DNA of 64,000 nucleotides from Rhizobium sp. 007 (lineage in GTDB: Bacteria > Pseudomonadota > Alphaproteobacteria > Rhizobiales > Rhizobiaceae). How positions within the stretch are numbered: the first letter of the stretch is position 1; every line of letters begins with the position of its first letter. Positions 1-64,000 of the stretch are shown here, piece by piece. The notes below the pieces were generated by a model. That model was not told where the DNA came from and searched no databases. It worked only from the letters and a program-made list of their open reading frames with translations. The stretch covers positions 2,852,001 to 2,916,000 of the forward strand of contig NZ_CP064187.1 of NCBI RefSeq assembly GCF_015353075.1, given 5' to 3'. A program made the position numbers and the translations under genes.

Positions 1-2509
1 TGCTCATGCCCGCTGCGATCAAGGCAAGCACTTGTTGTTCGTGCCACGTCAAACCAAGCGGGTGACGGCGGGCCGCCCCATATGGCCCTCTGCGGGTTTT
101 CGGCAACTGGCCCGCAACACCCAAGCGCTGCGCCTGCTTTCGCGCCAGCGCCGCAGCGGGACGCGCCTCCAACGACTCGAACGTCGTGACTGCACGGGCC
201 AATGCCGGCCCGGCATCGGCTCCTCGAACCTGCATCAGGGCAAGCGCCGCTTCATAGGGAAGCCCCAGGCGATCCCACTCCCTTGCCGCCGCCAGCGTAT
301 TGCCGCGCAGCTCGGCAGAACGCGCTAAAGGAATCTGCGCCTTCGGCGCGGGCAGCGGTTTGGCGATACCGCATCGCTTCCACCACACTGCGAGTTCGCC
401 GAAGTCCCAGGTACGGAAGTTATCGAGATCCATCCCGACGAGGGCATTTAATTGCTCATGGGCAGCACTGTCGTCTCCGTCAAGCCAGGCTGCTTCGGCC
501 AGCGCCAGACGGACTGGCACGATTCGTTGCAGCTCGCCGGTCGCCAATCCCTCTTGGAGCGCCTGCTGGAGAAGCGCCAAGCTGCCGGGCTCACCCAGTC
601 GCACGCGCACCGTTCCGAGCACAGTGAGCGCCGGCAGGTGCATGACCATCGGTAGGCGTTCGAGACTCATGACGCCCTGCGCAACGGTCTCAGCTTCGCG
701 AAAACGGCCCTGCTCCATGCGAAGCTGCGCCTGCCGGCCGAGCAGGTATTGCGCCGCTGAATCGAGATCGTGCCTAGTGGCGAATGCGATGCCTTCGGAC
801 AACAAGCGTTCAGCCAGGACAAAGTCCTTGGACACGGCCGCGCATTCCGCGAAGTTGGTGTAGGCTCGCGCCGCATGGTCGTGAAATCCGTGCTCGAGCG
901 CCAGCGCCAGGCTTTCCTCCAGCCGCTCGCGGCCGCCCGGACGGTCGGCGAAAAGGAGCGCGGTGCCGACATTGTTCAAAGCGTGGACGCGCGTTTCGAT
1001 TTCGCCCAGTTGGTCGGCGAGTGAGATCGCGCGCAAGCCCCAATCGATCGCGTCGTCGAAGCGATAATGGAGCATGTGAAGTTGAGAGCGCGTGCTGTAG
1101 GCCATCGCGAGCTCCGAGCCAGGCGGCAATTTTTCCATTTCGCGCACCGCCTGGTCTGCGTAGTCCTCCGCCGGCTGGCCTTCGCCGCGGCGCCAGTGCA
1201 GCCGTGACAGCCTGCACAGATTAGGACCGATCTTGTCGGTGCGTCCGAGTTCGCGCCAAATCGCGATAGCACGATGATGCGCCTCAATCACCGGTTCATA
1301 GACGAGCAGGGCCAGTCCCGCCTCGTAGGCCCAGTCCTCGTAAAGTTGTGCGGCCAGCTCCGGTGTGGCTTGGGCGACGTATCTGAGAGCTGTCGCCAAA
1401 TGTGAAGCCCCCTCCCGGTGGGCGCCTAGGCGCACCGCATGTGCCGCTGCTTGTGGCGCCAGTTCGAGAACGCGCGCGCCATCGTCGGCCCCGGCGGCGT
1501 GGTGTACCCGGCGTGAAAGCAGGGCAGACGCGTGGGTCGTGGGGAGTTGCGATATCGCCGCCTCCACCTTTGCATGGAGCGATCTCTGAACGTTCGGCGG
1601 CAACCGGTCGAGCGTCGCCTGCCGAGCAAGTTCATGTCTAAACATCACGGCGCCTTGATCGTCTTGCCGCAACAATCCGCGCGCCACGCATTGGTCCACC
1701 AGTGCTTCGGCCTCGACACCGAGCAGAGGCCGGATGAGCCACGGTTCCACGCTGCCTGGCACAATGCTGATCACCTCAAGCACTTTGCGTTCACCCGCTG
1801 TCAGTCGGGACAGGCGCGTCCAGACGGCATCGCGTATCGAATCTGGTACACGCCCTTGCTCCGCCTCGCCGCTTGCCAGAAGTTCGGTGATGAAAAAGGG
1901 ATTGCCCTCCGTAACGCGATAGAGATCGGCGGCGCGGCGGCCCGCCTGCTCAGCCAACACCGTCACCGCTTCGGGAGACAGCGGCTCAAGCGCAATGCGG
2001 GTGACCGATGCGGACGGAAGATCGCCGAGGACATGAGTCAGGGGATGATCGGCGCCGATTTCATCGCTGCGCAGACTGAGCACTAGCACGACTGGAAGCA
2101 AGGAGATGCGGCGACCGAGGTATTTTATCAGGTCGAGCGTCGCGTTGTCGGCCCAGTGGACATCCTCGAAGATGAGTACGATTGCAACACTGGCGTGCTG
2201 GAGCACATTCAACAGTGCCGGAAAGAGCCGCTCCGGCGGAGCCGCCTGATCGAGCAGTGCTGCCACACGGGGGTCAAGCAGTTGCCCAATGTCCTGCATG
2301 GGTCCGAGCGGGCACGGCGTGAAAAGCGCCTCGCACCAGCCCCATAATACCTGGCAGCCTTTGTCGGCATGCTCCGCGAACTCGCGCAGGAGAGAGGTCT
2401 TGCCGATTCCGGCTTCGCCTTCGAGCAGCACAGTGCTGCCGTGCCCGGCCGCAGCGCTCCGCATTGCGCTCAGCAAAGTTTCGAGTGGACCCTCTCGATC
2501 GAGCAGCAT
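1..2509 (-). CDS. LuxR-family regulator with N-terminal AAA ATPase (partial, cut by left edge)
   Basis: Reading the minus strand from ATG at 2509 gives 836 codons without a stop, leaving the window at position 1. A Walker A motif (GEAGIGKT) lies about 35 residues in, followed by a Walker B-like FEDVHWAD, a long TPR-like helical middle, and at the window edge the start of a LuxR-type helix-turn-helix (LTWHEQQVLALIAAG). This order is that of large ATP-dependent LuxR (LAL/MalT-like) activators, which bind an inducer and activate transcription. A GAGAGGG ribosome site sits just before the ATG. The target is unknown. The C-terminus lies outside the window. Domain call confident; function inferred. 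Confidence 0.85.
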   Translation of the reverse strand, partial: MLLDREGPLETLLSAMRSAAAGHGSTVLLEGEAGIGKTSLLREFAEHADKGCQVLWGWCEALFTPCPLGPMQDIGQLLDPRVAALLDQAAPPERLFPALLNVLQHASVAIVLIFEDVHWADNATLDLIKYLGRRISLLPVVLVLSLRSDEIGADHPLTHVLGDLPSASVTRIALEPLSPEAVTVLAEQAGRRAADLYRVTEGNPFFITELLASGEAEQGRVPDSIRDAVWTRLSRLTAGERKVLEVISIVPGSVEPWLIRPLLGVEAEALVDQCVARGLLRQDDQGAVMFRHELARQATLDRLPPNVQRSLHAKVEAAISQLPTTHASALLSRRVHHAAGADDGARVLELAPQAAAHAVRLGAHREGASHLATALRYVAQATPELAAQLYEDWAYEAGLALLVYEPVIEAHHRAIAIWRELGRTDKIGPNLCRLSRLHWRRGEGQPAEDYADQAVREMEKLPPGSELAMAYSTRSQLHMLHYRFDDAIDWGLRAISLADQLGEIETRVHALNNVGTALLFADRPGGRERLEESLALALEHGFHDHAARAYTNFAECAAVSKDFVLAERLLSEGIAFATRHDLDSAAQYLLGRQAQLRMEQGRFREAETVAQGVMSLERLPMVMHLPALTVLGTVRVRLGEPGSLALLQQALQEGLATGELQRIVPVRLALAEAAWLDGDDSAAHEQLNALVGMDLDNFRTWDFGELAVWWKRCGIAKPLPAPKAQIPLARSAELRGNTLAAAREWDRLGLPYEAALALMQVRGADAGPALARAVTTFESLEARPAAALARKQAQRLGVAGQLPKTRRGPYGAARRHPLGLTWHEQQVLALIAAGMS

Positions 2510-2806
2510 CGCGAAACCCTCTCGTCGAGAGTATAACAAAATTAGATTATTTTGGCACAATGAAGTCTGTGCGAGTTGAAGGCCGTACGCCAATATTAGG
2601 TATAGGTTTTCGTTGTTTCTCCGGGACGTTGAGTAATCCGCTTCCGGTTGCTCGCGCGTGATGCGCGAAACCGGAGCGCGCGGAGGGCTGAGCAATCCAA
2701 TTATCGCCGCTCGCGCACCTTCAGATTGCAGCAAGGACAGTTTCAAAGTCGACGGCACGCATCAGGAGAAATTTTTGCGGCTAAAGCATTCTATATATTG
2801 ACTGGT
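2510..2806. other. Intergenic region, no gene seen
   Basis: About 300 bases between the divergent side of the LuxR-like gene and the EamA remnant. It should hold the promoter of the leftward LuxR-like gene. I see no convincing ORF or strong repeat. Confidence 0.5.
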
Positions 2807-2958
2807 TCAGCGGCGGAAAATCCTGCCATCTATGACGATCAGGCTGGCCATGATCAATGCCATCCCGGCTAATTCGAACGGCTCCAACCGCTCACCGAGA
2901 AATAACGCACTCAGTATGATTGCACTGACCGGCACTAGGAGCGTCACCAGGGAAGCTT
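2807..2958 (-). pseudogene. EamA/DMT transporter C-terminal remnant
   Basis: On the minus strand this stretch reads as the last ~50 residues of an EamA (drug/metabolite transporter) protein: LVPVSAIILSALFLGERLEP then a final hydrophobic helix and VIDGR, ending in TGA at 2807-2809. The E-R-L-E-P-F sequence after a membrane helix is typical of the final EamA repeat. The rest of the gene (about 250 residues) is missing; the homology stops at the 3' end of vapC. The toxin-antitoxin pair therefore seems to have replaced the front of a transporter gene. Family call is from memory of the motif. Confidence 0.6.
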
Positions 2959-2959
2959 G

Positions 2960-3364
2960 TCATGGGACCGTTTCGACGTCGGTCTGCCGAAATTCGTCAT
3001 CTGTCGCCAGGATCGGCACGTCATAATGTTTGGCGCAAGCGTAATGCAGACAATCGCCGAGATTGAGACCATGGCGTCCTGAGCGGTAACGGTGCGCCGC
3101 CGACAATGCAAGCCGGGTCGTCTCCATCGCCGGCGGCAGCTCGCGAATTTCGACCCCTCGCTCGTCGAGAAATTCGAGCAGCAGTGGCTCTACGGCTTGA
3201 ACCGAAATGTTGAACTTGTCCGGACGGGCAAGTCCAAGAGCAGCTTCCAGCACGGCGATCGGCGATGTCATCGGGCCTTTCGTCGAAGCGATCGCTTCTG
3301 AGACCCGCTCCGCCTCCGGTTCCTCCGATAGAAGGGCGATGATCGCGCAGGCATCGACAAACAT
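2960..3364 (-). CDS. vapC: VapC-type PIN-domain toxin ribonuclease
   Basis: A 134-residue PIN-domain protein. It starts MFVDACAIIALL, with the first conserved acidic residue (D4), and carries later acidic positions typical of PIN ribonucleases (E42 region, NLGDCLHYACA, LATDDEF). VapC proteins cleave RNA, usually tRNA or rRNA, when released from their antitoxin. The ATG shares one base with the vapB stop (TGATG), which implies translational coupling and sets this start over a GTG five codons upstream. It forms an operon with the VapB-like gene just upstream. Complete by length. Confidence 0.87.
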   Translation of the reverse strand: MFVDACAIIALLSEEPEAERVSEAIASTKGPMTSPIAVLEAALGLARPDKFNISVQAVEPLLLEFLDERGVEIRELPPAMETTRLALSAAHRYRSGRHGLNLGDCLHYACAKHYDVPILATDDEFRQTDVETVP

Positions 3365-3609
3365 CAGCCTTCGTCCCACATCTCATCGAAGGCCTCGCGT
3401 GGAAGCGGTTTCCTCGCTACGTCATTGATGGCGATCCGATGCTTCTCCCGCAGCCGTCTCGCGGTCTGCAGCGGCGTTTCGGTATTGCGCCGGCGCTCTA
3501 TCGCTTCCTTCATGGCGATGACGATCGCTTCTGTGATCGTAACCCCTGCCATTTGTGCGAACTTGCGCGTGAGAGCATCGGCTTCCGGATTATTGACATT
3601 GATTGGCAT
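3364..3609 (-). CDS. vapB: VapB-family antitoxin
   Basis: An 81-residue protein with an N-terminal ribbon-helix-helix-like segment (MPINVNNPEADALTRKFAQ, then TITEAIVIAMKEAIERR) and a charged C-terminal tail ending EAFDEMWDEG, the part that would wrap the toxin. It matches the VapB/Rv0623 type. It neutralises the downstream VapC and probably represses the operon. I chose ATG 3609; a GTG at 3618 is also in frame but has no better ribosome site. The inverted repeat just upstream is a likely operator. Confidence 0.85.
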   Translation of the reverse strand: MPINVNNPEADALTRKFAQMAGVTITEAIVIAMKEAIERRRNTETPLQTARRLREKHRIAINDVARKPLPREAFDEMWDEG

Positions 3610-3618
3610 GGCGCTCAC

Positions 3619-3662
3619 ATGTAGATGGAATCAACTATTAATGTATATCAATTTATCTACAT
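3619..3662. promoter_or_regulatory. Candidate VapBC operator (inverted repeat)
   Basis: Arms ATGTAGAT (3619-3626) and ATCTACAT (3655-3662) are perfect inverted repeats across an AT-rich 28-base spacer, immediately upstream of vapB. Position and symmetry fit an autoregulatory site; binding is inferred. Confidence 0.45.
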
Positions 3663-3879
3663 TTCAAGCGCAGGAGAGTTCAGCGGAGAGACGACAGATA
3701 TGTCTAGAGCCGACCGACTGACTATTCCGGTTGGCACTGTTTTTTCAGTTATCGGAGAAAATCTCGCCGACGTCGCCACGGCAAGTAGTTGGCGATCAGG
3801 AGCATTGACGGCCAGCACGTCGGCCGCGTTGCCCAGCCAGCGCCGAGGAGAGGTTCACTGTCCCTCGTCTTCACTGACG

Positions 3880-4053
3880 TCATTCGAGGTTAGCGAGAAA
3901 TATTTCGATCTCGCGTTCGAACTGCTCGTCCCCGGCCTGCGCCTGTGCAATCAGGGCCGCGAGTTCGGCTTCGGCCTTGGCCCGTTCTTCCTTGGTGAAG
4001 TAGCAGCTCCGAAGTTCGGCACGCAGTTCGTTGACTTGATCGATAGTGGTCAT
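3880..4053 (-). CDS. Small conserved-type plasmid protein, 57 aa
   Basis: A 57-residue ORF starting ATG at 4053 behind a strong AAAAGGAGG ribosome site. The protein begins MTTIDQVNELRAELR and is highly charged, Glu/Ala/Gln-rich and probably helical throughout (AELAALIAQAQAGDEQFE). It has no signal peptide or membrane segment. It lies between toxin-antitoxin cassettes in the same orientation as DUF736, and small helical proteins of this kind are common next to DUF736 on rhizobial plasmids. Function unknown. The ribosome site and codon pattern make it likely real. Confidence 0.65.
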   Translation of the reverse strand: MTTIDQVNELRAELRSCYFTKEERAKAEAELAALIAQAQAGDEQFEREIEIFLANLE

Positions 4054-4383
4054 GTTGATCGCCTCCTTTTGATGACGTCAACGGGACCACGTGCGCACGA
4101 CGCGCGTGTCAGGGATCGCGGAACGCGACCGGCAGGGGCCGGCGAGTGGGGTGCCGGTTTTGTCGGAGCACAGGGAACCGGAGCGGAGATAAAACCGGGG
4201 GCCCACGCTCGTCCTTGACGCGGGCTGAACAGCCGTAGAATGGGAGGGCAGAAAGAAGAGAACCCGCGACCCCGACCAGGGGTCGCGACCGTATTCCTAA
4301 GAGTTCAGCCGCATGCCGCCGGGTTCCTCCAGGCCGAGGGTGAGCCCAGCCCCGCCCCGCTGGCGGGGGCAAATTTCCGGTCA
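4054..4383. other. Intergenic region with strong hairpin
   Basis: About 330 GC-rich bases without a convincing gene. A near-perfect hairpin with nine paired bases sits at 4265-4287 (GCGACCCC, loop GACCA, GGGGTCGC plus one outer pair). No T-run follows on either strand, so it is not a clear terminator. Its role is unknown. Confidence 0.45.
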
Positions 4384-4801
4384 TTATCTGGACCGGCTGA
4401 CCTCGGTAAACGACTTGCGACGCGCTATGAACTCGCGGAGAAGGGGAAGAAAAAAGGCTTTGCTGAACCGCCCAATGGGTGGTTCGGGCTCAAGGTAAAA
4501 GGAGCGGCCGACGACATCGCTGTTGAATTCATCTAGGATGATCCAGAGCCGCAAATCTGCATTGAGGCCGGCCCGCCGTTTCTCGATGGCGGGGATTTCC
4601 GCGGCGAAGCGAGGCCTTCTCCGGCTGCTTCGTAGTGATCGGGAAAAACAGTACCAGATCGCCATCATGACGGGGGAGCCTCACGCCAACGGCAACCGGC
4701 CGATCCTTTCGGCCCTCAGTCTCACCCTTGCCGGCCTCTCTAGCCCAGAGATAGGGATAGCGGATGACTGTCGCGGTCTGTATGTCGTCATAGCTGCTCA
4801 C
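4384..4801 (-). pseudogene. MazF/PemK-like toxin, frameshifted
   Basis: The N-terminal half reads from GTG 4801 (IRYPYLWAREAGKGETEGRK, RPVAV, FPITTKQPEKA). After that the frame runs into nonsense, while the neighbouring frame carries the rest (EIPAIEKRRAGL, LWIILDEFNSDVVGRSFYLEP, GRFSKAFF). Compared with the intact homologue at 10949-11371, one extra base at about 4612 explains the break. The GTG overlaps the antitoxin stop (GTGA), so the pair was once coupled. MazF-like toxins cut mRNA; this copy should be inactive unless the frameshift is a sequence error. Confidence 0.75.
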
Positions 4802-5064
4802 CGGCTGGCCTCGTCGGTCTCCGCATAGGCGTCGACCGCGGCCTCGAATTCGTCGAGCAACTCGCGCGGCATAGTTTCAAGCATGCCGACTGAACGGACA
4901 TCGGATTGCCGCATCAGGCGTTCGTAGTCATCGATGTTGAGAAGCACGAGGCGCGGCTTGTTGCGTTGGGTGATCGTGACTGGATGGCGCAGTGCCTCGG
5001 CGATGATATCGCCAGATTTCCGGGAAAGATCACTTGTCGAATAGGAACCACCTGTGCGGGGCAT
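4798..5064 (-). CDS. Phd/YefM-like antitoxin, partner of broken toxin
   Basis: An 88-residue protein with a Phd/YefM-like N-terminal DNA-binding fold (YSTSDLSRKSGDIIAEALRH, PVTITQRNKPRLVLLNIDDYERL) and an acidic tail (RELLDEFEAAVDAYAETDEA). It is a clear homologue of the antitoxin at 11361-11621. I chose ATG 5064 because GGAG lies six bases ahead of it; ATG 5076 is in frame but lacks a ribosome site. Its toxin partner overlaps by four bases but is frameshifted, so this antitoxin may now be solitary, possibly able to cross-neutralise the intact toxin further along. Confidence 0.82.
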   Translation of the reverse strand: MPRTGGSYSTSDLSRKSGDIIAEALRHPVTITQRNKPRLVLLNIDDYERLMRQSDVRSVGMLETMPRELLDEFEAAVDAYAETDEASR

Positions 5065-5127
5065 GCTGGTCTCCATAGGTATTTGGTGCCGGCGATTATA
5101 GCGTCTTTATGGACACAAATCCACCAT

Positions 5128-5153
5128 ATACAGCATTGTTGTAAATGCTGTAT
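5128..5153. promoter_or_regulatory. Candidate antitoxin operator (10-bp inverted repeat)
   Basis: ATACAGCATT (5128-5137) and AATGCTGTAT (5144-5153) are perfect inverted repeats with a six-base loop, flanked by an outer pair GGACAC (5111-5116) and GTGTCC (5161-5166). They sit about 65 bases upstream of the antitoxin start, as expected for an autoregulated toxin-antitoxin promoter. Confidence 0.55.
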
Positions 5154-5263
5154 GTTATCCGTGTCCGCTTGCGAGGCGGCTGGTTGGCCGGGATCTCAGT
5201 CCGGGCGGACCAGATGTTGGATACCGTCTTCGGCTCGCGTCGCGTAGACCAGAGCCGGGAAGC

Positions 5264-5413
5264 TCAGGTGGTCGAGCTCACGAGGTCATCGCCGTCTTCG
5301 TCCGGAAAAGCTTGCAGGAAGAAGGTCTGCAGCGGCCGGTCGTAGCCGATGACGGCGTCGGGATCGCTATGGCGGGAGGCGGTTTTCGCGACGGTGATCG
5401 TGTAGCGGCTCAT
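5264..5413 (-). CDS. Small plasmid-type protein, 49 aa
   Basis: A 49-residue ORF from ATG 5413, preceded by GGAGCCTCCCG. It begins MSRYTITVAKTASRHSDPDA and ends FPDEDGDDLVSSTT, with an aromatic middle (DRPLQTFFLQAF). It lies 74 bases downstream of the DUF736 gene in the same direction, so the two probably form one transcript. I have a sense of similar small proteins beside DUF736 genes on rhizobial plasmids but cannot name a family. Function unknown. Confidence 0.6.
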   Translation of the reverse strand: MSRYTITVAKTASRHSDPDAVIGYDRPLQTFFLQAFPDEDGDDLVSSTT

Positions 5414-5487
5414 CGGGAGGCTCCTCGGATCGGATGGGGTGCGTTCGCGGGTGGGGCCGGCCCCGTTGCCAGGGCCGGCATTCCGGA

Positions 5488-5811
5488 TCAGGCCGGATTG
5501 TTCCAGAGGATGACCTTGCGGTTCGGTTCCCCGCCGGGAGCGGGTGCGAGATTGCCGAAGATCACGCCGATTTCCGGTGCTTCCAGCTTGACGGAGAGGT
5601 ATTCCTCGCCGGTCTGGCGGGCGATGCGGGCCCACGCGGCTCCGATTTCAAAGCCGGTCTTGCGATGGATGACGCGGTAGTCCGGGGCTTCCTCGCTCGC
5701 CTTGTTGGTGTTCGGGATGATGGCGATCGGGGCATTGACCCGGATGGTGGCGAAGACGCCTTCAAGGGTGCCGTCGGTCTTCTGCGTCAGGGTTGCGATC
5801 GTGGTGGCCAT
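5488..5811 (-). CDS. DUF736 domain protein
   Basis: A 107-residue protein that is full-length for DUF736: MATTIATLTQKTDGTLEG at the start, PNTNKASEEAPDYRV in the middle (the family's hallmark), then GAAWARIARQTGEEYLSVKL and a C-terminal PNRKVILWN. A strong AAGGAGA site precedes the ATG. The biochemical role is not established. The gene is very common on rhizobial plasmids and conjugative elements, often next to conjugation or replication genes, so it marks the mobile backbone. Confidence 0.9.
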   Translation of the reverse strand: MATTIATLTQKTDGTLEGVFATIRVNAPIAIIPNTNKASEEAPDYRVIHRKTGFEIGAAWARIARQTGEEYLSVKLEAPEIGVIFGNLAPAPGGEPNRKVILWNNPA

Positions 5812-6586
5812 GGTATTGTCTCCTTCGGTTGCTCGGGACCATTCCCGATGGCGCCCGAAGAAGGGGCCGAGCCGCAGGCGTCACCGGAGCGCAAGCGCAG
5901 GGGAACCCCTTGCGGGTTGACGCTGATGGCGGCCGGCCCCTTAAAAGGCGGCATAAAAAACGGGAATGGTCCTCGATGCGGCCGATGGGCGAGACGTCCA
6001 TCTGTGGCCATCCGATTCGTCCCGGCTGCAGACCGCCCGCGCCCATGATGCACGGCACCGTCCGGATCAACGCCTCCTCGTCCATCCTCGCCCACAAGCG
6101 AGCCTGGCATGCCTCACCGCCAGACTTCAGTGCCTCACGGCGGTATCGCTGCGCCGCCGCCTCGCTGCCCGACCACAGGGACGTATTTCGCTCGATGCCA
6201 GCCTGGCGCGGCAATCTTCGGGAACCTCGCCCTGACCAATCCCGGTCTCAGCCAAAGGTCTCGCCGAGTCTCAACAGGGCGCGGGAAAGACCGGCCTTCA
6301 TCGTCGCGCGCAGGCGCTTGCCAATATCGAGGACACAGCCAAACTCTGTCTGGGCGCGGCAAGCTGCACATCCATCACGGCTATGAACCGATCCGCCGCC
6401 ACTCATCAGCAAAGTCGTTGAAGATCGTCGGCCGCGCGATTGATGATTGCGAAACGACGCATCGGCTTCTCCGCGATTGTCGTGCACAAGCTCTTTTGCC
6501 GGGCGCATAGGAGCCCGAGGATGGAGCACAATCTCGCGGAGTTAGGCTGCACCGGCCGCCTAAGTGTACGTTAGTCAGACCGCAGC
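5812..6586. other. Long gap without a credible gene
   Basis: About 775 GC-rich bases between DUF736 and the cyclase gene. Open frames exist on both strands but none has a recognisable domain, ribosome site or sensible composition. One minus-strand frame (about 6529 to 5900) is open apart from a single stop at 6248-6250; it could be a decayed gene, but GC-rich sequence makes such frames by chance. Confidence 0.4.
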
Positions 6587-8821
6587 TCACTTCACCATCG
6601 AGAATTCGAACCTGTCCCACTGAAGAATCAATCGATACTCGTTCTTTTGGGCGAACGTGCCGTCGCGATTGCGGACAATGACGCCGCAGAAACGCCACCG
6701 CGTCGGGTAGATGGAACAGAGCATATCGCCCTCGATTTTGCTGCTCCCCTGATCGGACCATTCTCCGACGGTGATCACTGTCGTGCCGTCTGGTGCCGTC
6801 ACTCGCCGATATGCCTCGCCTGTCTCGATATTGCGCCCCTGGATTTCGTGACCGAAGAGCAGAGCCCTTATCGCGTCGCCGTCGAGGCGATCTTCCGGCT
6901 TCGGGCTGAAACCCTCGGGCAGATCCGGCACACCTGCCTTGCGCAGACCCACGAGGACTCTTTCCAGGTCGACGTAATTCTTGAACGGGAATTCGACCGC
7001 AGCCATCAGCCCTGTGTATTCAGGTTCCTGCGCTTGGACCAGGTATGGCTTCAACCTCTCACGGGCGGCAGCAGCATCAGCGTGTCGACCGAGGTGCCCG
7101 TAGGCGGAGATGAGCAACACGAGCCCGTTGTAATTGGCCCAAAAGTCCCAATAGGAGGTTTCCTTCGATTCCGGAGCGATCTTTTCGAAGGCGACGACAG
7201 CTTCCTCGAAGCGGTCCATCGAGAAGTAGGCGAGCCCGGCAAGGAAGTAACGCTCGCGCGGCCAAGCGGGATCCACACGTGCTGCGGCATCAAGGTAGCC
7301 GAGACCATTCTCGGCCCTGCCGTTAAAAATCATGGCGCGACTCAGCGACTCGTAACTGGAAGGGTCGCTGGCGTCGAGCGCTATGGCCCGCTCCGCGGCG
7401 GCGATCGCCTCATCGGATCTTTGCATCATCTTCAACTTTCCTGCGAGGAGTGTGTAGTACCCCGGAGAGGGATTCTTGGGGGCCTGCGTGAAGTAGGCGT
7501 CTGCCTTGCTGCGGGCTTCATCCTGCGTAAGCCCGAACACTTTTGACCGTGCCTCGGTCCAATGTGCTTCCCGATACATCCAGGCGAGTGCCGCCGCAGC
7601 ATTGCCAAAGGTGCGATCAAGCGCCAAGGCCTGCTCATAGTATTTTACGGCCTCCACCCAATCCTCCGGCCTTTCCCTCAGTTCCAGTTCGCGACCGCGC
7701 AAATATGCCTCGTACGCGGCGAGGTTACTTGTTCCACCAGCGCTGGGTCCAACTTGATGGCTCGTGACCAGGCGAAGCTTGAGCGCCGTTGCGATCTCTC
7801 CAACCATCTTGTCCTGAAGCTCGAACACGTCGCTCCATGCCCCGTCGAGCCGCTCCGCCCACACGTTGCCATTGGTCGTCGAGTCTATGAGTTTTGCATT
7901 GATGCGCATTTCGGCCCCGGCACGACGTACGCTGCCCTCCAGGATGTATCGAACGCCCAATTGGGTCGAAACCTCTGATGGCAGGCTGGACTTGTTTTTA
8001 AAGGTGAATGCAGCATTTCGCGAAATTACGAACAGGCCGGGAATGCGTGCCAGTTCCGTTGTCAAATCCTCGGTAATGCCATCGGCAAGGTAGCCCTGCT
8101 CCTTGTCATCGCTGAGGTTGTCGAAAGGCAACACGACGAGGGACGGTCGGGTGTCGACAGCAGCAATGGAGGCAGCATCCTCCCTCTGCCAAGGTTGCCA
8201 CCATGCCAATCCCGCCAATAGAAAGACAGCGATACCCATGGCGGCTGCGGGAATAGCCCGGGCTCGCAGGGTCCTCGTTGGGCCGATGGTGCTGCGTTCC
8301 ACCGCGGGGTCAAGCACCACGCGATAGACCCGGATAGGCTCGGCAATGTTCTTGACCCTCCGCTCGCCCAGCGCAAGGTAACCGACCGCGAGCTTCGATC
8401 TCACCTGGTCATAGGTGGTTCCGGATATTGCGATGCCGCCGGGTTCCGCCAGCACCTGCATGCGGTCGGCGATGTTAACACCGTCACCGTGAATGTCTTC
8501 GCCTTCGACGATGATGTCGCCGAGATTGACACCAATGCGGAAAACCATCCTCTGTTCGGGCGGAAGTGCTGCGTTGCGCCCGGCTTTCTCCTGTTGAAAT
8601 TCCACCGCGCAGTGCACGGCATCCACCACGCTGTGGAACTCGATGAGCACGCCGTCGCCCATGGTCTTTACCAGGCGACCGTGATGCGTGGCGATCTTCG
8701 GCTCGAAGAGTTCGTGCAGGTCGGCGTGGAAGCGGATCCGCGTTCCCTCTTCGTCGACCTCGCTCATTCGGCTGTATCCGACGACATCCGCAATCAGGAC
8801 TGCTGCTAGGCGGCGCTCCAT
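6587..8821 (-). CDS. Class III adenylate/guanylate cyclase with TPR domain
   Basis: A 744-residue protein. Residues ~1-180 are a class III nucleotidyl cyclase domain (MERRLAAVLIADVVGYSRM with a catalytic Asp, later KTMGDGVLIEF and GVNLGDIIVEGEDIHGDGVN). A single membrane helix follows at about residue 190-210 (GIAVFLLAGLAWW). Then comes a FlgO/TolB-like segment (PSLVVLPFDNLSDD, LADGITEDLTTELARI, GVRYILEGSVRR) and TPR repeats. This is a well-known rhizobial architecture that makes cyclic nucleotide in response to unknown signals. I chose ATG 8821 because AGGAAG precedes it and the family starts MERRLAA. It is monocistronic here. Confidence 0.87.
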   Translation of the reverse strand: MERRLAAVLIADVVGYSRMSEVDEEGTRIRFHADLHELFEPKIATHHGRLVKTMGDGVLIEFHSVVDAVHCAVEFQQEKAGRNAALPPEQRMVFRIGVNLGDIIVEGEDIHGDGVNIADRMQVLAEPGGIAISGTTYDQVRSKLAVGYLALGERRVKNIAEPIRVYRVVLDPAVERSTIGPTRTLRARAIPAAAMGIAVFLLAGLAWWQPWQREDAASIAAVDTRPSLVVLPFDNLSDDKEQGYLADGITEDLTTELARIPGLFVISRNAAFTFKNKSSLPSEVSTQLGVRYILEGSVRRAGAEMRINAKLIDSTTNGNVWAERLDGAWSDVFELQDKMVGEIATALKLRLVTSHQVGPSAGGTSNLAAYEAYLRGRELELRERPEDWVEAVKYYEQALALDRTFGNAAAALAWMYREAHWTEARSKVFGLTQDEARSKADAYFTQAPKNPSPGYYTLLAGKLKMMQRSDEAIAAAERAIALDASDPSSYESLSRAMIFNGRAENGLGYLDAAARVDPAWPRERYFLAGLAYFSMDRFEEAVVAFEKIAPESKETSYWDFWANYNGLVLLISAYGHLGRHADAAAARERLKPYLVQAQEPEYTGLMAAVEFPFKNYVDLERVLVGLRKAGVPDLPEGFSPKPEDRLDGDAIRALLFGHEIQGRNIETGEAYRRVTAPDGTTVITVGEWSDQGSSKIEGDMLCSIYPTRWRFCGVIVRNRDGTFAQKNEYRLILQWDRFEFSMVK

Positions 8822-8924
8822 ACCAGATCTTCCTGGGTGAGCCTCAAACGACATCTTACAGCACGTCACGTTTGGGTGCCATTGCTGATGGCCGGACAGG
8901 CGAATGCCCGCGGGCTGGTCCTTG

Positions 8925-9260
8925 CCACGAGTTCAACGTCTGACGAGCGCGTTGGATGCGCGGGAGCTGCTTCTGCACGGCTTGCCGGCCTCCGCACTGG
9001 ATCACCTTTTTGGGCAACTCGTCGTCATCCGCAAGGCGCGGTCCTCGAAAGGGCCGTCGGCATGAGCCTGCGGACCTATCAGCGCCACAAGAACGCCCCG
9101 TCCAGTCCCCTCAGCCAGGAGCAGAGCAGACGGGCATGGAAGTTTACCGAGATCCTGACAAAGGCAACGGATGTTTTCGGATCACAGGCGGAGGCCGAGC
9201 AATGGTTGGAACGTCCGGCAATTGAGCCTCGAGCAGCTCGAATACGGCGTTTATGCATGA
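8925..9260 (+). pseudogene. Xre/MbcA/ParS-type antitoxin remnant
   Basis: Pieces of a DUF2384-type antitoxin occur in order but in different frames: RELLLHGLPASALDHLFGQL near 8950-9020, then RTYQRHKNAPSSPLSQEQS and ILTKATDVFGSQAEAEQWLE (9070-9210), then LEQLEYGVYA followed by a stop at 9258-9260. The last piece is the usual C-terminal end of these antitoxins. At least two frameshifts and an internal deletion separate the parts. No RES toxin follows; a Phd-PIN pair sits there instead. It is therefore the relic of an older toxin-antitoxin locus overwritten by another. Confidence 0.6.
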
Positions 9261-9389
9261 CGCTGGTGCCGACAGCGCAGCGGTTCCAAGCACGAATGGG
9301 CACAGCACCGCCAACTGCGAGAAAATTCAACCAACATGGCAGGGGGTTGAATTTCTTTCTTGATTTTGTCAGGGGTCAATCTCTAGAAA

Positions 9390-9405
9390 GGGTCATAAAT
9401 GACCC
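9390..9405. promoter_or_regulatory. Candidate operator of the Phd-PIN pair
   Basis: GGGTCAT (9390-9396) and ATGACCC (9399-9405) form a perfect inverted repeat 20 bases upstream of the antitoxin start, and a further GGGGTCA half-site lies at 9372-9378. The arrangement suits autoregulation by the antitoxin. Confidence 0.5.
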
Positions 9406-9424
9406 CTTTTTCAGGAGACACGCA

Positions 9425-9691
9425 GTGTCAACAGTGAGTCTAAAGGATGCAAAGGCATCGTTCTCTCATGTTATTGATCAAGCTGCCGCTGGCGAGTTTG
9501 TAACGATCACGCGCCACGGTCGCGCCGCCGCCGTCCTCGTCAGCGTAGGAGCTGCAGAGGCCGCAAGGAAGGCACTCCGGAAGGATCGACCTAGCCTGGT
9601 CCAGTACTTGAAGACCTTTCCGGCTGATTCCGACCTCGACGACGATTTTTTCGCCCGCAACCCGGCCCCCTCCCGCGAGGTTGATCTGTGA
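9425..9691 (+). CDS. Phd/YefM-family antitoxin
   Basis: An 88-residue protein starting at GTG 9425 (AGGAGA seven bases upstream): STVSLKDAKASFSHVIDQAA then GEFVTITRHGRAAAVLVS, a classic Phd/YefM fold for DNA binding. The tail (SDLDDDFFARNP) would bind the toxin. The open frame extends far upstream to 8837, but that part belongs to an unrelated antitoxin relic, so the longer reading is rejected. The stop overlaps the toxin GTG by four bases. It should neutralise and co-repress with the PIN toxin. Confidence 0.87.
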   Translation: MSTVSLKDAKASFSHVIDQAAAGEFVTITRHGRAAAVLVSVGAAEAARKALRKDRPSLVQYLKTFPADSDLDDDFFARNPAPSREVDL

Positions 9692-10131
9692 GCTTTCTTC
9701 TCGACACCAACGCCATTTCCATGTTCTCACCTTCCAGGGCGAGTGCATCAGACGCCTTTGCCGATTGGGTCAATGAGCAAGACCAACTGGACGCAATCTA
9801 TCTTTCAGTGGTCACGATCCATGAATTTGAAAAATGCGTCCGCCTATTGGAAGCGAAAGGTGCCAAGGCAAAAGCGGCAGGGATTCACATGTGGCTGCAA
9901 GGCCTGATCGCTGGACATGGTGACCATATTTTGCCGGTCGACAACGATGTCGCTCTTGAATCTGGCAAGCTGGAAGCGAAAGCGATTACTGCCGGACACA
10001 GTCCAGGTGCGGTCGACGCGATAATTGCAGGGACGGCAAGCATTCATAAGCTCACCGTTATCACTGCAAACCTAAAGCACTTCCGACCGTTCGGTATTGC
10101 CGTTAAGTCACCGGATCAAGTTGCTCGCTAA
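9688..10131 (+). CDS. PIN-domain (VapC-like) toxin
   Basis: A 147-residue PIN-domain ribonuclease: SFLLDTNAISMF at the start (catalytic Asp), VVTIHEFEKCVRLLE (conserved Glu), GHSPGAVDAIIAGTA (conserved Asp) and LTVITANLKHFRPFG at the end. This is the FitB/VapC type, paired with Phd-like antitoxins. The GTG start overlaps the antitoxin stop. It probably cleaves RNA when free. Length and motifs are complete, so it should be functional. Confidence 0.88.
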   Translation: MSFLLDTNAISMFSPSRASASDAFADWVNEQDQLDAIYLSVVTIHEFEKCVRLLEAKGAKAKAAGIHMWLQGLIAGHGDHILPVDNDVALESGKLEAKAITAGHSPGAVDAIIAGTASIHKLTVITANLKHFRPFGIAVKSPDQVAR

Positions 10132-10377
10132 CGGAGTCCATCAAACTGCCATCAGCCAGGCCTTGGGGCCAAGTTCATCAATGAATGGGGTCACGAAGAT
10201 GACGAAGAGACGCTTTGCCAGATATCGCCGCAGTGAAACACTGCTATTTGCCATGCTCTGATTTAAGAAACGGTAGAGGCCTTTCGCAATCTTGCGGATT
10301 GAAAATTGCTTACAAGGCCAAGCGTACCGCTCAGGCTCCTTGTGCGCTCCAATCTGAAACCGGCGACCGTCGGCGCA

Positions 10378-10587
10378 TCAGTCGTCGATGCGGAACCCGA
10401 CCTTCATGACCACCTGGTAGTGGGCCACCGCACCATCCTTGATGTGTCCGCGGATTTGATCGACTTCGAACCATTCGAGGTTTCTCATCGTCTTTGAGGC
10501 CCGCGAAATCGCCGTCTCGATCGCCTCCGTGACTGAGATCTTCGAACTGCCGATCAGTTCGACCTTCTTGTAAACGTGGTCGTTCAT
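10378..10587 (-). CDS. Dodecin family flavin-binding protein
   Basis: A 69-residue protein. MNDHVYKKVELIGSS, then ISRASKTMRNLEWFEVDQIR and GAVAHYQVVMKVGFRIDD match dodecin over its whole length, including the Trp used to stack flavin and the family's AHYQV strand. Dodecins form hollow dodecamers that store or buffer FMN/riboflavin in the cytoplasm. A GGGAGGATGAC site precedes ATG 10587; the longer open frame upstream is not part of the protein. It stands alone between two toxin-antitoxin modules. Confidence 0.92.
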   Translation of the reverse strand: MNDHVYKKVELIGSSKISVTEAIETAISRASKTMRNLEWFEVDQIRGHIKDGAVAHYQVVMKVGFRIDD

Positions 10588-10948
10588 GTCATCCTCCCGT
10601 TCGAACTGAAACCTCTCCGACACGGCTTCCAAGCTTGCCGTCGAGCACAGACGATCCGGGAACGAGCGCCTTTTGTCAAACGCCCGGGATATGAGCGCTT
10701 CCGGAATTAGGCAAGGCCGAATGCCACAGGGCAGCTTAACGCCATGCAAGCGCGAAGCCTATTAGTTGGTACTCATTGCAAATTGAGCTACGGGCGCGCG
10801 GCTATCAGACGCCACAGATCAATCTATTTCACAATCTCCTTTGCTTATTATACATTTCCCCACAAAATAAGTTACATTTCACCGACGGACAAATTGCATT
10901 TATCCACTCATAGGAGCTGGTTACTACGTTTAGTTGGGACGGGAATGT
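10588..10948. other. Intergenic, with an AT-rich stretch
   Basis: Holds the dodecin promoter region (10588-10750) and then an unusually AT-rich stretch at about 10800-10930 compared with the GC-rich surroundings. No gene or perfect repeat is evident. AT-rich pockets like this are often insertion sites or the relics of transferred DNA. Confidence 0.4.
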
Positions 10949-11371
10949 TCAGTCGACCCGATTGATCCGGTGCCCACTGCGCCGGGTGGATTCGAAGAAC
11001 GTCGCGGCGACCCTCATCATGAACGGCTTGGAGAAACGGCCGAGGCTATCCTGTCCGGGCTCCAGATAGTAGGATCGCTCAGCGATATCATAATTGTATT
11101 CATCGACGACGATCCAAGCCCGCTTCAAATCGCTAAGCCCGGCGCGCCGGCATTCCATTTCCGGGATTTCGAGGGTCAGGCGATCCGCGCGCGGCGGCTG
11201 GCTGGTGATCGCTAGGAGCGCCAGATGAGTCAGCCCACCGCGGTCGCTGCGAACCGCGACCACAACGCAGACAGGCCGCTCCTTGCGTCCCTCGGTTTCA
11301 CCGCGGTCCTGCTGCCACGCCCAGAGATAGGGATAGGTGACGATTTCACCGGGACGATATTCACGACTCAT
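10949..11371 (-). CDS. MazF/PemK-like toxin (intact copy)
   Basis: A 140-residue protein: GEIVTYPYLWAWQ, GETEGRKERPVCVVV, LLAITSQPP, then EIPEMECRRAGL, AWIVVDEYNYDI, RSYYLEP and GRFSKPFM. The order of beta-strand motifs (G-x-I-V near the start, a R-P-V strand, then I-T-S) resembles MazF/PemK endoribonucleases, although the similarity is remote. The start at ATG 11371 matches its frameshifted homologue at 4384-4801 and overlaps the antitoxin by 11 bases. Family assignment is inferred from motif and context. Confidence 0.7.
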   Translation of the reverse strand: MSREYRPGEIVTYPYLWAWQQDRGETEGRKERPVCVVVAVRSDRGGLTHLALLAITSQPPRADRLTLEIPEMECRRAGLSDLKRAWIVVDEYNYDIAERSYYLEPGQDSLGRFSKPFMMRVAATFFESTRRSGHRINRVD

Positions 11372-11621
11372 CGTCATATCCTTCGCCGCGGGACAGTCGA
11401 TCGAGCGCGCCGGCGAAAAGTTCGGCATGCTCATCTGGCATCTCACTCGCCTTGACGGTTCGGCGTGGATCGGCGCCGGCGCGTATGCGCTCGTAGTGCT
11501 CATAGCTCATTAGCACATAACGGGGCTTGCGATGCCGGGTGATCACGACCGGCTCACGCGCCGCCGCATCCGTGACATCGCCAACCTGCTTGTTGAGATC
11601 GCCCGTGGTAAACTGCTTCAT
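11361..11621 (-). CDS. Phd/YefM-like antitoxin
   Basis: An 86-residue protein (KQFTTGDLNKQVGDVTDAA, then PVVITRHRKPRYVLMSYEHY) with a Phd-like N-terminal fold and an acidic C-terminal tail. A very strong AGGAGGTGA site precedes the ATG. It overlaps the downstream toxin and is homologous to the antitoxin at 4798-5064, so the two cassettes are paralogues. It likely represses its own promoter. Confidence 0.85.
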   Translation of the reverse strand: MKQFTTGDLNKQVGDVTDAAAREPVVITRHRKPRYVLMSYEHYERIRAGADPRRTVKASEMPDEHAELFAGALDRLSRGEGYDDES

Positions 11622-11649
11622 AGCGGCGTCACCTCCTTAACCGCGCCAT

Positions 11650-11672
11650 AATATCCATATTTTCCATATTTG
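11650..11672. promoter_or_regulatory. Candidate antitoxin operator
   Basis: AT-rich repeat upstream of the antitoxin: the short palindrome AATATCCATATT (11650-11661), followed directly by a second CCATATT. A likely operator or promoter box for the toxin-antitoxin pair; sequence differs from the operator of the paralogous cassette. Confidence 0.4.
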
Positions 11673-11686
11673 CAAGAAAACGGCGC

Positions 11687-12628
11687 TCACGCGCCGTCTC
11701 CTGATGCCTGCCAGACGGGAATGCCGAGGCGGCGGGCCTTGTCGGCGAGATTGCCGGTGATGCCGGAGCCAGGGAAGATGATGACGCCTGCCGGCATCAC
11801 CGAGAGCATGTCGTCGTTGCGGCGGAACGGTGCGGCCTTGGCGTGCTTTGCCCAGTTCGGCTTGAAGGTGATCTGCGTTATCTTACGGGTCTCGGCCCAG
11901 CAGGCGGCAATGCGTTCGGCACCTCTCGGGGAACCGCCGTGCAGCAGGATCATGTCAGGGTGCTTGGCGTGCGCCTGGTCGAGCTTCTCCCAGATCAGCT
12001 CATGATCGTTGTAGTCCATGCCGCCGCCGAAGGCGATCTTGGTGCCGGCGGGGATCAGCACCTCGGTTTCGGCGCGGCGGCGGGCGGAAAGGAAGTCGCG
12101 GCTGTCGATCATCGCCGCCGTCATGTTGGCATGGCTGACCTTGGAGCCTGTGCGCGGGCGCCATGCCGAGCCGGTCTGAGCCTCGAAGAGGTCGGCGGCA
12201 AAGTCGCGCATGAACTCGAAGGCGTTACGGCGTTCCACAAGCGTGATGCCTTCGGCGATGTGCCGTTCGAGCTCGACGCTCTTTACCTCACTTCCGTCCT
12301 GCTCGCGCTGGCCGGTTCGCTGCTGCCCCTCGTTGCGGTCGAGTTCACGCTCGATGCGCGCGCCGGCGCGATGGAAGAGATTGACGGCAGACCAGAGCAG
12401 GCCTTCGAGATCGGGTTCGAGCCGCGTGTCGCCGAGCATCTCGGACATGGCGTCGAAGATCGCGGTCAGTGCCGACTGGACGACCGGCTCTTCGGGAAGC
12501 GGCCGTGGATCAGGTTCGTCCTCAAAAGGGCGATATCCATAGATCTGCATTTCGTAGATGAAGCGATCGGTGGGTGAGGATGCGTGGTGGGGCTCGAAGC
12601 CGTCGTCGAGGTCAAGGGTAAGGTCCAT
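11687..12628 (-). CDS. DUF2493 (SLOG-like) domain protein
   Basis: A 313-residue protein. The N-terminal half is acidic with an MQIYGYRPFEDEPDPRP segment. The C-terminal ~120 residues form the DUF2493 domain: KIAFGGGMDYNDHELIWEKL, ILLHGGSPRGAERIAA, GVIIFPGSGITGNLADKA, a Rossmann-like nucleotide-binding fold of the SLOG superfamily. The role is not established; SLOG proteins bind nucleotides or derived signals. The gene is a regular neighbour of Toprim, DUF736 and DUF1173 genes on rhizobial plasmids. I chose ATG 12628 (GGAG six bases ahead) over ATG 12640. Confidence 0.85.
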   Translation of the reverse strand: MDLTLDLDDGFEPHHASSPTDRFIYEMQIYGYRPFEDEPDPRPLPEEPVVQSALTAIFDAMSEMLGDTRLEPDLEGLLWSAVNLFHRAGARIERELDRNEGQQRTGQREQDGSEVKSVELERHIAEGITLVERRNAFEFMRDFAADLFEAQTGSAWRPRTGSKVSHANMTAAMIDSRDFLSARRRAETEVLIPAGTKIAFGGGMDYNDHELIWEKLDQAHAKHPDMILLHGGSPRGAERIAACWAETRKITQITFKPNWAKHAKAAPFRRNDDMLSVMPAGVIIFPGSGITGNLADKARRLGIPVWQASGDGA

Positions 12629-12997
12629 GGTGGTCTCCATCCGGTTGCGGCCGCGCCTCTCGCGGCCTGGCGGCGACCCCGTTCACGCGGATGACGGGCC
12701 GGAACCGCGGCGCCGTGCGCCGCGGCCCAGCGCAGCGCCGGGCGGCGGAACGAAGGTTTCTTGTCCCGCGAGGAATGGCCGGCCGCATCGGCCCGAAAAC
12801 TGGAGAACCGGTTTTCGGAACAGCCGATGCGTAGAAATGCCGGACAGGGGAAGAAACCTGACTGACCCGCTGAAGGCCGGGCTACGCGTGGCAAGGGTCG
12901 GCTCCCGGCAGGCCCGCGGGCGCGCCCGCCGCAGAGAGAGACCTGCGGGGCGCGGCCTTGCCTGACACGACACCCTTCGCCTGCCCCTGCCCGCCAA
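12629..12997. other. GC-rich intergenic region
   Basis: About 370 bases between the Toprim and DUF2493 genes. Minus-strand frames are open but low in information content (Arg/Pro/Ala-rich), so I call no gene. An imperfect hairpin (GAAAAC ... GTTTTC) lies at about 12808-12830. Confidence 0.4.
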
Positions 12998-14035
12998 TCA
13001 CACGCGCAGAAAGGCCATCGCATCTGGCGGCGCGAGCTGCTGGCGCAGAGTTGCCGTCAGCCGATCCGGCCCAAGCCGCCGCAGATCCTCGTTGAAGTCG
13101 CCGAGCTCGGATGCAATGACGAGCGGCAGGATCCCGAGAGCCTGAGCCCGGCGGCTCAGTCCTTCGATCCCATGCCGGCCGGCTGCATCCGCATCGGCCG
13201 CTATATAGAGGCGTTGGCAACCTGGCGGCGGCACGAAGGCGGCAAGGTGATTGACGGTGAGCGCCGCCGCCATCGGCATGCCAGGCATCACCTGGAACAA
13301 TGACAGCATGGATTCGAGGCCCTCGCCTGCCACCAAGATCGGCACGGACCCATCGACCGGAAAACCGAAGCGAACGGCATTACCAAGAAGACTACCAAGC
13401 GCGCGGCGCGGATCTTCGACCTTCGCCTTCCCGTCGCCATCCTTGTCGAGCCATGTGCGATGTACGCCGGTGATTGCCCCGGCAGCGTCGGTGACAGCAG
13501 CAATCAGGGCGGGATAGCTGGTTCTGCTGCCGGTCAGCAGATCCCAGTAGAAGCAGCACGAATGGTAGCGCAGCGCGGCATGTGCGGATGCATGCAAGAT
13601 GCCGCGCTGTCGCAGATAGCGATCCGCGAGCGTACCTGCCAACGGCTGCGACATGCGAAAGAGGCGTCGGGCCCGTTCGGCGGCTGGCCGGTTGGGCGGT
13701 GCGGAACCGATGTCTTCATCCTCTCGCAACGCTACTGGACCGGGCTGAGGCAAGCTCAGAAAATGCCTTGCCTCATCCGCCACGTCGCGGAAATCGACCA
13801 GTCCGCATGTCTCGCGGATGAGATCGAGCAGGTTGCCGTGCTGGCCGGTGGCCGCATCTGTCCATTTGCCGGCCCGCAGGCCGCTGAGATGGACATAGAG
13901 CGAGCGGCCCTTGCTGTTGGCGACGTCGCCGACGATCCAGTAGTTGCCGATGCGCCGGCCGGCTGAGAGGTAATGGCGGCAGACGGCCTCGGCATTGCGC
14001 GCGAGACGGTCCGCCAGTTCAGAGGCGGACAACAT
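12998..14035 (-). CDS. Toprim-domain protein (primase/helicase-like)
   Basis: A 345-residue protein. The N-terminal third (VCRHYLSAGRRIGNYWIVGD, LYVHLSGLRAGKWTDAATG, GNLLDLI) is the domain that precedes Toprim in plasmid and phage primase-helicase proteins. The C-terminal part has a Toprim fold with GEGLESMLS and the acidic LYIAADADAAG motif. Such proteins are thought to act in plasmid or element DNA replication. ATG 14035 follows AAGG and the family start (MLSASELADRLA). It is in the same direction as DUF2493. Confidence 0.82.
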   Translation of the reverse strand: MLSASELADRLARNAEAVCRHYLSAGRRIGNYWIVGDVANSKGRSLYVHLSGLRAGKWTDAATGQHGNLLDLIRETCGLVDFRDVADEARHFLSLPQPGPVALREDEDIGSAPPNRPAAERARRLFRMSQPLAGTLADRYLRQRGILHASAHAALRYHSCCFYWDLLTGSRTSYPALIAAVTDAAGAITGVHRTWLDKDGDGKAKVEDPRRALGSLLGNAVRFGFPVDGSVPILVAGEGLESMLSLFQVMPGMPMAAALTVNHLAAFVPPPGCQRLYIAADADAAGRHGIEGLSRRAQALGILPLVIASELGDFNEDLRRLGPDRLTATLRQQLAPPDAMAFLRV

Positions 14036-14463
14036 GATCGAGCCTTTCTCTCTATCGCGTCGTAACGTCAATCATGCGATGACGCTGCATCGGACGCGCG
14101 AGGATTGCCGATCCGTCCTCCGTCACCGGAATGAAGAGCCGGGTCTTCCAACTGATCATCTCCGAAAACAGGGACGGAACAGGGGCTGGAGCGGCCGCAG
14201 CCGAAGAAGAGATCGTCTTCACGGGAAACCTCTCGAGAGCAGGAATGGACCGGCCTACCCGGGCGCTCTCCTGGTCCCGCAAGGCCAACCCTTCCCAGCC
14301 CCTCTCTCCCTCCATTGCGCAACCATCGCCCGGTCCAACGACTCATCTGAGATGACACTCTATACTGACTTATTTGCGATAGTAAAACTCATGGAGTTCG
14401 TGCTACAACTCCAGAAAATTCGGCGCGATCACCCATTGCGGGCAGAAAGACGGAAGGAACGAC
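14036..14463. other. Divergent intergenic region
   Basis: About 430 bases between the leftward Toprim gene and the rightward DUF1173 gene, so it should hold two divergent promoters. No small gene or clear operator was recognised. Confidence 0.45.
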
Positions 14464-15684
14464 GTGCGGCAGTTTCTGATCGTCGACCGTTCACTTGATG
14501 AGGGCTCTTGCGAGCTGCAGGCGCTGCTTGCTTGTGCTTACGAGCAGAAACTCCGGCCCTCCTGCCAGTGCCGGGAGCCGGCGGTCCCGATGTATATCGC
14601 GAGGTTCGACGGGCAGTATCTCGTCAAACGCATGCCTCTTTCCGGGCGCGATCACGATCCCGCCTGCCCCTCCTACGAACCGCCTTACGAGCTTTCCGGC
14701 CTTGGCCCCCTCGTCGGCAATGCGATCCGTCTTGACGAAACGACTGGAACAGCGGCGCTTGCGTTTGACTTTTCGCTGTCGAAAAGAGGATCGCGGGCCG
14801 CCGCAACCCCTTCCGGCGAACCGTCCGATACGATCCGGAACGAAACAAAAAAGCTCTCGCTACGGGCCGTGCTGCATTATCTCTGGGAAGTCGGGGAACT
14901 GACGGAATGGACCTCGCTGTGGTCGGGAAGGCGCGGCTGGGGGCGGGTCCGCGGCAGCCTCATCAATGCCGCAAAGCAGATGACGGCACGCGGCAAACCT
15001 TTGAGCGACATCCTCTTCGTGCCGGAGGTATTTCATGCGGAAGACAGGGAGGGGATTGCCGCCAGGCGGGCAGCCGCACTGTCCGGCCTGCAAGCGGCGG
15101 GTTCGGGGCCAAGGACGCTCATGCTTCTCGTCGCAGAGGTGAAGGATTCTACGCCAGCGCGCGATGGCTGGAAGATCAGCATCCGACACATGCCCTTTCC
15201 GTTCATGATTGACGATGGAGCTTGGCGGCGCCTGAATGCCCGTTACGCGACCGAGCTGGAGATCTGGCGGTCGAACGAGGCGTTTCATTTGGTTGCTATC
15301 GCCACCTTCGGCATTTCGGGGGCCGGCATTGCCTCGGTCGAGGAAATTGCCCTGATGGTCGTCAACCAGAACTGGATCCCCTTCGAAACCGTACATGAAC
15401 AGCGGTTGCTTGACCGGCTGGCAGATCTCCGGCGCAAGAGTGTCAAAAGTCTGCGATTCAACCTGTCTCGCGATCAGCCGGTCGTTTGCGTAACGCTGCC
15501 GGAACAATGCCCGGTGCCGGTGGCGATGTGCGTCGTGCCAGCCGGCGCTGATGAGGAGTATGAACGTACGCTTGCCGAGATGTTGGCCGCGAGGCCGGAG
15601 ATGACGCCCTGGATCTGGCGCATTGCCGATGGAGAAATGCCGCCGCTGCCAGTTCGCCACGACGGCGCAGCTGGACGAGAGTAG
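14464..15684 (+). CDS. DUF1173 family protein
   Basis: A 406-residue protein matching DUF1173 along its length: an N-terminal Cys/His-containing part (LRPSCQCREPAVPMYIARF, QYLVKRMPLSGRDHDPACP), then FDFSLSKRGSR, TKKLSLRAVLHYLWEVGEL and a C-terminal half-domain. The conserved Cys and His could bind a metal, but the function is not known. GGAAGGAACGAC precedes a GTG start. The family is typical of rhizobial plasmids. A decayed second copy of the N-terminal region lies at 22338-22575. Confidence 0.85.
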   Translation: MRQFLIVDRSLDEGSCELQALLACAYEQKLRPSCQCREPAVPMYIARFDGQYLVKRMPLSGRDHDPACPSYEPPYELSGLGPLVGNAIRLDETTGTAALAFDFSLSKRGSRAAATPSGEPSDTIRNETKKLSLRAVLHYLWEVGELTEWTSLWSGRRGWGRVRGSLINAAKQMTARGKPLSDILFVPEVFHAEDREGIAARRAAALSGLQAAGSGPRTLMLLVAEVKDSTPARDGWKISIRHMPFPFMIDDGAWRRLNARYATELEIWRSNEAFHLVAIATFGISGAGIASVEEIALMVVNQNWIPFETVHEQRLLDRLADLRRKSVKSLRFNLSRDQPVVCVTLPEQCPVPVAMCVVPAGADEEYERTLAEMLAARPEMTPWIWRIADGEMPPLPVRHDGAAGRE

Positions 15685-15797
15685 GCCCGTGGGGGATGCA
15701 AGCTCCGTGAACTGCCGTTAAAATTCCGGAGTTACCTTGGCAAATGCCACAAAAAGGGTGCCGGTTCGCCAACGGCTGTCTAGCAGCGTGCCACTGC

Positions 15798-16436
15798 TCA
15801 ATCTGGACATTCGGCCCCAGTCTCGACCCAGGCGGCGACAAGCGCGGCAAAGGTCTCCTGCGAGCCTGGAGGGGCACTGCGTCCTTCCCCCGGATGCCAA
15901 GCCCAGCCGACCAGATGGTCTTCGCCCATATGGCGTATGAGGTCGGCATGCGAACGATTGCCGTTCCGGCTTGTATCTTTTACCTGCCGACATATGTCAC
16001 CCACCGTCAGCCCTTGCCAGGCCATGCTGGCCGGGGCCAATGACCAGTGTGCGTTGCCCGGAATGGATTTCATGCGGCTGCCTACGATCGGGCGATTCTC
16101 CGCACCGTGGCAAGTGCTGCAGACAAGCCCAGCCGGACCCAGCGAGCTATGGCTGGCATTCATCAACGGCACATGCGGATGCATGTCTTCTCCCTGCGTC
16201 GGGCTGCGCGTTGCCGGATGGCAGTTTATGCAGCGTGGATGCGTCATGACACGGCTGGCTTCTTCGAAGATAGCTTTTGAGCGCTCGCTGGTCTGCGTTA
16301 TCGCATCGAAATCGGAGACGGTCTTCAGCGCTCCACCATCCGATGTTTCGGCATAGCCCAATGGTCCTAAGCCGGCAACGCTCCCGATCGTAGCGACAAC
16401 AGCGGCGAGCGGGATAGCGAGAAACCGCTTGGCCAT
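15798..16436 (-). CDS. Di-heme cytochrome c, partner of molybdenum hydroxylase
   Basis: A 212-residue exported protein with an N-terminal signal peptide (MAKRFLAIPLAAVVATIGSVAG) and two heme c sites, RCINCHP and VCSTCHG. It lies two bases after the iorB-like gene in the same operon. In such operons the cytochrome carries electrons from the molybdenum enzyme to the respiratory chain in the periplasm. The start is ATG 16436, with GGAGAG upstream. Heme binding is evident from sequence; the electron-transfer role is inferred from gene order. Confidence 0.82.
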   Translation of the reverse strand: MAKRFLAIPLAAVVATIGSVAGLGPLGYAETSDGGALKTVSDFDAITQTSERSKAIFEEASRVMTHPRCINCHPATRSPTQGEDMHPHVPLMNASHSSLGPAGLVCSTCHGAENRPIVGSRMKSIPGNAHWSLAPASMAWQGLTVGDICRQVKDTSRNGNRSHADLIRHMGEDHLVGWAWHPGEGRSAPPGSQETFAALVAAWVETGAECPD

Positions 16437-16438
16437 GA

Positions 16439-18592
16439 TCACACTCTCCGCAATTCGTTCTGATCGATCGGCAGCGACCGCAGCCGCTTGCCGGTTGCCG
16501 CAAAGATCGCATTGAAGAGCGAGGGTGCAACACCGGGTGTGCCAACCTCCCCTATGCCGCCTGGTGCCTCGGAACTGGGCACGATATGCACCTCGATCTT
16601 CGGCGTCTCGTGTATTCGCAGAACGGGAGAATCGTCGAAGTTGCCCTCCACTACGGCACCGTTCTGGACCGTGATGCGTCCGTAGAGTGCAGCGCTGAGG
16701 CCGTAGATGATGCCGCTCTGTATCTGGGCTTCTACCGTGTCTGGATTGATGATCTGGCCACAGTCGACAGCGCAGATGATGCGGTCGGTCTTGAGCTTGC
16801 CATCTTCCCCTACGCTTACTTCGGAGATCATCGCGGCAAAGCTTCCGAAATCCTCCAAAAGGGCGATACCCCTTCCCTTGCCTTGGGGGAGAGTGGTCGA
16901 CCAGTCCGCCTTCTCCGCCGCTAGGTCGAGGACACCTAGGAGGCGCGGCTTATGCCGAAGCAGCCGCCTGCGGTAATCGAGCGGGTCGATGCCCGCGGCG
17001 TGAGCCAGTTCGTCGACGCCGCCTTCGATTGCCGGGACGTTGCGCGTGGCACCGACGCCGCGCCAGTTGCCCGTCAACATTCCGTCCGGAGCCTCGTGGC
17101 GCACGAAGTCCGTATATTTGTTCGGGATCGCATACGGCGTCTCCGCACCAGTCATGATGTCGAGGTCTATGCCATCGCGCGTGAAGGCCGGTAGCCAACG
17201 CGCCATAACGGATGGGCCGATGACGCGATGCCGCCAGGAAACCGGCATGCCATCGGCACCCAGCGTCGCGGTGATCTTACTGTAATTTAGATAGCGGTAG
17301 CAGTCGTGGCGGATGTCTTCCTCGCGGCTCCAGGTGACCTTAACCGGGCCATCCACCTGCTTTGCGATCTTCGCCGCCAGAATGACGCCGTCGACATCGA
17401 GCCTCCGGCCAAAACCGCCACCGAGAAGGTGGTTGTGCACGACGACCTTATCCAACGGGAGGCCTGTGACGTCAGCAACCACTTGTCTTGCCCGGCCCAG
17501 CACCTGGGTGCCGACCCATACGTCGCAGCTATCGTTGCGGACGTGAACCGTGCAATTCATCGGCTCCATCGCCGAATGCGTGAGGATCGGTAGGCGGTAG
17601 ACGAATTCAAGGGCGGGCTTGTGTTCGGATTCCGCCTTTGCGACATCGCCTTCGTTTATGTGGGGCAAGGCGTTGCCGCCGATCGCGTCCTCCGCGCGCT
17701 TCTCGAGATCGGCCAGCGAGAGAGCACCATCGGCGCCCTGCTCCCACTCGATGGAAAGTGCTGCAAGCCCCTTGCGTGCGGCACCAGTATTGTCGGCCAC
17801 GATGGCGACTGCATCCTCGATCCGGACGACCTGTCGGACCCCCTTGACCGCCATTGCCGGTCCATCCGTGACCGATCGCAGTTTCCCGCCGAAGTGGGGA
17901 CAGATCGCTATCGCCGCATAGGACACGCCTTCCGGGCGGGCGTCGATACCGAACTTGGCCGTGCCGTTGACCTTCTCGGGGCTGTCGAGACGTCGGATGG
18001 ACTGGCCGATCACTTTGAAGCTGGACGCGGATTTTAGCGGAACTTCCTGCGGAACGGGCTCTGATGCTGCAGCCTGTATCAGGCTCCCGTAGTCGGCGCG
18101 GCGGCCGCTTGCAGCGTGAACGACATGCCCGGCCTCGGCCTTGCACGTATCCACTGCGACGTTCCAACCATGCGCAGCAGCGTTTACCAGCATGATCCGG
18201 GCCGTGGCACCTGCCTTGCGCATCTGCTCGTAAACAGCGCGAATGGCAAGGGAACCGCCGGTGATCTGATCACCTATCAAAGGATTTGCATAACGTGCAG
18301 GATCAGCAGGTGCATGCTCCAGCGTGATCTGATCGAGGCGGACTTCCAGCTCTTCGGCCAGCAGCATCGCCACCGAGGTATAGATGCCTTGCCCCATCTC
18401 CACGGAGGGCATGATGAAAACAATCTTGCCTTCCGCAGGAATGCGAATGAAGGCATTTGCTTCAAACGCCTCTGCGGCAGCGCATGACGGCGACGGCCGA
18501 AGGCCGATGACCAGGCCTGCTCCGCTCAGCGATGCGCCGATCAGAAAATGCCGACGCGAAACAGCAAGGTTGACTTTGTCGTGGATGGACAT
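16439..18592 (-). CDS. Molybdenum hydroxylase large subunit (IorB/aldehyde oxidase type)
   Basis: A 717-residue molybdopterin-binding subunit of the xanthine dehydrogenase/isoquinoline 1-oxidoreductase family. An N-terminal twin-arginine signal (SRRHFLIGASLSGAGLVIGL) suggests periplasmic export. Family motifs include FIMPSVEMGQGIYTSVAMLL, LLGGGFGRRLDVDGVILAA, NWRGVGATRNVPAIEGGVDE and a C-terminal GGIGEVGTPGVAPSLFNAI with the catalytic Glu. The substrate cannot be told from sequence; related enzymes oxidise aldehydes or N-heterocycles. ATG 18592 has a GAGGTGATGCG site. The small subunit ends four bases upstream. Confidence 0.88.
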   Translation of the reverse strand: MSIHDKVNLAVSRRHFLIGASLSGAGLVIGLRPSPSCAAAEAFEANAFIRIPAEGKIVFIMPSVEMGQGIYTSVAMLLAEELEVRLDQITLEHAPADPARYANPLIGDQITGGSLAIRAVYEQMRKAGATARIMLVNAAAHGWNVAVDTCKAEAGHVVHAASGRRADYGSLIQAAASEPVPQEVPLKSASSFKVIGQSIRRLDSPEKVNGTAKFGIDARPEGVSYAAIAICPHFGGKLRSVTDGPAMAVKGVRQVVRIEDAVAIVADNTGAARKGLAALSIEWEQGADGALSLADLEKRAEDAIGGNALPHINEGDVAKAESEHKPALEFVYRLPILTHSAMEPMNCTVHVRNDSCDVWVGTQVLGRARQVVADVTGLPLDKVVVHNHLLGGGFGRRLDVDGVILAAKIAKQVDGPVKVTWSREEDIRHDCYRYLNYSKITATLGADGMPVSWRHRVIGPSVMARWLPAFTRDGIDLDIMTGAETPYAIPNKYTDFVRHEAPDGMLTGNWRGVGATRNVPAIEGGVDELAHAAGIDPLDYRRRLLRHKPRLLGVLDLAAEKADWSTTLPQGKGRGIALLEDFGSFAAMISEVSVGEDGKLKTDRIICAVDCGQIINPDTVEAQIQSGIIYGLSAALYGRITVQNGAVVEGNFDDSPVLRIHETPKIEVHIVPSSEAPGGIGEVGTPGVAPSLFNAIFAATGKRLRSLPIDQNELRRV

Positions 18593-18596
18593 CGCA

Positions 18597-19055
18597 TCAC
18601 CTCGCCTGGGCAGCCAGTTTGATCGCCGCCCGAATGCGCGGATAAGTGCCGCATCGACAGATATTTCCGGCCATGACGGCATCGATATCGTCGTCGGTGG
18701 GCGACGGATTGGCAGCAAGTAGCGCGGTGGCGGACATGATCTGTCCAGACTGACAGTAACCACATTGGACGACATCGATGTCCAGCCAGGCCTTCTGTAC
18801 CCGAGCGCCTTCGTCAGTCTCGCCAATCGCCTCGATCGTGGTGATCGGCTTGGCGGCCACCTCGGCGACCGGCATCACACACGAGCGCACGGGCGCACCA
18901 TCGACATGCACCGTGCAGGCTCCGCACATGGCGATGCCGCAGCCGAATTTCGTTCCAGTGAGACCTATGGTGTCGCGCAGCACCCATAAAAGCGGAATAT
19001 CGCCATCCACATCGACGGCGTAGTTCTTACCATTGACTGAAAGATCGTAGGACAT
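18597..19055 (-). CDS. Molybdenum hydroxylase [2Fe-2S] subunit (IorA type)
   Basis: A 152-residue protein with two iron-sulfur clusters. The N-terminal plant-ferredoxin cluster is [17 protein letters not shown] ... RSC, and the C-terminal cluster is [10 protein letters not shown] ... [11 protein letters not shown], in the exact arrangement of xanthine dehydrogenase family small subunits. It transfers electrons from the molybdenum centre to the cytochrome encoded downstream. It has no signal peptide and would be exported with the Tat-signal-bearing large subunit. First gene of a three-gene operon. Confidence 0.92.
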
Positions 19056-19353
19056 GTGAACGTCGGCTGGAAGCCGCCCCTCAAACGAACATACAGCGGC
19101 GGCTAAATTAGCTGAAAGTGCGGAACGCCGCAAGTTGTAATCTTGTGATACCAGCATGCCAGAACCAAGTGACGATCGGCCGCTCCTTCCGAGCGAGCTT
19201 GCGCGAAGGCGCCTCGATCTCGCCGCTAGCGCTCGAATGCAAGCCAGCGCCGATGTCAGCCGAGGGGAAAAAGCCCGGGCAGATCGCCGGGCAACGAGTT
19301 CTCTCGGGGAGATGTCTGACGTTTTCGGGTTAGCCAGCCAGACTGGCCGATGG
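19056..19353. other. Intergenic region upstream of the iorA-like gene
   Basis: About 300 bases between the DUF932 gene's 3' end and the oxidase operon. It should contain the operon promoter. No regulator gene or clear operator was recognised. Confidence 0.4.
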
Positions 19354-20544
19354 TCAGGACGCCTGCTCGAGCAGTTTCCCAGCCTTGCCTTCCAATTCGA
19401 GGCGGGTGTCCTGATGGGTCTTCTCGCGCGCCAAGGCCGTGATGCCCTGGACGAAATCGAAGATCGATTCCGGCGGCCTGCCTTCTTCGGACAGGACCGT
19501 CTGGATAATCTTGCCGGTCTCGCTCTTCGAGAAACCGCGCCGGCGCAGGAAGGTCTGGCGATCCTCATCGTTGCTGGCTACGATCCGCTCGCGGGCCGCC
19601 CGGATGCCGGCGACGAAGGGCGCGGGGGAGGAATTCGTGAAACTTGTCAATGCGGGCGCCGCCTCGTGCGCGAAACGCTGACCGGCAAACTTGGAGTGCC
19701 GGATATTGATCTCCTCGAAATTTTCCGTGCCCCAGAGATTCCTGTTGGCGCAGACCGCGCGAAGATAGAAGGAAGCAATGCCGAGGGACTTCGATCCGAC
19801 TTCGGAGTTCCAGGCATAGAAGCCGCGGAAAAAAAGGTCCGGTTCGCCATTCGCCAGCCGCCCGGCTTCGATCGGACGGGTATCGTCGACCAAAAACAAA
19901 AAGACATCACGATCGCTGGCGTAGAGCGTGGTGGTGTCCTTGGTCACGTCCACAAAAGGGTTGTGCGTCATCGTCGACCAGTCGAGAACCCCCGGCACTT
20001 TCCAGATCGTGTCGCCGGTTCCATTTCCGGCGATATTCATCACAGCCGCAACGAGCTCGTGGTCCCAGATCCGCCCGTATTCGGGGCCCGTCACCGCCCG
20101 AAGCTCGATGCGGCCGTCGTCCATTTCAAGGGTCTTCACCAGCTCGGCGCGATGGTTGAGCAGACCATGCTGGAGATTGATCGCGGCAAGTGGGGCCGGC
20201 AGCTGGCGCATATAGGTGGCGGGAGCGCCGACCAGGCTGCACAGTTGGCCATAGCTCCAGTGCGTCGGCGCGATCGGCTGCCGCTGGCCGGGAACGATGA
20301 GTTCGAGACGTTCGGCATTGTCGTGTGTGGCCTCGAGGCGGATTGTAGAGCTTTCGACGGTGCGGGCGTGCGCCCGCTCACTGCGGGACTTGACCGCTTC
20401 GTAAAGGTCACCGAGTGAGAGATAACGTTCGTCGTCGGGACGGAAAAACCATTCCGACGACACCCGGCCGATGCGGTTGCCACGTGAGATATCGACACCG
20501 TAGCCGGAGGTAACGGGGCGAGAAGAGGCTGTTGACAGGTTCAT
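19354..20544 (-). CDS. DUF932 domain protein
   Basis: A 396-residue protein. DUF932 (phage/plasmid-like TIGR03299/YubP type) motifs run through it: [79 protein letters not shown]. These proteins are common on plasmids and phages; a biochemical role is not established. I chose ATG 20544 (AAGGAGC upstream). It is part of the backbone block with the ParB-like gene and Toprim/DUF2493. Confidence 0.85.
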
Positions 20545-20792
20545 GATGAAGCTCCTTGAACGAATGAGGCCGGTCATCGCGTTCTGCTAATGCCGGGCGA
20601 GGTTGATAAAAGGCGCAGCAGCGATCAGGCCGCGCGACATTAGGCTGGGCGGGCCGGTGCCGACCGGCGAGACCGGTGATCGAACGAACACTGGCGGCAA
20701 GGGCGCCCATGTCATCGAGCGGGGTCAAGGCGACGAAATGGTTGATCCACCGGTTATCATTGCGTCCCTTGCAGGTGCCGATGAGGATGCCG

Positions 20793-22178
20793 TCACCAGG
20801 GCATTGCGCGGGGGGATGGTGCGCGCCACGGTGAGATCGAGCACCGGCCGGTCAGGGAAGCGGCCGGACGGTCGTCTTCTTCCTCGTCCTGGTCGCCAGC
20901 GGGTGCAGCGCTATTCGTTGAAACCGCACCTCCGGTCGCGGCCTCTATGTCGCCGTCTACATTGTCGCCGCTTGCTTCGGCTTCTGCCTTCGGCTCATCC
21001 TCCGGCCGGACGAAGCCACGATCGATCTTCAACTCTCCACCGTTACTAAGCGAGATGAAGACACCGCCGCGGGCTACTTCCTCGGAATCGAACACAAAGG
21101 GCCGATCTTTGAGCCGGTCGAGCTCTGCACCGAGGTCTTCGAGCTGCTTTTCCGTCTCCTCGGAGGAGCCTTGAGCGGCAGCATAGTCAGCGTCGAGCTT
21201 GTCGTATTCGGCCTTGAGAGTGTCGTAACGGGCAGGCTCGTCCCTGGTCATGTCCGCCTGCTTGCCGTAGAAGCGGCGAAGCCCGGAGGCATGGCCGTAG
21301 GGGAAATCGAAGGCAGCCTCGACCCATTTCCACCCCTCGGTGCTTTTGAGAGTTTCAGCGTCGGCCTTGAGCTTGTCGACCGCTAACTTTTCCAGCAGTG
21401 CCGGCTCCTGGAGCCAACCACCTTGATCCTGCTCGAACAGGTCGCGCATCACCATGCCGCCGGCAGCCTCGTAAGCCTCGACCCCGACGTAGACCGCCCG
21501 GCGGTCGCTGGCACGGATCGCCGTTTCGGTCAGCAGGCGGCGAATGTAATAGGCCTCCCGCGCATGCGACCGCGATGCCGTATCCCAGACCTGTTCCTGG
21601 CGAACATGATCGTTGGTGATCGAGAACGCGATGATCTGTTCAAGCGCCATCTCGCCGGCGGCATAAAGATGAAGAAGACGCGGCGAGACGGAAGCAAGCC
21701 GCAGCCGCTGCTTCACGGTTGCGATCGAGACGAAGAAGCGGGCAGCGATCTCCTCCTCGCCTAGACCTTGCTTGCGGAGCGTCTGGAAGGCTCGGAACTG
21801 GTCCAGAGGATGAAGATCGACACGCTGGACGTTTTCGGCCAGGGAATCGTCCTCGGCGGATGTGTCGCCGCCGCGCTTGACGATGCAAGGGACCGGTTCC
21901 GTCTTCGCCATGCGCTTCTGCTTGACCAGCAGTTCGAGCGCACGGTATCGCCGGCCACCGGCAAGAACATTGTACCTGCCGGTTTCCTCGCCGTTCTCGC
22001 CAAGGATCGGCCGGACATTGAGGCTCTGTAGAAGCTTGCGAAGAACGATATCTTCGGCCAGATCCTCGATCGAAACACCCGCCTTGATTTTGCGGACGTT
22101 CTGTTGCGAGAGTTCAAGCTTGTCGAAGGGGATGTCCTCCGACCGATTGAGAGTAACTTCCTGAATGGCTTTAGCCAT
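20793..22178 (-). CDS. ParB/RepB-like partition protein, C-terminally truncated
   Basis: A 461-residue ParB-domain protein: N-terminal KLELSQQNVRKIKAGVSIED, GRYNVLAGGRRYRALELL and DSLAENVQRVDLHPLDQFRAF (ParB box II region), then an HTH-containing segment (EIAARFFVSIATVKQRLRLA) and a long coiled, acidic C-terminal part. Homologues in rhizobial plasmids, as I recall, run to roughly 680-700 residues; here the acidic linker (DEEEDDRP) is followed by about 24 unrelated residues and a stop. The missing ~230 residues suggest a 3' deletion. It may still bind DNA and regulate or spread; partition function is uncertain. Confidence 0.82.
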   Translation of the reverse strand: MAKAIQEVTLNRSEDIPFDKLELSQQNVRKIKAGVSIEDLAEDIVLRKLLQSLNVRPILGENGEETGRYNVLAGGRRYRALELLVKQKRMAKTEPVPCIVKRGGDTSAEDDSLAENVQRVDLHPLDQFRAFQTLRKQGLGEEEIAARFFVSIATVKQRLRLASVSPRLLHLYAAGEMALEQIIAFSITNDHVRQEQVWDTASRSHAREAYYIRRLLTETAIRASDRRAVYVGVEAYEAAGGMVMRDLFEQDQGGWLQEPALLEKLAVDKLKADAETLKSTEGWKWVEAAFDFPYGHASGLRRFYGKQADMTRDEPARYDTLKAEYDKLDADYAAAQGSSEETEKQLEDLGAELDRLKDRPFVFDSEEVARGGVFISLSNGGELKIDRGFVRPEDEPKAEAEASGDNVDGDIEAATGGAVSTNSAAPAGDQDEEEDDRPAASLTGRCSISPWRAPSPRAMPW

Positions 22179-22337
22179 GTCATTTCTCCACGACGGACCG
22201 GCCGGAGCCTCTCTCCGACCTTTGCCAACCCGTCACGGAATTCCCCTCCCCCCTCTCTCTTTCAGCCGCCACCCGCACCGCTTCAATGGTTGTGGCCGCC
22301 GGCTCGCGGATGTCGAGCCACTTGGGCAACATGTCCC

Positions 22338-22575
22338 GATCAATATCTGATCAAGTGCATGCGGCTCTCACGCTGCGACCACGTTCCGTCCAGCCCGTCC
22401 CTACGCGTCGCCATGAGCGTGCCAGGATCGGCAACGCGATCCAGATCAACGAGGCAACGGGTAACACTTTGCGCGACTTCTCGCTGTCGAAGCGCGAACC
22501 ACGGGTGGCCACTGCGGCGTCATCTAAAGCGCCCGAAACTGTGCAGAATAAGATGAGGAAACTGTCGCTCAAGGC
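22338..22575 (+). pseudogene. Decayed second copy of DUF1173 (N-terminal fragment)
   Basis: Two frames carry fragments that match the intact DUF1173 protein at 14464-15684: DQYLIKCMRLSRCDHVPSSP (intact: GQYLVKRMPLSGRDHDPACP), then IGNAIQINEATGN and DFSLSKREPRVATAASSKAP, ending NKMRKLSLKA. The spacing matches residues ~48-140 of the intact copy with a frameshift and small deletions. The rest of the gene is absent; hipBA begins after it. This is a relic of a duplicated or horizontally acquired backbone gene. Confidence 0.75.
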
Positions 22576-22659
22576 GCAGCGTGTTGGTTTCCGCGAACGT
22601 GTAGGGGTGGAAAACACGAAATTATCTCAATCGCCATGGCGGCGGAGTGCCTCAGCGGG

Positions 22660-23904
22660 TCATCTATCGTTTAGAATCCGATCAAGTTCGTTTGTCCGGG
22701 ACTTGGATAGCCCCGCTTGCTCGGCGAATTGTGGCCAGCGTTCAATAGCTGCCCGGACCTCATCGATGACATGCTTGGCGTCACGGTCAGGGATCGACGC
22801 TGCTCTAGCGACGGCCAGCATGTGCTGCACGCCTGGATTTCTGCCTTCGCCCGCAATGGCAGCGCTGTGCTCTCCGCCAGGCCCATCGGAGAAGGTAAGG
22901 TCGTACGCGGGAGAGAGCTTCCATCGTCCGTCTGCCCTCATGAGGAAGGCGTGGTTCTTCGCGTGGTCGTCTCGATTCCGAGCATACACGTTGAAGACCA
23001 TATGCCGAAACATCCGGAGGACTTCGGAACTGTCACGTGTCATCATGAACGTCAGCTTATGGAGATGTTCGTAGTTCAACGATGCCTGGCGATGGTTGGC
23101 ATTCAGGATGCCGCTGGCGGTATGCATGTGCAGCCGGCCGGCAGGCGTGCGATCAAATCGTTTCGTTGCGAAGAGACGGTTACCCTTCTTTGTGTTGAAT
23201 ACCCGCGTCTCGGCCATTTCCAGGTCGGCGGCGCGCGCCATCAAAGCATATGCCTGCTCCTCGACGCCGATGTCGATTGGGTCGCCAACGCTTCGCGCCT
23301 TCACCATCCATCGGTCGAAACCGCGTTGCATGTCCTGGCCGTAGTCGATAACGAAGGCGTTGTTGGCCGGGTTAAATCCTATCATGATTTTTGGACGCGC
23401 ACCCGCAGAGCCGCCCTGAGCGCCCTGCAGCGTATCGAGGTCGGCAGTATCCATCTCCGCCTGGACCAACTCGACCTGCTCGACGAACCAATCCCAGTCC
23501 ATGTTATCGGCAAGTTTCTTCTCGTCGGGTAGCTCGGGAATGTACGCCAGCGCTCCCATTCCATTCTTCCCCACCGCGGAGAGGCGATCCAGTGGAGTGA
23601 GGCGGTGATAGTCGATACCGGCCCTCTGAAGACGGCGATCAAGCAGGAGTCGTCCCCATCCGTCGGGCAGACTGTCGTTAAACAATCCATGGAGGCCGTC
23701 GAACGGATCGCGCGGCGCCGCGTGGAGGCCCGGATTTGCTTTCAAGTTGAAGGGGGACACCAGCAAAGGCGCGGCAAGGAATTCTGCCGCGTATTCGAAA
23801 TAGGCCCGACGTTCGTCGCTGCTCCACGCGAGGGTTCCTAGATTTCTCTGCCCCCCCTCGATATTGAGAACGACACTCATTTTTCGGATCGGCGTGAATC
23901 TCAC
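22660..23904 (-). CDS. hipA: HipA-family toxin kinase
   Basis: A 414-residue HipA-like protein. Conserved parts are LFNDSLPDGWGRLLLDRRL, GGSAGARPKIMIG (the P-loop-like region), DRWMVKARS (nucleotide-binding Lys), KRFDR and the kinase core NRDDHAKNHAFL followed by KLSPAYDLTFS (metal-binding Asp). HipA kinases phosphorylate glutamyl-tRNA synthetase or other targets and cause dormancy. The GTG start overlaps the antitoxin stop; ATG 23880 is an alternative. It has all catalytic motifs, so it should be active. Confidence 0.88.
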   Translation of the reverse strand: MRFTPIRKMSVVLNIEGGQRNLGTLAWSSDERRAYFEYAAEFLAAPLLVSPFNLKANPGLHAAPRDPFDGLHGLFNDSLPDGWGRLLLDRRLQRAGIDYHRLTPLDRLSAVGKNGMGALAYIPELPDEKKLADNMDWDWFVEQVELVQAEMDTADLDTLQGAQGGSAGARPKIMIGFNPANNAFVIDYGQDMQRGFDRWMVKARSVGDPIDIGVEEQAYALMARAADLEMAETRVFNTKKGNRLFATKRFDRTPAGRLHMHTASGILNANHRQASLNYEHLHKLTFMMTRDSSEVLRMFRHMVFNVYARNRDDHAKNHAFLMRADGRWKLSPAYDLTFSDGPGGEHSAAIAGEGRNPGVQHMLAVARAASIPDRDAKHVIDEVRAAIERWPQFAEQAGLSKSRTNELDRILNDR

Positions 23905-24200
23905 TTCTTCCGCACCCTCTGCCTGACAGGTCGGCCAACGACATCGTCAATTGTCTTCGGCGGCCGAGGCGGAAACAAGTGCTCGAACTCAGCCTCGGCT
24001 TCTAGGACAAACGCAATCTTCACGATAGCTTCTAGCGAAATCTTTCCTGCCTCTTCGAACAGTCTTAAAGATCCATATGAAACGCCAGCCCTTGTCGCGA
24101 GCTCCCTCTGCGTGAGGCCGGCGTCGATACGTCGACGCTTCATTCTTAATGAGAGATCTCTTATTACCTCGGCGGGAGAACTCAAATTAAACGCGAGCAT
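23901..24200 (-). CDS. hipB: HipB-like Xre-family antitoxin
   Basis: A 99-residue helix-turn-helix protein: LSLRMKRRRIDAGLTQRELA, TRAGVSYGSLRLFEEAG, KISLEAIVKIAFVLEAE, then a basic tail (RPVRQRVRKK). It is the antitoxin and repressor of the hipBA operon, overlapping hipA by four bases. The perfect inverted repeat 29 bases upstream is the likely operator. Confidence 0.87.
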   Translation of the reverse strand: MLAFNLSSPAEVIRDLSLRMKRRRIDAGLTQRELATRAGVSYGSLRLFEEAGKISLEAIVKIAFVLEAEAEFEHLFPPRPPKTIDDVVGRPVRQRVRKK

Positions 24201-24228
24201 AATAGCACATATCTCGATTTCGGAGCTT

Positions 24229-24250
24229 AAGTGCTAATATAATAGCACTT
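24229..24250. promoter_or_regulatory. Candidate HipB operator
   Basis: AAGTGCTA (24229-24236), spacer ATATAA, TAGCACTT (24243-24250): perfect 8-base arms in an AT-rich promoter region upstream of hipB. A further TAGCAC half-site lies at 24203-24208 next to the start codon. This fits cooperative HipB binding. Confidence 0.6.
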
Positions 24251-24440
24251 AGAATAATTTTCAATGTCGCGATATCACAGAACTCCCCTCCTCCTCTCCC
24301 TCTGAGGCCTGCGATCTCAACCTCGCCGCTTCTGACTGGACGACCCGCCGTCGCCCGACCCGGTGGCCTATGATCCGCCAAAATCGGAGCCGAGCTCGCG
24401 GCGGGTGCAGACCATGCAAAACAGCAAATCCCTCGCGAAG

Positions 24441-25490
24441 CTACCGGCATTCACGATGATCGCGGCTGCTGCCATCGGACATGCCGACGGTGGTCTCTTG
24501 CGCGTCCCGGTAATAAACCTCGCTCACCCGAAACCGTCCATCGATGCGTTTGCACTGGACGATGACGTCGATGGCGATCATCAACAGCGCACGGATATCA
24601 TGCCTGTCGACGTCCCTGCCGCCTTCCGATTCCTTGACCAGCAAGGTCAGCTGTTCGAAGGCGAGCTGCGCGGAGTCGGCATGCACCGTCGTGATCGAAC
24701 CTGGGTGCCCCGAATTGACATTGCGGATGTAATAGAATGCCGTTCCGTCTCGCAGTTCCTGCAGCAGAATTCGGTCCGGCCGCATGCGCAGGCTAGATTC
24801 CAGCAGGTCCTTGGCGCCGATCTTCGCCAGGCCCTGACCTCCCTTGGAATAAAAGAGACGAACGTGGTTCGATTGCGGGATGACCAGCTCGGGCGTGTCT
24901 TCGATCGAAATGATCCGCTCGCTTGACGGAATATGACGGATCAGCGCCTTCGACAAGGTCGTTTTGCCGGAGCCCGTTGCGCCGGAAATGATGATGTTCT
25001 TTCTCGCCTGGACGGCTTCGCGCAGAAACGCCTTGTAGGACCTGTTCCTGTAGAACCCCAAAAGCTTGCGGCCAGACGCGTTGCCGTCTCTTTCGGCTTT
25101 CACGCCATCGTCGAACAGGCCGCCGTCATCGAGATCGTCGAGGCTTAGCGAAACGGACGACGGCTTTCGGATCGTAACGCTGACCGTTCCCTTCGTCGTT
25201 GCCGGTGGGATCACGATCTGGATTCGCTCATCGTCTGGCAGGGTGGCCGACAGGATCGGCCGTGTTTCATCGATCGCTTGATTGGAATAGCTTGCGACAG
25301 CGCGTGCGAGACGCATCAGCTTGTCGAACGATAGATCCGGCAGATCGTGGGTCTGCCATCCGGCCGTCCCCTCGGTCACCACCTGACCCGGCCAGTTGAC
25401 GATGATCTCGTAAAGCGACATGTCGCGCAGAAAGGCGGAGATTGGCGCAAGAAGCTCGCGCACGACATCGCAATCTGCTCCTTCCGTCAT
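24441..25490 (-). CDS. virB11: VirB11 secretion ATPase
   Basis: A 349-residue hexameric ATPase of the type IV secretion system. The N-terminal domain (LYEIIVNWPGQVVTEG) precedes the Walker A motif GATGSGKTTLSKAL, then RIISIEDTPELVIPQ (Asp box), RILLQELRDGTAFYYIRNV (Walker B) and SGHPGSITTVHADSA (His box). VirB11 drives pilus assembly and substrate transfer at the inner membrane. It is the last gene of the minus-strand virB operon and starts eight bases after virB10. Confidence 0.93.
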   Translation of the reverse strand: MTEGADCDVVRELLAPISAFLRDMSLYEIIVNWPGQVVTEGTAGWQTHDLPDLSFDKLMRLARAVASYSNQAIDETRPILSATLPDDERIQIVIPPATTKGTVSVTIRKPSSVSLSLDDLDDGGLFDDGVKAERDGNASGRKLLGFYRNRSYKAFLREAVQARKNIIISGATGSGKTTLSKALIRHIPSSERIISIEDTPELVIPQSNHVRLFYSKGGQGLAKIGAKDLLESSLRMRPDRILLQELRDGTAFYYIRNVNSGHPGSITTVHADSAQLAFEQLTLLVKESEGGRDVDRHDIRALLMIAIDVIVQCKRIDGRFRVSEVYYRDAQETTVGMSDGSSRDHRECR

Positions 25491-25498
25491 CGGCGTAC

Positions 25499-26671
25499 CT
25501 ATTTGGTGACCAGAGTGGAAGCCGGGCTGACATCCCCGAGAACGGCGCGGTCATAGATCCTGTTGCGAGGCTCCGTGACGCGAAGGCGGTAAACGCCAGA
25601 GAAATCAAGATCCCGCGCCACGAAGATTAAGACCAGGTCGCCCTGGTTTTTCAGAAGCGTCGGCGGGATATTGATCGACTGTTCCACCGCGATCGCCGCG
25701 GCCTGCTGGCCGGCGCTCGTGGTATTCTGCGCCTCGACATCACGTTCCTGCAGCCGGCTGCTCGCGTAGGAGGTCGCATCGCCGACGATCGACAGCAGGA
25801 TTGCGCTGCCGAAGCGCTCCCACCAGTGGGTGTCGACAAAGCCGTCCATGCCGGCACGTCCGAGAGCATCGGTCGCAGGCGACGCGAGCGTAATGATCAC
25901 GCCCTTCGGCGTCTTGGCACGGCTCCACAGAACAAACAGGCGTTTTTGACCGCGGCGAAGACCGCCGCGATATTCGCCAACGATCTGGGTACCCTTTTCC
26001 ATCAGCACGACGCGGCCATTGTCCGACAGCACATCGCGGTTGATGACGCAGCTTGCAAAGCCCGGCTGGTCCGAGGAAAGCGCTGTTTCGAGCACGCAAG
26101 GGATGGACGTTCCCATGGCGACGATGAAATCGCGATTTCCAAGCATGCCGGCGCGCGAGCCCTGCAATTGCGTCGGCGTCAGCATCCTGTTGAACCGCTG
26201 GTCTTCGTTTTCCGCCTGCGAACCGAGAGTGCCGGGATTAGCGTCGAACGGAAATTCGTTCGATGGAGCATCCGAACTCTGGTTCTGCCGGTCGGTAGCC
26301 GGTGCCTTTTCGCCGCCATAAGCGATCACCGGCGCGCGGCGGGCAGCGTCGAGGAGCTTATCCTCCTCGGCCGGCGCCTCCTCGGTTACCACAGGCGTTG
26401 GCAGTTGCACCTCCGTCGGCATCACGACTGGTTGAACCGGTTCCTTGGCGGGCTCGAAATCCGACGTCTGGCGGATGACGACGCGCTCGGGGTGGGTTCC
26501 TTCTGGCGGTTTGTTCTGACCGCGCATCGACCAGAGCGCAAAAGCGACGAAGGCAACGATCGCAACGGCAACTGCGCCGCGTTTCAGGATCGGGCTGTTG
26601 TCGAGCCGGCGCCGCCCGGTCGATGTTTCCGCGCGCTCTCCAGGGATCGGTGTGTTGTCTTCCGCAGCCAT
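25499..26671 (-). CDS. virB10: VirB10 envelope-spanning channel protein
   Basis: A 390-residue protein with a short cytoplasmic tail, one membrane helix (residues ~30-46, AVAIVAFVAFALWSMRG), a Pro-rich periplasmic linker and a C-terminal VirB10/TrbI domain (GTSIPCVLETALSSDQPGFA, NGRVVLMEKGTQIVGEYRGG, DALGRAGMDGFVDTHWWERF). It senses ATPase energy and forms part of the outer-membrane core. Ten bases separate it from virB9. Complete by family length. Confidence 0.93.
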   Translation of the reverse strand: MAAEDNTPIPGERAETSTGRRRLDNSPILKRGAVAVAIVAFVAFALWSMRGQNKPPEGTHPERVVIRQTSDFEPAKEPVQPVVMPTEVQLPTPVVTEEAPAEEDKLLDAARRAPVIAYGGEKAPATDRQNQSSDAPSNEFPFDANPGTLGSQAENEDQRFNRMLTPTQLQGSRAGMLGNRDFIVAMGTSIPCVLETALSSDQPGFASCVINRDVLSDNGRVVLMEKGTQIVGEYRGGLRRGQKRLFVLWSRAKTPKGVIITLASPATDALGRAGMDGFVDTHWWERFGSAILLSIVGDATSYASSRLQERDVEAQNTTSAGQQAAAIAVEQSINIPPTLLKNQGDLVLIFVARDLDFSGVYRLRVTEPRNRIYDRAVLGDVSPASTLVTK

Positions 26672-26680
26672 GACACTTTC

Positions 26681-27538
26681 CTATTGCGCGATAGCGGGTT
26701 GCGTCTTGACGACACGCTCGACGGACGGTGACGTCGTGTTGGTTTCAGGGTTGATGCCGACACGATCGTAGGCCTCGTTGAACACGCACAGCACATCCCC
26801 TCCCCGCCGCAGAATGAACTTGCGGCTGATGGCATGAACCAGCACCAGATTGCCGTCGACGGATTTTGGAACCAGGCCCTCGGTGCCGTCGGAGTTTTCC
26901 ATGTAGATCGCCGGCATTTCCTGATTGCCGGCAAAGGCGAAAGTGGTGACTTTGCCGTTGTCATAGACGGCCTGAGGTTCGAGTGACACGGAACCTTGCG
27001 CCGAATAGCGCCAGTTTCGCGGCCCATAGGCCTCGTGGAGCGCGAGCACCTGGTCCGCCCGACCGGCCTCAGCAGCCTGGGCACGGGCGGCGGCCTCCTG
27101 ACGGCGCCGGTCCGCCTCATCGGCCGGGTAGCGGTACTTCACGTAAAAATAGGTGTTCTGTCCGGCTTCGACCGTTCCGTCCCGCACCGTCAGTTCCATC
27201 TGATAGCTGCGGGTCGATCCGTCGCGCCTGGCCGTCACAACCGAGATATTGGTCACCGGCTGATGTTCCCGCGGCTTCAGGAACAGGATGTTGCCGGCCG
27301 GCGCCACCTCCCATGCAACGCTGTTGCCAAGGGCGACATGGGCAATCTCCTCGTCGGCGGCAAACTCGATCTGCACCGACGACCGCAACGTCCCGACGAT
27401 CCGTGTGATGTTGTAGGGCTGATAATCGACGAAGCGGATACGGCTGTCCTTTGATGCGCCGCGGGGAATTTCCAAGGCAACCGCCGTCGATGAAAGACCA
27501 AAACTCAGAACAGAGGCGATCAGTAATATCTGTTTCAA
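26681..27538 (-). CDS. virB9: VirB9 core complex protein
   Basis: A 285-residue exported protein with a signal peptide (MKQILLIASVLSFGLSSTAVA), followed by the VirB9/TrbG/CagX domain: SRIRFVDYQPYNITRIVGT, HVALGNSVAWEVAPAGNILF, YFYVKYRYPADEADRRRQEA and a C-terminal beta domain (VYDNGKVTTFAFAGNQEMPA). It forms the outer-membrane core ring with VirB7 and VirB10. It overlaps the virB8 stop by four bases. Confidence 0.93.
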   Translation of the reverse strand: MKQILLIASVLSFGLSSTAVALEIPRGASKDSRIRFVDYQPYNITRIVGTLRSSVQIEFAADEEIAHVALGNSVAWEVAPAGNILFLKPREHQPVTNISVVTARRDGSTRSYQMELTVRDGTVEAGQNTYFYVKYRYPADEADRRRQEAAARAQAAEAGRADQVLALHEAYGPRNWRYSAQGSVSLEPQAVYDNGKVTTFAFAGNQEMPAIYMENSDGTEGLVPKSVDGNLVLVHAISRKFILRRGGDVLCVFNEAYDRVGINPETNTTSPSVERVVKTQPAIAQ

Positions 27539-28206
27539 TCGACGGCCTCCGGATCGGCGCGATATTCGCTTACGGCAAAGCCCAGGGGATTGACCAGCCG
27601 GTCGGTGGAGGACATCGGCGCGATGACATAGGAAAAGGTGAGCGTTGCGACCCAGTGCGTGGTGCGCACGTCGTCTCCGCGGGTGTTCGTGCGCATGTAG
27701 CGCACGGAGGCCACGTTGGCATTGATCAGGGAGATCGAAACAATGCTGATGCGCGCCGTCGCGCTGCGGCCGTAGATATTCTGCGGAGATTGCGGATTGC
27801 TGCCGCGGTAGACACTCGCAAAACGCGTCTGCTCCGGCTGCGTGGAGAGCAAGGCAACGATCCGGAAATTCTCCTCGGCCTCGCTCCAGACATAGCCTTC
27901 TCTCGCGCGCACATACTTGGCAGCGAAATATTTGGTGACGGCCTCATCATAGCTCCCGGCGGCCGACGTCAATGCGGAGACGACGTCGACGATGCCGGTG
28001 GAGTTGTCGACGCGGACCACGAAGGGCTCGACCGTTTTCAACGGGGTGAGCCCGGCAATGGCGAAGACGGAGACGACGGCCACGATGCCGGCACAACCAG
28101 CGACGAACCAGGCGATGCGGGCGGAACGCTCCACCTGGATCAGCCGATCCTGATCGAACCGGCGCGCCTTGTCGAAGTAGCTCTTCAGATTATCCGGCGT
28201 CACCAT
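27535..28206 (-). CDS. virB8: VirB8 inner-membrane assembly protein
   Basis: A 223-residue bitopic membrane protein. The N-terminus is cytoplasmic (DNLKSYFDKARRFDQDRLIQ), one membrane helix lies near residues 34-57 (WFVAGCAGIVAVVSVFAIAG), and the periplasmic NTF2-like domain carries EGYVWSEAEENFRIVALLS and THWVATLTFSYVIAPMS. It nucleates assembly of the secretion channel. ATG 28206 directly follows the lipoprotein stop. The open frame further upstream overlaps that lipoprotein and is not used. Confidence 0.9.
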   Translation of the reverse strand: MVTPDNLKSYFDKARRFDQDRLIQVERSARIAWFVAGCAGIVAVVSVFAIAGLTPLKTVEPFVVRVDNSTGIVDVVSALTSAAGSYDEAVTKYFAAKYVRAREGYVWSEAEENFRIVALLSTQPEQTRFASVYRGSNPQSPQNIYGRSATARISIVSISLINANVASVRYMRTNTRGDDVRTTHWVATLTFSYVIAPMSSTDRLVNPLGFAVSEYRADPEAVD

Positions 28207-28207
28207 G

Positions 28208-28519
28208 TCACTTGCCCTTGCACGGACGGTAAGAACCTTCGACATCGAAGTGTGCGAAGGCGGCTGGCGTGGCCGGGGCCGGTTGCTGCGCGTAGGAGGC
28301 GGCATGGCTTGCCGGGGCGGACGCAGGCTGCTTCAGCTTGCCGTCGTCCTCGCGTTGCCACATGGCCCGGTTCAGGGGCCGGCGGAAGTAGCCGTCACAT
28401 TTGGGAAGCGGGTGTGTCATCGAGCTGCAGGCGGGAAGTGCCCCGGCGATGAGAAACAATGAAACGATGCGAAGCATGCGCACACAACCTGTCCGTTTCT
28501 TGAGGGGAGCGGACGTCAT
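28208..28519 (-). CDS. VirB7-position lipoprotein
   Basis: A 103-residue putative lipoprotein between virB6 and virB8. The signal (LRIVSLFLIAGALPACSS) ends in a lipobox LPAC. The mature part is Ala/Pro/Gln-rich with two further Cys (KCDGYF, YRPCKGK). Position and lipobox fit VirB7, the small lipoprotein that binds VirB9, though it is longer than typical VirB7. The ATG overlaps the virB6 stop (ATGA); an internal ATG at 28477 would also give a signal peptide. Confidence 0.68.
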   Translation of the reverse strand: MTSAPLKKRTGCVRMLRIVSLFLIAGALPACSSMTHPLPKCDGYFRRPLNRAMWQREDDGKLKQPASAPASHAASYAQQPAPATPAAFAHFDVEGSYRPCKGK

Positions 28520-29448
28520 TTTTCCCCTCCCGGTCTGAGACGGCGCGAAACCGGGCGGGCTCCTCGCCCGAGCGCTCTTGCCGAATGCGAGGCTGCCCAG
28601 GCAATCGTGCTTTCGTGAGCGTCGCGAGCAGCGCCGTAGCCGTAGGTCAAGGATGCCCCGCCCGCGGCGAGAGCCGACGCAATACCGGGCAGCTGATAGA
28701 AGACGTAAAGCGCTGCAAGGCAGATCGCGCAGAGCGCGATCGGGCGCATCAGCACGTCGGAATAGCTTTCGATCGCCGTGAAGGTCGTGTCGACGCAGGT
28801 GATCAACAACGAACCGATCGCAACGACTAGGACCTGGAGGATGACGAAATTGGCAAGCTGCGCAATCCAGGACTCGGTGAAGCGGCGAGTGGGCTGGAAC
28901 ATTGCAAGCGCAATGAAGATCGGGCCAATCGCAAGCACGATGGCAAGGGCCAGCCGCGCATAGAGGGAAACGATGTAACCGATCGCCGCGACAATAAAGC
29001 TCGCGCCAATGACCATCATCCCGCCGATGCCGGTGACGATGTCGACCGGCCAGGACGCACGGGCCCAGATTTCCTGGGCGCCCTTCTGACCCTTGTCGAG
29101 CAGGCTGTCGAACGTAGAGGCGCTCGGCGCGGTGCCCGAGTTCAGCGCCTCGGAAATCTCTTTGGGCAGCGTCTCGAAGAACAGACCGGTGACATAGGTC
29201 TGGTACTCGCTGGCGTTCCTTACCAGCATGACGATGATTGCAAGCTTCATTGCCCGAAACGCAAACTCAAGGATGGGCTCCTGGACGGAACCGCGCAGCA
29301 CAAGGTAGCCGTAAAGTACGACGTAGAGCGTCAGCGCCGCGGTGAGCGGGCCACTCACCCAGGCGGCAATGTTTGCGGTACCCGACGAGATGAACGTCTC
29401 CAGGGGCGACTTGAACTGCCCGTCCACGAAACTGAAGACCTGATACAT
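28516..29448 (-). CDS. virB6: VirB6 polytopic inner-membrane protein
   Basis: A 310-residue protein with about six membrane helices (e.g. LTLYVVLYGYLVLRG, MKLAIIVMLVRNA, GMMVIGASFIVAAIGYIVSL, LALAIVLAIGPIFIALAMF, VILQVLVVAIGSLLITCV, LCAICLAALYVFYQLPGI). The LAIGPIFIALAMFQPTRRF segment with the conserved Trp (ESWIAQL) is the VirB6/TrbL hallmark. It forms the inner-membrane channel. Lies two genes from virB5. Confidence 0.9.
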   Translation of the reverse strand: MYQVFSFVDGQFKSPLETFISSGTANIAAWVSGPLTAALTLYVVLYGYLVLRGSVQEPILEFAFRAMKLAIIVMLVRNASEYQTYVTGLFFETLPKEISEALNSGTAPSASTFDSLLDKGQKGAQEIWARASWPVDIVTGIGGMMVIGASFIVAAIGYIVSLYARLALAIVLAIGPIFIALAMFQPTRRFTESWIAQLANFVILQVLVVAIGSLLITCVDTTFTAIESYSDVLMRPIALCAICLAALYVFYQLPGIASALAAGGASLTYGYGAARDAHESTIAWAASHSARALGRGARPVSRRLRPGGEK

Positions 29449-29451
29449 CTC

Positions 29452-29649
29452 TTAGCCTCCGGGTGACTTGCGAATTCGAAGAAGCTGCAGTCCCGCCGCC
29501 TCTGTAGTGTTGGGCGTGTCAGCATGTCTGACTAAATTGTTGCAGCACTCGGCCATGACGTTGGCGAGCAAAGCCTCATCACCTTCATCCGTCTGGCCGG
29601 CACAAACCGGCTGGGCGGACGCGATCACTGCAGGAGGGGCATGTTTCAT
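29452..29649 (-). CDS. Small protein between virB5 and virB6
   Basis: A 65-residue ORF whose ATG overlaps the virB5 stop (ATGA), so it is translationally coupled. It starts MKHAPPAVIASAQPVCAGQ and has a Cys pair (MAECCNNLVRHAD). The hydrophobic segment is too weak for a confident signal peptide. Entry-exclusion proteins of other conjugation systems occupy this place (between virB5 and virB6 homologues), which makes that a possible role, but no sequence evidence supports it directly. Confidence 0.55.
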   Translation of the reverse strand: MKHAPPAVIASAQPVCAGQTDEGDEALLANVMAECCNNLVRHADTPNTTEAAGLQLLRIRKSPGG

Positions 29650-30347
29650 TTGAGCGCCGCTCCCATTGCGTCCATGCGCTTGCGCCAATCCTCCGCCTTT
29701 CGCTGGTCATCGACCTGCACCTGCGCCTGCTGGACCATCTGCAAACCATGCATGCGCAGCAGGTCGGTTTGAAGAAACGCCGTTTCGGCCTGCAGCCGTG
29801 CCTGAAGATCGGCGACGTCCTTGGCATCGGCGGCGCTGGAAATCCGCTGGCGCAGCTGATCGATGCCCTCGATGCGCGTGGTGGCCGCATCATAGATCTG
29901 TTGGCCAAGGCTCATCTGCCCTGCATTCTGGTTCTGGACGCGCGACAATTCCTGGGCGTAGAAATCATTGGCGTCGGTGCGATAGGTCGAGTTGCTCTCA
30001 AGGAAATTCGAAGCGGAATTGCCGAAGACGCCGGTACCCGACCCCTTGAACAGGCCTTCGACGGCATTGAAGTCGCGTGGCAGCGCCTTGCGGATCGAAG
30101 GGTCGTTCAGCAGGCTTGCGACATCTGCCATGTTGGTGATCTTGTTCAACGACCCATAAAGCTGCTCGGCTTGCTGGAGCTGCTGGTTCAGCGTGTCGAG
30201 CTGCGACTTCAGCTGTGTGATGCTCTCGATCTGCTTTAAGATCGCCGTCCGGTCGATGACCGGAATGCCCTGTGCGGATGCCATTGCCGCCGACAGCAAG
30301 GCAGCTGCCGCCATAAGAGCAAACCCTGCACTTTTTCTTTGCATCAT
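29646..30347 (-). CDS. virB5: VirB5 minor pilus protein
   Basis: A 233-residue exported protein: signal peptide (GFALMAAAALLSAAMASAQG), then a long helical, Gln-rich domain (SITQLKSQLDTLNQQLQQAE, LYGSLNKITNM) ending in helices (ADLQARLQAETAFLQTDLLR), typical of VirB5/TrbJ. It caps the pilus and may contact the recipient. ATG 30347 (AAGGAGAGCGGG upstream) is preferred to ATG 30368; it overlaps the virB4 stop. Confidence 0.85.
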   Translation of the reverse strand: MMQRKSAGFALMAAAALLSAAMASAQGIPVIDRTAILKQIESITQLKSQLDTLNQQLQQAEQLYGSLNKITNMADVASLLNDPSIRKALPRDFNAVEGLFKGSGTGVFGNSASNFLESNSTYRTDANDFYAQELSRVQNQNAGQMSLGQQIYDAATTRIEGIDQLRQRISSAADAKDVADLQARLQAETAFLQTDLLRMHGLQMVQQAQVQVDDQRKAEDWRKRMDAMGAALK

Positions 30348-32710
30348 CCCGCTCTCCTTCTTTGCCAAAATTCCGCCAGCCAGTCCTCTCGCCGGTCACC
30401 GACCTCCGCCCTGATCGCCTCGGCGAGTTCCACGTTGGCGGTGCGGCCGGACAATATGTCGAGCTGGTCATCGAAGCCTTTGAGGTTCAGTTCTGCGACG
30501 ACGCTGTTGTGTCCCTGCTTGACGATGAAGCGGCGGCTTTCGGCCGACAGTTCGCTAGCGACAAGCTCGAACTCCCGTTCGGTGAGTTTGAAACCATCGA
30601 CGTAGTCGGCACGATCGCCACGCGGATTGGGAAGGAAGATCTGCGTCGGGCACTGCTCGATGATCGTGTGGGCGATCGGCGAGACAATGGCATCGCGCGG
30701 GCTTTGGGTCGCAAACAGCATGAGCCCGTTCTGTTTGCGGATCGTCTTGAGCTTGTTTTCGGCGAGGTCGCGAAAACCTTCGTCCTGTAAGGCCTTCCAG
30801 AATTCATCGATCACGATGATGATGCGGCGCCCGTCGATCAGCTGCTCGATGCGGAAGAAGAGATAGGCCATCAACGGCGTGCGGATTTCCTCGTTGTCGA
30901 GGAAATCCGTCATGTCGTATCCGATGAATTTGGCGCCGATCCCGATCTCGTCAGCCTCGTTATCGAATACCCAGCCAAGCGGCCCTCCCCTTTCCCACCG
31001 CCGCAACCGCGAGGCGATACCCTCCGGGTCGGTATTGTTGAGGAAGGCGCGCAAGGCGCCGATGGAACGCCGTTCGACCGGCAGGTCCGCCAAGCCGTCG
31101 ACGGCCAAGGCGATGTCGCGCAGCTCCGTGACCGTCAGTTCACGTTTCGCCGATCCGACGAGCTTGCCGATCCACCGTGTGAGAAACGCCTTGTTTTCCG
31201 CAGTCAGCTCAAGTGCCTTCAGCGGCGCGCAGCCGGTGGCAACGCCATTCCTCACCGGCAGGTAAGCGCCACCCGCCGCCCGGACGAAAAGGTCCGACCC
31301 ACGATCCTTGTCGAAAAAGACCATATGCGGATCGTGCTTTTCGAGTTGGGAGAGCATGAAGTTCAAAAGTACGGTCTTGCCGGCACCCGAGGGACCGCAG
31401 ATGAAGGTGTTGCCAAGGTCGCGGTGGTGGAAGTTGAAGTAGAAGGGCGAGCCGGACGCGGTCTTCAGCAGGGCAACGGCTGGTCCCCATTCATTTCCGT
31501 CCTTGTGCCCGGTTGGATAGGAATGGAAAGGCGAAAGTGCTGCAAAATTCCGGGATGTGATGGCGCCAGACCGCGCGCGGTAGCGAAAGTTGCCGGGCAG
31601 TTGTGCCCACCAGGCCGCTTCAAGCCCGAGATCCTCGCGCGCGACGACCGCGCCGCCATTGGTAAGGTGCGAGCGGGCCTCCGCCAGATCGTCAGTGAGC
31701 GCTTTGACTGAGGAAGCGAAGACTGAAAGAGTGAGGTGATGCTCGCCGAGTACGAAGCGGTTGGATTCGAGATCGTCCATCGCAGCGTCGAGTTCTTCGG
31801 CCTGGGACGCCGCCTTGTCGCCGGCACTGACCATCTGGTTCTGCTTGCGCCCCATGATGCTGCGCGCATCCGCTTTCGAGGTGAAGGCGAAGGATTGTGC
31901 GAGGATGAGCTCGAACGGGGCCGTCAGGATGCCGTCGAGCATGCCGCTGCGGGTCGCTGCCGGATATTCCTTGAACCCGAACATCCCGGCATAGCGGCTT
32001 TCGGCCTCGTGACGGATCTCGATGGTCTCGCGGCCGAAAATCACCCGATCCGAATAGATCGCCGATGAAATCCTTCCTTCAGTCAACGCAATGGGCTCGC
32101 GCCGGCCACCCACGATTTGATGAAGGACTTCGCTCGGCTCGGAAAACAGGATGCCGTCCTGCTCGTAGAGGGACAGCACGCGAGGCTCGAAGCGTTTCAG
32201 GCCTGCGGTGATGTCGGATAGCTTGCTGCGCAGCTGCTTCAGCGCAGTTTCGTCGAGCTCGACATCGCTCCGGCGTGCCCTGCGCAGCCGGGAAAGAAGG
32301 TTCACGGCCCTTTCAGCGGGATCGCGTGCGGGATGCCAGACCAGTGAAAGATAGAGATCGTTGCGAAACAGATCCTCGCCGATCATGCGCGCGCGATATC
32401 TTGAATTCAGTGCATCGGAGAAAGGATTGGCGAATTGTCCTTCCGGATAGCCGTTGTCGCGACGGCGAATGACATGCGTCCAAAGTGCGAGGCGCTCATC
32501 GGCGATATTCCGGTAGAGAGTGTTGAGGTTGCGGTGCAGGCTGTTGAGGTCGATGACGTCCGCTGTTTCAAAGGAGACGCCTTCGAGCGCGATCATCACC
32601 ATCAGCGCTCTGGTACCGAGCCCGATCGTCGTCTCGTCGATATGGCGCACATAAGGAATGAAGGTCTCCGGCCCGAGTTCCCGGGATCGAAGCGTTGCGT
32701 TCCTAGGCAA
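30344..32710 (-). CDS. virB4: VirB4 ATPase
   Basis: A 788-residue protein, normal for VirB4. The N-terminal CagE/TrbE domain is followed by a RecA-like ATPase with Walker A GPSGAGKTVLLNFML, Walker B RIIIVIDEFWKAL and the ATQSPRDAIVSPIAH motif. VirB4 supplies energy for pilus assembly and substrate transport at the cytoplasmic face. It overlaps virB3 by eight bases. All motifs are intact. Confidence 0.93.
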   Translation of the reverse strand: MPRNATLRSRELGPETFIPYVRHIDETTIGLGTRALMVMIALEGVSFETADVIDLNSLHRNLNTLYRNIADERLALWTHVIRRRDNGYPEGQFANPFSDALNSRYRARMIGEDLFRNDLYLSLVWHPARDPAERAVNLLSRLRRARRSDVELDETALKQLRSKLSDITAGLKRFEPRVLSLYEQDGILFSEPSEVLHQIVGGRREPIALTEGRISSAIYSDRVIFGRETIEIRHEAESRYAGMFGFKEYPAATRSGMLDGILTAPFELILAQSFAFTSKADARSIMGRKQNQMVSAGDKAASQAEELDAAMDDLESNRFVLGEHHLTLSVFASSVKALTDDLAEARSHLTNGGAVVAREDLGLEAAWWAQLPGNFRYRARSGAITSRNFAALSPFHSYPTGHKDGNEWGPAVALLKTASGSPFYFNFHHRDLGNTFICGPSGAGKTVLLNFMLSQLEKHDPHMVFFDKDRGSDLFVRAAGGAYLPVRNGVATGCAPLKALELTAENKAFLTRWIGKLVGSAKRELTVTELRDIALAVDGLADLPVERRSIGALRAFLNNTDPEGIASRLRRWERGGPLGWVFDNEADEIGIGAKFIGYDMTDFLDNEEIRTPLMAYLFFRIEQLIDGRRIIIVIDEFWKALQDEGFRDLAENKLKTIRKQNGLMLFATQSPRDAIVSPIAHTIIEQCPTQIFLPNPRGDRADYVDGFKLTEREFELVASELSAESRRFIVKQGHNSVVAELNLKGFDDQLDILSGRTANVELAEAIRAEVGDRREDWLAEFWQRRRAG

Positions 32711-33041
32711 GGCTTAGGTCCCTTTCGTCATAGTGTCTGGTGAGCTTGAGCGGCGAGAGCGTGGCCCCGCCCCAATAGGAGGTGTTGCGCGATCGACCGC
32801 GGGTCTCCATCCAAGAAACCAGGATCCGGAACATGTTATGGTCGTGCTTGACGAGCGTTCGGAACATGAAATGGAAGACGACGCCGACAAGCGCATAGGC
32901 AATCGATCCCGCCGTGATGTAGAGGATCGTCGTCAGCATGATGTTCAAGCCCATCGCCTCCATGGTCACACCTGCAATCATCGCCGGCCGGGTGCAGGCC
33001 AGGAACAGGGTGTCTTCTTCGATGTCGGGAGCTGTCGCCAT
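32703..33041 (-). CDS. virB3: VirB3 inner-membrane protein
   Basis: A 112-residue protein: DTLFLACTRPAMIAGVTMEA (the VirB3/TrbD hallmark), two close membrane helices (LTTILYITAGSIAYALVGVV) and a C-terminal segment ending YWGGATLSPLKLTRHYDERD, the family's usual tail. VirB3 works with VirB4 in pilus assembly. ATG 33041 is five bases after the virB2 stop; the longer open frame upstream covers virB2 and is not real. Confidence 0.9.
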   Translation of the reverse strand: MATAPDIEEDTLFLACTRPAMIAGVTMEAMGLNIMLTTILYITAGSIAYALVGVVFHFMFRTLVKHDHNMFRILVSWMETRGRSRNTSYWGGATLSPLKLTRHYDERDLSLA

Positions 33042-33046
33042 GTCGC

Positions 33047-33346
33047 TCAGCTCCCAACGATGGTGTTCACCAGTTCGGTGGCACCGAAGATCCCCCCGAT
33101 GCCGATGATCCAGTAGCCGGCACGGCGCAGATCCATGTACCCGAACATCCAGGCAATGCAGATGATGATTACGGCGATGACCGCGAGCAGGCGGGCGATG
33201 TTGCCGGTCAGCATATCGACGATATTCTGCAGGACGGTTTCGATGCCTGCGGCCTGGGCGAAGGCCGGTTCGACCATGCACGCAACGATGGCTGCGGCCA
33301 TCAAGGCAGAGGCAGCGACAGGGCGAAGACTGGATTTTGAAGTCAT
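33047..33346 (-). CDS. virB2: VirB2 major pilin
   Basis: A 99-residue prepilin: signal peptide cleaved after AFA (CMVEPAFA), then two hydrophobic helices (LLAVIAVIIICIAWMFGYM and WIIGIGGIFGATELVNTIVG) joined by a basic loop (DLRRAGY). This is the classic VirB2/TrbC arrangement. The ATG overlaps the virB1 stop. Confidence 0.92.
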   Translation of the reverse strand: MTSKSSLRPVAASALMAAAIVACMVEPAFAQAAGIETVLQNIVDMLTGNIARLLAVIAVIIICIAWMFGYMDLRRAGYWIIGIGGIFGATELVNTIVGS

Positions 33347-34005
33347 TCACTTTGCTCCGATCGATCATTCTGAAACACGAGAACCGAAGATCGCCGCCGG
33401 GAATTGAAGACGTCCCATGAGGCGGTCTCATCGGCTTGGGGAAGGCGTTTTGCGACCGCTGACACGTCCTGAATGTCTGCGGGCTTCTCGAAGCGAGCTT
33501 CCATGCGCGGCTCGGCAATGGAAAGCGACGCCAGTTTGGGGGACAGCCGGACCATTTCCTGGCGGACCTGCTCGTCATATCCGACCAGTTTGCCCAGCGA
33601 CGGATCGTCTCGACCGTAATGAGACTGAAGCATGATGTTTTCCGCTTGCGCCGCATCGGCGCCTGCGCGCAAGGCAAGGCGATAATACCCATCGAGAAGA
33701 GTGGCGGTGGCCTTGAGGTTCATGCAGGGATCGAACGCATCCGATATGGAAAGCTTCAGCTCGTGCAGTTCCTCCAAGCCGAGACCGCCAAGACCGATCT
33801 GGATGTCCTGGTGAGCCGCAACAAGGGAAGTGGCGAGCTCAATGGCCTCCGCCTTCGATGCCGGCCGATCCGAAAGCGGCGGGCCACTGTTGATGCGGAT
33901 GGCATAGGGCTGAAAACTACTCTCCAGGCTAACAACTGCAGCAATCGTCTCGATCGCAATGTTGGGAGCGCATGCCTGCGCAAGATCGACGAAGGCGACT
34001 GGCAT
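33343..34005 (-). CDS. virB1: VirB1-like lytic transglycosylase
   Basis: A 220-residue protein with a lytic transglycosylase domain: AAVVSLESSFQPYAIRINSG contains the catalytic Glu in the ES motif, followed by IGLGGLGLEELHELKLSISD and DPCMNLKATATLLDGYYRLA, the usual VirB1 second half. No clear signal peptide is seen at the start used, which is common among VirB1 homologues in this type. It opens the peptidoglycan for the channel. It starts three bases after the TrbM-like gene. Confidence 0.88.
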   Translation of the reverse strand: MPVAFVDLAQACAPNIAIETIAAVVSLESSFQPYAIRINSGPPLSDRPASKAEAIELATSLVAAHQDIQIGLGGLGLEELHELKLSISDAFDPCMNLKATATLLDGYYRLALRAGADAAQAENIMLQSHYGRDDPSLGKLVGYDEQVRQEMVRLSPKLASLSIAEPRMEARFEKPADIQDVSAVAKRLPQADETASWDVFNSRRRSSVLVFQNDRSEQSE

Positions 34006-34008
34006 TGC

Positions 34009-34530
34009 TTAGTACCACACCCTTTGGTTTCCGATCCCGTCAATGGTGACGTCGACGTAGTGCGGCTTCGCGCGCATATGCGGCTGCATTGTCACGTAGC
34101 GCCGGCACTGTCGCTGCCCGTCATTCCAGTGCCAGGCGGATGAATGAACTTCGCGCACGCTCTCTGAGTAGCATTCATTGTTTGAGACAGTCTGCGGTGT
34201 GGTCGAGATGCAGCTTACCTCCCGTCCGCGATCACTGTATCGCGTCGTTATGCGGTAGCCTTTGTCGCAATAGTAAGGGGCGTATCCGGGCGCAGATGCC
34301 GTAAAGCCATGGCCGTTGCAGCTCGGGAATGCGTTCCCCTTTGCAAGTTCTCGCCACAGCTTCTCAATCGGCGGTCGGCATTCGGTAAATTGCGTTGCGC
34401 CGCCGGGATTGGAAAGGCATAGGATAACCTCGCATCCCCAATCATCTGCCCGCGCATAACTCCCTGAAATGAGATATGATGGCGAGGCATTGAGAAGAGC
34501 CACGAACGTCCTGATCAGAAGGTTTTTCAT
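34009..34530 (-). CDS. TrbM/KikA-like conjugation protein
   Basis: A 173-residue exported protein: short signal (MKNLLIRTFVALLNASPS), then DDWGCEVILCLSNPGGATQF and ECRPPIEKLWRELAKGNAFP, the TrbM/KikA/MpfK signature, and many Cys in the C-terminal part. GGAGGG precedes ATG 34530. It is the first gene of the virB operon. In IncN and related systems this family aids transfer, but the mechanism is unclear. Confidence 0.8.
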   Translation of the reverse strand: MKNLLIRTFVALLNASPSYLISGSYARADDWGCEVILCLSNPGGATQFTECRPPIEKLWRELAKGNAFPSCNGHGFTASAPGYAPYYCDKGYRITTRYSDRGREVSCISTTPQTVSNNECYSESVREVHSSAWHWNDGQRQCRRYVTMQPHMRAKPHYVDVTIDGIGNQRVWY

Positions 34531-34623
34531 GAGCCGTCCCTCCGCAATCAACACGCCAACGATGCCCGCCGGCGTCTGTGTCGTCTGGAAATTTATACAG
34601 CCTTATATTATGCAGTTAAACAG

Positions 34624-34977
34624 ATGACAAGAGCACTCAACGTTCAATGGCACAACCTTGCCTTTTCAGCCTTCATCTTCCACGAGATTTTTGACAATCC
34701 GCTGGAGGATGAAACGCCTCAGTCGCGGTTGAAGCAGATCGGCATGATGAGTGTCCTCTACATCATGCACCAGGGACATCAGCCGCTAACGCTTTCAAAT
34801 ATCGTCGAAACTACGGGTTTGACGCGCACCGGCGTAACCGAAACGGTAGACCCGTTGGTTCGGCGCGGGCTCCTGACGGAGAGCTTCGTGAAGAACTCGA
34901 TGGGGCGCGGCAAGGCGCGACGGTTTGAGATCGCCCCGGAGATCCTGGAGAAAATTCGCAGCTTCCAGGGGAGTTAA
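34624..34977 (+). CDS. MarR-family regulator, divergent from virB operon
   Basis: A 117-residue winged-helix protein: a helical N-terminus, then LTLSNIVETTGLTRTGVTET (recognition helix), VDPLVRRGLLTES and the wing NSMGRGKARRFEIAP. It is transcribed away from the virB operon, with only 93 bases between the two starts, so the two promoters overlap and it is a natural candidate to control virB expression and itself. Target is inferred from position. Confidence 0.75.
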   Translation: MTRALNVQWHNLAFSAFIFHEIFDNPLEDETPQSRLKQIGMMSVLYIMHQGHQPLTLSNIVETTGLTRTGVTETVDPLVRRGLLTESFVKNSMGRGKARRFEIAPEILEKIRSFQGS

Positions 34978-35049
34978 AACCCTGCCCAAGGCGACATCGC
35001 CGACGACTCATAGCGCCTTAATTAAGAGCAATTGCTTCGCCTTTGTCAC

Positions 35050-35340
35050 CTGAGCCAGATAGTCGGCGCGGGCATTGTCGGGCTTCTCGCTGGCGTGATC
35101 TCGTAGGGTTTCGTTGCCTACCTCTGTGCCGCGCTTCGCTCAACGATCCTGCGCCTTGCCATCGCCGTGATCTTAGCGGTTCCCGCCGCTATTGCTGGCT
35201 ATGCCCTTTGCATGGCGTCACCCGCAAAGCAGTTCCTTCTGAAATGTGGCGCCAAATCTTCTCCATTGCGGGTGGCGCATTCGTCGGTCTGCCGGCGCTC
35301 GCAAGGCTGGCCGATCCATCAACGCTCCAAATTGACCTTG
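35050..35340 (+). pseudogene. Small membrane protein relic
   Basis: From 35050 the frame reads LSQIVGAGIVGLLAGVIS, a TAG stop, then GFVAYLCAALRSTILRLAIA and VILAVPAAIAGYAL. The text continues in another frame as VTRKAVPSEMWRQIFSIAGG and AFVGLPALARLAD. So one stop and one frameshift interrupt a three-helix membrane protein of about 95 residues. Similar small proteins accompany conjugation genes in rhizobia (from memory, family not named). The relic lies between the MarR regulator and the Xre-RES pair. Confidence 0.6.
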
Positions 35341-35388
35341 CCGTATGTCCAGATTTGGGCTATGTCTAGTTCAAGACTGGAGGTCATT

Positions 35389-35913
35389 ATGCCGCACGCG
35401 CGACGCACCGAGCCACAGGACAGGCACGAGCCGCAGCGCCTGGAAACCGACCGGTTTGCTCCGGCAATCCGCAAAAGGTTGAGCGCCCCGGCTCTGCGAA
35501 CCTTCCTAGCGATCGCCGATCTTTGGGGCCTGAACGAAGAGCAGCGCTTGCTTGTGCTGGGTTACCCGTCCCGGTCGACTTATCACAACTGGGCCAAGCA
35601 AGCGCGCGAACATGGTGCCTTCACGCTGGACGTCGACACCCTCATTCGGATCTCGGCCGTGCTCGGCATTCATCAGGCGCTTGGGATCCTGTTTGCCGAT
35701 GAACGCCTCGGCGTTGCGTGGCTGCGGACGCCGCATGAAGCGCTTGTTTTCGGCGGCCACCCCCCGCTCGACGTCCTGACGAGCGGAACGCAGGACGGCC
35801 TGATGACAGTTCGTCGATTTCTCGATGCGGCAAGGGGTGGCATCTACATGCATCCGAACATCCTGGACGAAACGTTCACACCTTACGACGACGGGGACAT
35901 CGTCTTCCGGTGA
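35389..35913 (+). CDS. Xre/MbcA/ParS-family antitoxin of RES pair
   Basis: A 174-residue protein. The N-terminal region (LSAPALRTFLAIADLWGLNE, EEQRLLVLGYPSRSTYHNW) is an HTH of the Xre type and the C-terminal part is the DUF2384 toxin-binding domain (TLIRISAVLGIHQALGILFA, ERLGVAWLRTPHEALVFGG). GGAGG lies six bases before ATG 35389. It pairs with the RES toxin downstream, with which it overlaps by four bases, and probably represses the operon. Confidence 0.85.
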   Translation: MPHARRTEPQDRHEPQRLETDRFAPAIRKRLSAPALRTFLAIADLWGLNEEQRLLVLGYPSRSTYHNWAKQAREHGAFTLDVDTLIRISAVLGIHQALGILFADERLGVAWLRTPHEALVFGGHPPLDVLTSGTQDGLMTVRRFLDAARGGIYMHPNILDETFTPYDDGDIVFR

Positions 35914-36581
35914 CTGATCGTTTTGCTCAGGCGCCGCGTCCTTCGTACCGGCTGATCCCATCACGATTTCCGCCAATCGGGCTTTTTGATACCGTTGCGA
36001 CGGCGGCCGATCTCGAAGCCGTGATGGAGCTTACCGGATGGACCAATGACCGTCTGGTTGCCGACCGCATCCAACGACTTCCCCAGGGCGAATGGGTCTA
36101 CGGCACTCCCAATTCCAGCATCGTGATGGGGGCATTTCTCCATGTTGCGCCGGGAGGAATGCGGTTTAATGGCACCGAGCTCGGCGCATGGTATGCCGCC
36201 GACGATCTCCGCACAGCCGCAGCCGAGGTTGGCCATCATCTTCGGCGCGAAGCTGTTGCGCGCGGTGTGGCGACGATGACGCGCACCTATCGAAGCTACA
36301 TGGCCATCCTGCTTGGAGATTACCTCGACATTCGTGGAGAGCAGATGCTGCGGCCCGAGATCTATGACGGCACCAGCTACGCCGCGTCGCAAGCGCTTGG
36401 TGAGCAAGTGCGTTCGAACGGCGCGGCCGGCATCCTCTATGACAGCCTGCGGCGCAGAGCCGGCGTGAACATTGTCGCACACCGGCCGCGGAACATTCGC
36501 AACGTCGTGCAGGCCGACCACTTCGAGATCACCATTTCCGCCGGCGATCGACGCATTGACGTCCAAAGGCTCGCGTCCTAA
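35910..36581 (+). CDS. RES-domain toxin
   Basis: A 223-residue RES-domain protein: YRLIPSRFPPIGLFDTVAT near the start, then WVYGTPNSSIVMGAFLHV and RFNGTELGAWYAADDL with the R/E/S-type conserved positions, and GAAGILYDSLRRRAGVNIVA later. RES toxins of this class degrade NAD+ and stop growth. The GTG start overlaps the antitoxin stop. Intact by length and motifs. Confidence 0.87.
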   Translation: MTDRFAQAPRPSYRLIPSRFPPIGLFDTVATAADLEAVMELTGWTNDRLVADRIQRLPQGEWVYGTPNSSIVMGAFLHVAPGGMRFNGTELGAWYAADDLRTAAAEVGHHLRREAVARGVATMTRTYRSYMAILLGDYLDIRGEQMLRPEIYDGTSYAASQALGEQVRSNGAAGILYDSLRRRAGVNIVAHRPRNIRNVVQADHFEITISAGDRRIDVQRLAS

Positions 36582-36969
36582 CGACGGAAACCTCGGGACT
36601 TTGGGGTGAAATGCGCACATTGCATCGACCTGCCCAATCCGCCTCGGACACGGCGCTTTCGAGAGCCTCCCCGAGTTCGTCCCGCGACATCGTCCCACCG
36701 GAAATGATCGGGCAAGCATCGTCCGCTGCGCGGACACGGATCGAATGCGGTGTCTTTCGGTCAGGTCACCTGCCCACCCGCATGATCAGCGCGCGGTCAT
36801 TGAAGACCTATTCTCCGTCAACTCGAAGCTGTCATCTATGTTTCAAACTATAACAGTAAGTAGTGCTGGCGGTTAGTCATCCGCTACCCTAGGCAGCCAG
36901 GCGCGCTACTTCGCCATCGACGCCTCCGGATCTGACTTCTGCACGTGGTAACAACTCGGCGAGGCGGAT
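36582..36969. other. Intergenic region upstream of pstS
   Basis: About 390 bases between the RES toxin and the phosphate-binding gene. No gene recognised. It contains the PHO-box-like site annotated separately. Confidence 0.45.
36829..36846 (+). promoter_or_regulatory. PHO-box-like site upstream of pstS
   Basis: CTGTCAT (36829-36835), four bases, GTTTCAA (36840-36846). The first half matches the rhizobial PHO box half-site CTGTCAT exactly and the second matches four of seven positions. It lies about 125 bases upstream of the phosphate-binding gene. PhoB control is plausible but the second half is weak. Confidence 0.4.
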
Positions 36970-38064
36970 ATGTTGAGATCACACGTTTTTTGGTCCCTGC
37001 GTCCTGGAGTGGAGGACGCTCTCAGGATCCTTGCTGCTGTCGGCCTGCTGGCGATCGCCCAGGCAACCCCCACGGACGTTTGGGCCGAACCTATTCGCGG
37101 CGCTGGCTCGACTTTTGTCGCACCCGTCATGGCGCAATGGGCGGAAGATTACCGTGTCGCCCGAGCCGATGGGGGAGATTTCAGTTCTCCTGATTGGACA
37201 GTCGATTACGAACTGGTCGGCTCGCTCGGCGGCCTCATGCGGCTCGATCAGCCGGAGTTGGATTTTGCGGCGACGGACGTACCGGTTAACCCGGCCGAAC
37301 TCGAAAAGCACGGCCGTCAACAGTTTCCGATGGTCTTCGGCAGTGTTGCAGTTGTCGCGAACGTCGATGGTATTGCCGCAGGTAGCCTTCGGCTATCGGG
37401 CCCTGTCGTTGCCGATATCTATCTTGGCAAGATCCAGCGTTGGTCAGACTTGGCGATCAAGGCGCTGAACCCCGATCTTTCGCTTCCGGACCTTAAGATC
37501 AGCCCACTTCACCGCACGGACGGCTCCGGCAGCACCTATGTGTTTACGGAGTATCTTTCGGCAATCAGTGCCGAATGGAGCAAGGTGCACGGCGCCGACA
37601 TGCTCATCACCTGGCCCGTTGGAACGGGTGCGGAAGGCACGCGGGATTTGATCCAGGCGGTGAAGAGCACCAAAGGTGCCATCGCCTACGCCGAATACGG
37701 CCAGGTGGAACGCACCGGTCTCCCCTTCGCCTCGCTTCAGAACAAGTCCGGAAATTTCGTCAAGCCGGGAGCCGAGGGCGTGCAGGCCGCCGTCAACGCA
37801 GTCGCCTGGGACAAGACCAAGCATTTCCACGTCTCGCTCACTGATCTGCCGGGAAAAGACGCCTATCCGATCACAACGGCGACGTTCGCCGTCGTTCCGG
37901 TCGCCGGACGCTCCGGGGATCGTTTCGGCCGGGTTCATGACCTCTTCCGCCTGGCGTTCAAGAATAGTGCGGCCGCGACCAAGCTCGGCTACGTGCCGGT
38001 ACCGGCCCGGCTCGTTGATCAGATCGAGCAATATTGGGCAAGGACGCGGGGCGCGAGCAACTGA
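36970..38064 (+). CDS. pstS: PstS-like phosphate-binding protein
   Basis: A 364-residue periplasmic phosphate-binding protein: signal region (ALRILAAVGLLAIAQA), then IRGAGSTFVAPVMAQWAEDY, YELVGSLGGLMRLDQPELDF, DFAATDVP (phosphate-binding Asp/Thr), LHRTDGSGSTYVFTEYLS (the phosphate-binding loop) and GTRDLIQAVKSTKGAIAYAE. It normally works with the PstCAB ABC transporter, none of which is present here. On an arsenic island such genes can help phosphate compete with arsenate, or serve as an arsenate-discriminating binder. Orphan status is a notable feature. Confidence 0.88.
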   Translation: MLRSHVFWSLRPGVEDALRILAAVGLLAIAQATPTDVWAEPIRGAGSTFVAPVMAQWAEDYRVARADGGDFSSPDWTVDYELVGSLGGLMRLDQPELDFAATDVPVNPAELEKHGRQQFPMVFGSVAVVANVDGIAAGSLRLSGPVVADIYLGKIQRWSDLAIKALNPDLSLPDLKISPLHRTDGSGSTYVFTEYLSAISAEWSKVHGADMLITWPVGTGAEGTRDLIQAVKSTKGAIAYAEYGQVERTGLPFASLQNKSGNFVKPGAEGVQAAVNAVAWDKTKHFHVSLTDLPGKDAYPITTATFAVVPVAGRSGDRFGRVHDLFRLAFKNSAAATKLGYVPVPARLVDQIEQYWARTRGASN

Positions 38065-38165
38065 GAATACCGGTTCCTGCATTTTCCGGTACCCACGGGA
38101 CCGGATCATAGAAGGATCGGCCGATTTGGACGCGCCGAAACAGGCGCTTGCAGGGGGCAATCAGC

Positions 38166-39893
38166 ATGAACGTCGATATCTTCAAGGACATTCTTGTGCC
38201 GGTCATTGGCGGGTTGGGCATCTTCATGCTTGGCCTGGAATTCATGTCGAACGGTATCCAAGCGCTTTCGGTCGCGAAGATGCGCGCTTTTTTGGCGAGC
38301 GCTGCCGGTACGCCGATCAAGGGCGTTTTGGCTGGAACTTTGATCACCGGCGTCATCCAGTCTTCGACGGCCATGACAGTCATGGTGGTCGGCCTCGTTA
38401 ACGCCGGTGTAGTCGCACTTCGGCCGGCCATTAGCGTCATCATGGGCGCCAATATTGGCACGACCCTCGGCAATGGCCTGATCGCTTTGCCCCTCGGGCC
38501 ACTCGGCCTGATCCTCGCCGGCATCTTCTCGCTGGTCTATTGCTTCTCGAAGAGCGAGAAGGTTCGCAATATCGCGCTCGCCTGCATGGGCTTCGCGCTA
38601 ATCTTCTACGGTCTCAATCTGATGACCGGTGGTCTGCGTCCCTTGCGCAACATGCCGGAGGTGATGGATCTCTTGTCCACACTGACCGCCGACTCCTATT
38701 TCAACCTTTTGAAGTGCGTTCTTATCGCCGCACTCGTCACCGCGATGATCCATTCTTCTTCCGCTACCATCGGCATCGTCATGGGGCTTGGCGCCGCCGG
38801 CATCCTCGATTGGACCACCGCCGTTGCCTTCTCACTCGGCGCTGACCTTGGCACTACCATCACCTCTTGGATCGCCTCGCTCAATCTTTCCAAGAATGCC
38901 AAGCGTGCCGCCTACGCGCATATCTCGTTCAACATCATCGGCGTGTGCATCACCATCCCGCTGTTCTTCGTGTCGATCGAGGTGTTGCGCTGGGCGATGC
39001 AGTTCTTCGGCGGGGATCCGTCGATCCCGGTAGCCGTCGATGGCAAGGAAACCTTCCCTCTGGTGCCGGTCGCCGTCGGCCTGTTCTCCACTTTCTTCAA
39101 CGTCTTCAACATGCTGATCTTGTTTCCCTTCATTAGCGTGTTCGAGCGCGTGCTATTGCGTGTCGGCCGCACCGACGCAGAAGACATCGAGGACTACTCG
39201 ACCCCGAAATTCCTCGACCGAAAGCTGGCTGGTGATTTCGCCAAAGCCATTCCGGCCGTCCAGCAGGAAACCGCCCGCCATTTGGAAGCGGGCGCTATGT
39301 TTCTCAACATCGCCCGGTCGGAAAAGACAGCGCCGTCCGATCCCGGCGAGCATTATCTCGCCACCGATATTCTCAGCCGGGATATCCGAGCCTACACTGC
39401 GTCGCTGATGAAAGAGGACCTTCCCTACGAGCAACTCGATTTGGTCGCCAGCCTGATCGAAGAAGCCGACTTTACGGCTGCGCTGACGGAATCCATGCAT
39501 CAGGTCGCCCGACGCGTAAGGCGCGAGAAGTTCAGCCAACCGGCGCAAGAGATTGTCAATCAGGCGCTCAACAAGCTGGATGCAGCGCTGCAAGAAATCA
39601 TGCCGGACCACGGCATCAAGAATCCTCTCATGCCTGCCGGCCATGTCAGCTATTCCGAGGTGGAGGAGCTCCGTGCTCGCACGCTGGCGCTTGGCCCCAA
39701 TGCCGGCGCTGGTGAACGAGGGACGATTCTTGCCCTTCTCGGCTCGATCGAGCGCGCCGAACTGCTCATACGCCGCATCGATGCCGAGCGGAAGTCGGTC
39801 AACCGGCAGAACGTTCTTGCGCGTGCGGCCCAGAAGCAAGAGCAATCCCGGCCGCTGAACGAGGGTGGTTTCAGCCCCATGCCGGCCGAGTGA
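38166..39893 (+). CDS. Na+/phosphate cotransporter (NptA/YjbB type)
   Basis: A 575-residue membrane protein. Two inverted Na/Pi repeats carry the family motifs VIQSSTAMTVMVVGLVNAG and MIHSSSATIGIVMGLGAAG, with membrane helices up to about residue 330. The C-terminal ~200 residues are a PhoU-like helical domain (LARDILSRDIRAYTASLMKE region). It moves phosphate with sodium. ATG 38166 follows GGGGGCAATCAGC. About 100 bases separate it from pstS, which likely shares its promoter. Confidence 0.88.
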   Translation: MNVDIFKDILVPVIGGLGIFMLGLEFMSNGIQALSVAKMRAFLASAAGTPIKGVLAGTLITGVIQSSTAMTVMVVGLVNAGVVALRPAISVIMGANIGTTLGNGLIALPLGPLGLILAGIFSLVYCFSKSEKVRNIALACMGFALIFYGLNLMTGGLRPLRNMPEVMDLLSTLTADSYFNLLKCVLIAALVTAMIHSSSATIGIVMGLGAAGILDWTTAVAFSLGADLGTTITSWIASLNLSKNAKRAAYAHISFNIIGVCITIPLFFVSIEVLRWAMQFFGGDPSIPVAVDGKETFPLVPVAVGLFSTFFNVFNMLILFPFISVFERVLLRVGRTDAEDIEDYSTPKFLDRKLAGDFAKAIPAVQQETARHLEAGAMFLNIARSEKTAPSDPGEHYLATDILSRDIRAYTASLMKEDLPYEQLDLVASLIEEADFTAALTESMHQVARRVRREKFSQPAQEIVNQALNKLDAALQEIMPDHGIKNPLMPAGHVSYSEVEELRARTLALGPNAGAGERGTILALLGSIERAELLIRRIDAERKSVNRQNVLARAAQKQEQSRPLNEGGFSPMPAE

Positions 39894-40594
39894 TCTTCAC
39901 CTTCGTGACGCGCTAGCCAATGTCTCGCGCGTGATTTCGTGAAGTGCGTTAGCGGCCGCGACCTCTTCAAAGAGACTTGCGCCAATTTGCTCAGGGATTC
40001 ATTCCAGGCTCTGCAACAAACTGCGCTCCGATATCCGACGATCTGAGCGACCTGCCGTTGCTCAGATCGCAGCTTCACGCCCACGAACAAAACAGCGCGA
40101 AGGCGATTTGGCGTTCGAAGAATCCATCGAAGATTTCAACACCGCCAGCGCCGCCCTCCCAAAGAAAAATACCGCGCTCGTCCACTACCGATACACATTC
40201 ATGTGCGGCTTGTTGCAATGCATAAGGTCGTCAGTTTGCGGAAGAACCCCGTGACTGCAGTCGCGGAGAAGGTTTGAAATGCAGCCACCCTCAGCGGCTC
40301 GGTCGATGTGGGAAGTCAGATGCAGATCGAACGGCAGCGTGAACGGGCATGAAGCCGCTTGGTTTGCGACGCATCGCAATCGCCTCGCGCCTGATCCTGT
40401 TTGGTCTCCTCAGGTCGACAGACTCGCCTCGAATGGCAGATCCAAGGCCGCCTTAAACGCATGAGATGAAACAATCAGTCAGCGGATGCGTTGGTGACGT
40501 CATCGCGTGAGTGGCGTTCAGGCTGGGGCATTGGCGCCAGCCAACTCTTTCACCGCCGATATGCGCACCCTCGGGGATGTCGGAGGAGGACATC
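39894..40594. other. Long intergenic region
   Basis: About 700 bases between the Na/Pi transporter and a small downstream gene. No open frame has a plausible domain or ribosome site. The palindrome TGACGTCA occurs near its end (about 40494-40501). Probably a junction between modules. Confidence 0.45.
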
Positions 40595-40804
40595 ATGACC
40601 AATGTCTTGAATGCGGAGAAGCGGCTGCGAAAGGTTCTGCGCGGCCGGCCATACAATGTGAACGAATTCGCCAGGAAATACCGGCTCGATGAGCAAGAGG
40701 CAAAGCGCCTCTACGAGAAGTTCGGACCATCCGCCACCGACCTTGACCTTTTGATGTCCGCGAAGTGTAGCGCGTCTCGCAAACCACCAACCTGCGATCT
40801 TTGA
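40595..40804 (+). CDS. Small helical protein, 69 aa
   Basis: A 69-residue ORF with a very strong GGAGGAGG site before ATG 40595. It begins MTNVLNAEKRLRKVLRGRPY and continues NEFARKYRLDEQEAKRLYEK, then FGPSATDLDLLMSAK. It looks like a small DNA-binding or regulatory helix bundle, similar to short conserved proteins of rhizobia. Function unknown. The C-terminal dozen residues (SRKPPTCDL) look untypical, so the 3' end may be altered. Confidence 0.6.
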   Translation: MTNVLNAEKRLRKVLRGRPYNVNEFARKYRLDEQEAKRLYEKFGPSATDLDLLMSAKCSASRKPPTCDL

Positions 40805-41110
40805 AACGCGGGACCAAAATCCGCATTAGCTCTCCCTCGCTGCAATAACAATTCGAGGCTGCTGGATTTCCCGGCGACGTTTTGTCGGCAGTGGTGTCAT
40901 CTGTGCGAAAACTTATGCCTCGCTCGTGACCAGGCGTAAGTCGCGTTCTCTGGTCCTCGACCGAGATCACATTCGGTGCCACTGGTCGCGCGTCCAGGAA
41001 GCCTGAGCAGAAAGCGTGGCGCCCTTCATTGAAATCAAAGCATCATTGAACATGAATTATACTTCTGGCTGATTTCTGATTTCAGCAACGCGAAGCACCA
41101 CTGTTGCGCA
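40805..41110. other. Intergenic region
   Basis: About 300 bases between convergent ends of the small gene and the NUDIX gene. I see no gene and no clear terminator. Confidence 0.45.
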
Positions 41111-41554
41111 TCATAGAAGTTTTTGGAGCAGCTTTTGCAATCCGGGTTGACCCGCTTCCCGAATGGCGCCCTTCATTGAAAACCAGCGCGTCTTACGGAC
41201 GGATTTTTCAGGAAAGGATTTGGCGACAGACAGCGCCTCAAGCAAATGGACTTTCACCCGATAGCGGTTACGGCTGCCGTCCTTGAAATAGGTAAAGGTT
41301 CCGAAGACCTCGTCAGAGACGACGCCGGTCACGCCAGCCTCTTCGAACGCCTCGCGTTGTGCCGCGGATCTTGAATTCTCACCAGGCTCGATATGCCCTT
41401 TCGGAAGGCCCCAACGTCCGCTGCGGCGGCTGCCCACCAGAAGAACCCTGATCTGACCTTTCCTGTCGCGGCGCAAACAGACGGCGCCGGCCTGGTGCAC
41501 ATCGTCTACGTCCGCAGGTGTTTCCGGCTGCGATAGCGATCGATCCTGTAACAT
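41111..41554 (-). CDS. NUDIX hydrolase
   Basis: A 147-residue protein with a complete Nudix box (GHIEPGENSRSAAQREAFEE followed by AG), preceded by GRWGLPKG. It resembles the diadenosine- or diphosphoinositol-polyphosphate hydrolases of alphaproteobacteria. The exact substrate cannot be told. It lies divergent from the CYTH-CHAD gene, within the phosphate/polyphosphate block, which hints at a nucleoside- or polyphosphate substrate. GTP/ApnA activity would be typical. Confidence 0.87.
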   Translation of the reverse strand: MLQDRSLSQPETPADVDDVHQAGAVCLRRDRKGQIRVLLVGSRRSGRWGLPKGHIEPGENSRSAAQREAFEEAGVTGVVSDEVFGTFTYFKDGSRNRYRVKVHLLEALSVAKSFPEKSVRKTRWFSMKGAIREAGQPGLQKLLQKLL

Positions 41555-41736
41555 CGTCGTCCTTTGATGGGCGCATGCTCGTCAAGCGGACGGCACCCTG
41601 GTGAACGGGTCAACTCGAATCCAGCCTCGGCAAGATCGACCTTTTCCGCTATAATGACATGCTCAGATGTCGCCTTCATGATACCGTGACACGGCTGAAC
41701 TATCTGCTGGCTTCGAACGAACCTTGGAGATCATCC

Positions 41737-43188
41737 TTGGCTGCCGAAATCGAATTGAAACTCGAGCTGTCACCCGAAGCGGTCAAAGAGCTGCTCGCTT
41801 CCGAATTTCTCGGAGAGCCCGAAGACGTCCTCAGCCAGCACTCGACATACTTCGACACGGCCGACCATCAGCTCTTCAAGGCAGGTTTCACCCTGCGTAT
41901 CCGCCGCACCGGCGAGGCCTTGATGCAGACGGTAAAGGCGACAGGATCAAGCGCCTCTCTCTTCGCACGGTCGGAGTGGGAGACTCCTTTAACCGCGAAC
42001 ACGCCCCAGTTAGATCATTCCAGTCCGCTGCAAACCGAGTTCGGACCTGACCTTGACGTCGCTCCCCAGTTCGATGTCCAGGTTGACAGACGGGTCTGGA
42101 ACCCGAGCGAGAACGGATCACAGATCGAGGTGGTCGTGGACCAGGGAACCGTGATCTCGGGAGAGCGGAGAACACCAATCTGCGAGGTCGAGCTTGAGCT
42201 GAAGGACGGTGACCACCAAAATCTGTTCGTTCTCGCAAGGCGGATCGAAGCCGTTGCGCCCGTTCGTTTCGGCGTTCAGTCCAAGGCGGGCCGTGGTTAT
42301 CAGCTCATCGGGCCGCAGCAGTTCATGTTCAAGGCAGAACCCATCGATCTGGACCGGAACATGAACACGGTCAGATCCTTTCAAACCATCGCGCAATCCT
42401 GCTTCCGGCAATTCAGGCTGAATGAGGATGTGCTCCTTTGCCGGAGGAATGCTGAGGCTCTCCATCAGTCGCGCGTGGCGCTGAGACGCCTCCGCTCTGC
42501 CTTTTCACTCTACAAGCCGCTGCTTGCCGATGCAGAAGCAGAGCGCCTGAAGGACGAGCTCCGGTGGCTGGCAGGAACACTAGGCGACGCCCGAAACCTG
42601 GACGTTCTCCTCGTCAAGGCCAAGGATGACGACATGCATGACCGGCTGAAGAGTGCACGCAACGCCGCCTATGACGACGTCGTCGACGCCCTTCAGTCCT
42701 CGCGCGCCCGTTCCCTGATGCTCGACTTCAACGAATGGCTTCACTGCGGTGAGTACCTCGACCGGCCGGAGATCGCCGATGATCGCAATGGGACGGCCGT
42801 CGACTTCGCCTGTCAGGCGCTCGACCGGATGCGCAAGAAGCTCAAGAAGCATGGCCGTGCCCTTGCACAGGTTGACGACGAACAACGTCACGAGGCCCGT
42901 AAGGATGCTAAGAAACTGAGGTATGCAGCCGAGTTCTTCGGCTCGCTCTTTCCCGACAAACGCGGCGTGCGCCGCCACAAGCGGTTCATTTCGGCGATGG
43001 GCGACCTGCAGGATCACCTTGGCGCTCTGAACGACCTCGCAACAGGGCCAAGCGTCTTGAAGAAGCATGGTCTGGAAGATCATCCGGCTGCGAGCTCGGT
43101 CATCTCGCATGCCGACAAGCAAGACTTGATCGATGCAGCACAGACGGCGCTCGACGACGTCGTGGATGCAAAAAGGTTCTGGCGTTGA
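41737..43188 (+). CDS. CYTH-CHAD domain protein (polyphosphate-related)
   Basis: A 483-residue protein. The N-terminal ~200 residues form a CYTH (triphosphate tunnel) domain starting with the ExExK motif EIELKLEL, then TYFDTADHQLFKAGFTLRIR and ICEVELELKDGD. The C-terminal ~280 residues are a CHAD domain with conserved His (EALHQSRVALRRLRSAFSLY, EQRHEARKDAKKLRYAAEFF). CYTH acts on tri- or polyphosphate; CHAD binds polyphosphate. I prefer TTG 41737 (GGAG seven bases ahead; family begins MAAEIELK); ATG 41659 has no ribosome site. Confidence 0.87.
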   Translation: MAAEIELKLELSPEAVKELLASEFLGEPEDVLSQHSTYFDTADHQLFKAGFTLRIRRTGEALMQTVKATGSSASLFARSEWETPLTANTPQLDHSSPLQTEFGPDLDVAPQFDVQVDRRVWNPSENGSQIEVVVDQGTVISGERRTPICEVELELKDGDHQNLFVLARRIEAVAPVRFGVQSKAGRGYQLIGPQQFMFKAEPIDLDRNMNTVRSFQTIAQSCFRQFRLNEDVLLCRRNAEALHQSRVALRRLRSAFSLYKPLLADAEAERLKDELRWLAGTLGDARNLDVLLVKAKDDDMHDRLKSARNAAYDDVVDALQSSRARSLMLDFNEWLHCGEYLDRPEIADDRNGTAVDFACQALDRMRKKLKKHGRALAQVDDEQRHEARKDAKKLRYAAEFFGSLFPDKRGVRRHKRFISAMGDLQDHLGALNDLATGPSVLKKHGLEDHPAASSVISHADKQDLIDAAQTALDDVVDAKRFWR

Positions 43189-43194
43189 ATGGTG

Positions 43195-43218
43195 AAAAAA
43201 AGCCCGCCGGCGGCGGGC
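43195..43218 (-). terminator. Rho-independent terminator (minus-strand reading)
   Basis: GCCCGCC (43202-43208), loop, GGCGGGC (43212-43218), followed on the minus strand by seven Ts (A-run at 43195-43201). It is a good terminator for leftward transcription, i.e. for the gene ending at 43429. It may also weaken rightward reading from the CYTH-CHAD gene. Confidence 0.65.
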
Positions 43219-43428
43219 AAGAGAGCGGTCTGGTCAAGGGGGAAAAACGCCCAACCAGATGTAAGCACTCTATTCGGTTACCGTGACAGTTCCGTGTCGC
43301 TTCCCGAAATGAAACAGTGATATGTTGCTTCTAGCTTGAAACTGGCGAGGAGAATGATCAGTCCTCCCGAATATAGCAGCTATAGGCGAATATCTTGTTC
43401 TTGGTGCTGGACAATCAAGGTGCCAAGT

Positions 43429-43770
43429 TCAATTCGGAGTTGCTTCACGAGGCACCGAAGCGGATGCGGCCTTCTTCTTCAGCTTGCGCAGAACCGGGCT
43501 CTTTTCCGTAGGATCTTCCTCATCATCGGGGTCACTCGCCGACCCGACCTCATCCATTCTGTGCGCTATCGCAAGCGCGTAAATGGTATGCAGAACATTC
43601 CGATCCTTCACGTGAGGATCTGAAAGAGCAAGAAGCGAGGCACGCACAATCTTCTTGCTGGTGGCTTTGGGACAGCGCTGCAGCACAAAATCGTAAAGCT
43701 CCTTGCCGGAAAGACCTTCTGTGGCGCCATCCAGAAGCGCTTCGTAAACTCGTTTCCGTTTTTCGCTCAC
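43429..43770 (-). CDS. Conserved small protein, 113 aa
   Basis: A 113-residue protein starting GTG 43770 behind GGGAGGGAACC: SEKRKRVYEALLDGATEGLS, KELYDFVLQRCPKATSKKIV, RASLLALSDPHVKDRNVLHT, then an acidic-to-basic tail (DPDDEEDP ... KLKKKAAS). The helical core resembles short conserved rhizobial proteins I cannot name. No membrane segment. A terminator lies downstream. Confidence 0.65.
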   Translation of the reverse strand: MSEKRKRVYEALLDGATEGLSGKELYDFVLQRCPKATSKKIVRASLLALSDPHVKDRNVLHTIYALAIAHRMDEVGSASDPDDEEDPTEKSPVLRKLKKKAASASVPREATPN

Positions 43771-44088
43771 GGTTCCCTCCCTCCAAGGTCGTAGCGACAA
43801 TGTCTGTCGCAAAACCGTCATACACAATAAATCACCGCGCGCAATACCAGCACGAACTCTCGCCGAGACCAGATGACGTCACCGTGTCGCCGTAACATCA
43901 TTCGGCTACGCTGCGATTTGTTTCATGACCGCATGAACGCAATTGAAGCCAACTCAATCATATCAACCAGCGATGAGCCCCAGGAGTTCCGCTTGCCCAT
44001 ACCCCAGCGATAAAGGCCGGCGCCTTCAGATCCGGCTTACGCCGGCAGCCAATCCATCTGGACCCGAACAGGAAGGCAGCGGGCATGT

Positions 44089-45114
44089 TCAAGGAACGAA
44101 CCGTTTCAAACCCCACAGACGCATGAGCTCGGCTGGAGCGGAAATACCCGCGTCAAGGACATAGGGATCGAGCTTTCGTCCCCGGCCTTTCCCGAGATCC
44201 CGCACTGGAAGCCCATGGCCAAACCCCTGTAACAAGTAGAGCGACACCCGAAAACGTCCGTCTTGTTCCCACCGGACAAGCGTACCCCAGGGCTGGACAA
44301 CTGTGCGGCGCATTTCTTCCGGGATGCCGGCGACCTCGAGCCATTGGGCAACGCATGCCTTCGCGTTAACGGACTTCACCACGCGGTCTTCTGTTCCTTG
44401 CCATATGGAGACCGGTGGCCATACGCTCTGCGCAGGCGAAGCCGCTTTGACTGGGCTGCCCCATCCGCCCGGTGGAGGCGCGGTGCCGGATTTCATCGCA
44501 CGCAAAGCGGATACTGCGTCCCTTGCTGTTCCAAAGGGCATTCCGGCGACGATCGCGCCCCCGGCAAAGAGGCCGGGATATGTTGCGATAAGGGCCGATG
44601 TCATTGCTCCCCCCGCAGATAACCCCGCAATGTAGACCCGGGACCGATCGATCCGGTGGCGCTCAATTGCATGTTCGATCATCTGCCGGACAGACATCAG
44701 CTCGCCGCGGTCGCGCGCCACGGCGCTTGGCCGAAACCAGTTGAAGCAGCCATGGGGATTGTTGGCATTCGTCTGTTGCGGATAAAGAAGGACAAATCCG
44801 CGCTGGGCAGCGAGCCTGGAAAATCTGCTTGAAGCGTCGAAGCTCTCAGGCGTCTGCCGGCAGCCATGAAGGATCACGACGAGCGGCGGCTTTGCTGGCA
44901 ACCGCTTCGGAAGAAAAAGTTTCATTCCAAGGCGTCCGGGGTTACTGCCGAAGCCGACCACCTCCCTAAGGAGCGGATTTGCGCCGCTTTTCGATCTGGT
45001 CGACGTGGATCTCGTTTTCGTCTGCGAACTTTTCCAAGCCTTTTCGAAGAGGCTCTGAAACTTCTTTTGCGTCTTCAATAATCGCGAGAAAGACTTCGCA
45101 AATCGCACCTTCAC
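44089..45114 (-). CDS. PHB depolymerase-family esterase
   Basis: A 341-residue alpha/beta-hydrolase of the PHB depolymerase/LpqC family. Oxyanion region LVVILHGCRQTPESFD, the nucleophile motif IAGLSAGGAMTSAL (Ser), a late Asp/His region (WQGTEDRVVKSVN, GFGHGLPVRDLG). The N-terminal ~45 residues are basic (KSFSRLLKTQKKFQSLF) rather than a clear signal peptide. It may hydrolyse polyhydroxybutyrate or phenolic esters. PHB genes often accompany phosphate and polyphosphate metabolism, but no regulatory link is seen. Confidence 0.85.
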   Translation of the reverse strand: MKVRFAKSFSRLLKTQKKFQSLFEKAWKSSQTKTRSTSTRSKSGANPLLREVVGFGSNPGRLGMKLFLPKRLPAKPPLVVILHGCRQTPESFDASSRFSRLAAQRGFVLLYPQQTNANNPHGCFNWFRPSAVARDRGELMSVRQMIEHAIERHRIDRSRVYIAGLSAGGAMTSALIATYPGLFAGGAIVAGMPFGTARDAVSALRAMKSGTAPPPGGWGSPVKAASPAQSVWPPVSIWQGTEDRVVKSVNAKACVAQWLEVAGIPEEMRRTVVQPWGTLVRWEQDGRFRVSLYLLQGFGHGLPVRDLGKGRGRKLDPYVLDAGISAPAELMRLWGLKRFVP

Positions 45115-45222
45115 CGGCTACGTCCTTACCACGAGGTCTTCGACGCTTCTCCCGTCGCCAAAGGCAACCATCGACAGACAAGCTTCAAACTTCTAACGCT
45201 ATTCGCAATGGTCCAGCAGCCA

Positions 45223-45768
45223 TCAGACGTTAGACGAAGGCGGAGCGGATGGGACGAGCGGTTCGGCAGCGAGGGCCTGACGTAGGCGCTCCTCTTGCTC
45301 CGGCGACAGCGACGAGCGCAGGACCTTGGCATGCTCACCCTTGAATGCTTCCAGCACCTTCTCGGGCTGCGCCTTCCGGACGAGAAGGAACAGCGCCGAG
45401 CTACTGGCGGGGATCGCTTCGGCCAGCCGCTTGATGAGATCGTCGTCGATCCCATAGTCGGTTATTGAACCGGCAAGCGCGCCCGAGCCGGCGCCGAAGG
45501 CGCCACCGAGGACCATGCCCGCCAGCGGGTTGAGGAACAGGAGACCGACCAGCGATCCCCACAGAGCACCAGAAACGCCGCCGCTAGTCGCGCCGGCCGC
45601 GGTAAGATTGATGCTTTGCTTCAGGCGGACCTTGCCCGAACTGTCGCGGACTGCGACGACGGCGTCTTCCAGATCGACAAGGTATTCCTTCTCGAGTTGG
45701 ACAAGCCGGTTGAGAATGGCGTCCGCCTTGTCGGCGGTATCGAAACCGAGCACTACGAGTTCTGACAT
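45223..45768 (-). CDS. DUF1269 membrane-associated protein
   Basis: A 181-residue DUF1269 protein: ELVVLGFDTADKADAILNRL at the start, a glycine-rich hydrophobic middle (SGGVSGALWGSLVGLLFLNP and AGMVLGGAFGAGSGALAGSI) and KRLAEAIPASSSALFLLVRK near the end. The family is known in stress responses, with a predicted membrane association; role not defined. GGAG precedes ATG 45768; the longer open frame upstream is unrelated sequence. Confidence 0.82.
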   Translation of the reverse strand: MSELVVLGFDTADKADAILNRLVQLEKEYLVDLEDAVVAVRDSSGKVRLKQSINLTAAGATSGGVSGALWGSLVGLLFLNPLAGMVLGGAFGAGSGALAGSITDYGIDDDLIKRLAEAIPASSSALFLLVRKAQPEKVLEAFKGEHAKVLRSSLSPEQEERLRQALAAEPLVPSAPPSSNV

Positions 45769-46331
45769 CGAGTTTCTCCGCGTTGGTATCCCGACAGGAC
45801 ATAGCAGCCAAGTGGATTTCGTCCATGTCTGTGCATCGAGTCGGCTGCTTGCTGCGCCTTGCAGCGATGAAGTTGGCGCGGAATTGTCCTTCGATACTTC
45901 GAGCCACAAGGCAATATGCTGCAACAAGGTAAGACAGCGATCAAACTCCTCCCAACTCCTGCTGTTCGGCTTCATAAAACTGTCATCGAACCTCGGCATT
46001 GATTTATCGATTTCCGATATCGGTATTCGAAGGGCTTTCGATGCAGGACGGGACTCATCGCGTACTCTTCTTTCTCGCCGCAATTCCGCGCGCAGTGCGA
46101 TGGCTGAAGCCATTTTGGCTAAAGCGAAGTACTATTGTTGGGTCACGATCATCGCCTCATCCACAGGCTGGCGACGGTGAGATAGCTGGAAGCGGTTTTG
46201 ATATACACGAATCTGCCCTTCAAATCGGTCTCGGCCCTAACAGCAACAGCAGCTCGCTAGTCATTTGGATGTGATTTTCCAGAGACACCTCTTGTTGGAA
46301 TTGTTTCAAAAAGCAACGATGGAGAACCGCC
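45769..46331. other. Intergenic region upstream of phoX
   Basis: About 560 bases between the divergent DUF1269 and phoX genes. No gene is recognised. A lone CTGTCAT 7-mer (PHO half-site) lies at 45980-45986, about 350 bases before phoX, without a good second half. Confidence 0.4.
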
Positions 46332-48224
46332 ATGACTGATATCGACACAAGCAAGTTGTCCTGGGACGAATGGGACGAGTTGCAGAATCCGCCCCCGGCC
46401 GAAACCGATTTCGACCGAGTCGTCGAATCGGCCATCTCGCGCCGCGGCTTCCTCAGGGGCATCCTGGCCATAGGCTCCGCTGCTGCGGCCATGGGGACGC
46501 TCGGCAATCTGACGTCCTCCACCTCGGCCCAAGCGCAGGAAGCCGCTTCGCGCTTTGCGTTCAAGCCGATCCCGGTCTTCACCGACAACACTGTGCATGT
46601 CCCTGAAGGCTATTCATGGAAGCCGTTCGCCAAGTGGGGCCAACCGCTGTTCTCCAACGTTCCGGATGTCGACCCGGCCAACGGCGTCAGCGTCGAGAAT
46701 TCCGACAAGGTCTTCGGCGAAAACACCGACGGCATGGAACTGTTCGTGATCGGTGACCATCAGGTGATCGCCGTAAACCATGAATACGTGAACAACGAAA
46801 CCAATCTTCCGAACAATGAAAAGGGCATGCCGAAGAGCGCCGACGACGTGAAGATTCTGCAGAACCTGCAGGGAGTCACCGTCATGGAAGTCGCCGAGGG
46901 GAACAACGGCTGGGAAGTCGTGCTCGACAGCCCGTTCAATCGCCGCATCACCCATCTGACGCCCATAAAGATTTCCGGCCCGGCTGCGGGCTCCGATCTC
47001 ATCAAGACTGAAGCCGATCCGAACGGCACTGACTGTCTCGGAACCTTCAACAATTGTGGCGCCGGCAAGACGCCATGGGGCACCTATCTCACCTGCGAGG
47101 AAAACTTCAACGGCTACTTCGGCTCCACCGATCCGAACTTTGCCATGCCCGACGACTTCAAGCGCTACGGCATTGCAGCCGAAACGCGTTATGGCTACGA
47201 GACCTTCGATCCTCGTTTCGACATCTCGAAAAACCCGAATGAGCCACGCCGCGCCGGCTATGTCGTGGAAATCGATCCGTCGGACGCATCGTCAACGCCG
47301 GTCAAGCGCACCGCGCTCGGCCGCATCAAGCATGAAAACGCCGCTGTCGTGATTGCCCGCGACGGTCGCGTCGTCGTCTATATGGGCGACGACGAGCGTG
47401 GCGAATTCCTCTACAAGTACGTCTCGAACGGCATCTACGTTCCGGGCGGCGACACCTCCAAGCTACTCGACGAAGGCTCGCTTTACGTCGCCAAGTTCTC
47501 CGACGACGGCAATGGCGAGTGGCTGGCCCTCACCCCGGAATCGACCGGCATGAAGACCGACGAAATTTACGTCTTCACGCGCCAGGCTGCTTCGAAGGTC
47601 GGCGCCACCACCATGGACCGCCCGGAATGGGTCGCCATCAATCCGGTCGCCATCGAAGCCTATTGCGCCCTGACCAACAATACCAATCGCGGGGTGAAGA
47701 AGAATGCCGGTGGCGACGAAATGCCGGTCGGCGGCGCGAACCCGCGCGAGAAAAACGCCTACGGCCAGATCGTGCGCTGGTATCCGGAAAACGAGGACCA
47801 TGCCGATGGCAAGTTCAAGTGGGACCTGTTCGTCATGGCCGGCAATCCGGACGTCCACAAGGACGCCTATGCCGGCTCGTCCAACATCAATTCCGGCAAC
47901 ATGTTCAACTCGCCGGACGGCATGATGTTCGACACGACCGGTCTGTTGTGGATCCAGACGGACGGTGAAGACACCAACGAAGGCGATTTCCTCGGCCAGG
48001 GTAACAATCAGATGCTCGCCGGTGACCCGGCCACCGGCCGCATCGAACGCTTCCTGACCGGCCCGAAAGGCGCAGAGGTCACTGGTATGACCTGGTCGGC
48101 GGACAAGCGGACGGTGTTCGTCGGCATCCAGCATCCCGACGCACCCTTCCCGGATGGCGAAAGCAAGCTGCCGCGTTCGACCGTGGTTGCGATCAAGCGC
48201 GACGACAACGCGCTTGTTGGTTAA
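46332..48224 (+). CDS. phoX: PhoX-family alkaline phosphatase
   Basis: A 630-residue PhoX-like phosphatase. The N-terminal twin-arginine signal is SRRGFLRGILAIGS with an ALA-type cleavage region, so it is exported folded. The DUF839/PhoX domain has GTYLTCEENFNGYFG, GYVVEIDPSD, HENAAVVIARDGRVVVYMGD, NCGAGKTPWGTY and GNMFNSPDGMMFDTTGLLW (the Ca/Fe-binding and active-site region). It releases phosphate from organic esters in the periplasm. A terminator follows the stop. It complements PstS and the Na/Pi transporter on the same block. Confidence 0.9.
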   Translation: MTDIDTSKLSWDEWDELQNPPPAETDFDRVVESAISRRGFLRGILAIGSAAAAMGTLGNLTSSTSAQAQEAASRFAFKPIPVFTDNTVHVPEGYSWKPFAKWGQPLFSNVPDVDPANGVSVENSDKVFGENTDGMELFVIGDHQVIAVNHEYVNNETNLPNNEKGMPKSADDVKILQNLQGVTVMEVAEGNNGWEVVLDSPFNRRITHLTPIKISGPAAGSDLIKTEADPNGTDCLGTFNNCGAGKTPWGTYLTCEENFNGYFGSTDPNFAMPDDFKRYGIAAETRYGYETFDPRFDISKNPNEPRRAGYVVEIDPSDASSTPVKRTALGRIKHENAAVVIARDGRVVVYMGDDERGEFLYKYVSNGIYVPGGDTSKLLDEGSLYVAKFSDDGNGEWLALTPESTGMKTDEIYVFTRQAASKVGATTMDRPEWVAINPVAIEAYCALTNNTNRGVKKNAGGDEMPVGGANPREKNAYGQIVRWYPENEDHADGKFKWDLFVMAGNPDVHKDAYAGSSNINSGNMFNSPDGMMFDTTGLLWIQTDGEDTNEGDFLGQGNNQMLAGDPATGRIERFLTGPKGAEVTGMTWSADKRTVFVGIQHPDAPFPDGESKLPRSTVVAIKRDDNALVG

Positions 48225-48244
48225 TCGATGAGTCTCTCGACAAC

Positions 48245-48276
48245 GGAGGCGCCGACTTCGGCGCCTCCTCTTGTTT
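48245..48276 (+). terminator. Rho-independent terminator after phoX
   Basis: GGAGGCGCCG (48245-48254), loop ACTT, CGGCGCCTCC (48259-48268), then TCTTGTTT. A ten-base perfect stem with a T-rich tail 20 bases past the phoX stop. Confidence 0.85.
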
Positions 48277-48416
48277 CTAATGCGTTCAATCGCAGTTGAT
48301 ATCCGCTCCTTGCAGCGAGATCGAAGTCCAATGGACCAATCCTCACTGCCATGCGGCCTCGTTTTTCTTCTCGTAGTCACCGAATGCCTTCTTCAATCCG
48401 CCGAGAGGCGATCTGC

Positions 48417-48655
48417 ATGGTTCTCTGGATGATCCAGGAACTCGCGCACCGCGGCTACAAGGTCTCCGCCGGCACGTTCTATCCGATGCTGCACTCCATG
48501 GAGAAGAAGGGATACCTCACCTCGCGAACCGAACGCGTGACGGAACACACCGCAGGATTTACAACGCGACGCCGTACGGCGTTGCAGCTCTGGAGATGGC
48601 CAGGGAAAAGGCCAGGGAGCTGTTTCGTGAAGTCGTCGGCGGAAGCACTTCATGA
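48417..48655 (+). pseudogene. PadR-family regulator remnant
   Basis: From 48417 the frame reads MVLWMIQELAHRGYKVSAGT and FYPMLHSMEKKGYLTSRTER, the PadR winged helix. It is then broken; another frame continues RIYNATPYGVAALEMAREKA, RELFREVVGGSTS and stops at 48655. One frameshift near 48540 explains this. It directly precedes the chrA remnant, with which it would have formed a chromate-response operon. Confidence 0.65.
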
Positions 48656-49145
48656 AGAGGCAACCAGGCGTCCAAATGGCACGCCGGCCGAGGTCTTCTT
48701 CGCATTCCTAAAGCTTGGCCTGACATCCTTCGCCGGACCGATCGCCCGTCTCGGCTATTTCCACGACGAACTGGTCGTGCGCCGCAGGTGGATCGACGAA
48801 GCCGGCTATGCTTTCTTCCGGGCCCGCCTCAAGTCAGGTTGGGATCGCGCGCTCGGCCTCCTGCGGGACGGCCCGCTTGGCTCATTCGCCGCCCGGGTCG
48901 CGTTCACGTTGCCATCTGCGGTGCTACTGGTGGTTTTTGCAATGGCGGCGACGGCATTTGAGGGGCCAATTGGCACGGGCTTGCTGCATGGTCTGAAGAT
49001 GGTGGCCGTTGCGGTCGTGGCACAGGCGGTATGGGGCATGGCGAAGAGCCTGACACCTGACCGCGAACGCGCGAGCATCGCGCTCGCGGCTGTCGTCATC
49101 GTCGTTTTCGCTGCGGGGGCCACTGGCCAGATCACCAGGACATAG
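48652..49145 (+). pseudogene. ChrA chromate transporter, truncated and frameshifted
   Basis: The N-terminal half of a chromate transporter: FFAFLKLGLTSFAGPIARLG, YFHDELVVRRRW, then a shift of frame around GPASSQVG (48826-48850), then LGLLRDGPLGSFAARVAFTL and AVVAQAVWGMAKSLTPDRER, ending GQITRT with TAG. The start codon region also shows a shift, the FLPGP motif is partly lost, and the second half of ChrA is missing. It should be non-functional. Confidence 0.7.
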
Positions 49146-49157
49146 ATCGTCAGCTGC

Positions 49158-49685
49158 TCATGCGACGTCCGGTCTTTTGGAACTGGAGCCTTCCATCTGA
49201 CCGATCTCGTGAAGCTTGGCCGAGAGGCTCAGCCGTTCCAGACTTTCGACTGGAAGTGCAGCAAAGGCGGCGATGCGCAGCTTCATGTAGCGAAGCGTCT
49301 GGGCGAATGCGACCCGCTTGTCGGCATCGGTCCCTTCGACCGCCGCCGGATCATCGAGGCCCCAATGGGCGGTCATCGGCTGACCCGGCCACACCGGGCA
49401 TGCCTCGCCTGCCGCGTTGTCGCAGACGGTGAAGACGAAGTCGAGCTGCGGGGCGTTCTTGGTTGCGAACTCGTCCCAGCTCTTCGAGCGCAGGCCGTCA
49501 ACCGGATAGTTGTGACCCCGCAGGGTCTCGATGGCGATGGGATTCACCTCTCCTTTCGGGAAGCTGCCCGCGGAGTAGGCATTGAACTTCACCGCACCAT
49601 CCTTTCTCAGGACGCTTTCGGCAATGATCGAACGGGCTGTATTTCCGGTGCAGAGAAAAAGAACATTGAATTTCGTCTTGGTCAT
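49158..49685 (-). CDS. arsC: Arsenate reductase ArsC (LMW-PTP, thioredoxin-coupled type)
   Basis: A 175-residue arsenate reductase. The CX5R active-site loop is CTGNTARS (Cys12, Arg18), followed by AYSAGSFPKGEVNP and the second and third cysteines (VFTVCDNAAGEACPVWPGQP, Cys88 and Cys96) that form the disulfide cascade. It reduces arsenate to arsenite in the cytoplasm using thioredoxin. The ATG overlaps the arsR stop. No efflux pump (ArsB/Acr3) follows here, so arsenite would need exit elsewhere, or AioBA oxidises it in the periplasm. The long open frame upstream is arsR read wrongly. Confidence 0.92.
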   Translation of the reverse strand: MTKTKFNVLFLCTGNTARSIIAESVLRKDGAVKFNAYSAGSFPKGEVNPIAIETLRGHNYPVDGLRSKSWDEFATKNAPQLDFVFTVCDNAAGEACPVWPGQPMTAHWGLDDPAAVEGTDADKRVAFAQTLRYMKLRIAAFAALPVESLERLSLSAKLHEIGQMEGSSSKRPDVA

Positions 49686-50035
49686 GGGGACACCTTTAGT
49701 GGCGGACAGCATGGTGAGAGTTCGGCGATCAGCGGCTCGCAGAGCTCGGCCCTGCCTCCGCAGCAATCCTTGACGAGATAGAGGGTAAGCTCGCGCAAGG
49801 CCGCGATGTCCGCCCGGTAGACGACGAGGCGGCTGCGGCGCTCGGGACGGATAAGCCCTGCACGGGCGAGAATGCTCAGATGCGACGACATCGTGTTCTG
49901 CGGCACCGCGAGCGTCTTCGCGACATCGCCCGCCGGGAGTCCGTCGGGTTCGTGCCGGACGAGCAGATTGAAGGCCTGAAACCTCGTCGGCTGAGCGAGG
50001 GCGGCCAAGGCAAGGATCGCATTTTCTTGTTCCAT
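49682..50035 (-). CDS. arsR: ArsR-family arsenic-responsive repressor
   Basis: A 117-residue winged-helix repressor: AALAQPTRFQAFNLLVRHEP, GDVAKTLAVPQNTMSSHLSI (recognition helix) and LARAGLIRPERRSRLVVYR. Metalloid-binding cysteines cluster at the C-terminus: CC at 91-92, Cys99 and CC at 109-110. This placement is a variant of ArsR in which arsenite binding releases DNA. It heads the arsR-arsC operon and faces aioX. The inverted repeat at its start is the likely operator. Confidence 0.9.
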   Translation of the reverse strand: MEQENAILALAALAQPTRFQAFNLLVRHEPDGLPAGDVAKTLAVPQNTMSSHLSILARAGLIRPERRSRLVVYRADIAALRELTLYLVKDCCGGRAELCEPLIAELSPCCPPLKVSP

Positions 50036-50057
50036 ATATCCAGATTGCCGGATATAT
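50034..50057. promoter_or_regulatory. Candidate ArsR operator
   Basis: ATATATCC (50034-50041), eight bases, GGATATAT (50050-50057): perfect inverted repeat overlapping the arsR start codon. Position and symmetry fit ArsR autoregulation; it could also shield the divergent aio side. Confidence 0.6.
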
Positions 50058-50091
50058 CGATAGAGTCAATATTCTTCGGAATAAGTGCGAC

Positions 50092-50223
50092 GTGAAGTTA
50101 ACGAATCTCAAGCTGGTTCCGTTCTGGCTCTGCGTTGCCCTGGGCGCCGCGCAGCTTGCAGCTGTCGTTATCTATCTGAGTATGCACTTGATCTGCGCTT
50201 TTTCAGTTGGAATCCCGCAGTAG
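50092..50223 (+). CDS. Possible 43-aa single-pass membrane protein
   Basis: GTG 50092 opens a 43-residue frame (KLTNLKLVPFWLCVALGAAQ, then LAAVVIYLSMHLICAFSVG) that forms one clear membrane helix and ends at TAG 50221-50223. The composition is that of a real membrane segment, but the ribosome site is weak. It lies between arsR and aioX in the aioX direction. It could be a small protein or the relic of a larger membrane gene. Confidence 0.3.
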   Translation: MKLTNLKLVPFWLCVALGAAQLAAVVIYLSMHLICAFSVGIPQ

Positions 50224-50278
50224 GCGTCTAAACTGTCTGGACGGCCCGCTTGGGAGGAAGGGCCGCCGGGAGGAAGGG

Positions 50279-51196
50279 ATGGCACCGGGTTCCGAGGAGG
50301 ATCACTGTCGGCGCGCCGGCTGCACCCGGCGGACCTTCATGCGAAACATCGCGGCCGCGGCGACCACCTTCGCGGCGACGGGAGCACGCGGCGTTGAATC
50401 GATCGCTATGGCACGCGAGGGCTCGATCCGCTTCGGCCTCACCCCCGTCTTCCTGTCGAACGACCTCGAAGTTCTCGACGAACTTCAAGCGTATCTGGCG
50501 GCCGCCACCAGACGCGAAGTCCAGCTCGTCACCCAGCGGACCTACCAGGAGGTTACGGCGCTGCTGGTCTCGGGAAATCTCGATGCCGCCTGGATCTGCG
50601 GCTATCCCTACATGAAGTTCCGGGACGAACTCGAGCTTGTCGCCACGCCGGTCTGGCGCGGCAGCCCTCTCTACCAGTCCTACCTGATCATCGGCTCCGA
50701 CCGGGCGGCGTCGACGTTCGACGACTGCCGGGGCGACATCCATGCCTTTTCCGATCCCGATTCCAACTCAGGATACCTGGTCACCAAGACCTACCTTGCC
50801 GAAAGGCAGGTGTCGGAAGAGCGCTTCTTCCGCAAGTCGTTCTTCACCTACGGGCACCGCAACGTCATCCGAGCGGTCGCATCGGGGCTGGCAGATTCCG
50901 GGAGCGTGGACGGATATGTCTGGGAGGTCATGCGGGAGACCGAACCGGAGCTTGTGACAAGGACGAAGGTGCTGGTGAAGTCGAAATGGAACGGCTTCCC
51001 TCCGGTGGCCGCGCCCGCGCGGACGCTGGGATTTAAGTCCTTCCTTGCCATCCAGAACGCCCTGCTGACGATGACGGGGAGCGAACTGGGCAGGTCGGTC
51101 CTCAAGAAGCTCGAACTCGACGGCTTCACACGCGCTCCGCCAAGCACCTTCGACAGCATCGCCGCGAGCATGGATATCGTGCGGAGGCTCGGATGA
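50279..51196 (+). CDS. aioX: AioX periplasmic arsenite-sensing protein
   Basis: A 305-residue PhnD/substrate-binding-like protein. An N-terminal twin-arginine-like signal is seen (RRTFMRNIAAAATTFAATGA). The binding domain has FGLTPVFLSNDLEVLDELQA, QRTYQEVTALLVSGNLDAAW and ICGYPYMKFRDELELVATP, with a lone Cys at residue 107 in the mature domain; published AioX work points to a conserved Cys at about this position for arsenite sensing. GGAGGAAGGG precedes ATG 50279. It overlaps aioS by four bases. AioX presents arsenite to the sensor kinase AioS. Confidence 0.9.
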   Translation: MAPGSEEDHCRRAGCTRRTFMRNIAAAATTFAATGARGVESIAMAREGSIRFGLTPVFLSNDLEVLDELQAYLAAATRREVQLVTQRTYQEVTALLVSGNLDAAWICGYPYMKFRDELELVATPVWRGSPLYQSYLIIGSDRAASTFDDCRGDIHAFSDPDSNSGYLVTKTYLAERQVSEERFFRKSFFTYGHRNVIRAVASGLADSGSVDGYVWEVMRETEPELVTRTKVLVKSKWNGFPPVAAPARTLGFKSFLAIQNALLTMTGSELGRSVLKKLELDGFTRAPPSTFDSIAASMDIVRRLG

Positions 51197-52662
51197 ATGT
51201 CATCGAGCGCTTGAAACGGACTCCTCTGACCATTCGCGCTCCGGTGATGGTGGCGACGCTGATGATCGTCGTGAGCGTCATCATCTCCGAGCGGGTGCTG
51301 AACAGGCTGAACGAAATGCAGCAGCAGCACCTGGAAAGCGTCTTCGGCACCTATTTCGACGGTCTGTCCACGGCCCTTATTCCACCGGTGCTACGTCAGG
51401 ACGTGTGGGAAACGTACGACGTCCTCGACCGGACGCGCGTGGTGTTCAAGTCGGTTTCGCCGATCGAGACGGTCGTCACCGGCCGCGATGGGAGGGTGCT
51501 CGCCTCGAGCGATCCGCAGGCCATCCCCGTCCTTTCCGATCTCCCTTCCGAGTACTCCGCCAGGAACCGCCCGGATGAAATGGCGATCGACTGGGACGCA
51601 CATACTGGCTTCGGCGTCCGCCCTCTGATCTACCAGGGTAAGACGGTCGGCGCGATCCATGCCTCATTCGACATATCGCACCTGATCGCCGAGCGCCGAG
51701 ACATCCTTCACACGCTGCTTGCCACGAATGCAGCGCTTGCGGCGATCTTCGCCGCGATCGGTTACGTGCTCGCAAGGCGCATGGTCAAGCCAGTCACGAC
51801 GCTAGCGGAGCACATGCGCTCCGGCGCCGCGGGCACGCCTCACGCGATCGCCGTCGAGGAATTTCCAAGCCGGAGCGGCGAGTTCGCCGATCTCTTCCAT
51901 GGATTCAACACGCTGGTCGAGGCCGAGCGGGAGCGGAGCGCTCTGACGAACCGGCTGGCCGAGGAGGAGAAGCTCGCAAGCCTCGGCCGCCTCGCCTCGA
52001 GCATGGCGCACGAGATCAACAATCCGCTGGGCGGCCTCTTCAACTCCATCGACACCTTGAAGCGTCATGGAGCCGACGCCTCGGTACGGGAGATCAGCCT
52101 GTCGCTTCTCGAGAGAGGTCTCGGCGGCATCCGCGACGTCGTGCAGGCCGCGCTCGCGACCTACAGGCCGGACCGCTCCGACCGGCCTCTTGTCGTTCAA
52201 GACCTCGAGGACGTGCGCCTGCTCGCCGGTCCGGCCGTTTCGAGCCGAAGCCAGTCTCTGAACTGGAGTAGCTGTTCCGGCGAATTCTCCGTCGCTGCAC
52301 TGCCGGGATCGTCCGTCCGCCAGGCCCTGCTGAACCTCGTCCTCAACGCGAGCGCCGCGGCGGGAGAAGGCGGGACGATCAGCGTGCAGGTGACGCTGGA
52401 GGACGCCGGAACCACGCTGGTTTTATCGGTCTCCGATTCCGGTGCGGGGCTGACGCAGGCCGCCACCGCCGTCCTGACCTCGCCAGACCCGCTGACCGCA
52501 AGCCGAGCAGCGGGGGGTCTTGGACTGTGGATGGTGCGCAAGCTGGTCGACGACGCGTCCGGCCGGATCGAAGTGCGTGGCGGGGATGGAGCGGCGACCA
52601 TGGTCATAGTGCGCCTGCCGGTTTTGACGGCTACTAGGGAGGACGTCAGCGATGCAGCATGA
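51193..52662 (+). CDS. aioS: AioS sensor histidine kinase
   Basis: A 489-residue membrane kinase. Helix 1 lies at about residues 16-32, a periplasmic sensor domain spans residues ~35-170, and helix 2 lies near 175-195 (LLATNAALAAIFAAIGYVL). A HAMP-like linker follows. The phosphoacceptor H273 lies in SMAHEINNPLGG. The ATPase has the N box (QALLNLVLNASAAA), then VSDSGAGL and GGLGLWMVRKLV. It receives the AioX-arsenite signal and phosphorylates AioR. It overlaps aioR by 11 bases. Confidence 0.92.
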   Translation: MNVIERLKRTPLTIRAPVMVATLMIVVSVIISERVLNRLNEMQQQHLESVFGTYFDGLSTALIPPVLRQDVWETYDVLDRTRVVFKSVSPIETVVTGRDGRVLASSDPQAIPVLSDLPSEYSARNRPDEMAIDWDAHTGFGVRPLIYQGKTVGAIHASFDISHLIAERRDILHTLLATNAALAAIFAAIGYVLARRMVKPVTTLAEHMRSGAAGTPHAIAVEEFPSRSGEFADLFHGFNTLVEAERERSALTNRLAEEEKLASLGRLASSMAHEINNPLGGLFNSIDTLKRHGADASVREISLSLLERGLGGIRDVVQAALATYRPDRSDRPLVVQDLEDVRLLAGPAVSSRSQSLNWSSCSGEFSVAALPGSSVRQALLNLVLNASAAAGEGGTISVQVTLEDAGTTLVLSVSDSGAGLTQAATAVLTSPDPLTASRAAGGLGLWMVRKLVDDASGRIEVRGGDGAATMVIVRLPVLTATREDVSDAA

Positions 52663-53977
52663 CATTGGAAGGATCGCCATCCTGGAGGACGACCCGATCA
52701 TGGGCGAATCCCTCCTACAGAGGCTGACGCTCGAAGGACACCGTGTCGAATGGTGGACGAAGGGCGAGCAGGCGCTAAGGCAGCTTTCGCGCGCGGATGG
52801 CGCGTTTGATCTCGTCATATGTGACATCCGGCTACCTGACATGAACGGCGAGGACGTGTTCCGCCAGAGCAGCCGCGAGTCCGCGACGCCCTTCCTGTTC
52901 ATGTCGGGATATGGCGACATCGACCAGGCCGTCCGCCTGATGCGCAGCGGCGCGGTGGACTTCATCACGAAGCCCTTCGAGATGTCCGCCCTTCTCGATC
53001 GGATTTCTACGAGCCTGCGCGCGCGCCCGGCGGGTGCCGTCGAAGGCGGGCTCGGCATTTCCCGCGCGATGCGCGACGCGGAGATGATCCTGCGCCGCTA
53101 CGCCTCCCACCCGCTGCCCGTTCTCATCCAGGGGGAGACGGGAACCGGCAAGGAGGTCAGCGCACGCTTCCTGCATCAGGCTTCGGGGCGCGCAGGCTCT
53201 CCGTTCATGGCGGTCAACTGCGCCGCGATTCCGGCCGAGCTCCTGGAAAGCGAGCTCTTCGGACACGAGAAGGGAGCCTTCACGGGCGCGCACCAGCTTC
53301 ACCGGGGGTACGCCGAGCGGGCCGGCGACGGCATCCTTTTTCTTGACGAGATCGGCGACATGCCCCCGCCGCTGCAGGTCAAGCTGCTCCGCCTGATGGA
53401 GGACGGCCGGTTCCACAGACTTGGTAGCGAGACGCCCATCCCCTTCAAGGCCCGCATCGTCTGCGCCACGCATCACGACATCGGATCCGAAGCAAGCACG
53501 TTCCGGAAGGACCTGTACTTCAGGCTCTCCGCGCTTCCCGTCAGCCTGCCGCCGCTCCGGGACCGGCCCGAGGACATCCTGTGGCTGGCCCAGCGTTTCC
53601 TCGAGGAGATCATGCAGGTCAGGGAGACTCCGGTTCGGGGGATTGGCGTTCTGGCCGAGGACGCCATGCTGGAGCACCCCTGGCCGGGCAACGCGCGCGA
53701 GCTGCGCAACAGACTAGAACGGGCGGCGGCATTGTCGGAGAACCCGCTGCTCATGCCTGCCGACCTCTTTCCGGACAAGGCGCCCTCGCCTCCCGCGCAG
53801 GTCGGAACGCTGTCCGACGCCCGCGACGCCGCGGAACGGCGACAGATCCTGCGCGCCCTGAGCGCCACCGGCGGCCAGATTTCGCAGGCGGCCCGCGAGC
53901 TCGGCGTGTCGCGGACGACGCTCTGGGAAAAGATGGCCCGCTTCGGCATCGAGGGCGGCGGACGTTCGGAAACCTAA
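52652..53977 (+). CDS. aioR: AioR sigma-54-dependent response regulator
   Basis: A 441-residue NtrC-type activator. The receiver domain has D58 (LVICDIRLPDM) as the phosphorylation site. The AAA+ domain has Walker A GETGTGKE, the sigma-54-contact GAFTGA loop (GHEKGAFTGAHQ) and Walker B LFLDEIGDMP. The Fis-type HTH is at the C-terminus (GQISQAARELGVSRTTLWEK). It activates the sigma-54 promoter of aioBA at 54065-54080. Confidence 0.93.
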   Translation: MQHDIGRIAILEDDPIMGESLLQRLTLEGHRVEWWTKGEQALRQLSRADGAFDLVICDIRLPDMNGEDVFRQSSRESATPFLFMSGYGDIDQAVRLMRSGAVDFITKPFEMSALLDRISTSLRARPAGAVEGGLGISRAMRDAEMILRRYASHPLPVLIQGETGTGKEVSARFLHQASGRAGSPFMAVNCAAIPAELLESELFGHEKGAFTGAHQLHRGYAERAGDGILFLDEIGDMPPPLQVKLLRLMEDGRFHRLGSETPIPFKARIVCATHHDIGSEASTFRKDLYFRLSALPVSLPPLRDRPEDILWLAQRFLEEIMQVRETPVRGIGVLAEDAMLEHPWPGNARELRNRLERAAALSENPLLMPADLFPDKAPSPPAQVGTLSDARDAAERRQILRALSATGGQISQAARELGVSRTTLWEKMARFGIEGGGRSET

Positions 53978-54064
53978 ACGCGGCCGACCGCTGCCGTTCG
54001 CTTCTCCGGACGCGGCGTGTCCACCTTTCCGATACTTCCCTTGACAGCCAGCGCCGAACAGCGT

Positions 54065-54080
54065 TGGCACGACGATTGCA
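54065..54080 (+). promoter_or_regulatory. Sigma-54 promoter of aioBA
   Basis: TGGCACGACGATTGCA matches the sigma-54 (-24/-12) consensus TGGCAC-N5-TTGCA exactly. It lies 39 bases upstream of aioB ATG and just after aioR, fitting AioR as its activator. Confidence 0.92.
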
Positions 54081-54118
54081 GATCCTTCGTCACGGACATC
54101 CAATCGAGGGAGGATCAC

Positions 54119-54646
54119 ATGTCACGCTGTCGAACTTTGGTGGACCTTGGCCGACGCCAGTTTCTTCGCGGAGGCGCGCTGGCCGCGGCCGGGGCAACGG
54201 TGGCGGTCGTGGCGCCCGTCGCTCCGCAGGCACGGGCCGCGATTCCCTCCGCCGGCGTCGAGTACCCCTCCAACCGCCTTGCCAACCTCTCCGATCTGAA
54301 GGTGAACGAGCCGCTGGACGTCGCCTACCCTGACGAGGACGCGGCGGGCGTGCTCCTCAAGCTCGGCGTGGCTGTCGAAGGCGGCGCCGGCCCGGACGGA
54401 GACATTGTCGGCTTCTCGACGATCTGTCCCCACAAGGGCTTCCCGCTGAACTACTCCGCCGACGAGAGGACCTTCAACTGCCCAGGACACTATTCCGTGT
54501 TCGACGCCGAGAAGGGCGGGCAGGAGATCTGGGGCCAGTCCACGCAGAATCTGCCGCAGTACGTGCTGAGGATCGCCGACAACGGCGACATCTTTGCCGA
54601 AGGCCTCGACGAGCTGCTCTACGGCCGTCTGTCAAACGTGCTCTAA
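54119..54646 (+). CDS. aioB: Arsenite oxidase small subunit AioB (Rieske)
   Basis: A 175-residue Rieske protein. The twin-arginine signal is LGRRQFLRGGALAAAGATVA. The [2Fe-2S] site is CPHKGFPLNYS ... CPGHYSVFD (CxH and CxxH). The positions that form a disulfide in most Rieske proteins are Phe and Gly here (CPHKGF, CPGH), as known in NT-26. GGGAGGATCAC precedes ATG 54119. It passes electrons from AioA to an acceptor and is exported with AioA by its Tat signal. Confidence 0.93.
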   Translation: MSRCRTLVDLGRRQFLRGGALAAAGATVAVVAPVAPQARAAIPSAGVEYPSNRLANLSDLKVNEPLDVAYPDEDAAGVLLKLGVAVEGGAGPDGDIVGFSTICPHKGFPLNYSADERTFNCPGHYSVFDAEKGGQEIWGQSTQNLPQYVLRIADNGDIFAEGLDELLYGRLSNVL

Positions 54647-54659
54647 GGGGGACATCACC

Positions 54660-57125
54660 ATGGCATTCAAACGTCACATCGACCGCCTGCCGATCATTCC
54701 CGCCGATGCGAAGACGCACAACGTCACGTGCCACTTCTGCATCGTCGGCTGCGGCTATCACGCATACACCTGGCCGATGAACAAGCAGGGCGGCAGCGCG
54801 CCCGACCGCAACGTGTTCGGCGTCGATCTGTCACAGCAGCAGCAGGCGGAAACCGACGCCTGGTACTCGCCCTCCATGTACAATGTGGTCAAGCAGGACG
54901 GCAAGGACGTGCATGTCGTCATCAAGCCGGATCACGAATGCGTCGTGAACTCCGGCCTTGGGTCCGTTCGCGGCGCCCGCATGGCGGAGATGAGCTATTC
55001 CGAGGCCCGCAACACGCAGCAGCAGCGGCTCACCGATCCGCTGGTATGGCGCTACGGGCAGATGCAGCCCACGAGCTGGGAAGACGCCCTCGACCTCGTC
55101 GCCCGCGTGACGGCGACCATCGTCAAGAACAAGGGCGAGGACGCGCTGTTCGTTTCCGCCTACGACCACGGCGGCGCCGGCGGCGGCTACGAGAACACGT
55201 GGGGGACCGGCAAGCTCTACTTCGAGGCCATGAAGGTCAAGAACATCCGCATCCACAACCGCCCCGCCTACAATTCCGAGGTCCATGCGACGAGAGACAT
55301 GGGGGTCGGCGAGCTGAACAACTGCTACGAGGACGCCGAGCTCGCAGACACCATCTTCTGCGTCGGAGCGAATCCTCTGGAGACGCAGACCAACTACTTC
55401 CTGAACCACTGGATCCCGAACCTTCGCGGAGCGACGGCCGACAAGAAGAACGAGCAGTTGCCCGGCGAGGAGCATCCTGCGACGAGGGTCGTGTTCGTCG
55501 ATCCCCGCAGGACGGTGACCATAAACGCCGCCGAGGCCGAAGCCGGTGCCGACAACGTCCTCCATCTCGCCATCAATTCCGGCACGGACCTGGCCTTGTT
55601 CAATGCGATCTTCACGCACGTGGTCGAGAAGGGATGGATTGACAAGGCCTTCATCGACGCGAGCACGACGGGCTTCGACGACGCCGTCAAGGCGAACAAG
55701 ACGACCCTGGAGGAAGCCTCCAAGATCTGCGGCGTTCCCGCCGCCGACATCGAGAAGGCCGCGCAGTGGATCGCGGAGCCGAAGGCCGAAGGCAAGCGCC
55801 GTCGCACGATGCTTCCCTACGAGAAGGGTCTCATCTGGGGCAACGACAACTACCGCACCAACGCGGCCCTCGTTAACGTCGCGCTTGCGACGGGCAATAT
55901 CGGCCGCCCTGGTGGCGGCTGCGTCCGCCTCGGCGGCCATCAGGAAGGCTACGCGCGGCCGTCCGACGCCCATGTCGGGAAGCCCGCCGCCTATGTCGAC
56001 CAGCTCCTGATCGGCGGCCAGGGAGCGGTCCACCATATCTGGGGCTGCGACCACTACAAGACCACGCTCAACGCGCACGAGTTCAAGAAGGTCTACAAGA
56101 AGCGGACCGACATCGTGAAGGATGCCATGAGCGCCGCGCCGTATGGCGACCGGGACGCGATGGTCAAGGCGATCGTCGACGCCATCGACAAGGGCGGCCT
56201 GTTCGCGGTCAACATCGACATCATCCCGACCAAGATCGGACAGGCCTGCCACGTCGTTCTTCCGGCGGCGACGTCGGGCGAGATGAACCTGACGTCCATG
56301 AACGGCGAGCGCCGCATGAGGCTGACGGAGCGCTACATGGATCCGCCCGGACAGGCGATGCCCGACTGCCTGATCGCCGCGCGGCTCGCCAACAATATGG
56401 AGCGCGTCCTCCGCGAAACGAACGACACGGCCTACGCCGACAAGTTCAAGGGCTTCGACTGGAAGACCGAGGAGGACGCCTTCATGGACGGCTACCACAA
56501 GGTCGCCAAGGGTGGCGAGTTCGTGACCTACGAGCGGCTACGCGAGGCCGGGAACAACGGCGTCCAGGAACCGGCGGTCGGATATGAGAACGGCAAGCTG
56601 GTGGGGACGAAGCGCCTCTACGAAGACGCGCAGTTCGGCACCGACGACAAGAAGGCCAAGTTCATGGCGTCCGAGTGGCGCGGCCTCCAGGCTCCCGGCA
56701 AGCAGGCACAGAAGGACAAGCACAAGTTCCTGATCAACAACGGCCGTGCCAACATCGTCTGGCAGTCGGCCTACCTCGACCAGGAGAACGACTTCGTGAT
56801 GGATCGCTGGCCCTATCCGTTCATCGAGATGAACCCGGAGGACATGGCTGAAGCAGGCATCAAGCAGGGCGATCTCGTCGAAGTCTACAACGACGCCGGC
56901 GCGACGCAGGCGATGGCCTACCCGACGCCGACTGCGCGCCGGGCCGAGACGTTCATGCTCTTCGGGTATCCGACGGGCGTCCAGGGCAACGTCGTCAACG
57001 CGGGTACGAACGAGTTGATTCTCCCAAACTACAAGCAGACCTGGGGCGACATCCGCAAGATCGCCGACGCACCGCGCAACGTCGCCCACCTCTCCTTCAA
57101 GCCGAAGGAATATCGTTCGGCCTGA
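54660..57125 (+). CDS. aioA: Arsenite oxidase large subunit AioA (molybdopterin)
   Basis: An 821-residue DMSO-reductase-family molybdoprotein. The [3Fe-4S] site is CHFCIVGCGYHAY (Cys24, Cys27, Cys31). Characteristic AioA stretches include VYRYGQMQPTSWEDALDLVA-like, DHGGAGGGYENTWGTGKLYF, RPAYNSEVHATRDMGVGELN and GNIGRPGGGCVRLGGHQEGY. It has no signal peptide of its own and is carried out with AioB. It oxidises arsenite to arsenate in the periplasm. The long frame upstream overlaps aioB; ATG 54660 follows AAGGGGGACATCACC. Confidence 0.96.
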   Translation: MAFKRHIDRLPIIPADAKTHNVTCHFCIVGCGYHAYTWPMNKQGGSAPDRNVFGVDLSQQQQAETDAWYSPSMYNVVKQDGKDVHVVIKPDHECVVNSGLGSVRGARMAEMSYSEARNTQQQRLTDPLVWRYGQMQPTSWEDALDLVARVTATIVKNKGEDALFVSAYDHGGAGGGYENTWGTGKLYFEAMKVKNIRIHNRPAYNSEVHATRDMGVGELNNCYEDAELADTIFCVGANPLETQTNYFLNHWIPNLRGATADKKNEQLPGEEHPATRVVFVDPRRTVTINAAEAEAGADNVLHLAINSGTDLALFNAIFTHVVEKGWIDKAFIDASTTGFDDAVKANKTTLEEASKICGVPAADIEKAAQWIAEPKAEGKRRRTMLPYEKGLIWGNDNYRTNAALVNVALATGNIGRPGGGCVRLGGHQEGYARPSDAHVGKPAAYVDQLLIGGQGAVHHIWGCDHYKTTLNAHEFKKVYKKRTDIVKDAMSAAPYGDRDAMVKAIVDAIDKGGLFAVNIDIIPTKIGQACHVVLPAATSGEMNLTSMNGERRMRLTERYMDPPGQAMPDCLIAARLANNMERVLRETNDTAYADKFKGFDWKTEEDAFMDGYHKVAKGGEFVTYERLREAGNNGVQEPAVGYENGKLVGTKRLYEDAQFGTDDKKAKFMASEWRGLQAPGKQAQKDKHKFLINNGRANIVWQSAYLDQENDFVMDRWPYPFIEMNPEDMAEAGIKQGDLVEVYNDAGATQAMAYPTPTARRAETFMLFGYPTGVQGNVVNAGTNELILPNYKQTWGDIRKIADAPRNVAHLSFKPKEYRSA

Positions 57126-57194
57126 GACATGGCGGAGGGCGGGCCGCCGCGCCGCCCTCCCAGTCCCCGCTGCCGATTTCCAAGGAGGCGGCCG

Positions 57195-57584
57195 TTGGAC
57201 GCTCGGGTGGCGCGCCGTGTCACGGCGGGCCATGCTCCGCCTCTCCCTCCCTCCGAACCGCGGGTGGCGGTCGAAATTTCTACGGATGCGCCGGCTCCTG
57301 AAAGCTTCGATGCTGTAGTCATCTCCGGCCGAAATGCGCCTCGTCTGGCCGGTGACGCCAAGGCCGCCCGCGAGGTGCATCTCGTCCTTCCGGAGAGCGG
57401 CGTTTGCACTGCCACGAACCCGGCGCTGGCCGAAGCCGCGTCCGGCGGCTGTTGCGGTGGTCCCTCCCCTGCCGAGGCCGACGCCTGCTGCGTCGCCGAC
57501 GCCGAAGCGAAGGCGGTAGGCAGATCTGGCTGCGGCTGCACGACGCCCGCAGTGAAACAGAACGACATGGAACCTGCAGAATGA
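57195..57584 (+). CDS. Cys-rich protein downstream of aioA
   Basis: An unrecognised protein of about 129 residues. It carries paired cysteines in the last 60 residues: GVCTATN, GGCCGGP, ADACCVAD, GRSGCGC. The best start is TTG 57195, which follows AAGGAGG by six bases; ATG 57129, four bases after the aioA stop, opens a longer but very Pro/Arg-rich reading. The stop overlaps the ATG of the broken MFS gene. CC and CxC pairs bind soft metals or arsenite in other proteins, so a metalloid chaperone or scavenger is possible, but I know of no family match. Confidence 0.6.
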   Translation: MDARVARRVTAGHAPPLPPSEPRVAVEISTDAPAPESFDAVVISGRNAPRLAGDAKAAREVHLVLPESGVCTATNPALAEAASGGCCGGPSPAEADACCVADAEAKAVGRSGCGCTTPAVKQNDMEPAE

Positions 57585-57945
57585 CCGACAAGAAGCCTCC
57601 CGCGCGCCTGATCTGGGCGCGCTCTGGCCGCCGCCATCTCGCTGGTCTGCGCGGCTGCATCGTCGAACGCGATATTGTTCGGGACGTCGCTTGTCGCGAT
57701 GGAAATCGCATCGAGCTTCGTCCTCTATAGCACGGCATTCGCCGCCATAGTCCAGGTCGGCGGCAGCAAGGCGCAGCGTAGCATCACGCACCTGACGCTG
57801 ATCGCAGGTTTCGCATCGACCGTTTTCTTAGGCCCCTGACGTCTACGCTGCACGAACACCTCGGCTGGCGGGAGATCTACCTCGTCTTCGCAGTCCTGAA
57901 CGTCATTGTCTGCCTTCCGATCCATTGATGGGTCGGCGGGCTTCC
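57581..57945 (+). pseudogene. MFS transporter, broken N-terminal fragment
   Basis: Beginning ATG 57581 (MTDKKPPARLIW), a shifted frame reads ALAAAISLVCAAASSNAILF, GTSLVAMEIASSFVLYSTAF and KAQRSITHLTLIAGFASTVF, then a second shift continues LTSTLHEHLGWREIYLVFAV and LNVIVCLPIHW with an in-frame TGA. Thus about 115 residues of a major-facilitator transporter remain, with two frameshifts and one stop, and the rest is missing. The ATGA overlap shows it was coupled to the Cys-rich gene. Confidence 0.7.
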
Positions 57946-57976
57946 AGGTATAGTGGCGACTGCCGGCGCAGGCCGG

Positions 57977-58414
57977 CTATTCGGGTGTTGCAACGCGAAT
58001 TGGGCGAGTGCCGATCTTTGCCCCTGTGACGGCATCCACGGCTACCGGCTCAATTTCTTCTCCTGTCTCCGCGTCGACGTATCGCGCCAACCTGCCTTCG
58101 CCACGGTACTGGCGTCCCCACGCACCCAGTAAGACAAGCACCGGCAAGAAATCGCGTCCGGCGGCGGTCAGCACGTACTCATCGCGCGGAGGCCGCTCCG
58201 AGTAGCGCCGCTTTTCCAGAAGTCCCTCCTCCGTCAGCGTCGCCAGCCGTCGGGTCAGAATGGTGGGGGCGATGCCCAGACTTTTCCGGAATTCGTCGAA
58301 GCGGGTGAGGCCCATGCTCGCGTCGCGAAGGATCAACATGCTCCACGCGTCGCCGACGCAGGTGAGGCTGCGGGCAATCGGGCAAGAGGTGTCGGGAAGA
58401 TTCTTCATGTTCAT
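57977..58414 (-). CDS. HxlR-family transcriptional regulator
   Basis: A 145-residue winged helix regulator: CPIARSLTCVGDAWSMLILR (conserved Cys11), RFDEFRKSLGIAPTILTRRL and LTEEGLLEKRRYSERPPRDE, ending with a basic-acidic tail. HxlR proteins respond to electrophiles or redox stress. It faces the secreted-protein gene on the other strand, which it may regulate. Short palindromic boxes (e.g. TATCA ... GATAG) lie between the two genes. Confidence 0.87.
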   Translation of the reverse strand: MNMKNLPDTSCPIARSLTCVGDAWSMLILRDASMGLTRFDEFRKSLGIAPTILTRRLATLTEEGLLEKRRYSERPPRDEYVLTAAGRDFLPVLVLLGAWGRQYRGEGRLARYVDAETGEEIEPVAVDAVTGAKIGTRPIRVATPE

Positions 58415-58608
58415 ATCATTTTGATAGTGACTTAGTATCTAAATGATAGTAACATCCTTTCAAGATGTAATCCAGCACAAAGAAAGAAGTGACTTCCATG
58501 AACAAGATCAAACTTGGCGCCCCCCATCCAGAACTTAACCGTCGGCGCGCGCAATCGGGTCATCATGTCACCACCGGCCACCCGAGATCGTCCAAACGGA
58601 GCCTCACG

Positions 58609-58968
58609 ATGATCAACTTCATCGGTGGCCTGGCGGCATTCGGCCTGGCCGCGTCTCCGTTGCATGCCGATGAGCTGCCCCCCATGGCGGGGGAAAGTAT
58701 CCATGTCGGCGGTTTTCATGGCGTCTTCTACTACACCGACGAAAATGACGGCGATCGAGTGGTTGCAACGATTGCGGAGGGAGAGGCCGGAGTTCCGGTG
58801 CGTTTCTCGGCCACTCTCGCCGAGGGACAATCAGCGACGATATCCGTGCCGGGGAAATTGGGCGAACCTAGCCAAAGCCTCGCGATTTCGCGCTCGGACG
58901 ACAAGCTTGTCGTCACCGACGTGGGGTCGATGTCCAACAAGAAGCGAATTGGGGCCATTGCCGAGTAA
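58609..58968 (+). CDS. Small secreted protein, 119 aa
   Basis: An exported protein of about 119 residues: signal peptide (INFIGGLAAFGLAASPLHA) then ESIHVGGFHGVFYYTDENDG, RVVATIAEGEAGVPVRFSAT and QSLAISRSDDKLVVTDVGSM. I chose ATG 58609, with GGAG seven bases ahead; the frame extends upstream to ATG 58489 without a signal. Related short proteins are found in rhizobia beside HxlR regulators. Function unknown. Confidence 0.65.
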   Translation: MINFIGGLAAFGLAASPLHADELPPMAGESIHVGGFHGVFYYTDENDGDRVVATIAEGEAGVPVRFSATLAEGQSATISVPGKLGEPSQSLAISRSDDKLVVTDVGSMSNKKRIGAIAE

Positions 58969-59090
58969 TGGCCTCATCGAATCGCCCCCGGGGGCGAGCA
59001 TATCTTCATTGGTGCGCACTGGATTGGCCCGCCGAGAACGTACAGGATTTAAGCACTGAGTCGGGAAGCATGCGCGGTGTTTCGTCTGCC

Positions 59091-59486
59091 TCAGGTGCAG
59101 ACCCATTCACGGATCTCGCACTGGTTTTCCTGACCGCCACAGAGGCTCAGGGCCTTCCGTTCCGCTTCGCGACGGGTCATCGCCGAAGCGGTACCCCAGA
59201 ACGGGGCTCCAGCACGGGAGGTTCCACCTAGCGACAGGGCTGCACAATGCTCGTAGGGAAAGCCCGTGCCGTCGTCGTCATCCCAATGGCGATGGTTGCG
59301 GAACACTTCGACCACCTTGCAAGCCGCACCTTCCTCATTCACGCAATGCTTGAGCGCGGCATCTTCCGCTTCCGTCCTCTTGTCGGCGCCCCAGAAGAAA
59401 CCGTGCCGGCCGTCCACAGGCGAAAACGCAATCGCGCCGCAGATGCCCTTCTCTTCGTGCGCAGGTCCCCGCTGCGGCATCACCAA
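59091..59486 (-). pseudogene. DUF4189 protein, 5' end cut by IS3 fragment
   Basis: The remaining ~130 residues read CGAIAFSPVDGRHGFFWGAD, KHCVNEEGAACKVVEV and DGTGFPYEHCAALSLGGTSR, typical of DUF4189 with paired Cys. The expected signal peptide and start are missing: upstream the frame (CLGNAADLVMPQRG) runs into IS3 orfB sequence near 59510. The open frame could still start at TTG 59486, but it would lack export. Confidence 0.7.
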
Positions 59487-59509
59487 ATCGGCGGCATTGC
59501 CCAGGCAAC

Positions 59510-59896
59510 GCGCACCTTCTCTTTGTTGTCGCAGCCGATTTCGAAGCCGTCAGAGCACCAGCGAAGATTTGAGCGCTCAACGGCAACACGTCCGTCATGG
59601 CGGCGAGTATCGATTGCACCGGTATGGCGCTGGAGAAGCAATCCATGCAGCTTCATCACACGATAGACGCGTTTGGCGTTTGACCACTAACGTCCTTCGC
59701 TGCACGCGTTGCGGCGTAGGATGGCGTGAACACGGCGATATCCATAGGTCGGCATATCGGTAATGATCGCTTCGATCTCCTCCACCAGACCCCGATCAGC
59801 TGGTGGCGGTCGTCCACGGGCTTTGGAAGAAGGCTGCTTCACCCGCTCTGCGATATTCGACCGCGCAACACTTAAAGTCTCGCACACTCCCGTCAT
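59510..59896 (-). pseudogene. IS3-family OrfB (transposase) fragment
   Basis: The N-terminal half of Orf[21 protein letters not shown], then PTYGYRRVHAILRRNACSEG, an in-frame stop at 59687-59689, then SNAKRVYRVMKLHGLLLQRH, SNLRWCSDGFEIGCDNKEKV. The catalytic DDE part that follows is absent because the element ends at the junction with the DUF4189 gene near 59510. It cannot transpose. Confidence 0.8.
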
Positions 59897-60285
59897 CGAG
59901 AAGTGCCCTTCGGCAAGGACAGCGATCGCAACAGATGTTTTTTTGGGCCGATAGCGATTTCAAGGGCTTCCTTGAGAATTTCGCCTTCCATCGTCTTCTT
60001 GCCGAGCAGGCGCTGCAGTTCCTTGATCTGGTTCTGAAGGGCGCGATACTCGGAAGCCGGAACGACCTCTTCCTGCGACGCGGTGGCGGTCAATGCCCCC
60101 TGAGCTGCAAGCTTGCGCCAATTGAACAACTGGTTCGGCTGTATGCCGTGACGCCGGGCAACGATGCTAACCGTCACGTCTGGCTCATACGTCTCCTGAA
60201 CGATGGCCAGCTTTTCGGCCGTCGACCAGCGACGCCGGCGCTCCGGGCCGGAAAGAACTTCTATCTTCGGATTGTGACTGCTCAT
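59893..60285 (-). CDS. IS3-family OrfA (DNA-binding transposase subunit)
   Basis: A 130-residue Orf[41 protein letters not shown] (HTH) and a leucine zipper ([20 protein letters not shown]) ending [13 protein letters not shown]. It is intact and would express the DNA-binding half, normally joined to OrfB by ribosomal frameshifting. Because OrfB is truncated, the element is dead. Confidence 0.88.
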
Positions 60286-60350
60286 AATGGGCACATTACC
60301 TCGCTCACTTAATAAGTGGGAGATCGTGTCCGGTGATTTATGGGGCCATT

Positions 60351-60802
60351 ACATTTCGAGCTGCAGGATCTAAGCAATCCATTAATTGGACTGGGAGGGG
60401 CGGCAATGGAGCCACTATCGACATGGGCCTGCGATGGATGCGGCGAAAAAAGAGTAGATGTATTAGCAGATGTGCGGAAGCTGCTGCGCGTCTCTATAGC
60501 CAGGCACAATGGGAAGTGTTTGTTTGACGGCACGGTAAACCTTTGCCCTACTTGCCAACGTCAGCTTCTCATCAGATCAAATCGCATAAGGTGTTCAGCC
60601 GTTAATCATCGCGACAGCCCTGATCGAGGGAGAACTTCGAATCAACGCCTCGGGAAATGGGTGCCGTTTAGAAGCTACTGCGATCGGTTGACCCGCTACA
60701 CCAAACAGCGGCGATCACCTTTTCAAACTTTCGCTCAGTGCTCCCGAGCCGCGCTCAGCTCACCCCTTGAATGTCAGAAAAAGATGGCTTATTTTCTGAC
60801 GC
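60351..60802. other. Region between IS3 and AbiE pair
   Basis: A plus-strand frame from ATG 60406 reads MEPLSTWACDGCGEKRVDV and later LCPTCQRQLLIRSNRIR, with two CxxC pairs that resemble a zinc ribbon. The frame continues into abiEi and has no clear end of its own, so I cannot support it as a gene; it may be a relic. Nothing else is recognised. Confidence 0.35.
60773..60800. promoter_or_regulatory. Candidate AbiEi operator
   Basis: GTCAGAAAA (60773-60781) and TTTTCTGAC (60792-60800): perfect nine-base inverted repeat ending two bases before the abiEi ATG. AbiEi antitoxins are known to repress via such repeats. The position leaves no room for a ribosome site. Confidence 0.6.
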
Positions 60803-61432
60803 ATGAAAACGACAGTCACATCGGTTCCCGATCGGATCATGAAGCGTGCCCGCGTTGCTGGGCGCGGCGGCGTTTTCACGCCCAGCGACTTCCTGGACGT
60901 GGCGACCCGGGCGGCTGTCGATCAGGCGCTTTCCAGGCTGGTCAAGAACGGCAAGCTGCGTCGCCTTGCCCGCGGCCTTTACGACTTCCCCAAGGTCCAC
61001 CCGAAGCTCGGATTGCTTTCGCCGACACCGGACGACGTCGCGCATGCGCTGGCGCGTGAGACCGGGTCGCAAGTTCAGATCTCAGGCGCTCGCGCCGCGA
61101 ACGCCCTCGGCCTCACAACACAGGTGCCGGCAAGGAGCACCTATCTAACCGATGGTCCCTCGCGGCGCGTCGTGCTGGGAAAGCGCGTCGTCGATCTTCG
61201 CCACGCTTCGCCCAAGCACCTGATCGCACCGGGCAGTGCCGCCGGTACGGTCGTTCAGGCTCTTCGTCATGTCGGCCCCGTGCGTGCGGCCGACGTTGCG
61301 CAGGTGGCCGCACTTCGGCTTTCGCCCAACGACAAGAAGATCCTTGCTTCGACCGCCGTTCAGGCCCCTGCGTGGATGCGGCCGACGCTCGTCTCGATCG
61401 CCAACGCAGTGGCTGTCGAAGTCGATGGATAA
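60803..61432 (+). CDS. AbiEi/DUF6088 antitoxin (type IV toxin-antitoxin)
   Basis: A 209-residue protein: N-terminal winged helix (FTPSDFLDVATRAAVDQALS, RLVKNGKLRRLARGLYDFPK) and the AbiEi core (QISGARAANALGLTTQVPAR, STYLTDGPSRRVVLGKRVVD). It represses its own operon and counters the AbiEii nucleotidyltransferase toxin by a non-binding, type IV mechanism. No Shine-Dalgarno precedes ATG 60803, so translation may be leaderless or from an internal ATG at 60839. Overlaps the toxin by eight bases. Confidence 0.85.
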   Translation: MKTTVTSVPDRIMKRARVAGRGGVFTPSDFLDVATRAAVDQALSRLVKNGKLRRLARGLYDFPKVHPKLGLLSPTPDDVAHALARETGSQVQISGARAANALGLTTQVPARSTYLTDGPSRRVVLGKRVVDLRHASPKHLIAPGSAAGTVVQALRHVGPVRAADVAQVAALRLSPNDKKILASTAVQAPAWMRPTLVSIANAVAVEVDG

Positions 61433-62463
61433 GGTCGCCCATCTCCCTGCCGGCGATCGCGCCGCCCTTTTCGGAGAGACTGGCGCCGGCCGTGGCGTCG
61501 CCGACACAATCATCGAAAATGACTTCTGGGTCTGCTGGACCTTGAAGCGACTTTTCGGTCTACCGAAGGGAGCCACCGCCACCCTGGTCTTCAAGGGTGG
61601 CACGTCGCTTTCCAAAGCGTTCGGTGCCATCCGCCGTTTCTCCGAGGATATCGACCTTTCGTTCGATCGCGCGGAACTTGGATATACCGGCGATCGCGAT
61701 CCCGAGAAGGAGGGGATCAGCAGGAAGCAGGCTGCCCGGCTTATCGACGACCTGGTGAGCGACGTCGAGCGCCACATCGCCGAGAGACTTCTCCCGGCGC
61801 TCCGCACCGCCATCGTCGAACAGCTCGGAGAGCCGACCAACGGTGAATGGTCGCTCGAGATCGACGCGACAGATGCCCAGACAGTCAACTTTCACTATCC
61901 GACGGCACTGCCTGCAACGGAATACGAGGGCATGGCCTACATCACGCCGCGCGTGAAGCTCGAACTCGGCGCGCGCGGCGACCCCTGGCCAACCGAAGAG
62001 AAGGTCGTCCGCCCTTATGCGGCCGACGACTATCCAGACTTCTTCGAGGCCCCCCGACACCAGCGTTACCGTCCTATCCGCCCGGCGTACCTTCTGGGAA
62101 AAGGCCACAGCGCTCCATGCGGAAGCACATCGTCCGGCTGAGTCGCCAACGCCGCAATATTTCTCGCGGCACTATTACGACCTCGCGATGCTGCTCAACA
62201 CCGAGGGAGGCAAAGCCGCTGCGACGGATTTCGATCTGCTCGCACAGGTCGCCAAGCACAAGACGACGTTCTTTCGTTCTGGTTGGTCGAGCTACGACAC
62301 CGCCAAGCCGGGCAGCCTGCGGCTGATGCCGGACGAAGCGCGCATAAAGGATCTTCGCGTCGATTATCGGGATACGGCGCCTATGATGTTTGACGAACGG
62401 CCCCCGACCTTCGACGACATACTTGCGAGGATCAAGGAAGTCCAAGAAGCGATCAATAAATAG
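61425..62463 (+). pseudogene. AbiEii nucleotidyltransferase toxin, frameshifted in a C6 tract
   Basis: From ATG 61425: NDFWVCWTLKRLFGLPKGAT, LVFKGGTSLSKAFGAIRRFS and EDIDLSFDRAELGYTG (KGGTSLSK and the D-x-D motif of AbiEii nucleotidyltransferases). At a run of six Cs (62050-62055) the frame shifts; the continuing frame has RTFWEKATALHAEAHRP, YFSRHYYDLAMLL and the normal C-terminus to 62463. One C too many explains it. The toxin would be truncated at about 230 residues. The core NTase motifs lie before the break, so partial activity is possible; alternatively this is a sequencing error or a slippage site. Confidence 0.78.
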
Positions 62464-62493
62464 ATCAATGCCAGTCCATGGGGAGGACAGTTC

Positions 62494-63368
62494 ATTAGCT
62501 CGATACGGTCCATCGATCTGCGTCTTGTAGGTGACCTCGTTGACTTCGTCCGGGGGCCGGGCTTCGTGTTCGACTTTTCCGACAAGAGCTTCGCGGATTT
62601 CTTCGCCTCCGAGCTGAACGTCAATATCGACGATCCTAAATACGCGGCAAACGGCGGCCCCAAGGGGAAGAGGCTGCGCTATTTTCTGCAGAATTGCGAC
62701 GACGCCATTGCCGTCCGCACGCTTGCGGCGCTCTGGGAGCACCGGTCCGAATACCTCGCCCGCAGCGGCGGAAAGGACCCGGTGATCGATGTACAGTCGC
62801 GCTATCAAAGCTTGATCGATCGTCTCTCCGGCGGTGCGGCTCCAAAGCCAGCCAAGCCAGCATCCGCGCCTGTTGTCGATCGTCAGAAGATCGCGGCCAT
62901 CAAGCCGAGCTGCTGCAAGTCTCCTCGCTCAGCGCGCAGGCACGCGGCTTCGCCTTCGAGGGATTCCTCAAGGGTCTATTCGATGCGTACGGCCTTGCCG
63001 CCCAGGAGCCGTTCCGGCTGCGCGGCGAGCAGATCGGCGGCAGCTTCCAGCTCGGCAGCGACATCTATCTGCTGGAAGCCAAATGGCACGGCCAGCCAAT
63101 CGGCGTTGCCGATCTCCACACCTTCCACGTCAAGATCGAACAGAAGGCAGCCTGGACGCGAGGTCTGTTCGTGAGCAACAGCGGCTTCTCCGAAGACGGC
63201 CTCGTCGCCTTTGGCCGAGGCAAGCGCGTCATCTGCATGGACGGCCTCGACCTCTACGAGATGCTCGACCGAGAGATACCGCTCAACCAGGTTCTGGAGC
63301 GCAAGGTGCGCAGGGCAGCCGAAACCGGCATGCCCTTCCTTCGTGTTCGCGACCTCTTCCCGGGCTGA
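62494..63368 (+). pseudogene. Restriction endonuclease-like (Mrr/PD-(D/E)XK) gene, frameshifted
   Basis: The N-terminal region reads SSIRSIDLRLVGDLVDFVRG, FVFDFSDKSFADFFASELNV and LRYFLQNCDDAIAVRTLAAL. At about 62904 one base is missing, and the other frame carries [40 protein letters not shown] (the D..EAK nuclease motif) and [19 protein letters not shown], up to 63368. At the place where the family starts there is ATT (62494-62496) behind GGGGAGGA, rather than ATG. So either a rare start is used, or the gene has lost its start as well. Confidence 0.7.
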
Positions 63369-63426
63369 GGAGAGGCCCATGGTGCAGTTCAACGATTGGT
63401 GCGACTCGGCGGACACGCCCCTAGCA

Positions 63427-64000
63427 CTACTTTGGCACTTTAGGCTGTGCGATATCGGCAAGGAGCATGTCACAGTGAGGACATCGTCGGGGTGGAGGTC
63501 GTGCGAAGAGGTCGAGTATCGCTTGCCTGATGGCCGGCATGCTTGGCTGTGGCGGCGGCGCCGAGACTCTTTTTTCCGTCCCGCTGCTTTGAGGCGGCGG
63601 GCTTGAAGGAAGGCGTAGGCGATCATCGTCATCAACGCATGTCGATGTAATCCCGTCCAGGATCTACCTTCGAAGTGGTCGAGCCCAAGCTCCTCCTTGA
63701 GCTGCTGGTGGGCCTGTTCACAGACCCATCTGGCCTTGATCGTGGCAGCGAGCGTCTTGATGGTGGCATCGGCTGGCAGGTTCGACACATAGTATTTTTG
63801 CTCCCCGGTCGACCGCCACTCGCCGACGAGCCAAACCTCGTCGCCAGGCATGCATTGCATGCGGTTATCGAGCATCCGGTGCTTATGGCCATCCGCAACA
63901 CGGACACGGCGGGCCGCGAAGAGACATGTCAGCCGACCCTTGGTGCCCCGCCGCCAGCTGACCTTTTGCCATTTCCCTCCGGCCAACAACGTTTCAGCAG
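63427..64000 (-). pseudogene. IS701-type transposase, C-terminal part, frameshifted and cut by right edge
   Basis: The frame entering from the right edge reads [60 protein letters not shown] and [20 protein letters not shown] (the conserved IS701/IS4-like DDE C-terminal region). At an A6 run (T6 at 63570-63575 on the plus strand) the correct text moves to another frame: [40 protein letters not shown] with a stop at 63427. One A too few accounts for the break. Confidence 0.78.

Follow-up and report, generated by a model that had tools for sequence, protein, structure and literature searches.

Results

Gene organization downstream of aioA

The window is the whole stretch of 64,000 nucleotides of Rhizobium sp. 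007 (contig NZ_CP064187.1, positions 2,852,001 to 2,916,000, forward strand) that was analysed. In it, an intact gene for the arsenite oxidase large subunit is followed, three bases after its stop, by the ATG of an open frame of 151 codons, and this frame is followed by pieces of an MFS transporter gene (Table 1). In the initial annotation, a Cys-rich gene had been started at TTG 57195, which lies inside the frame 57129-57584 (+ strand), and had been described as carrying paired cysteines and as coupled, directly behind aioA, to an MFS gene broken by two shifts and one stop. These observations were reproduced: the frame contains GVC, GGCCGG, ACC and GCGC (seven cysteines in its tail part and one in the first residues), its stop TGA (57582-57584) overlaps ATG 57581 as ATGA, and the two shifts and the stop were borne out by blastx against ArsK of Rhizobium sp. 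LC145. A separate ribosome site before TTG 57195 (57182-57197) was rejected, since these positions are moeA coding sequence (DFQGGGRWTL; LC145, DFAGSGPWSL).

As for the surroundings, a PhoX alkaline phosphatase gene (46332-48224, + strand) lies left of the ars/aio genes. Beside the HxlR-type gene on the right, 58489-58968 gave no Pfam match; 59687-60294 (- strand) holds an HTH_Tnp_1 transposase frame (59893-60294) with an apparent short piece of a partner frame, possibly an insertion-sequence remnant; and 60803-61432 (+ strand) holds a DUF6088/AbiEi-like antitoxin gene, whose partner may be encoded by the frames after it.

Table 1. Features of the aioA-downstream region of the window, and free-standing Cys-rich mini-protein loci of other genomes
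Feature	Position	Strand	Remarks
aioA, arsenite oxidase large subunit	54651..57125	+	Intact; TIGR02693, 1373.3 bits; left neighbour of the putative scar
Open frame, very probably accidental	57129..57584	+	151 codons; moeA piece and flavoprotein tail
moeA piece	57163..57332	+	Residues 233-289 of the fused LC145 frame, about 57 codons; frameshifted near 57192-57204
Flavoprotein C-terminal tail	57345..57581	+	Last 79 codons, residues 395-473 of 473; seven cysteines
arsK remnant, residues 1-13	57581..57619	+	blastx, frame 2; start overlaps the stop of the tail
arsK remnant, residues 82-150 and 152-189	57621..57946	+	blastx; ends mid-gene
HxlR-type regulator	57977..58414	-	PF01638, 72.2 bits; right neighbour of the putative scar, outside the module
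Free-standing mini-protein, 63 aa	L070:1456-2240		Beside a PadR gene
Free-standing mini-protein, 61 aa	L072:1480-1665		
Free-standing mini-protein, 55 aa	L097:1492-1659		

Composition of the open frame

With Pfam and NCBIfam at E 0.1, no model covered the tail of the frame, and the two weak matches obtained were both on its moeA part. ArsD, a metallochaperone, is like the Cys-rich frame in its vicinal cysteine pairs, but no ArsD model was among these matches. Six relatives of the frame were found in a scan of genome contigs, and they match only from query residue 63-73 onward; for the four whose frames were listed (L001, L002, L003 and L005), the matching part forms the C-terminus of a 473-501-residue protein. 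The C-terminus of ArsM was rejected as the identity of the Cys-rich frame, since the relatives found are flavoproteins.

The first part of the frame is a piece of the gene for the MoeA/Glp molybdotransferase, which lies beside aioBA (moeA1 of NT-26); compared with whole MoeA/Glp, only about 57 frameshifted codons are left. Positions 57192-57332 matched LC145 MoeA (45% over 47 residues, 37.7 bits), a score above chance that was reached by none of 200 dinucleotide shuffles of the query (best 29.6 bits), and 57163-57204 gave a second match to the same protein in another frame. Its MoeA_N score (14.2 bits, frame residues 32-65) is below the gathering score of 30.8; the piece is a fragment and was identified through the neighbouring moeA genes. 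Downstream of aioA, with or without cytC between them, a moeA-type gene is present in all five islands viewed (LC145, Ensifer, Bosea, Acuticoccus and NT-26); as for plasmid aio islands, 16 records matched and four were viewed. In NT-26, aioB, aioA, cytC and moeA1 are described as one operon (PMC6011840).

The second part of the frame shares 80% identity over 79 residues with the LC145 flavoprotein (E 1e-40), a likeness that is thus not due to chance, and it keeps seven of the seven tail cysteines (GVC, CCGG, ACC and GCGC). Such ArsK/MFS-linked flavoproteins, recorded as 'FAD-dependent oxidoreductase' or 'NAD(P)-binding domain-containing protein', have the Cys tail as their C-terminus, whereas in the window residues 1-394 are gone, and with them the FAD/NAD(P)H-binding core (Pyr_redox, 57.7 bits in LC145). 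No intact flavoprotein was found in the window's genome (7.6 Mb, 5 contigs), where the only match besides the tail was a weak one to flavoprotein residues 3-53, in the frame of another protein. The dN/dS inputs against LC145 (NG86) were 0.140/1.215 for the tail, 0.119/1.201 for the arsK piece 82-150 and 0.046/0.692 for 1.64 kb of aioA; the tail being like the dead arsK piece, there is no sign of special keeping.

A protein search with the whole frame, under length limits that admit only small proteins, gave 12 matches. One of them, P0122 (125 aa, 98% identity, on a 150-kb contig), is the same fusion with the tail unchanged; two residues differ from the window, both in the moeA part, and one of them is as in LC145 MoeA. 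The other 11 were read as probable cut-off ends of ordinary flavoproteins, each having the YGRAPTFL core stretch and coming from contigs shorter than 3 kb or with no contig listed. One of these 11, the metagenome protein P0124, is a flavoprotein end with two tandem copies of the Cys tail.

Both model score and sequence identity assign the MFS remnant to ArsK. This family is reportedly an arsenite efflux MFS transporter, as Shi et al. are said to have found in 2018; the exporter is therefore of a named family and not part of something undescribed, as had been suggested. The longest single-frame piece (69 aa; 57621-57827, residues 82-150, frame 3) has 75-81% identity to the LC145 and Ensifer ArsK and 72.9 bits with NF033733, and 57833-57946 corresponds to residues 152-189, in frame 2 again. 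The first frameshift is due to an internal deletion, the second is near 57828-57832, and a TGA (57926-57928) stands where relatives have Trp. Residues 1-13 alone gave blastx E-values of 0.10 and 0.24 (LC145 and Ensifer ArsK), and a DNA match to LC145 that spans 57345-57620 supports this start piece. Compared with intact ArsK, a 12-helix protein, residues of about 14-81 and all after 189 are missing, so that about 120 of 412 residues are left in two frames with one stop; the window sequence is below the NF033733 cutoff of 400 bits and is a remnant, whereas the intact LC145 and Ensifer ArsK score 511.7 and 513 bits. A separate intact ArsK (50% identity to LC145, 613.9 bits) is encoded elsewhere in the window's genome and adjoins frames that read, by eye, as arsH, arsC and an aquaporin gene.

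Comparison with the LC145 and Ensifer islands

The closest aio island found was that of Rhizobium sp. LC145 (L001), in which the order is aioX, aioR, aioB, aioA, cytC, moeA, phn-like transporter genes on the other strand (assigned by reading frames), arsR, the flavoprotein gene and arsK, and the gene of the 473-aa flavoprotein (Pyr_redox domains) runs through ATGA into the MFS gene. The DNA of the window matched LC145 in four blocks at 49153-57150 and again at 57345-57936, with intact genes lying between in LC145; the window pieces are about 24-25% diverged from it. Compared with LC145, about 0.7 kb (cytC and the moeA start), about 6.1 kb (the rest of moeA, the phn-like genes, arsR and flavoprotein codons 1-394) and about 0.2 kb inside arsK are missing, together with arsK after codon 189. 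The window retains fragments of genes that are complete elsewhere, and the differences therefore reflect loss from the window and not gain in LC145. Ensifer adhaerens p-3 has the same order (cytC-moeA-...-arsR-flavoprotein-arsK, with the MFS gene annotated as ArsK), with LysR and GNAT genes between moeA and arsR where LC145 has the phn-like genes, and thus the ancestral filling of the 6.1 kb is uncertain.

A second tail-only flavoprotein remnant is present in another genome of the genus, G025 (L012:1112-1537, - strand), where it continues into a fragment of arsK (residues 256-311). Among 148 genomes searched from the genus, two had aioA at E 1e-100, that of the window and G132; the 19 kb around aioA in G132 gave no match (E 1e-6) to cytC, moeA, the flavoprotein or arsK, and its island is therefore of another type. 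Elsewhere the window's genome encodes five relatives of the cytochrome c (best, 54%) and a single relative of MoeA (31%), which may serve the oxidase. LC145 AioA (L042:7610-10234) has 874 residues, compared with 824 in the window, and its two-piece match suggests an extra internal stretch.

The intact flavoprotein-ArsK module

Among plasmid records, 123 had the flavoprotein at E 1e-50, and ArsK lies directly after it in at least 9 of the 40 listed (positions were compared by eye with 60 listed of 185 ArsK records). Four loci encoding the flavoprotein were viewed (Ensifer, Streptomyces, Afipia and Bosea): all have arsR and further ars genes nearby, and three have an MFS gene immediately downstream. 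From this ars neighbourhood and the adjacency of ArsK, the substrate of the flavoprotein is likely to be an arsenical. ArsO (NF040505) is likewise a flavoprotein of ars clusters; intact relatives gave 58.3 and 53.3 bits with this model, below the NCBI cutoff of 425, and their assignment as ArsO was rejected. Ensifer p-3 has a separate true ArsO (520 bits). No ArsV model was among the best 25 NCBIfam matches.

Vicinal cysteine pairs suit trivalent arsenic. In the intact module, the flavoprotein, as an FAD/NAD(P)H-type oxidoreductase, would oxidise trivalent arsenicals or a related metalloid, the vicinal-cysteine tail would capture the trivalent species, and the co-translated exporter would remove the substrate or the product, with ArsR controlling the module. 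The same oxidase-plus-exporter logic is seen in ArsV-ArsW, a flavin monooxygenase and an exporter for methylarsenite. The ArsV product may leave by ArsW, ArsP or ArsK, as stated in a review (PMC10080717).

Distribution of the cysteine tail

The eight cysteines of the LC145 protein (one in the core and seven in the tail) are nearly invariant, being present in 119-122 of 122 aligned flavoproteins; this set consists of the 120 best of at least 8000 matches, minus five outside 440-500 aa and plus seven from the loci, includes LC145 twice and leans to close relatives. The initial annotation had named, as grounds for giving up its gene, cysteines that are not conserved and homologues that are merely random GC-rich ORFs. 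The cysteines are conserved, as those of a flavoprotein tail, and the relatives are flavoprotein ends; the gene fails nevertheless, because the frame consists of deletion-joined pieces of two genes. Note that the tails of L009 and L011 are shorter, ending soon after ACCGG or GCCG, that of L010 is changed, and the motif is only partly present in that of Streptomyces, which argues against universality of the tail.

With the tail-core model A2, matches were obtained in 38 of 397 genomes of the order and in 14 of 385 of the class (G000 and G182 in both); 43 loci were taken from these searches, and eight weaker order matches, two of them in short frames, were left out. A flavoprotein core adjoins the tail in 37 of the 43, and among these an MFS gene starts within about 200 bases downstream in 25 and about 1.2 kb farther on in 5, with none in the 1.5-kb flank in 7. 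In most cases the motif forms the C-terminus of a flavoenzyme linked to MFS/ArsK. The wider model A3 matched in 16 of 398 genomes of the phylum (two of them new), 14 of the 16 in frames of at least 457 residues.

Besides the window, the remaining loci are those of G046, G402, G524, G280 and G794. G046, of another family of the same order, carries in succession a PadR regulator gene, a free-standing Cys-rich frame of 68 aa (1474-1680) and an arsK-like MFS gene (L013, 1067-2929), which is a natural case of the Cys-rich-plus-exporter pair once imagined for the window. In G402 (L065:1450-2516), the tail is fused to a DUF6428 protein, with an ArsR-type gene divergent, and free-standing mini-proteins with the same motif are found in G524 (63 aa), G280 (61 aa) and G794 (55 aa). 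The PadR neighbour in G524 has 53% identity over 96 residues to that of G046, with NGCC in both; the frames beside the mini-proteins of G280 and G794 look, by eye, like housekeeping genes, which argues against a strict link to arsenic. The G794 mini-protein has a weak match to a Pfam knottin toxin model (12.2 bits, cutoff 26.8, E 1), the other three (G046, G524 and G280) gave no Pfam or NCBIfam match at E 1, and one free-standing mini-protein gave no match among plasmids (tblastn, E 0.01). A literature search, with limited coverage of subscription journals, returned nothing on the tail module.

Discussion

We interpret the stretch behind aioA as the scar of several deletions, in which the 151-codon frame is an accidental fusion (probability, roughly 0.92). 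An island of the LC145 type (aioXSR-aioBA-cytC-moeA-phn genes-arsR-flavoprotein-arsK) would have lost its right half in the lineage of the window, by at least three deletions and the loss of the arsK end, with the moeA piece, the Cys-rich tail and the arsK pieces left, and the coupling of the frame to the MFS gene would be inherited from the intact flavoprotein-arsK pair. This reading is supported by the relatives, which match only from residue 63-73 and inside longer flavoproteins, by the collinearity with LC145 to 57150 and at 57345-57936 with intact genes between, by the moeA match above shuffles, by the same gene order in Ensifer adhaerens p-3, by the absence of an intact flavoprotein from the window's genome, by the dN/dS that the tail shares with the neighbouring arsK pseudogene piece, and by the other case in the genus of a tail-only remnant fused to part of arsK (L012). 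It is weakened by the uncertain ancestral content between moeA and the flavoprotein gene, and by several features that would also fit a use of the fusion after its formation, namely as a small protein that binds metalloids beside the oxidase and continues to be made from the aio mRNA. The tail frame is open with all seven conserved cysteines kept, ribosomes on the aio transcript could restart at ATG 57129, which lies three bases behind the aioA stop, and the sister entry P0122 retains the frame with its tail unchanged. However, the tail (0.140/1.215) is like the dead arsK piece (0.119/1.201), and what looks like a ribosome site belongs to the moeA coding sequence; we therefore regard such a use as improbable.

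Far less credible is the initial proposal of an independent gene for a Cys-rich chaperone coupled to an exporter. The row in G046 (L013), with its free-standing Cys-rich frame before an arsK-like gene, shows that such an arrangement exists, but the junction mapping contradicts it for the window, where fragments of two other genes make up the frame, the moeA piece being joined by deletion to the flavoprotein tail, and where the exporter is dead. What stands of the proposed arsenic module is that the MFS gene is of an arsenic exporter family (ArsK), that the cysteines are conserved, and that arsenic genes are neighbours elsewhere; the chaperone gene does not stand. We give equally little credence to the collapse of an intact island by assembly or sequencing error. 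Several junctions and frameshifts within less than 1 kb might suggest it, but the 7.6-Mb assembly has 5 contigs and is rated 100% complete, and the pieces differ by about 24-25% in DNA from LC145; apart from the weak N-terminal match, no other flavoprotein match was found, and no further piece reaches the identity of the arsK piece. The near-identical fusion on a 150-kb contig in the protein database also speaks against it, although it could be a record near this genome.

With the deletion scar as the preferred reading, a false new gene is removed from the candidates. The only undescribed element is the portable tail module, which is without a family model among the Pfam and NCBIfam matches. 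It is conceivable, at somewhat less than even odds, that the motif CCGGPAPxxxDACCxxDAxAKxxGxxGCGC represents a portable and undescribed module that binds metalloids, captures trivalent arsenicals and passes them to a flavin site or an exporter; the binding of metalloids would be by its vicinal cysteines. The locus itself shows a module of a known kind in ordinary decay, and the conserved unnamed cysteine tail is its one lead. For the organism, an arsenite-oxidation island would have shed its linked cytochrome, its molybdenum-cofactor gene and its arsR-flavoprotein-arsK module, a loss that may have been adaptive or neutral, and would have kept the oxidase.
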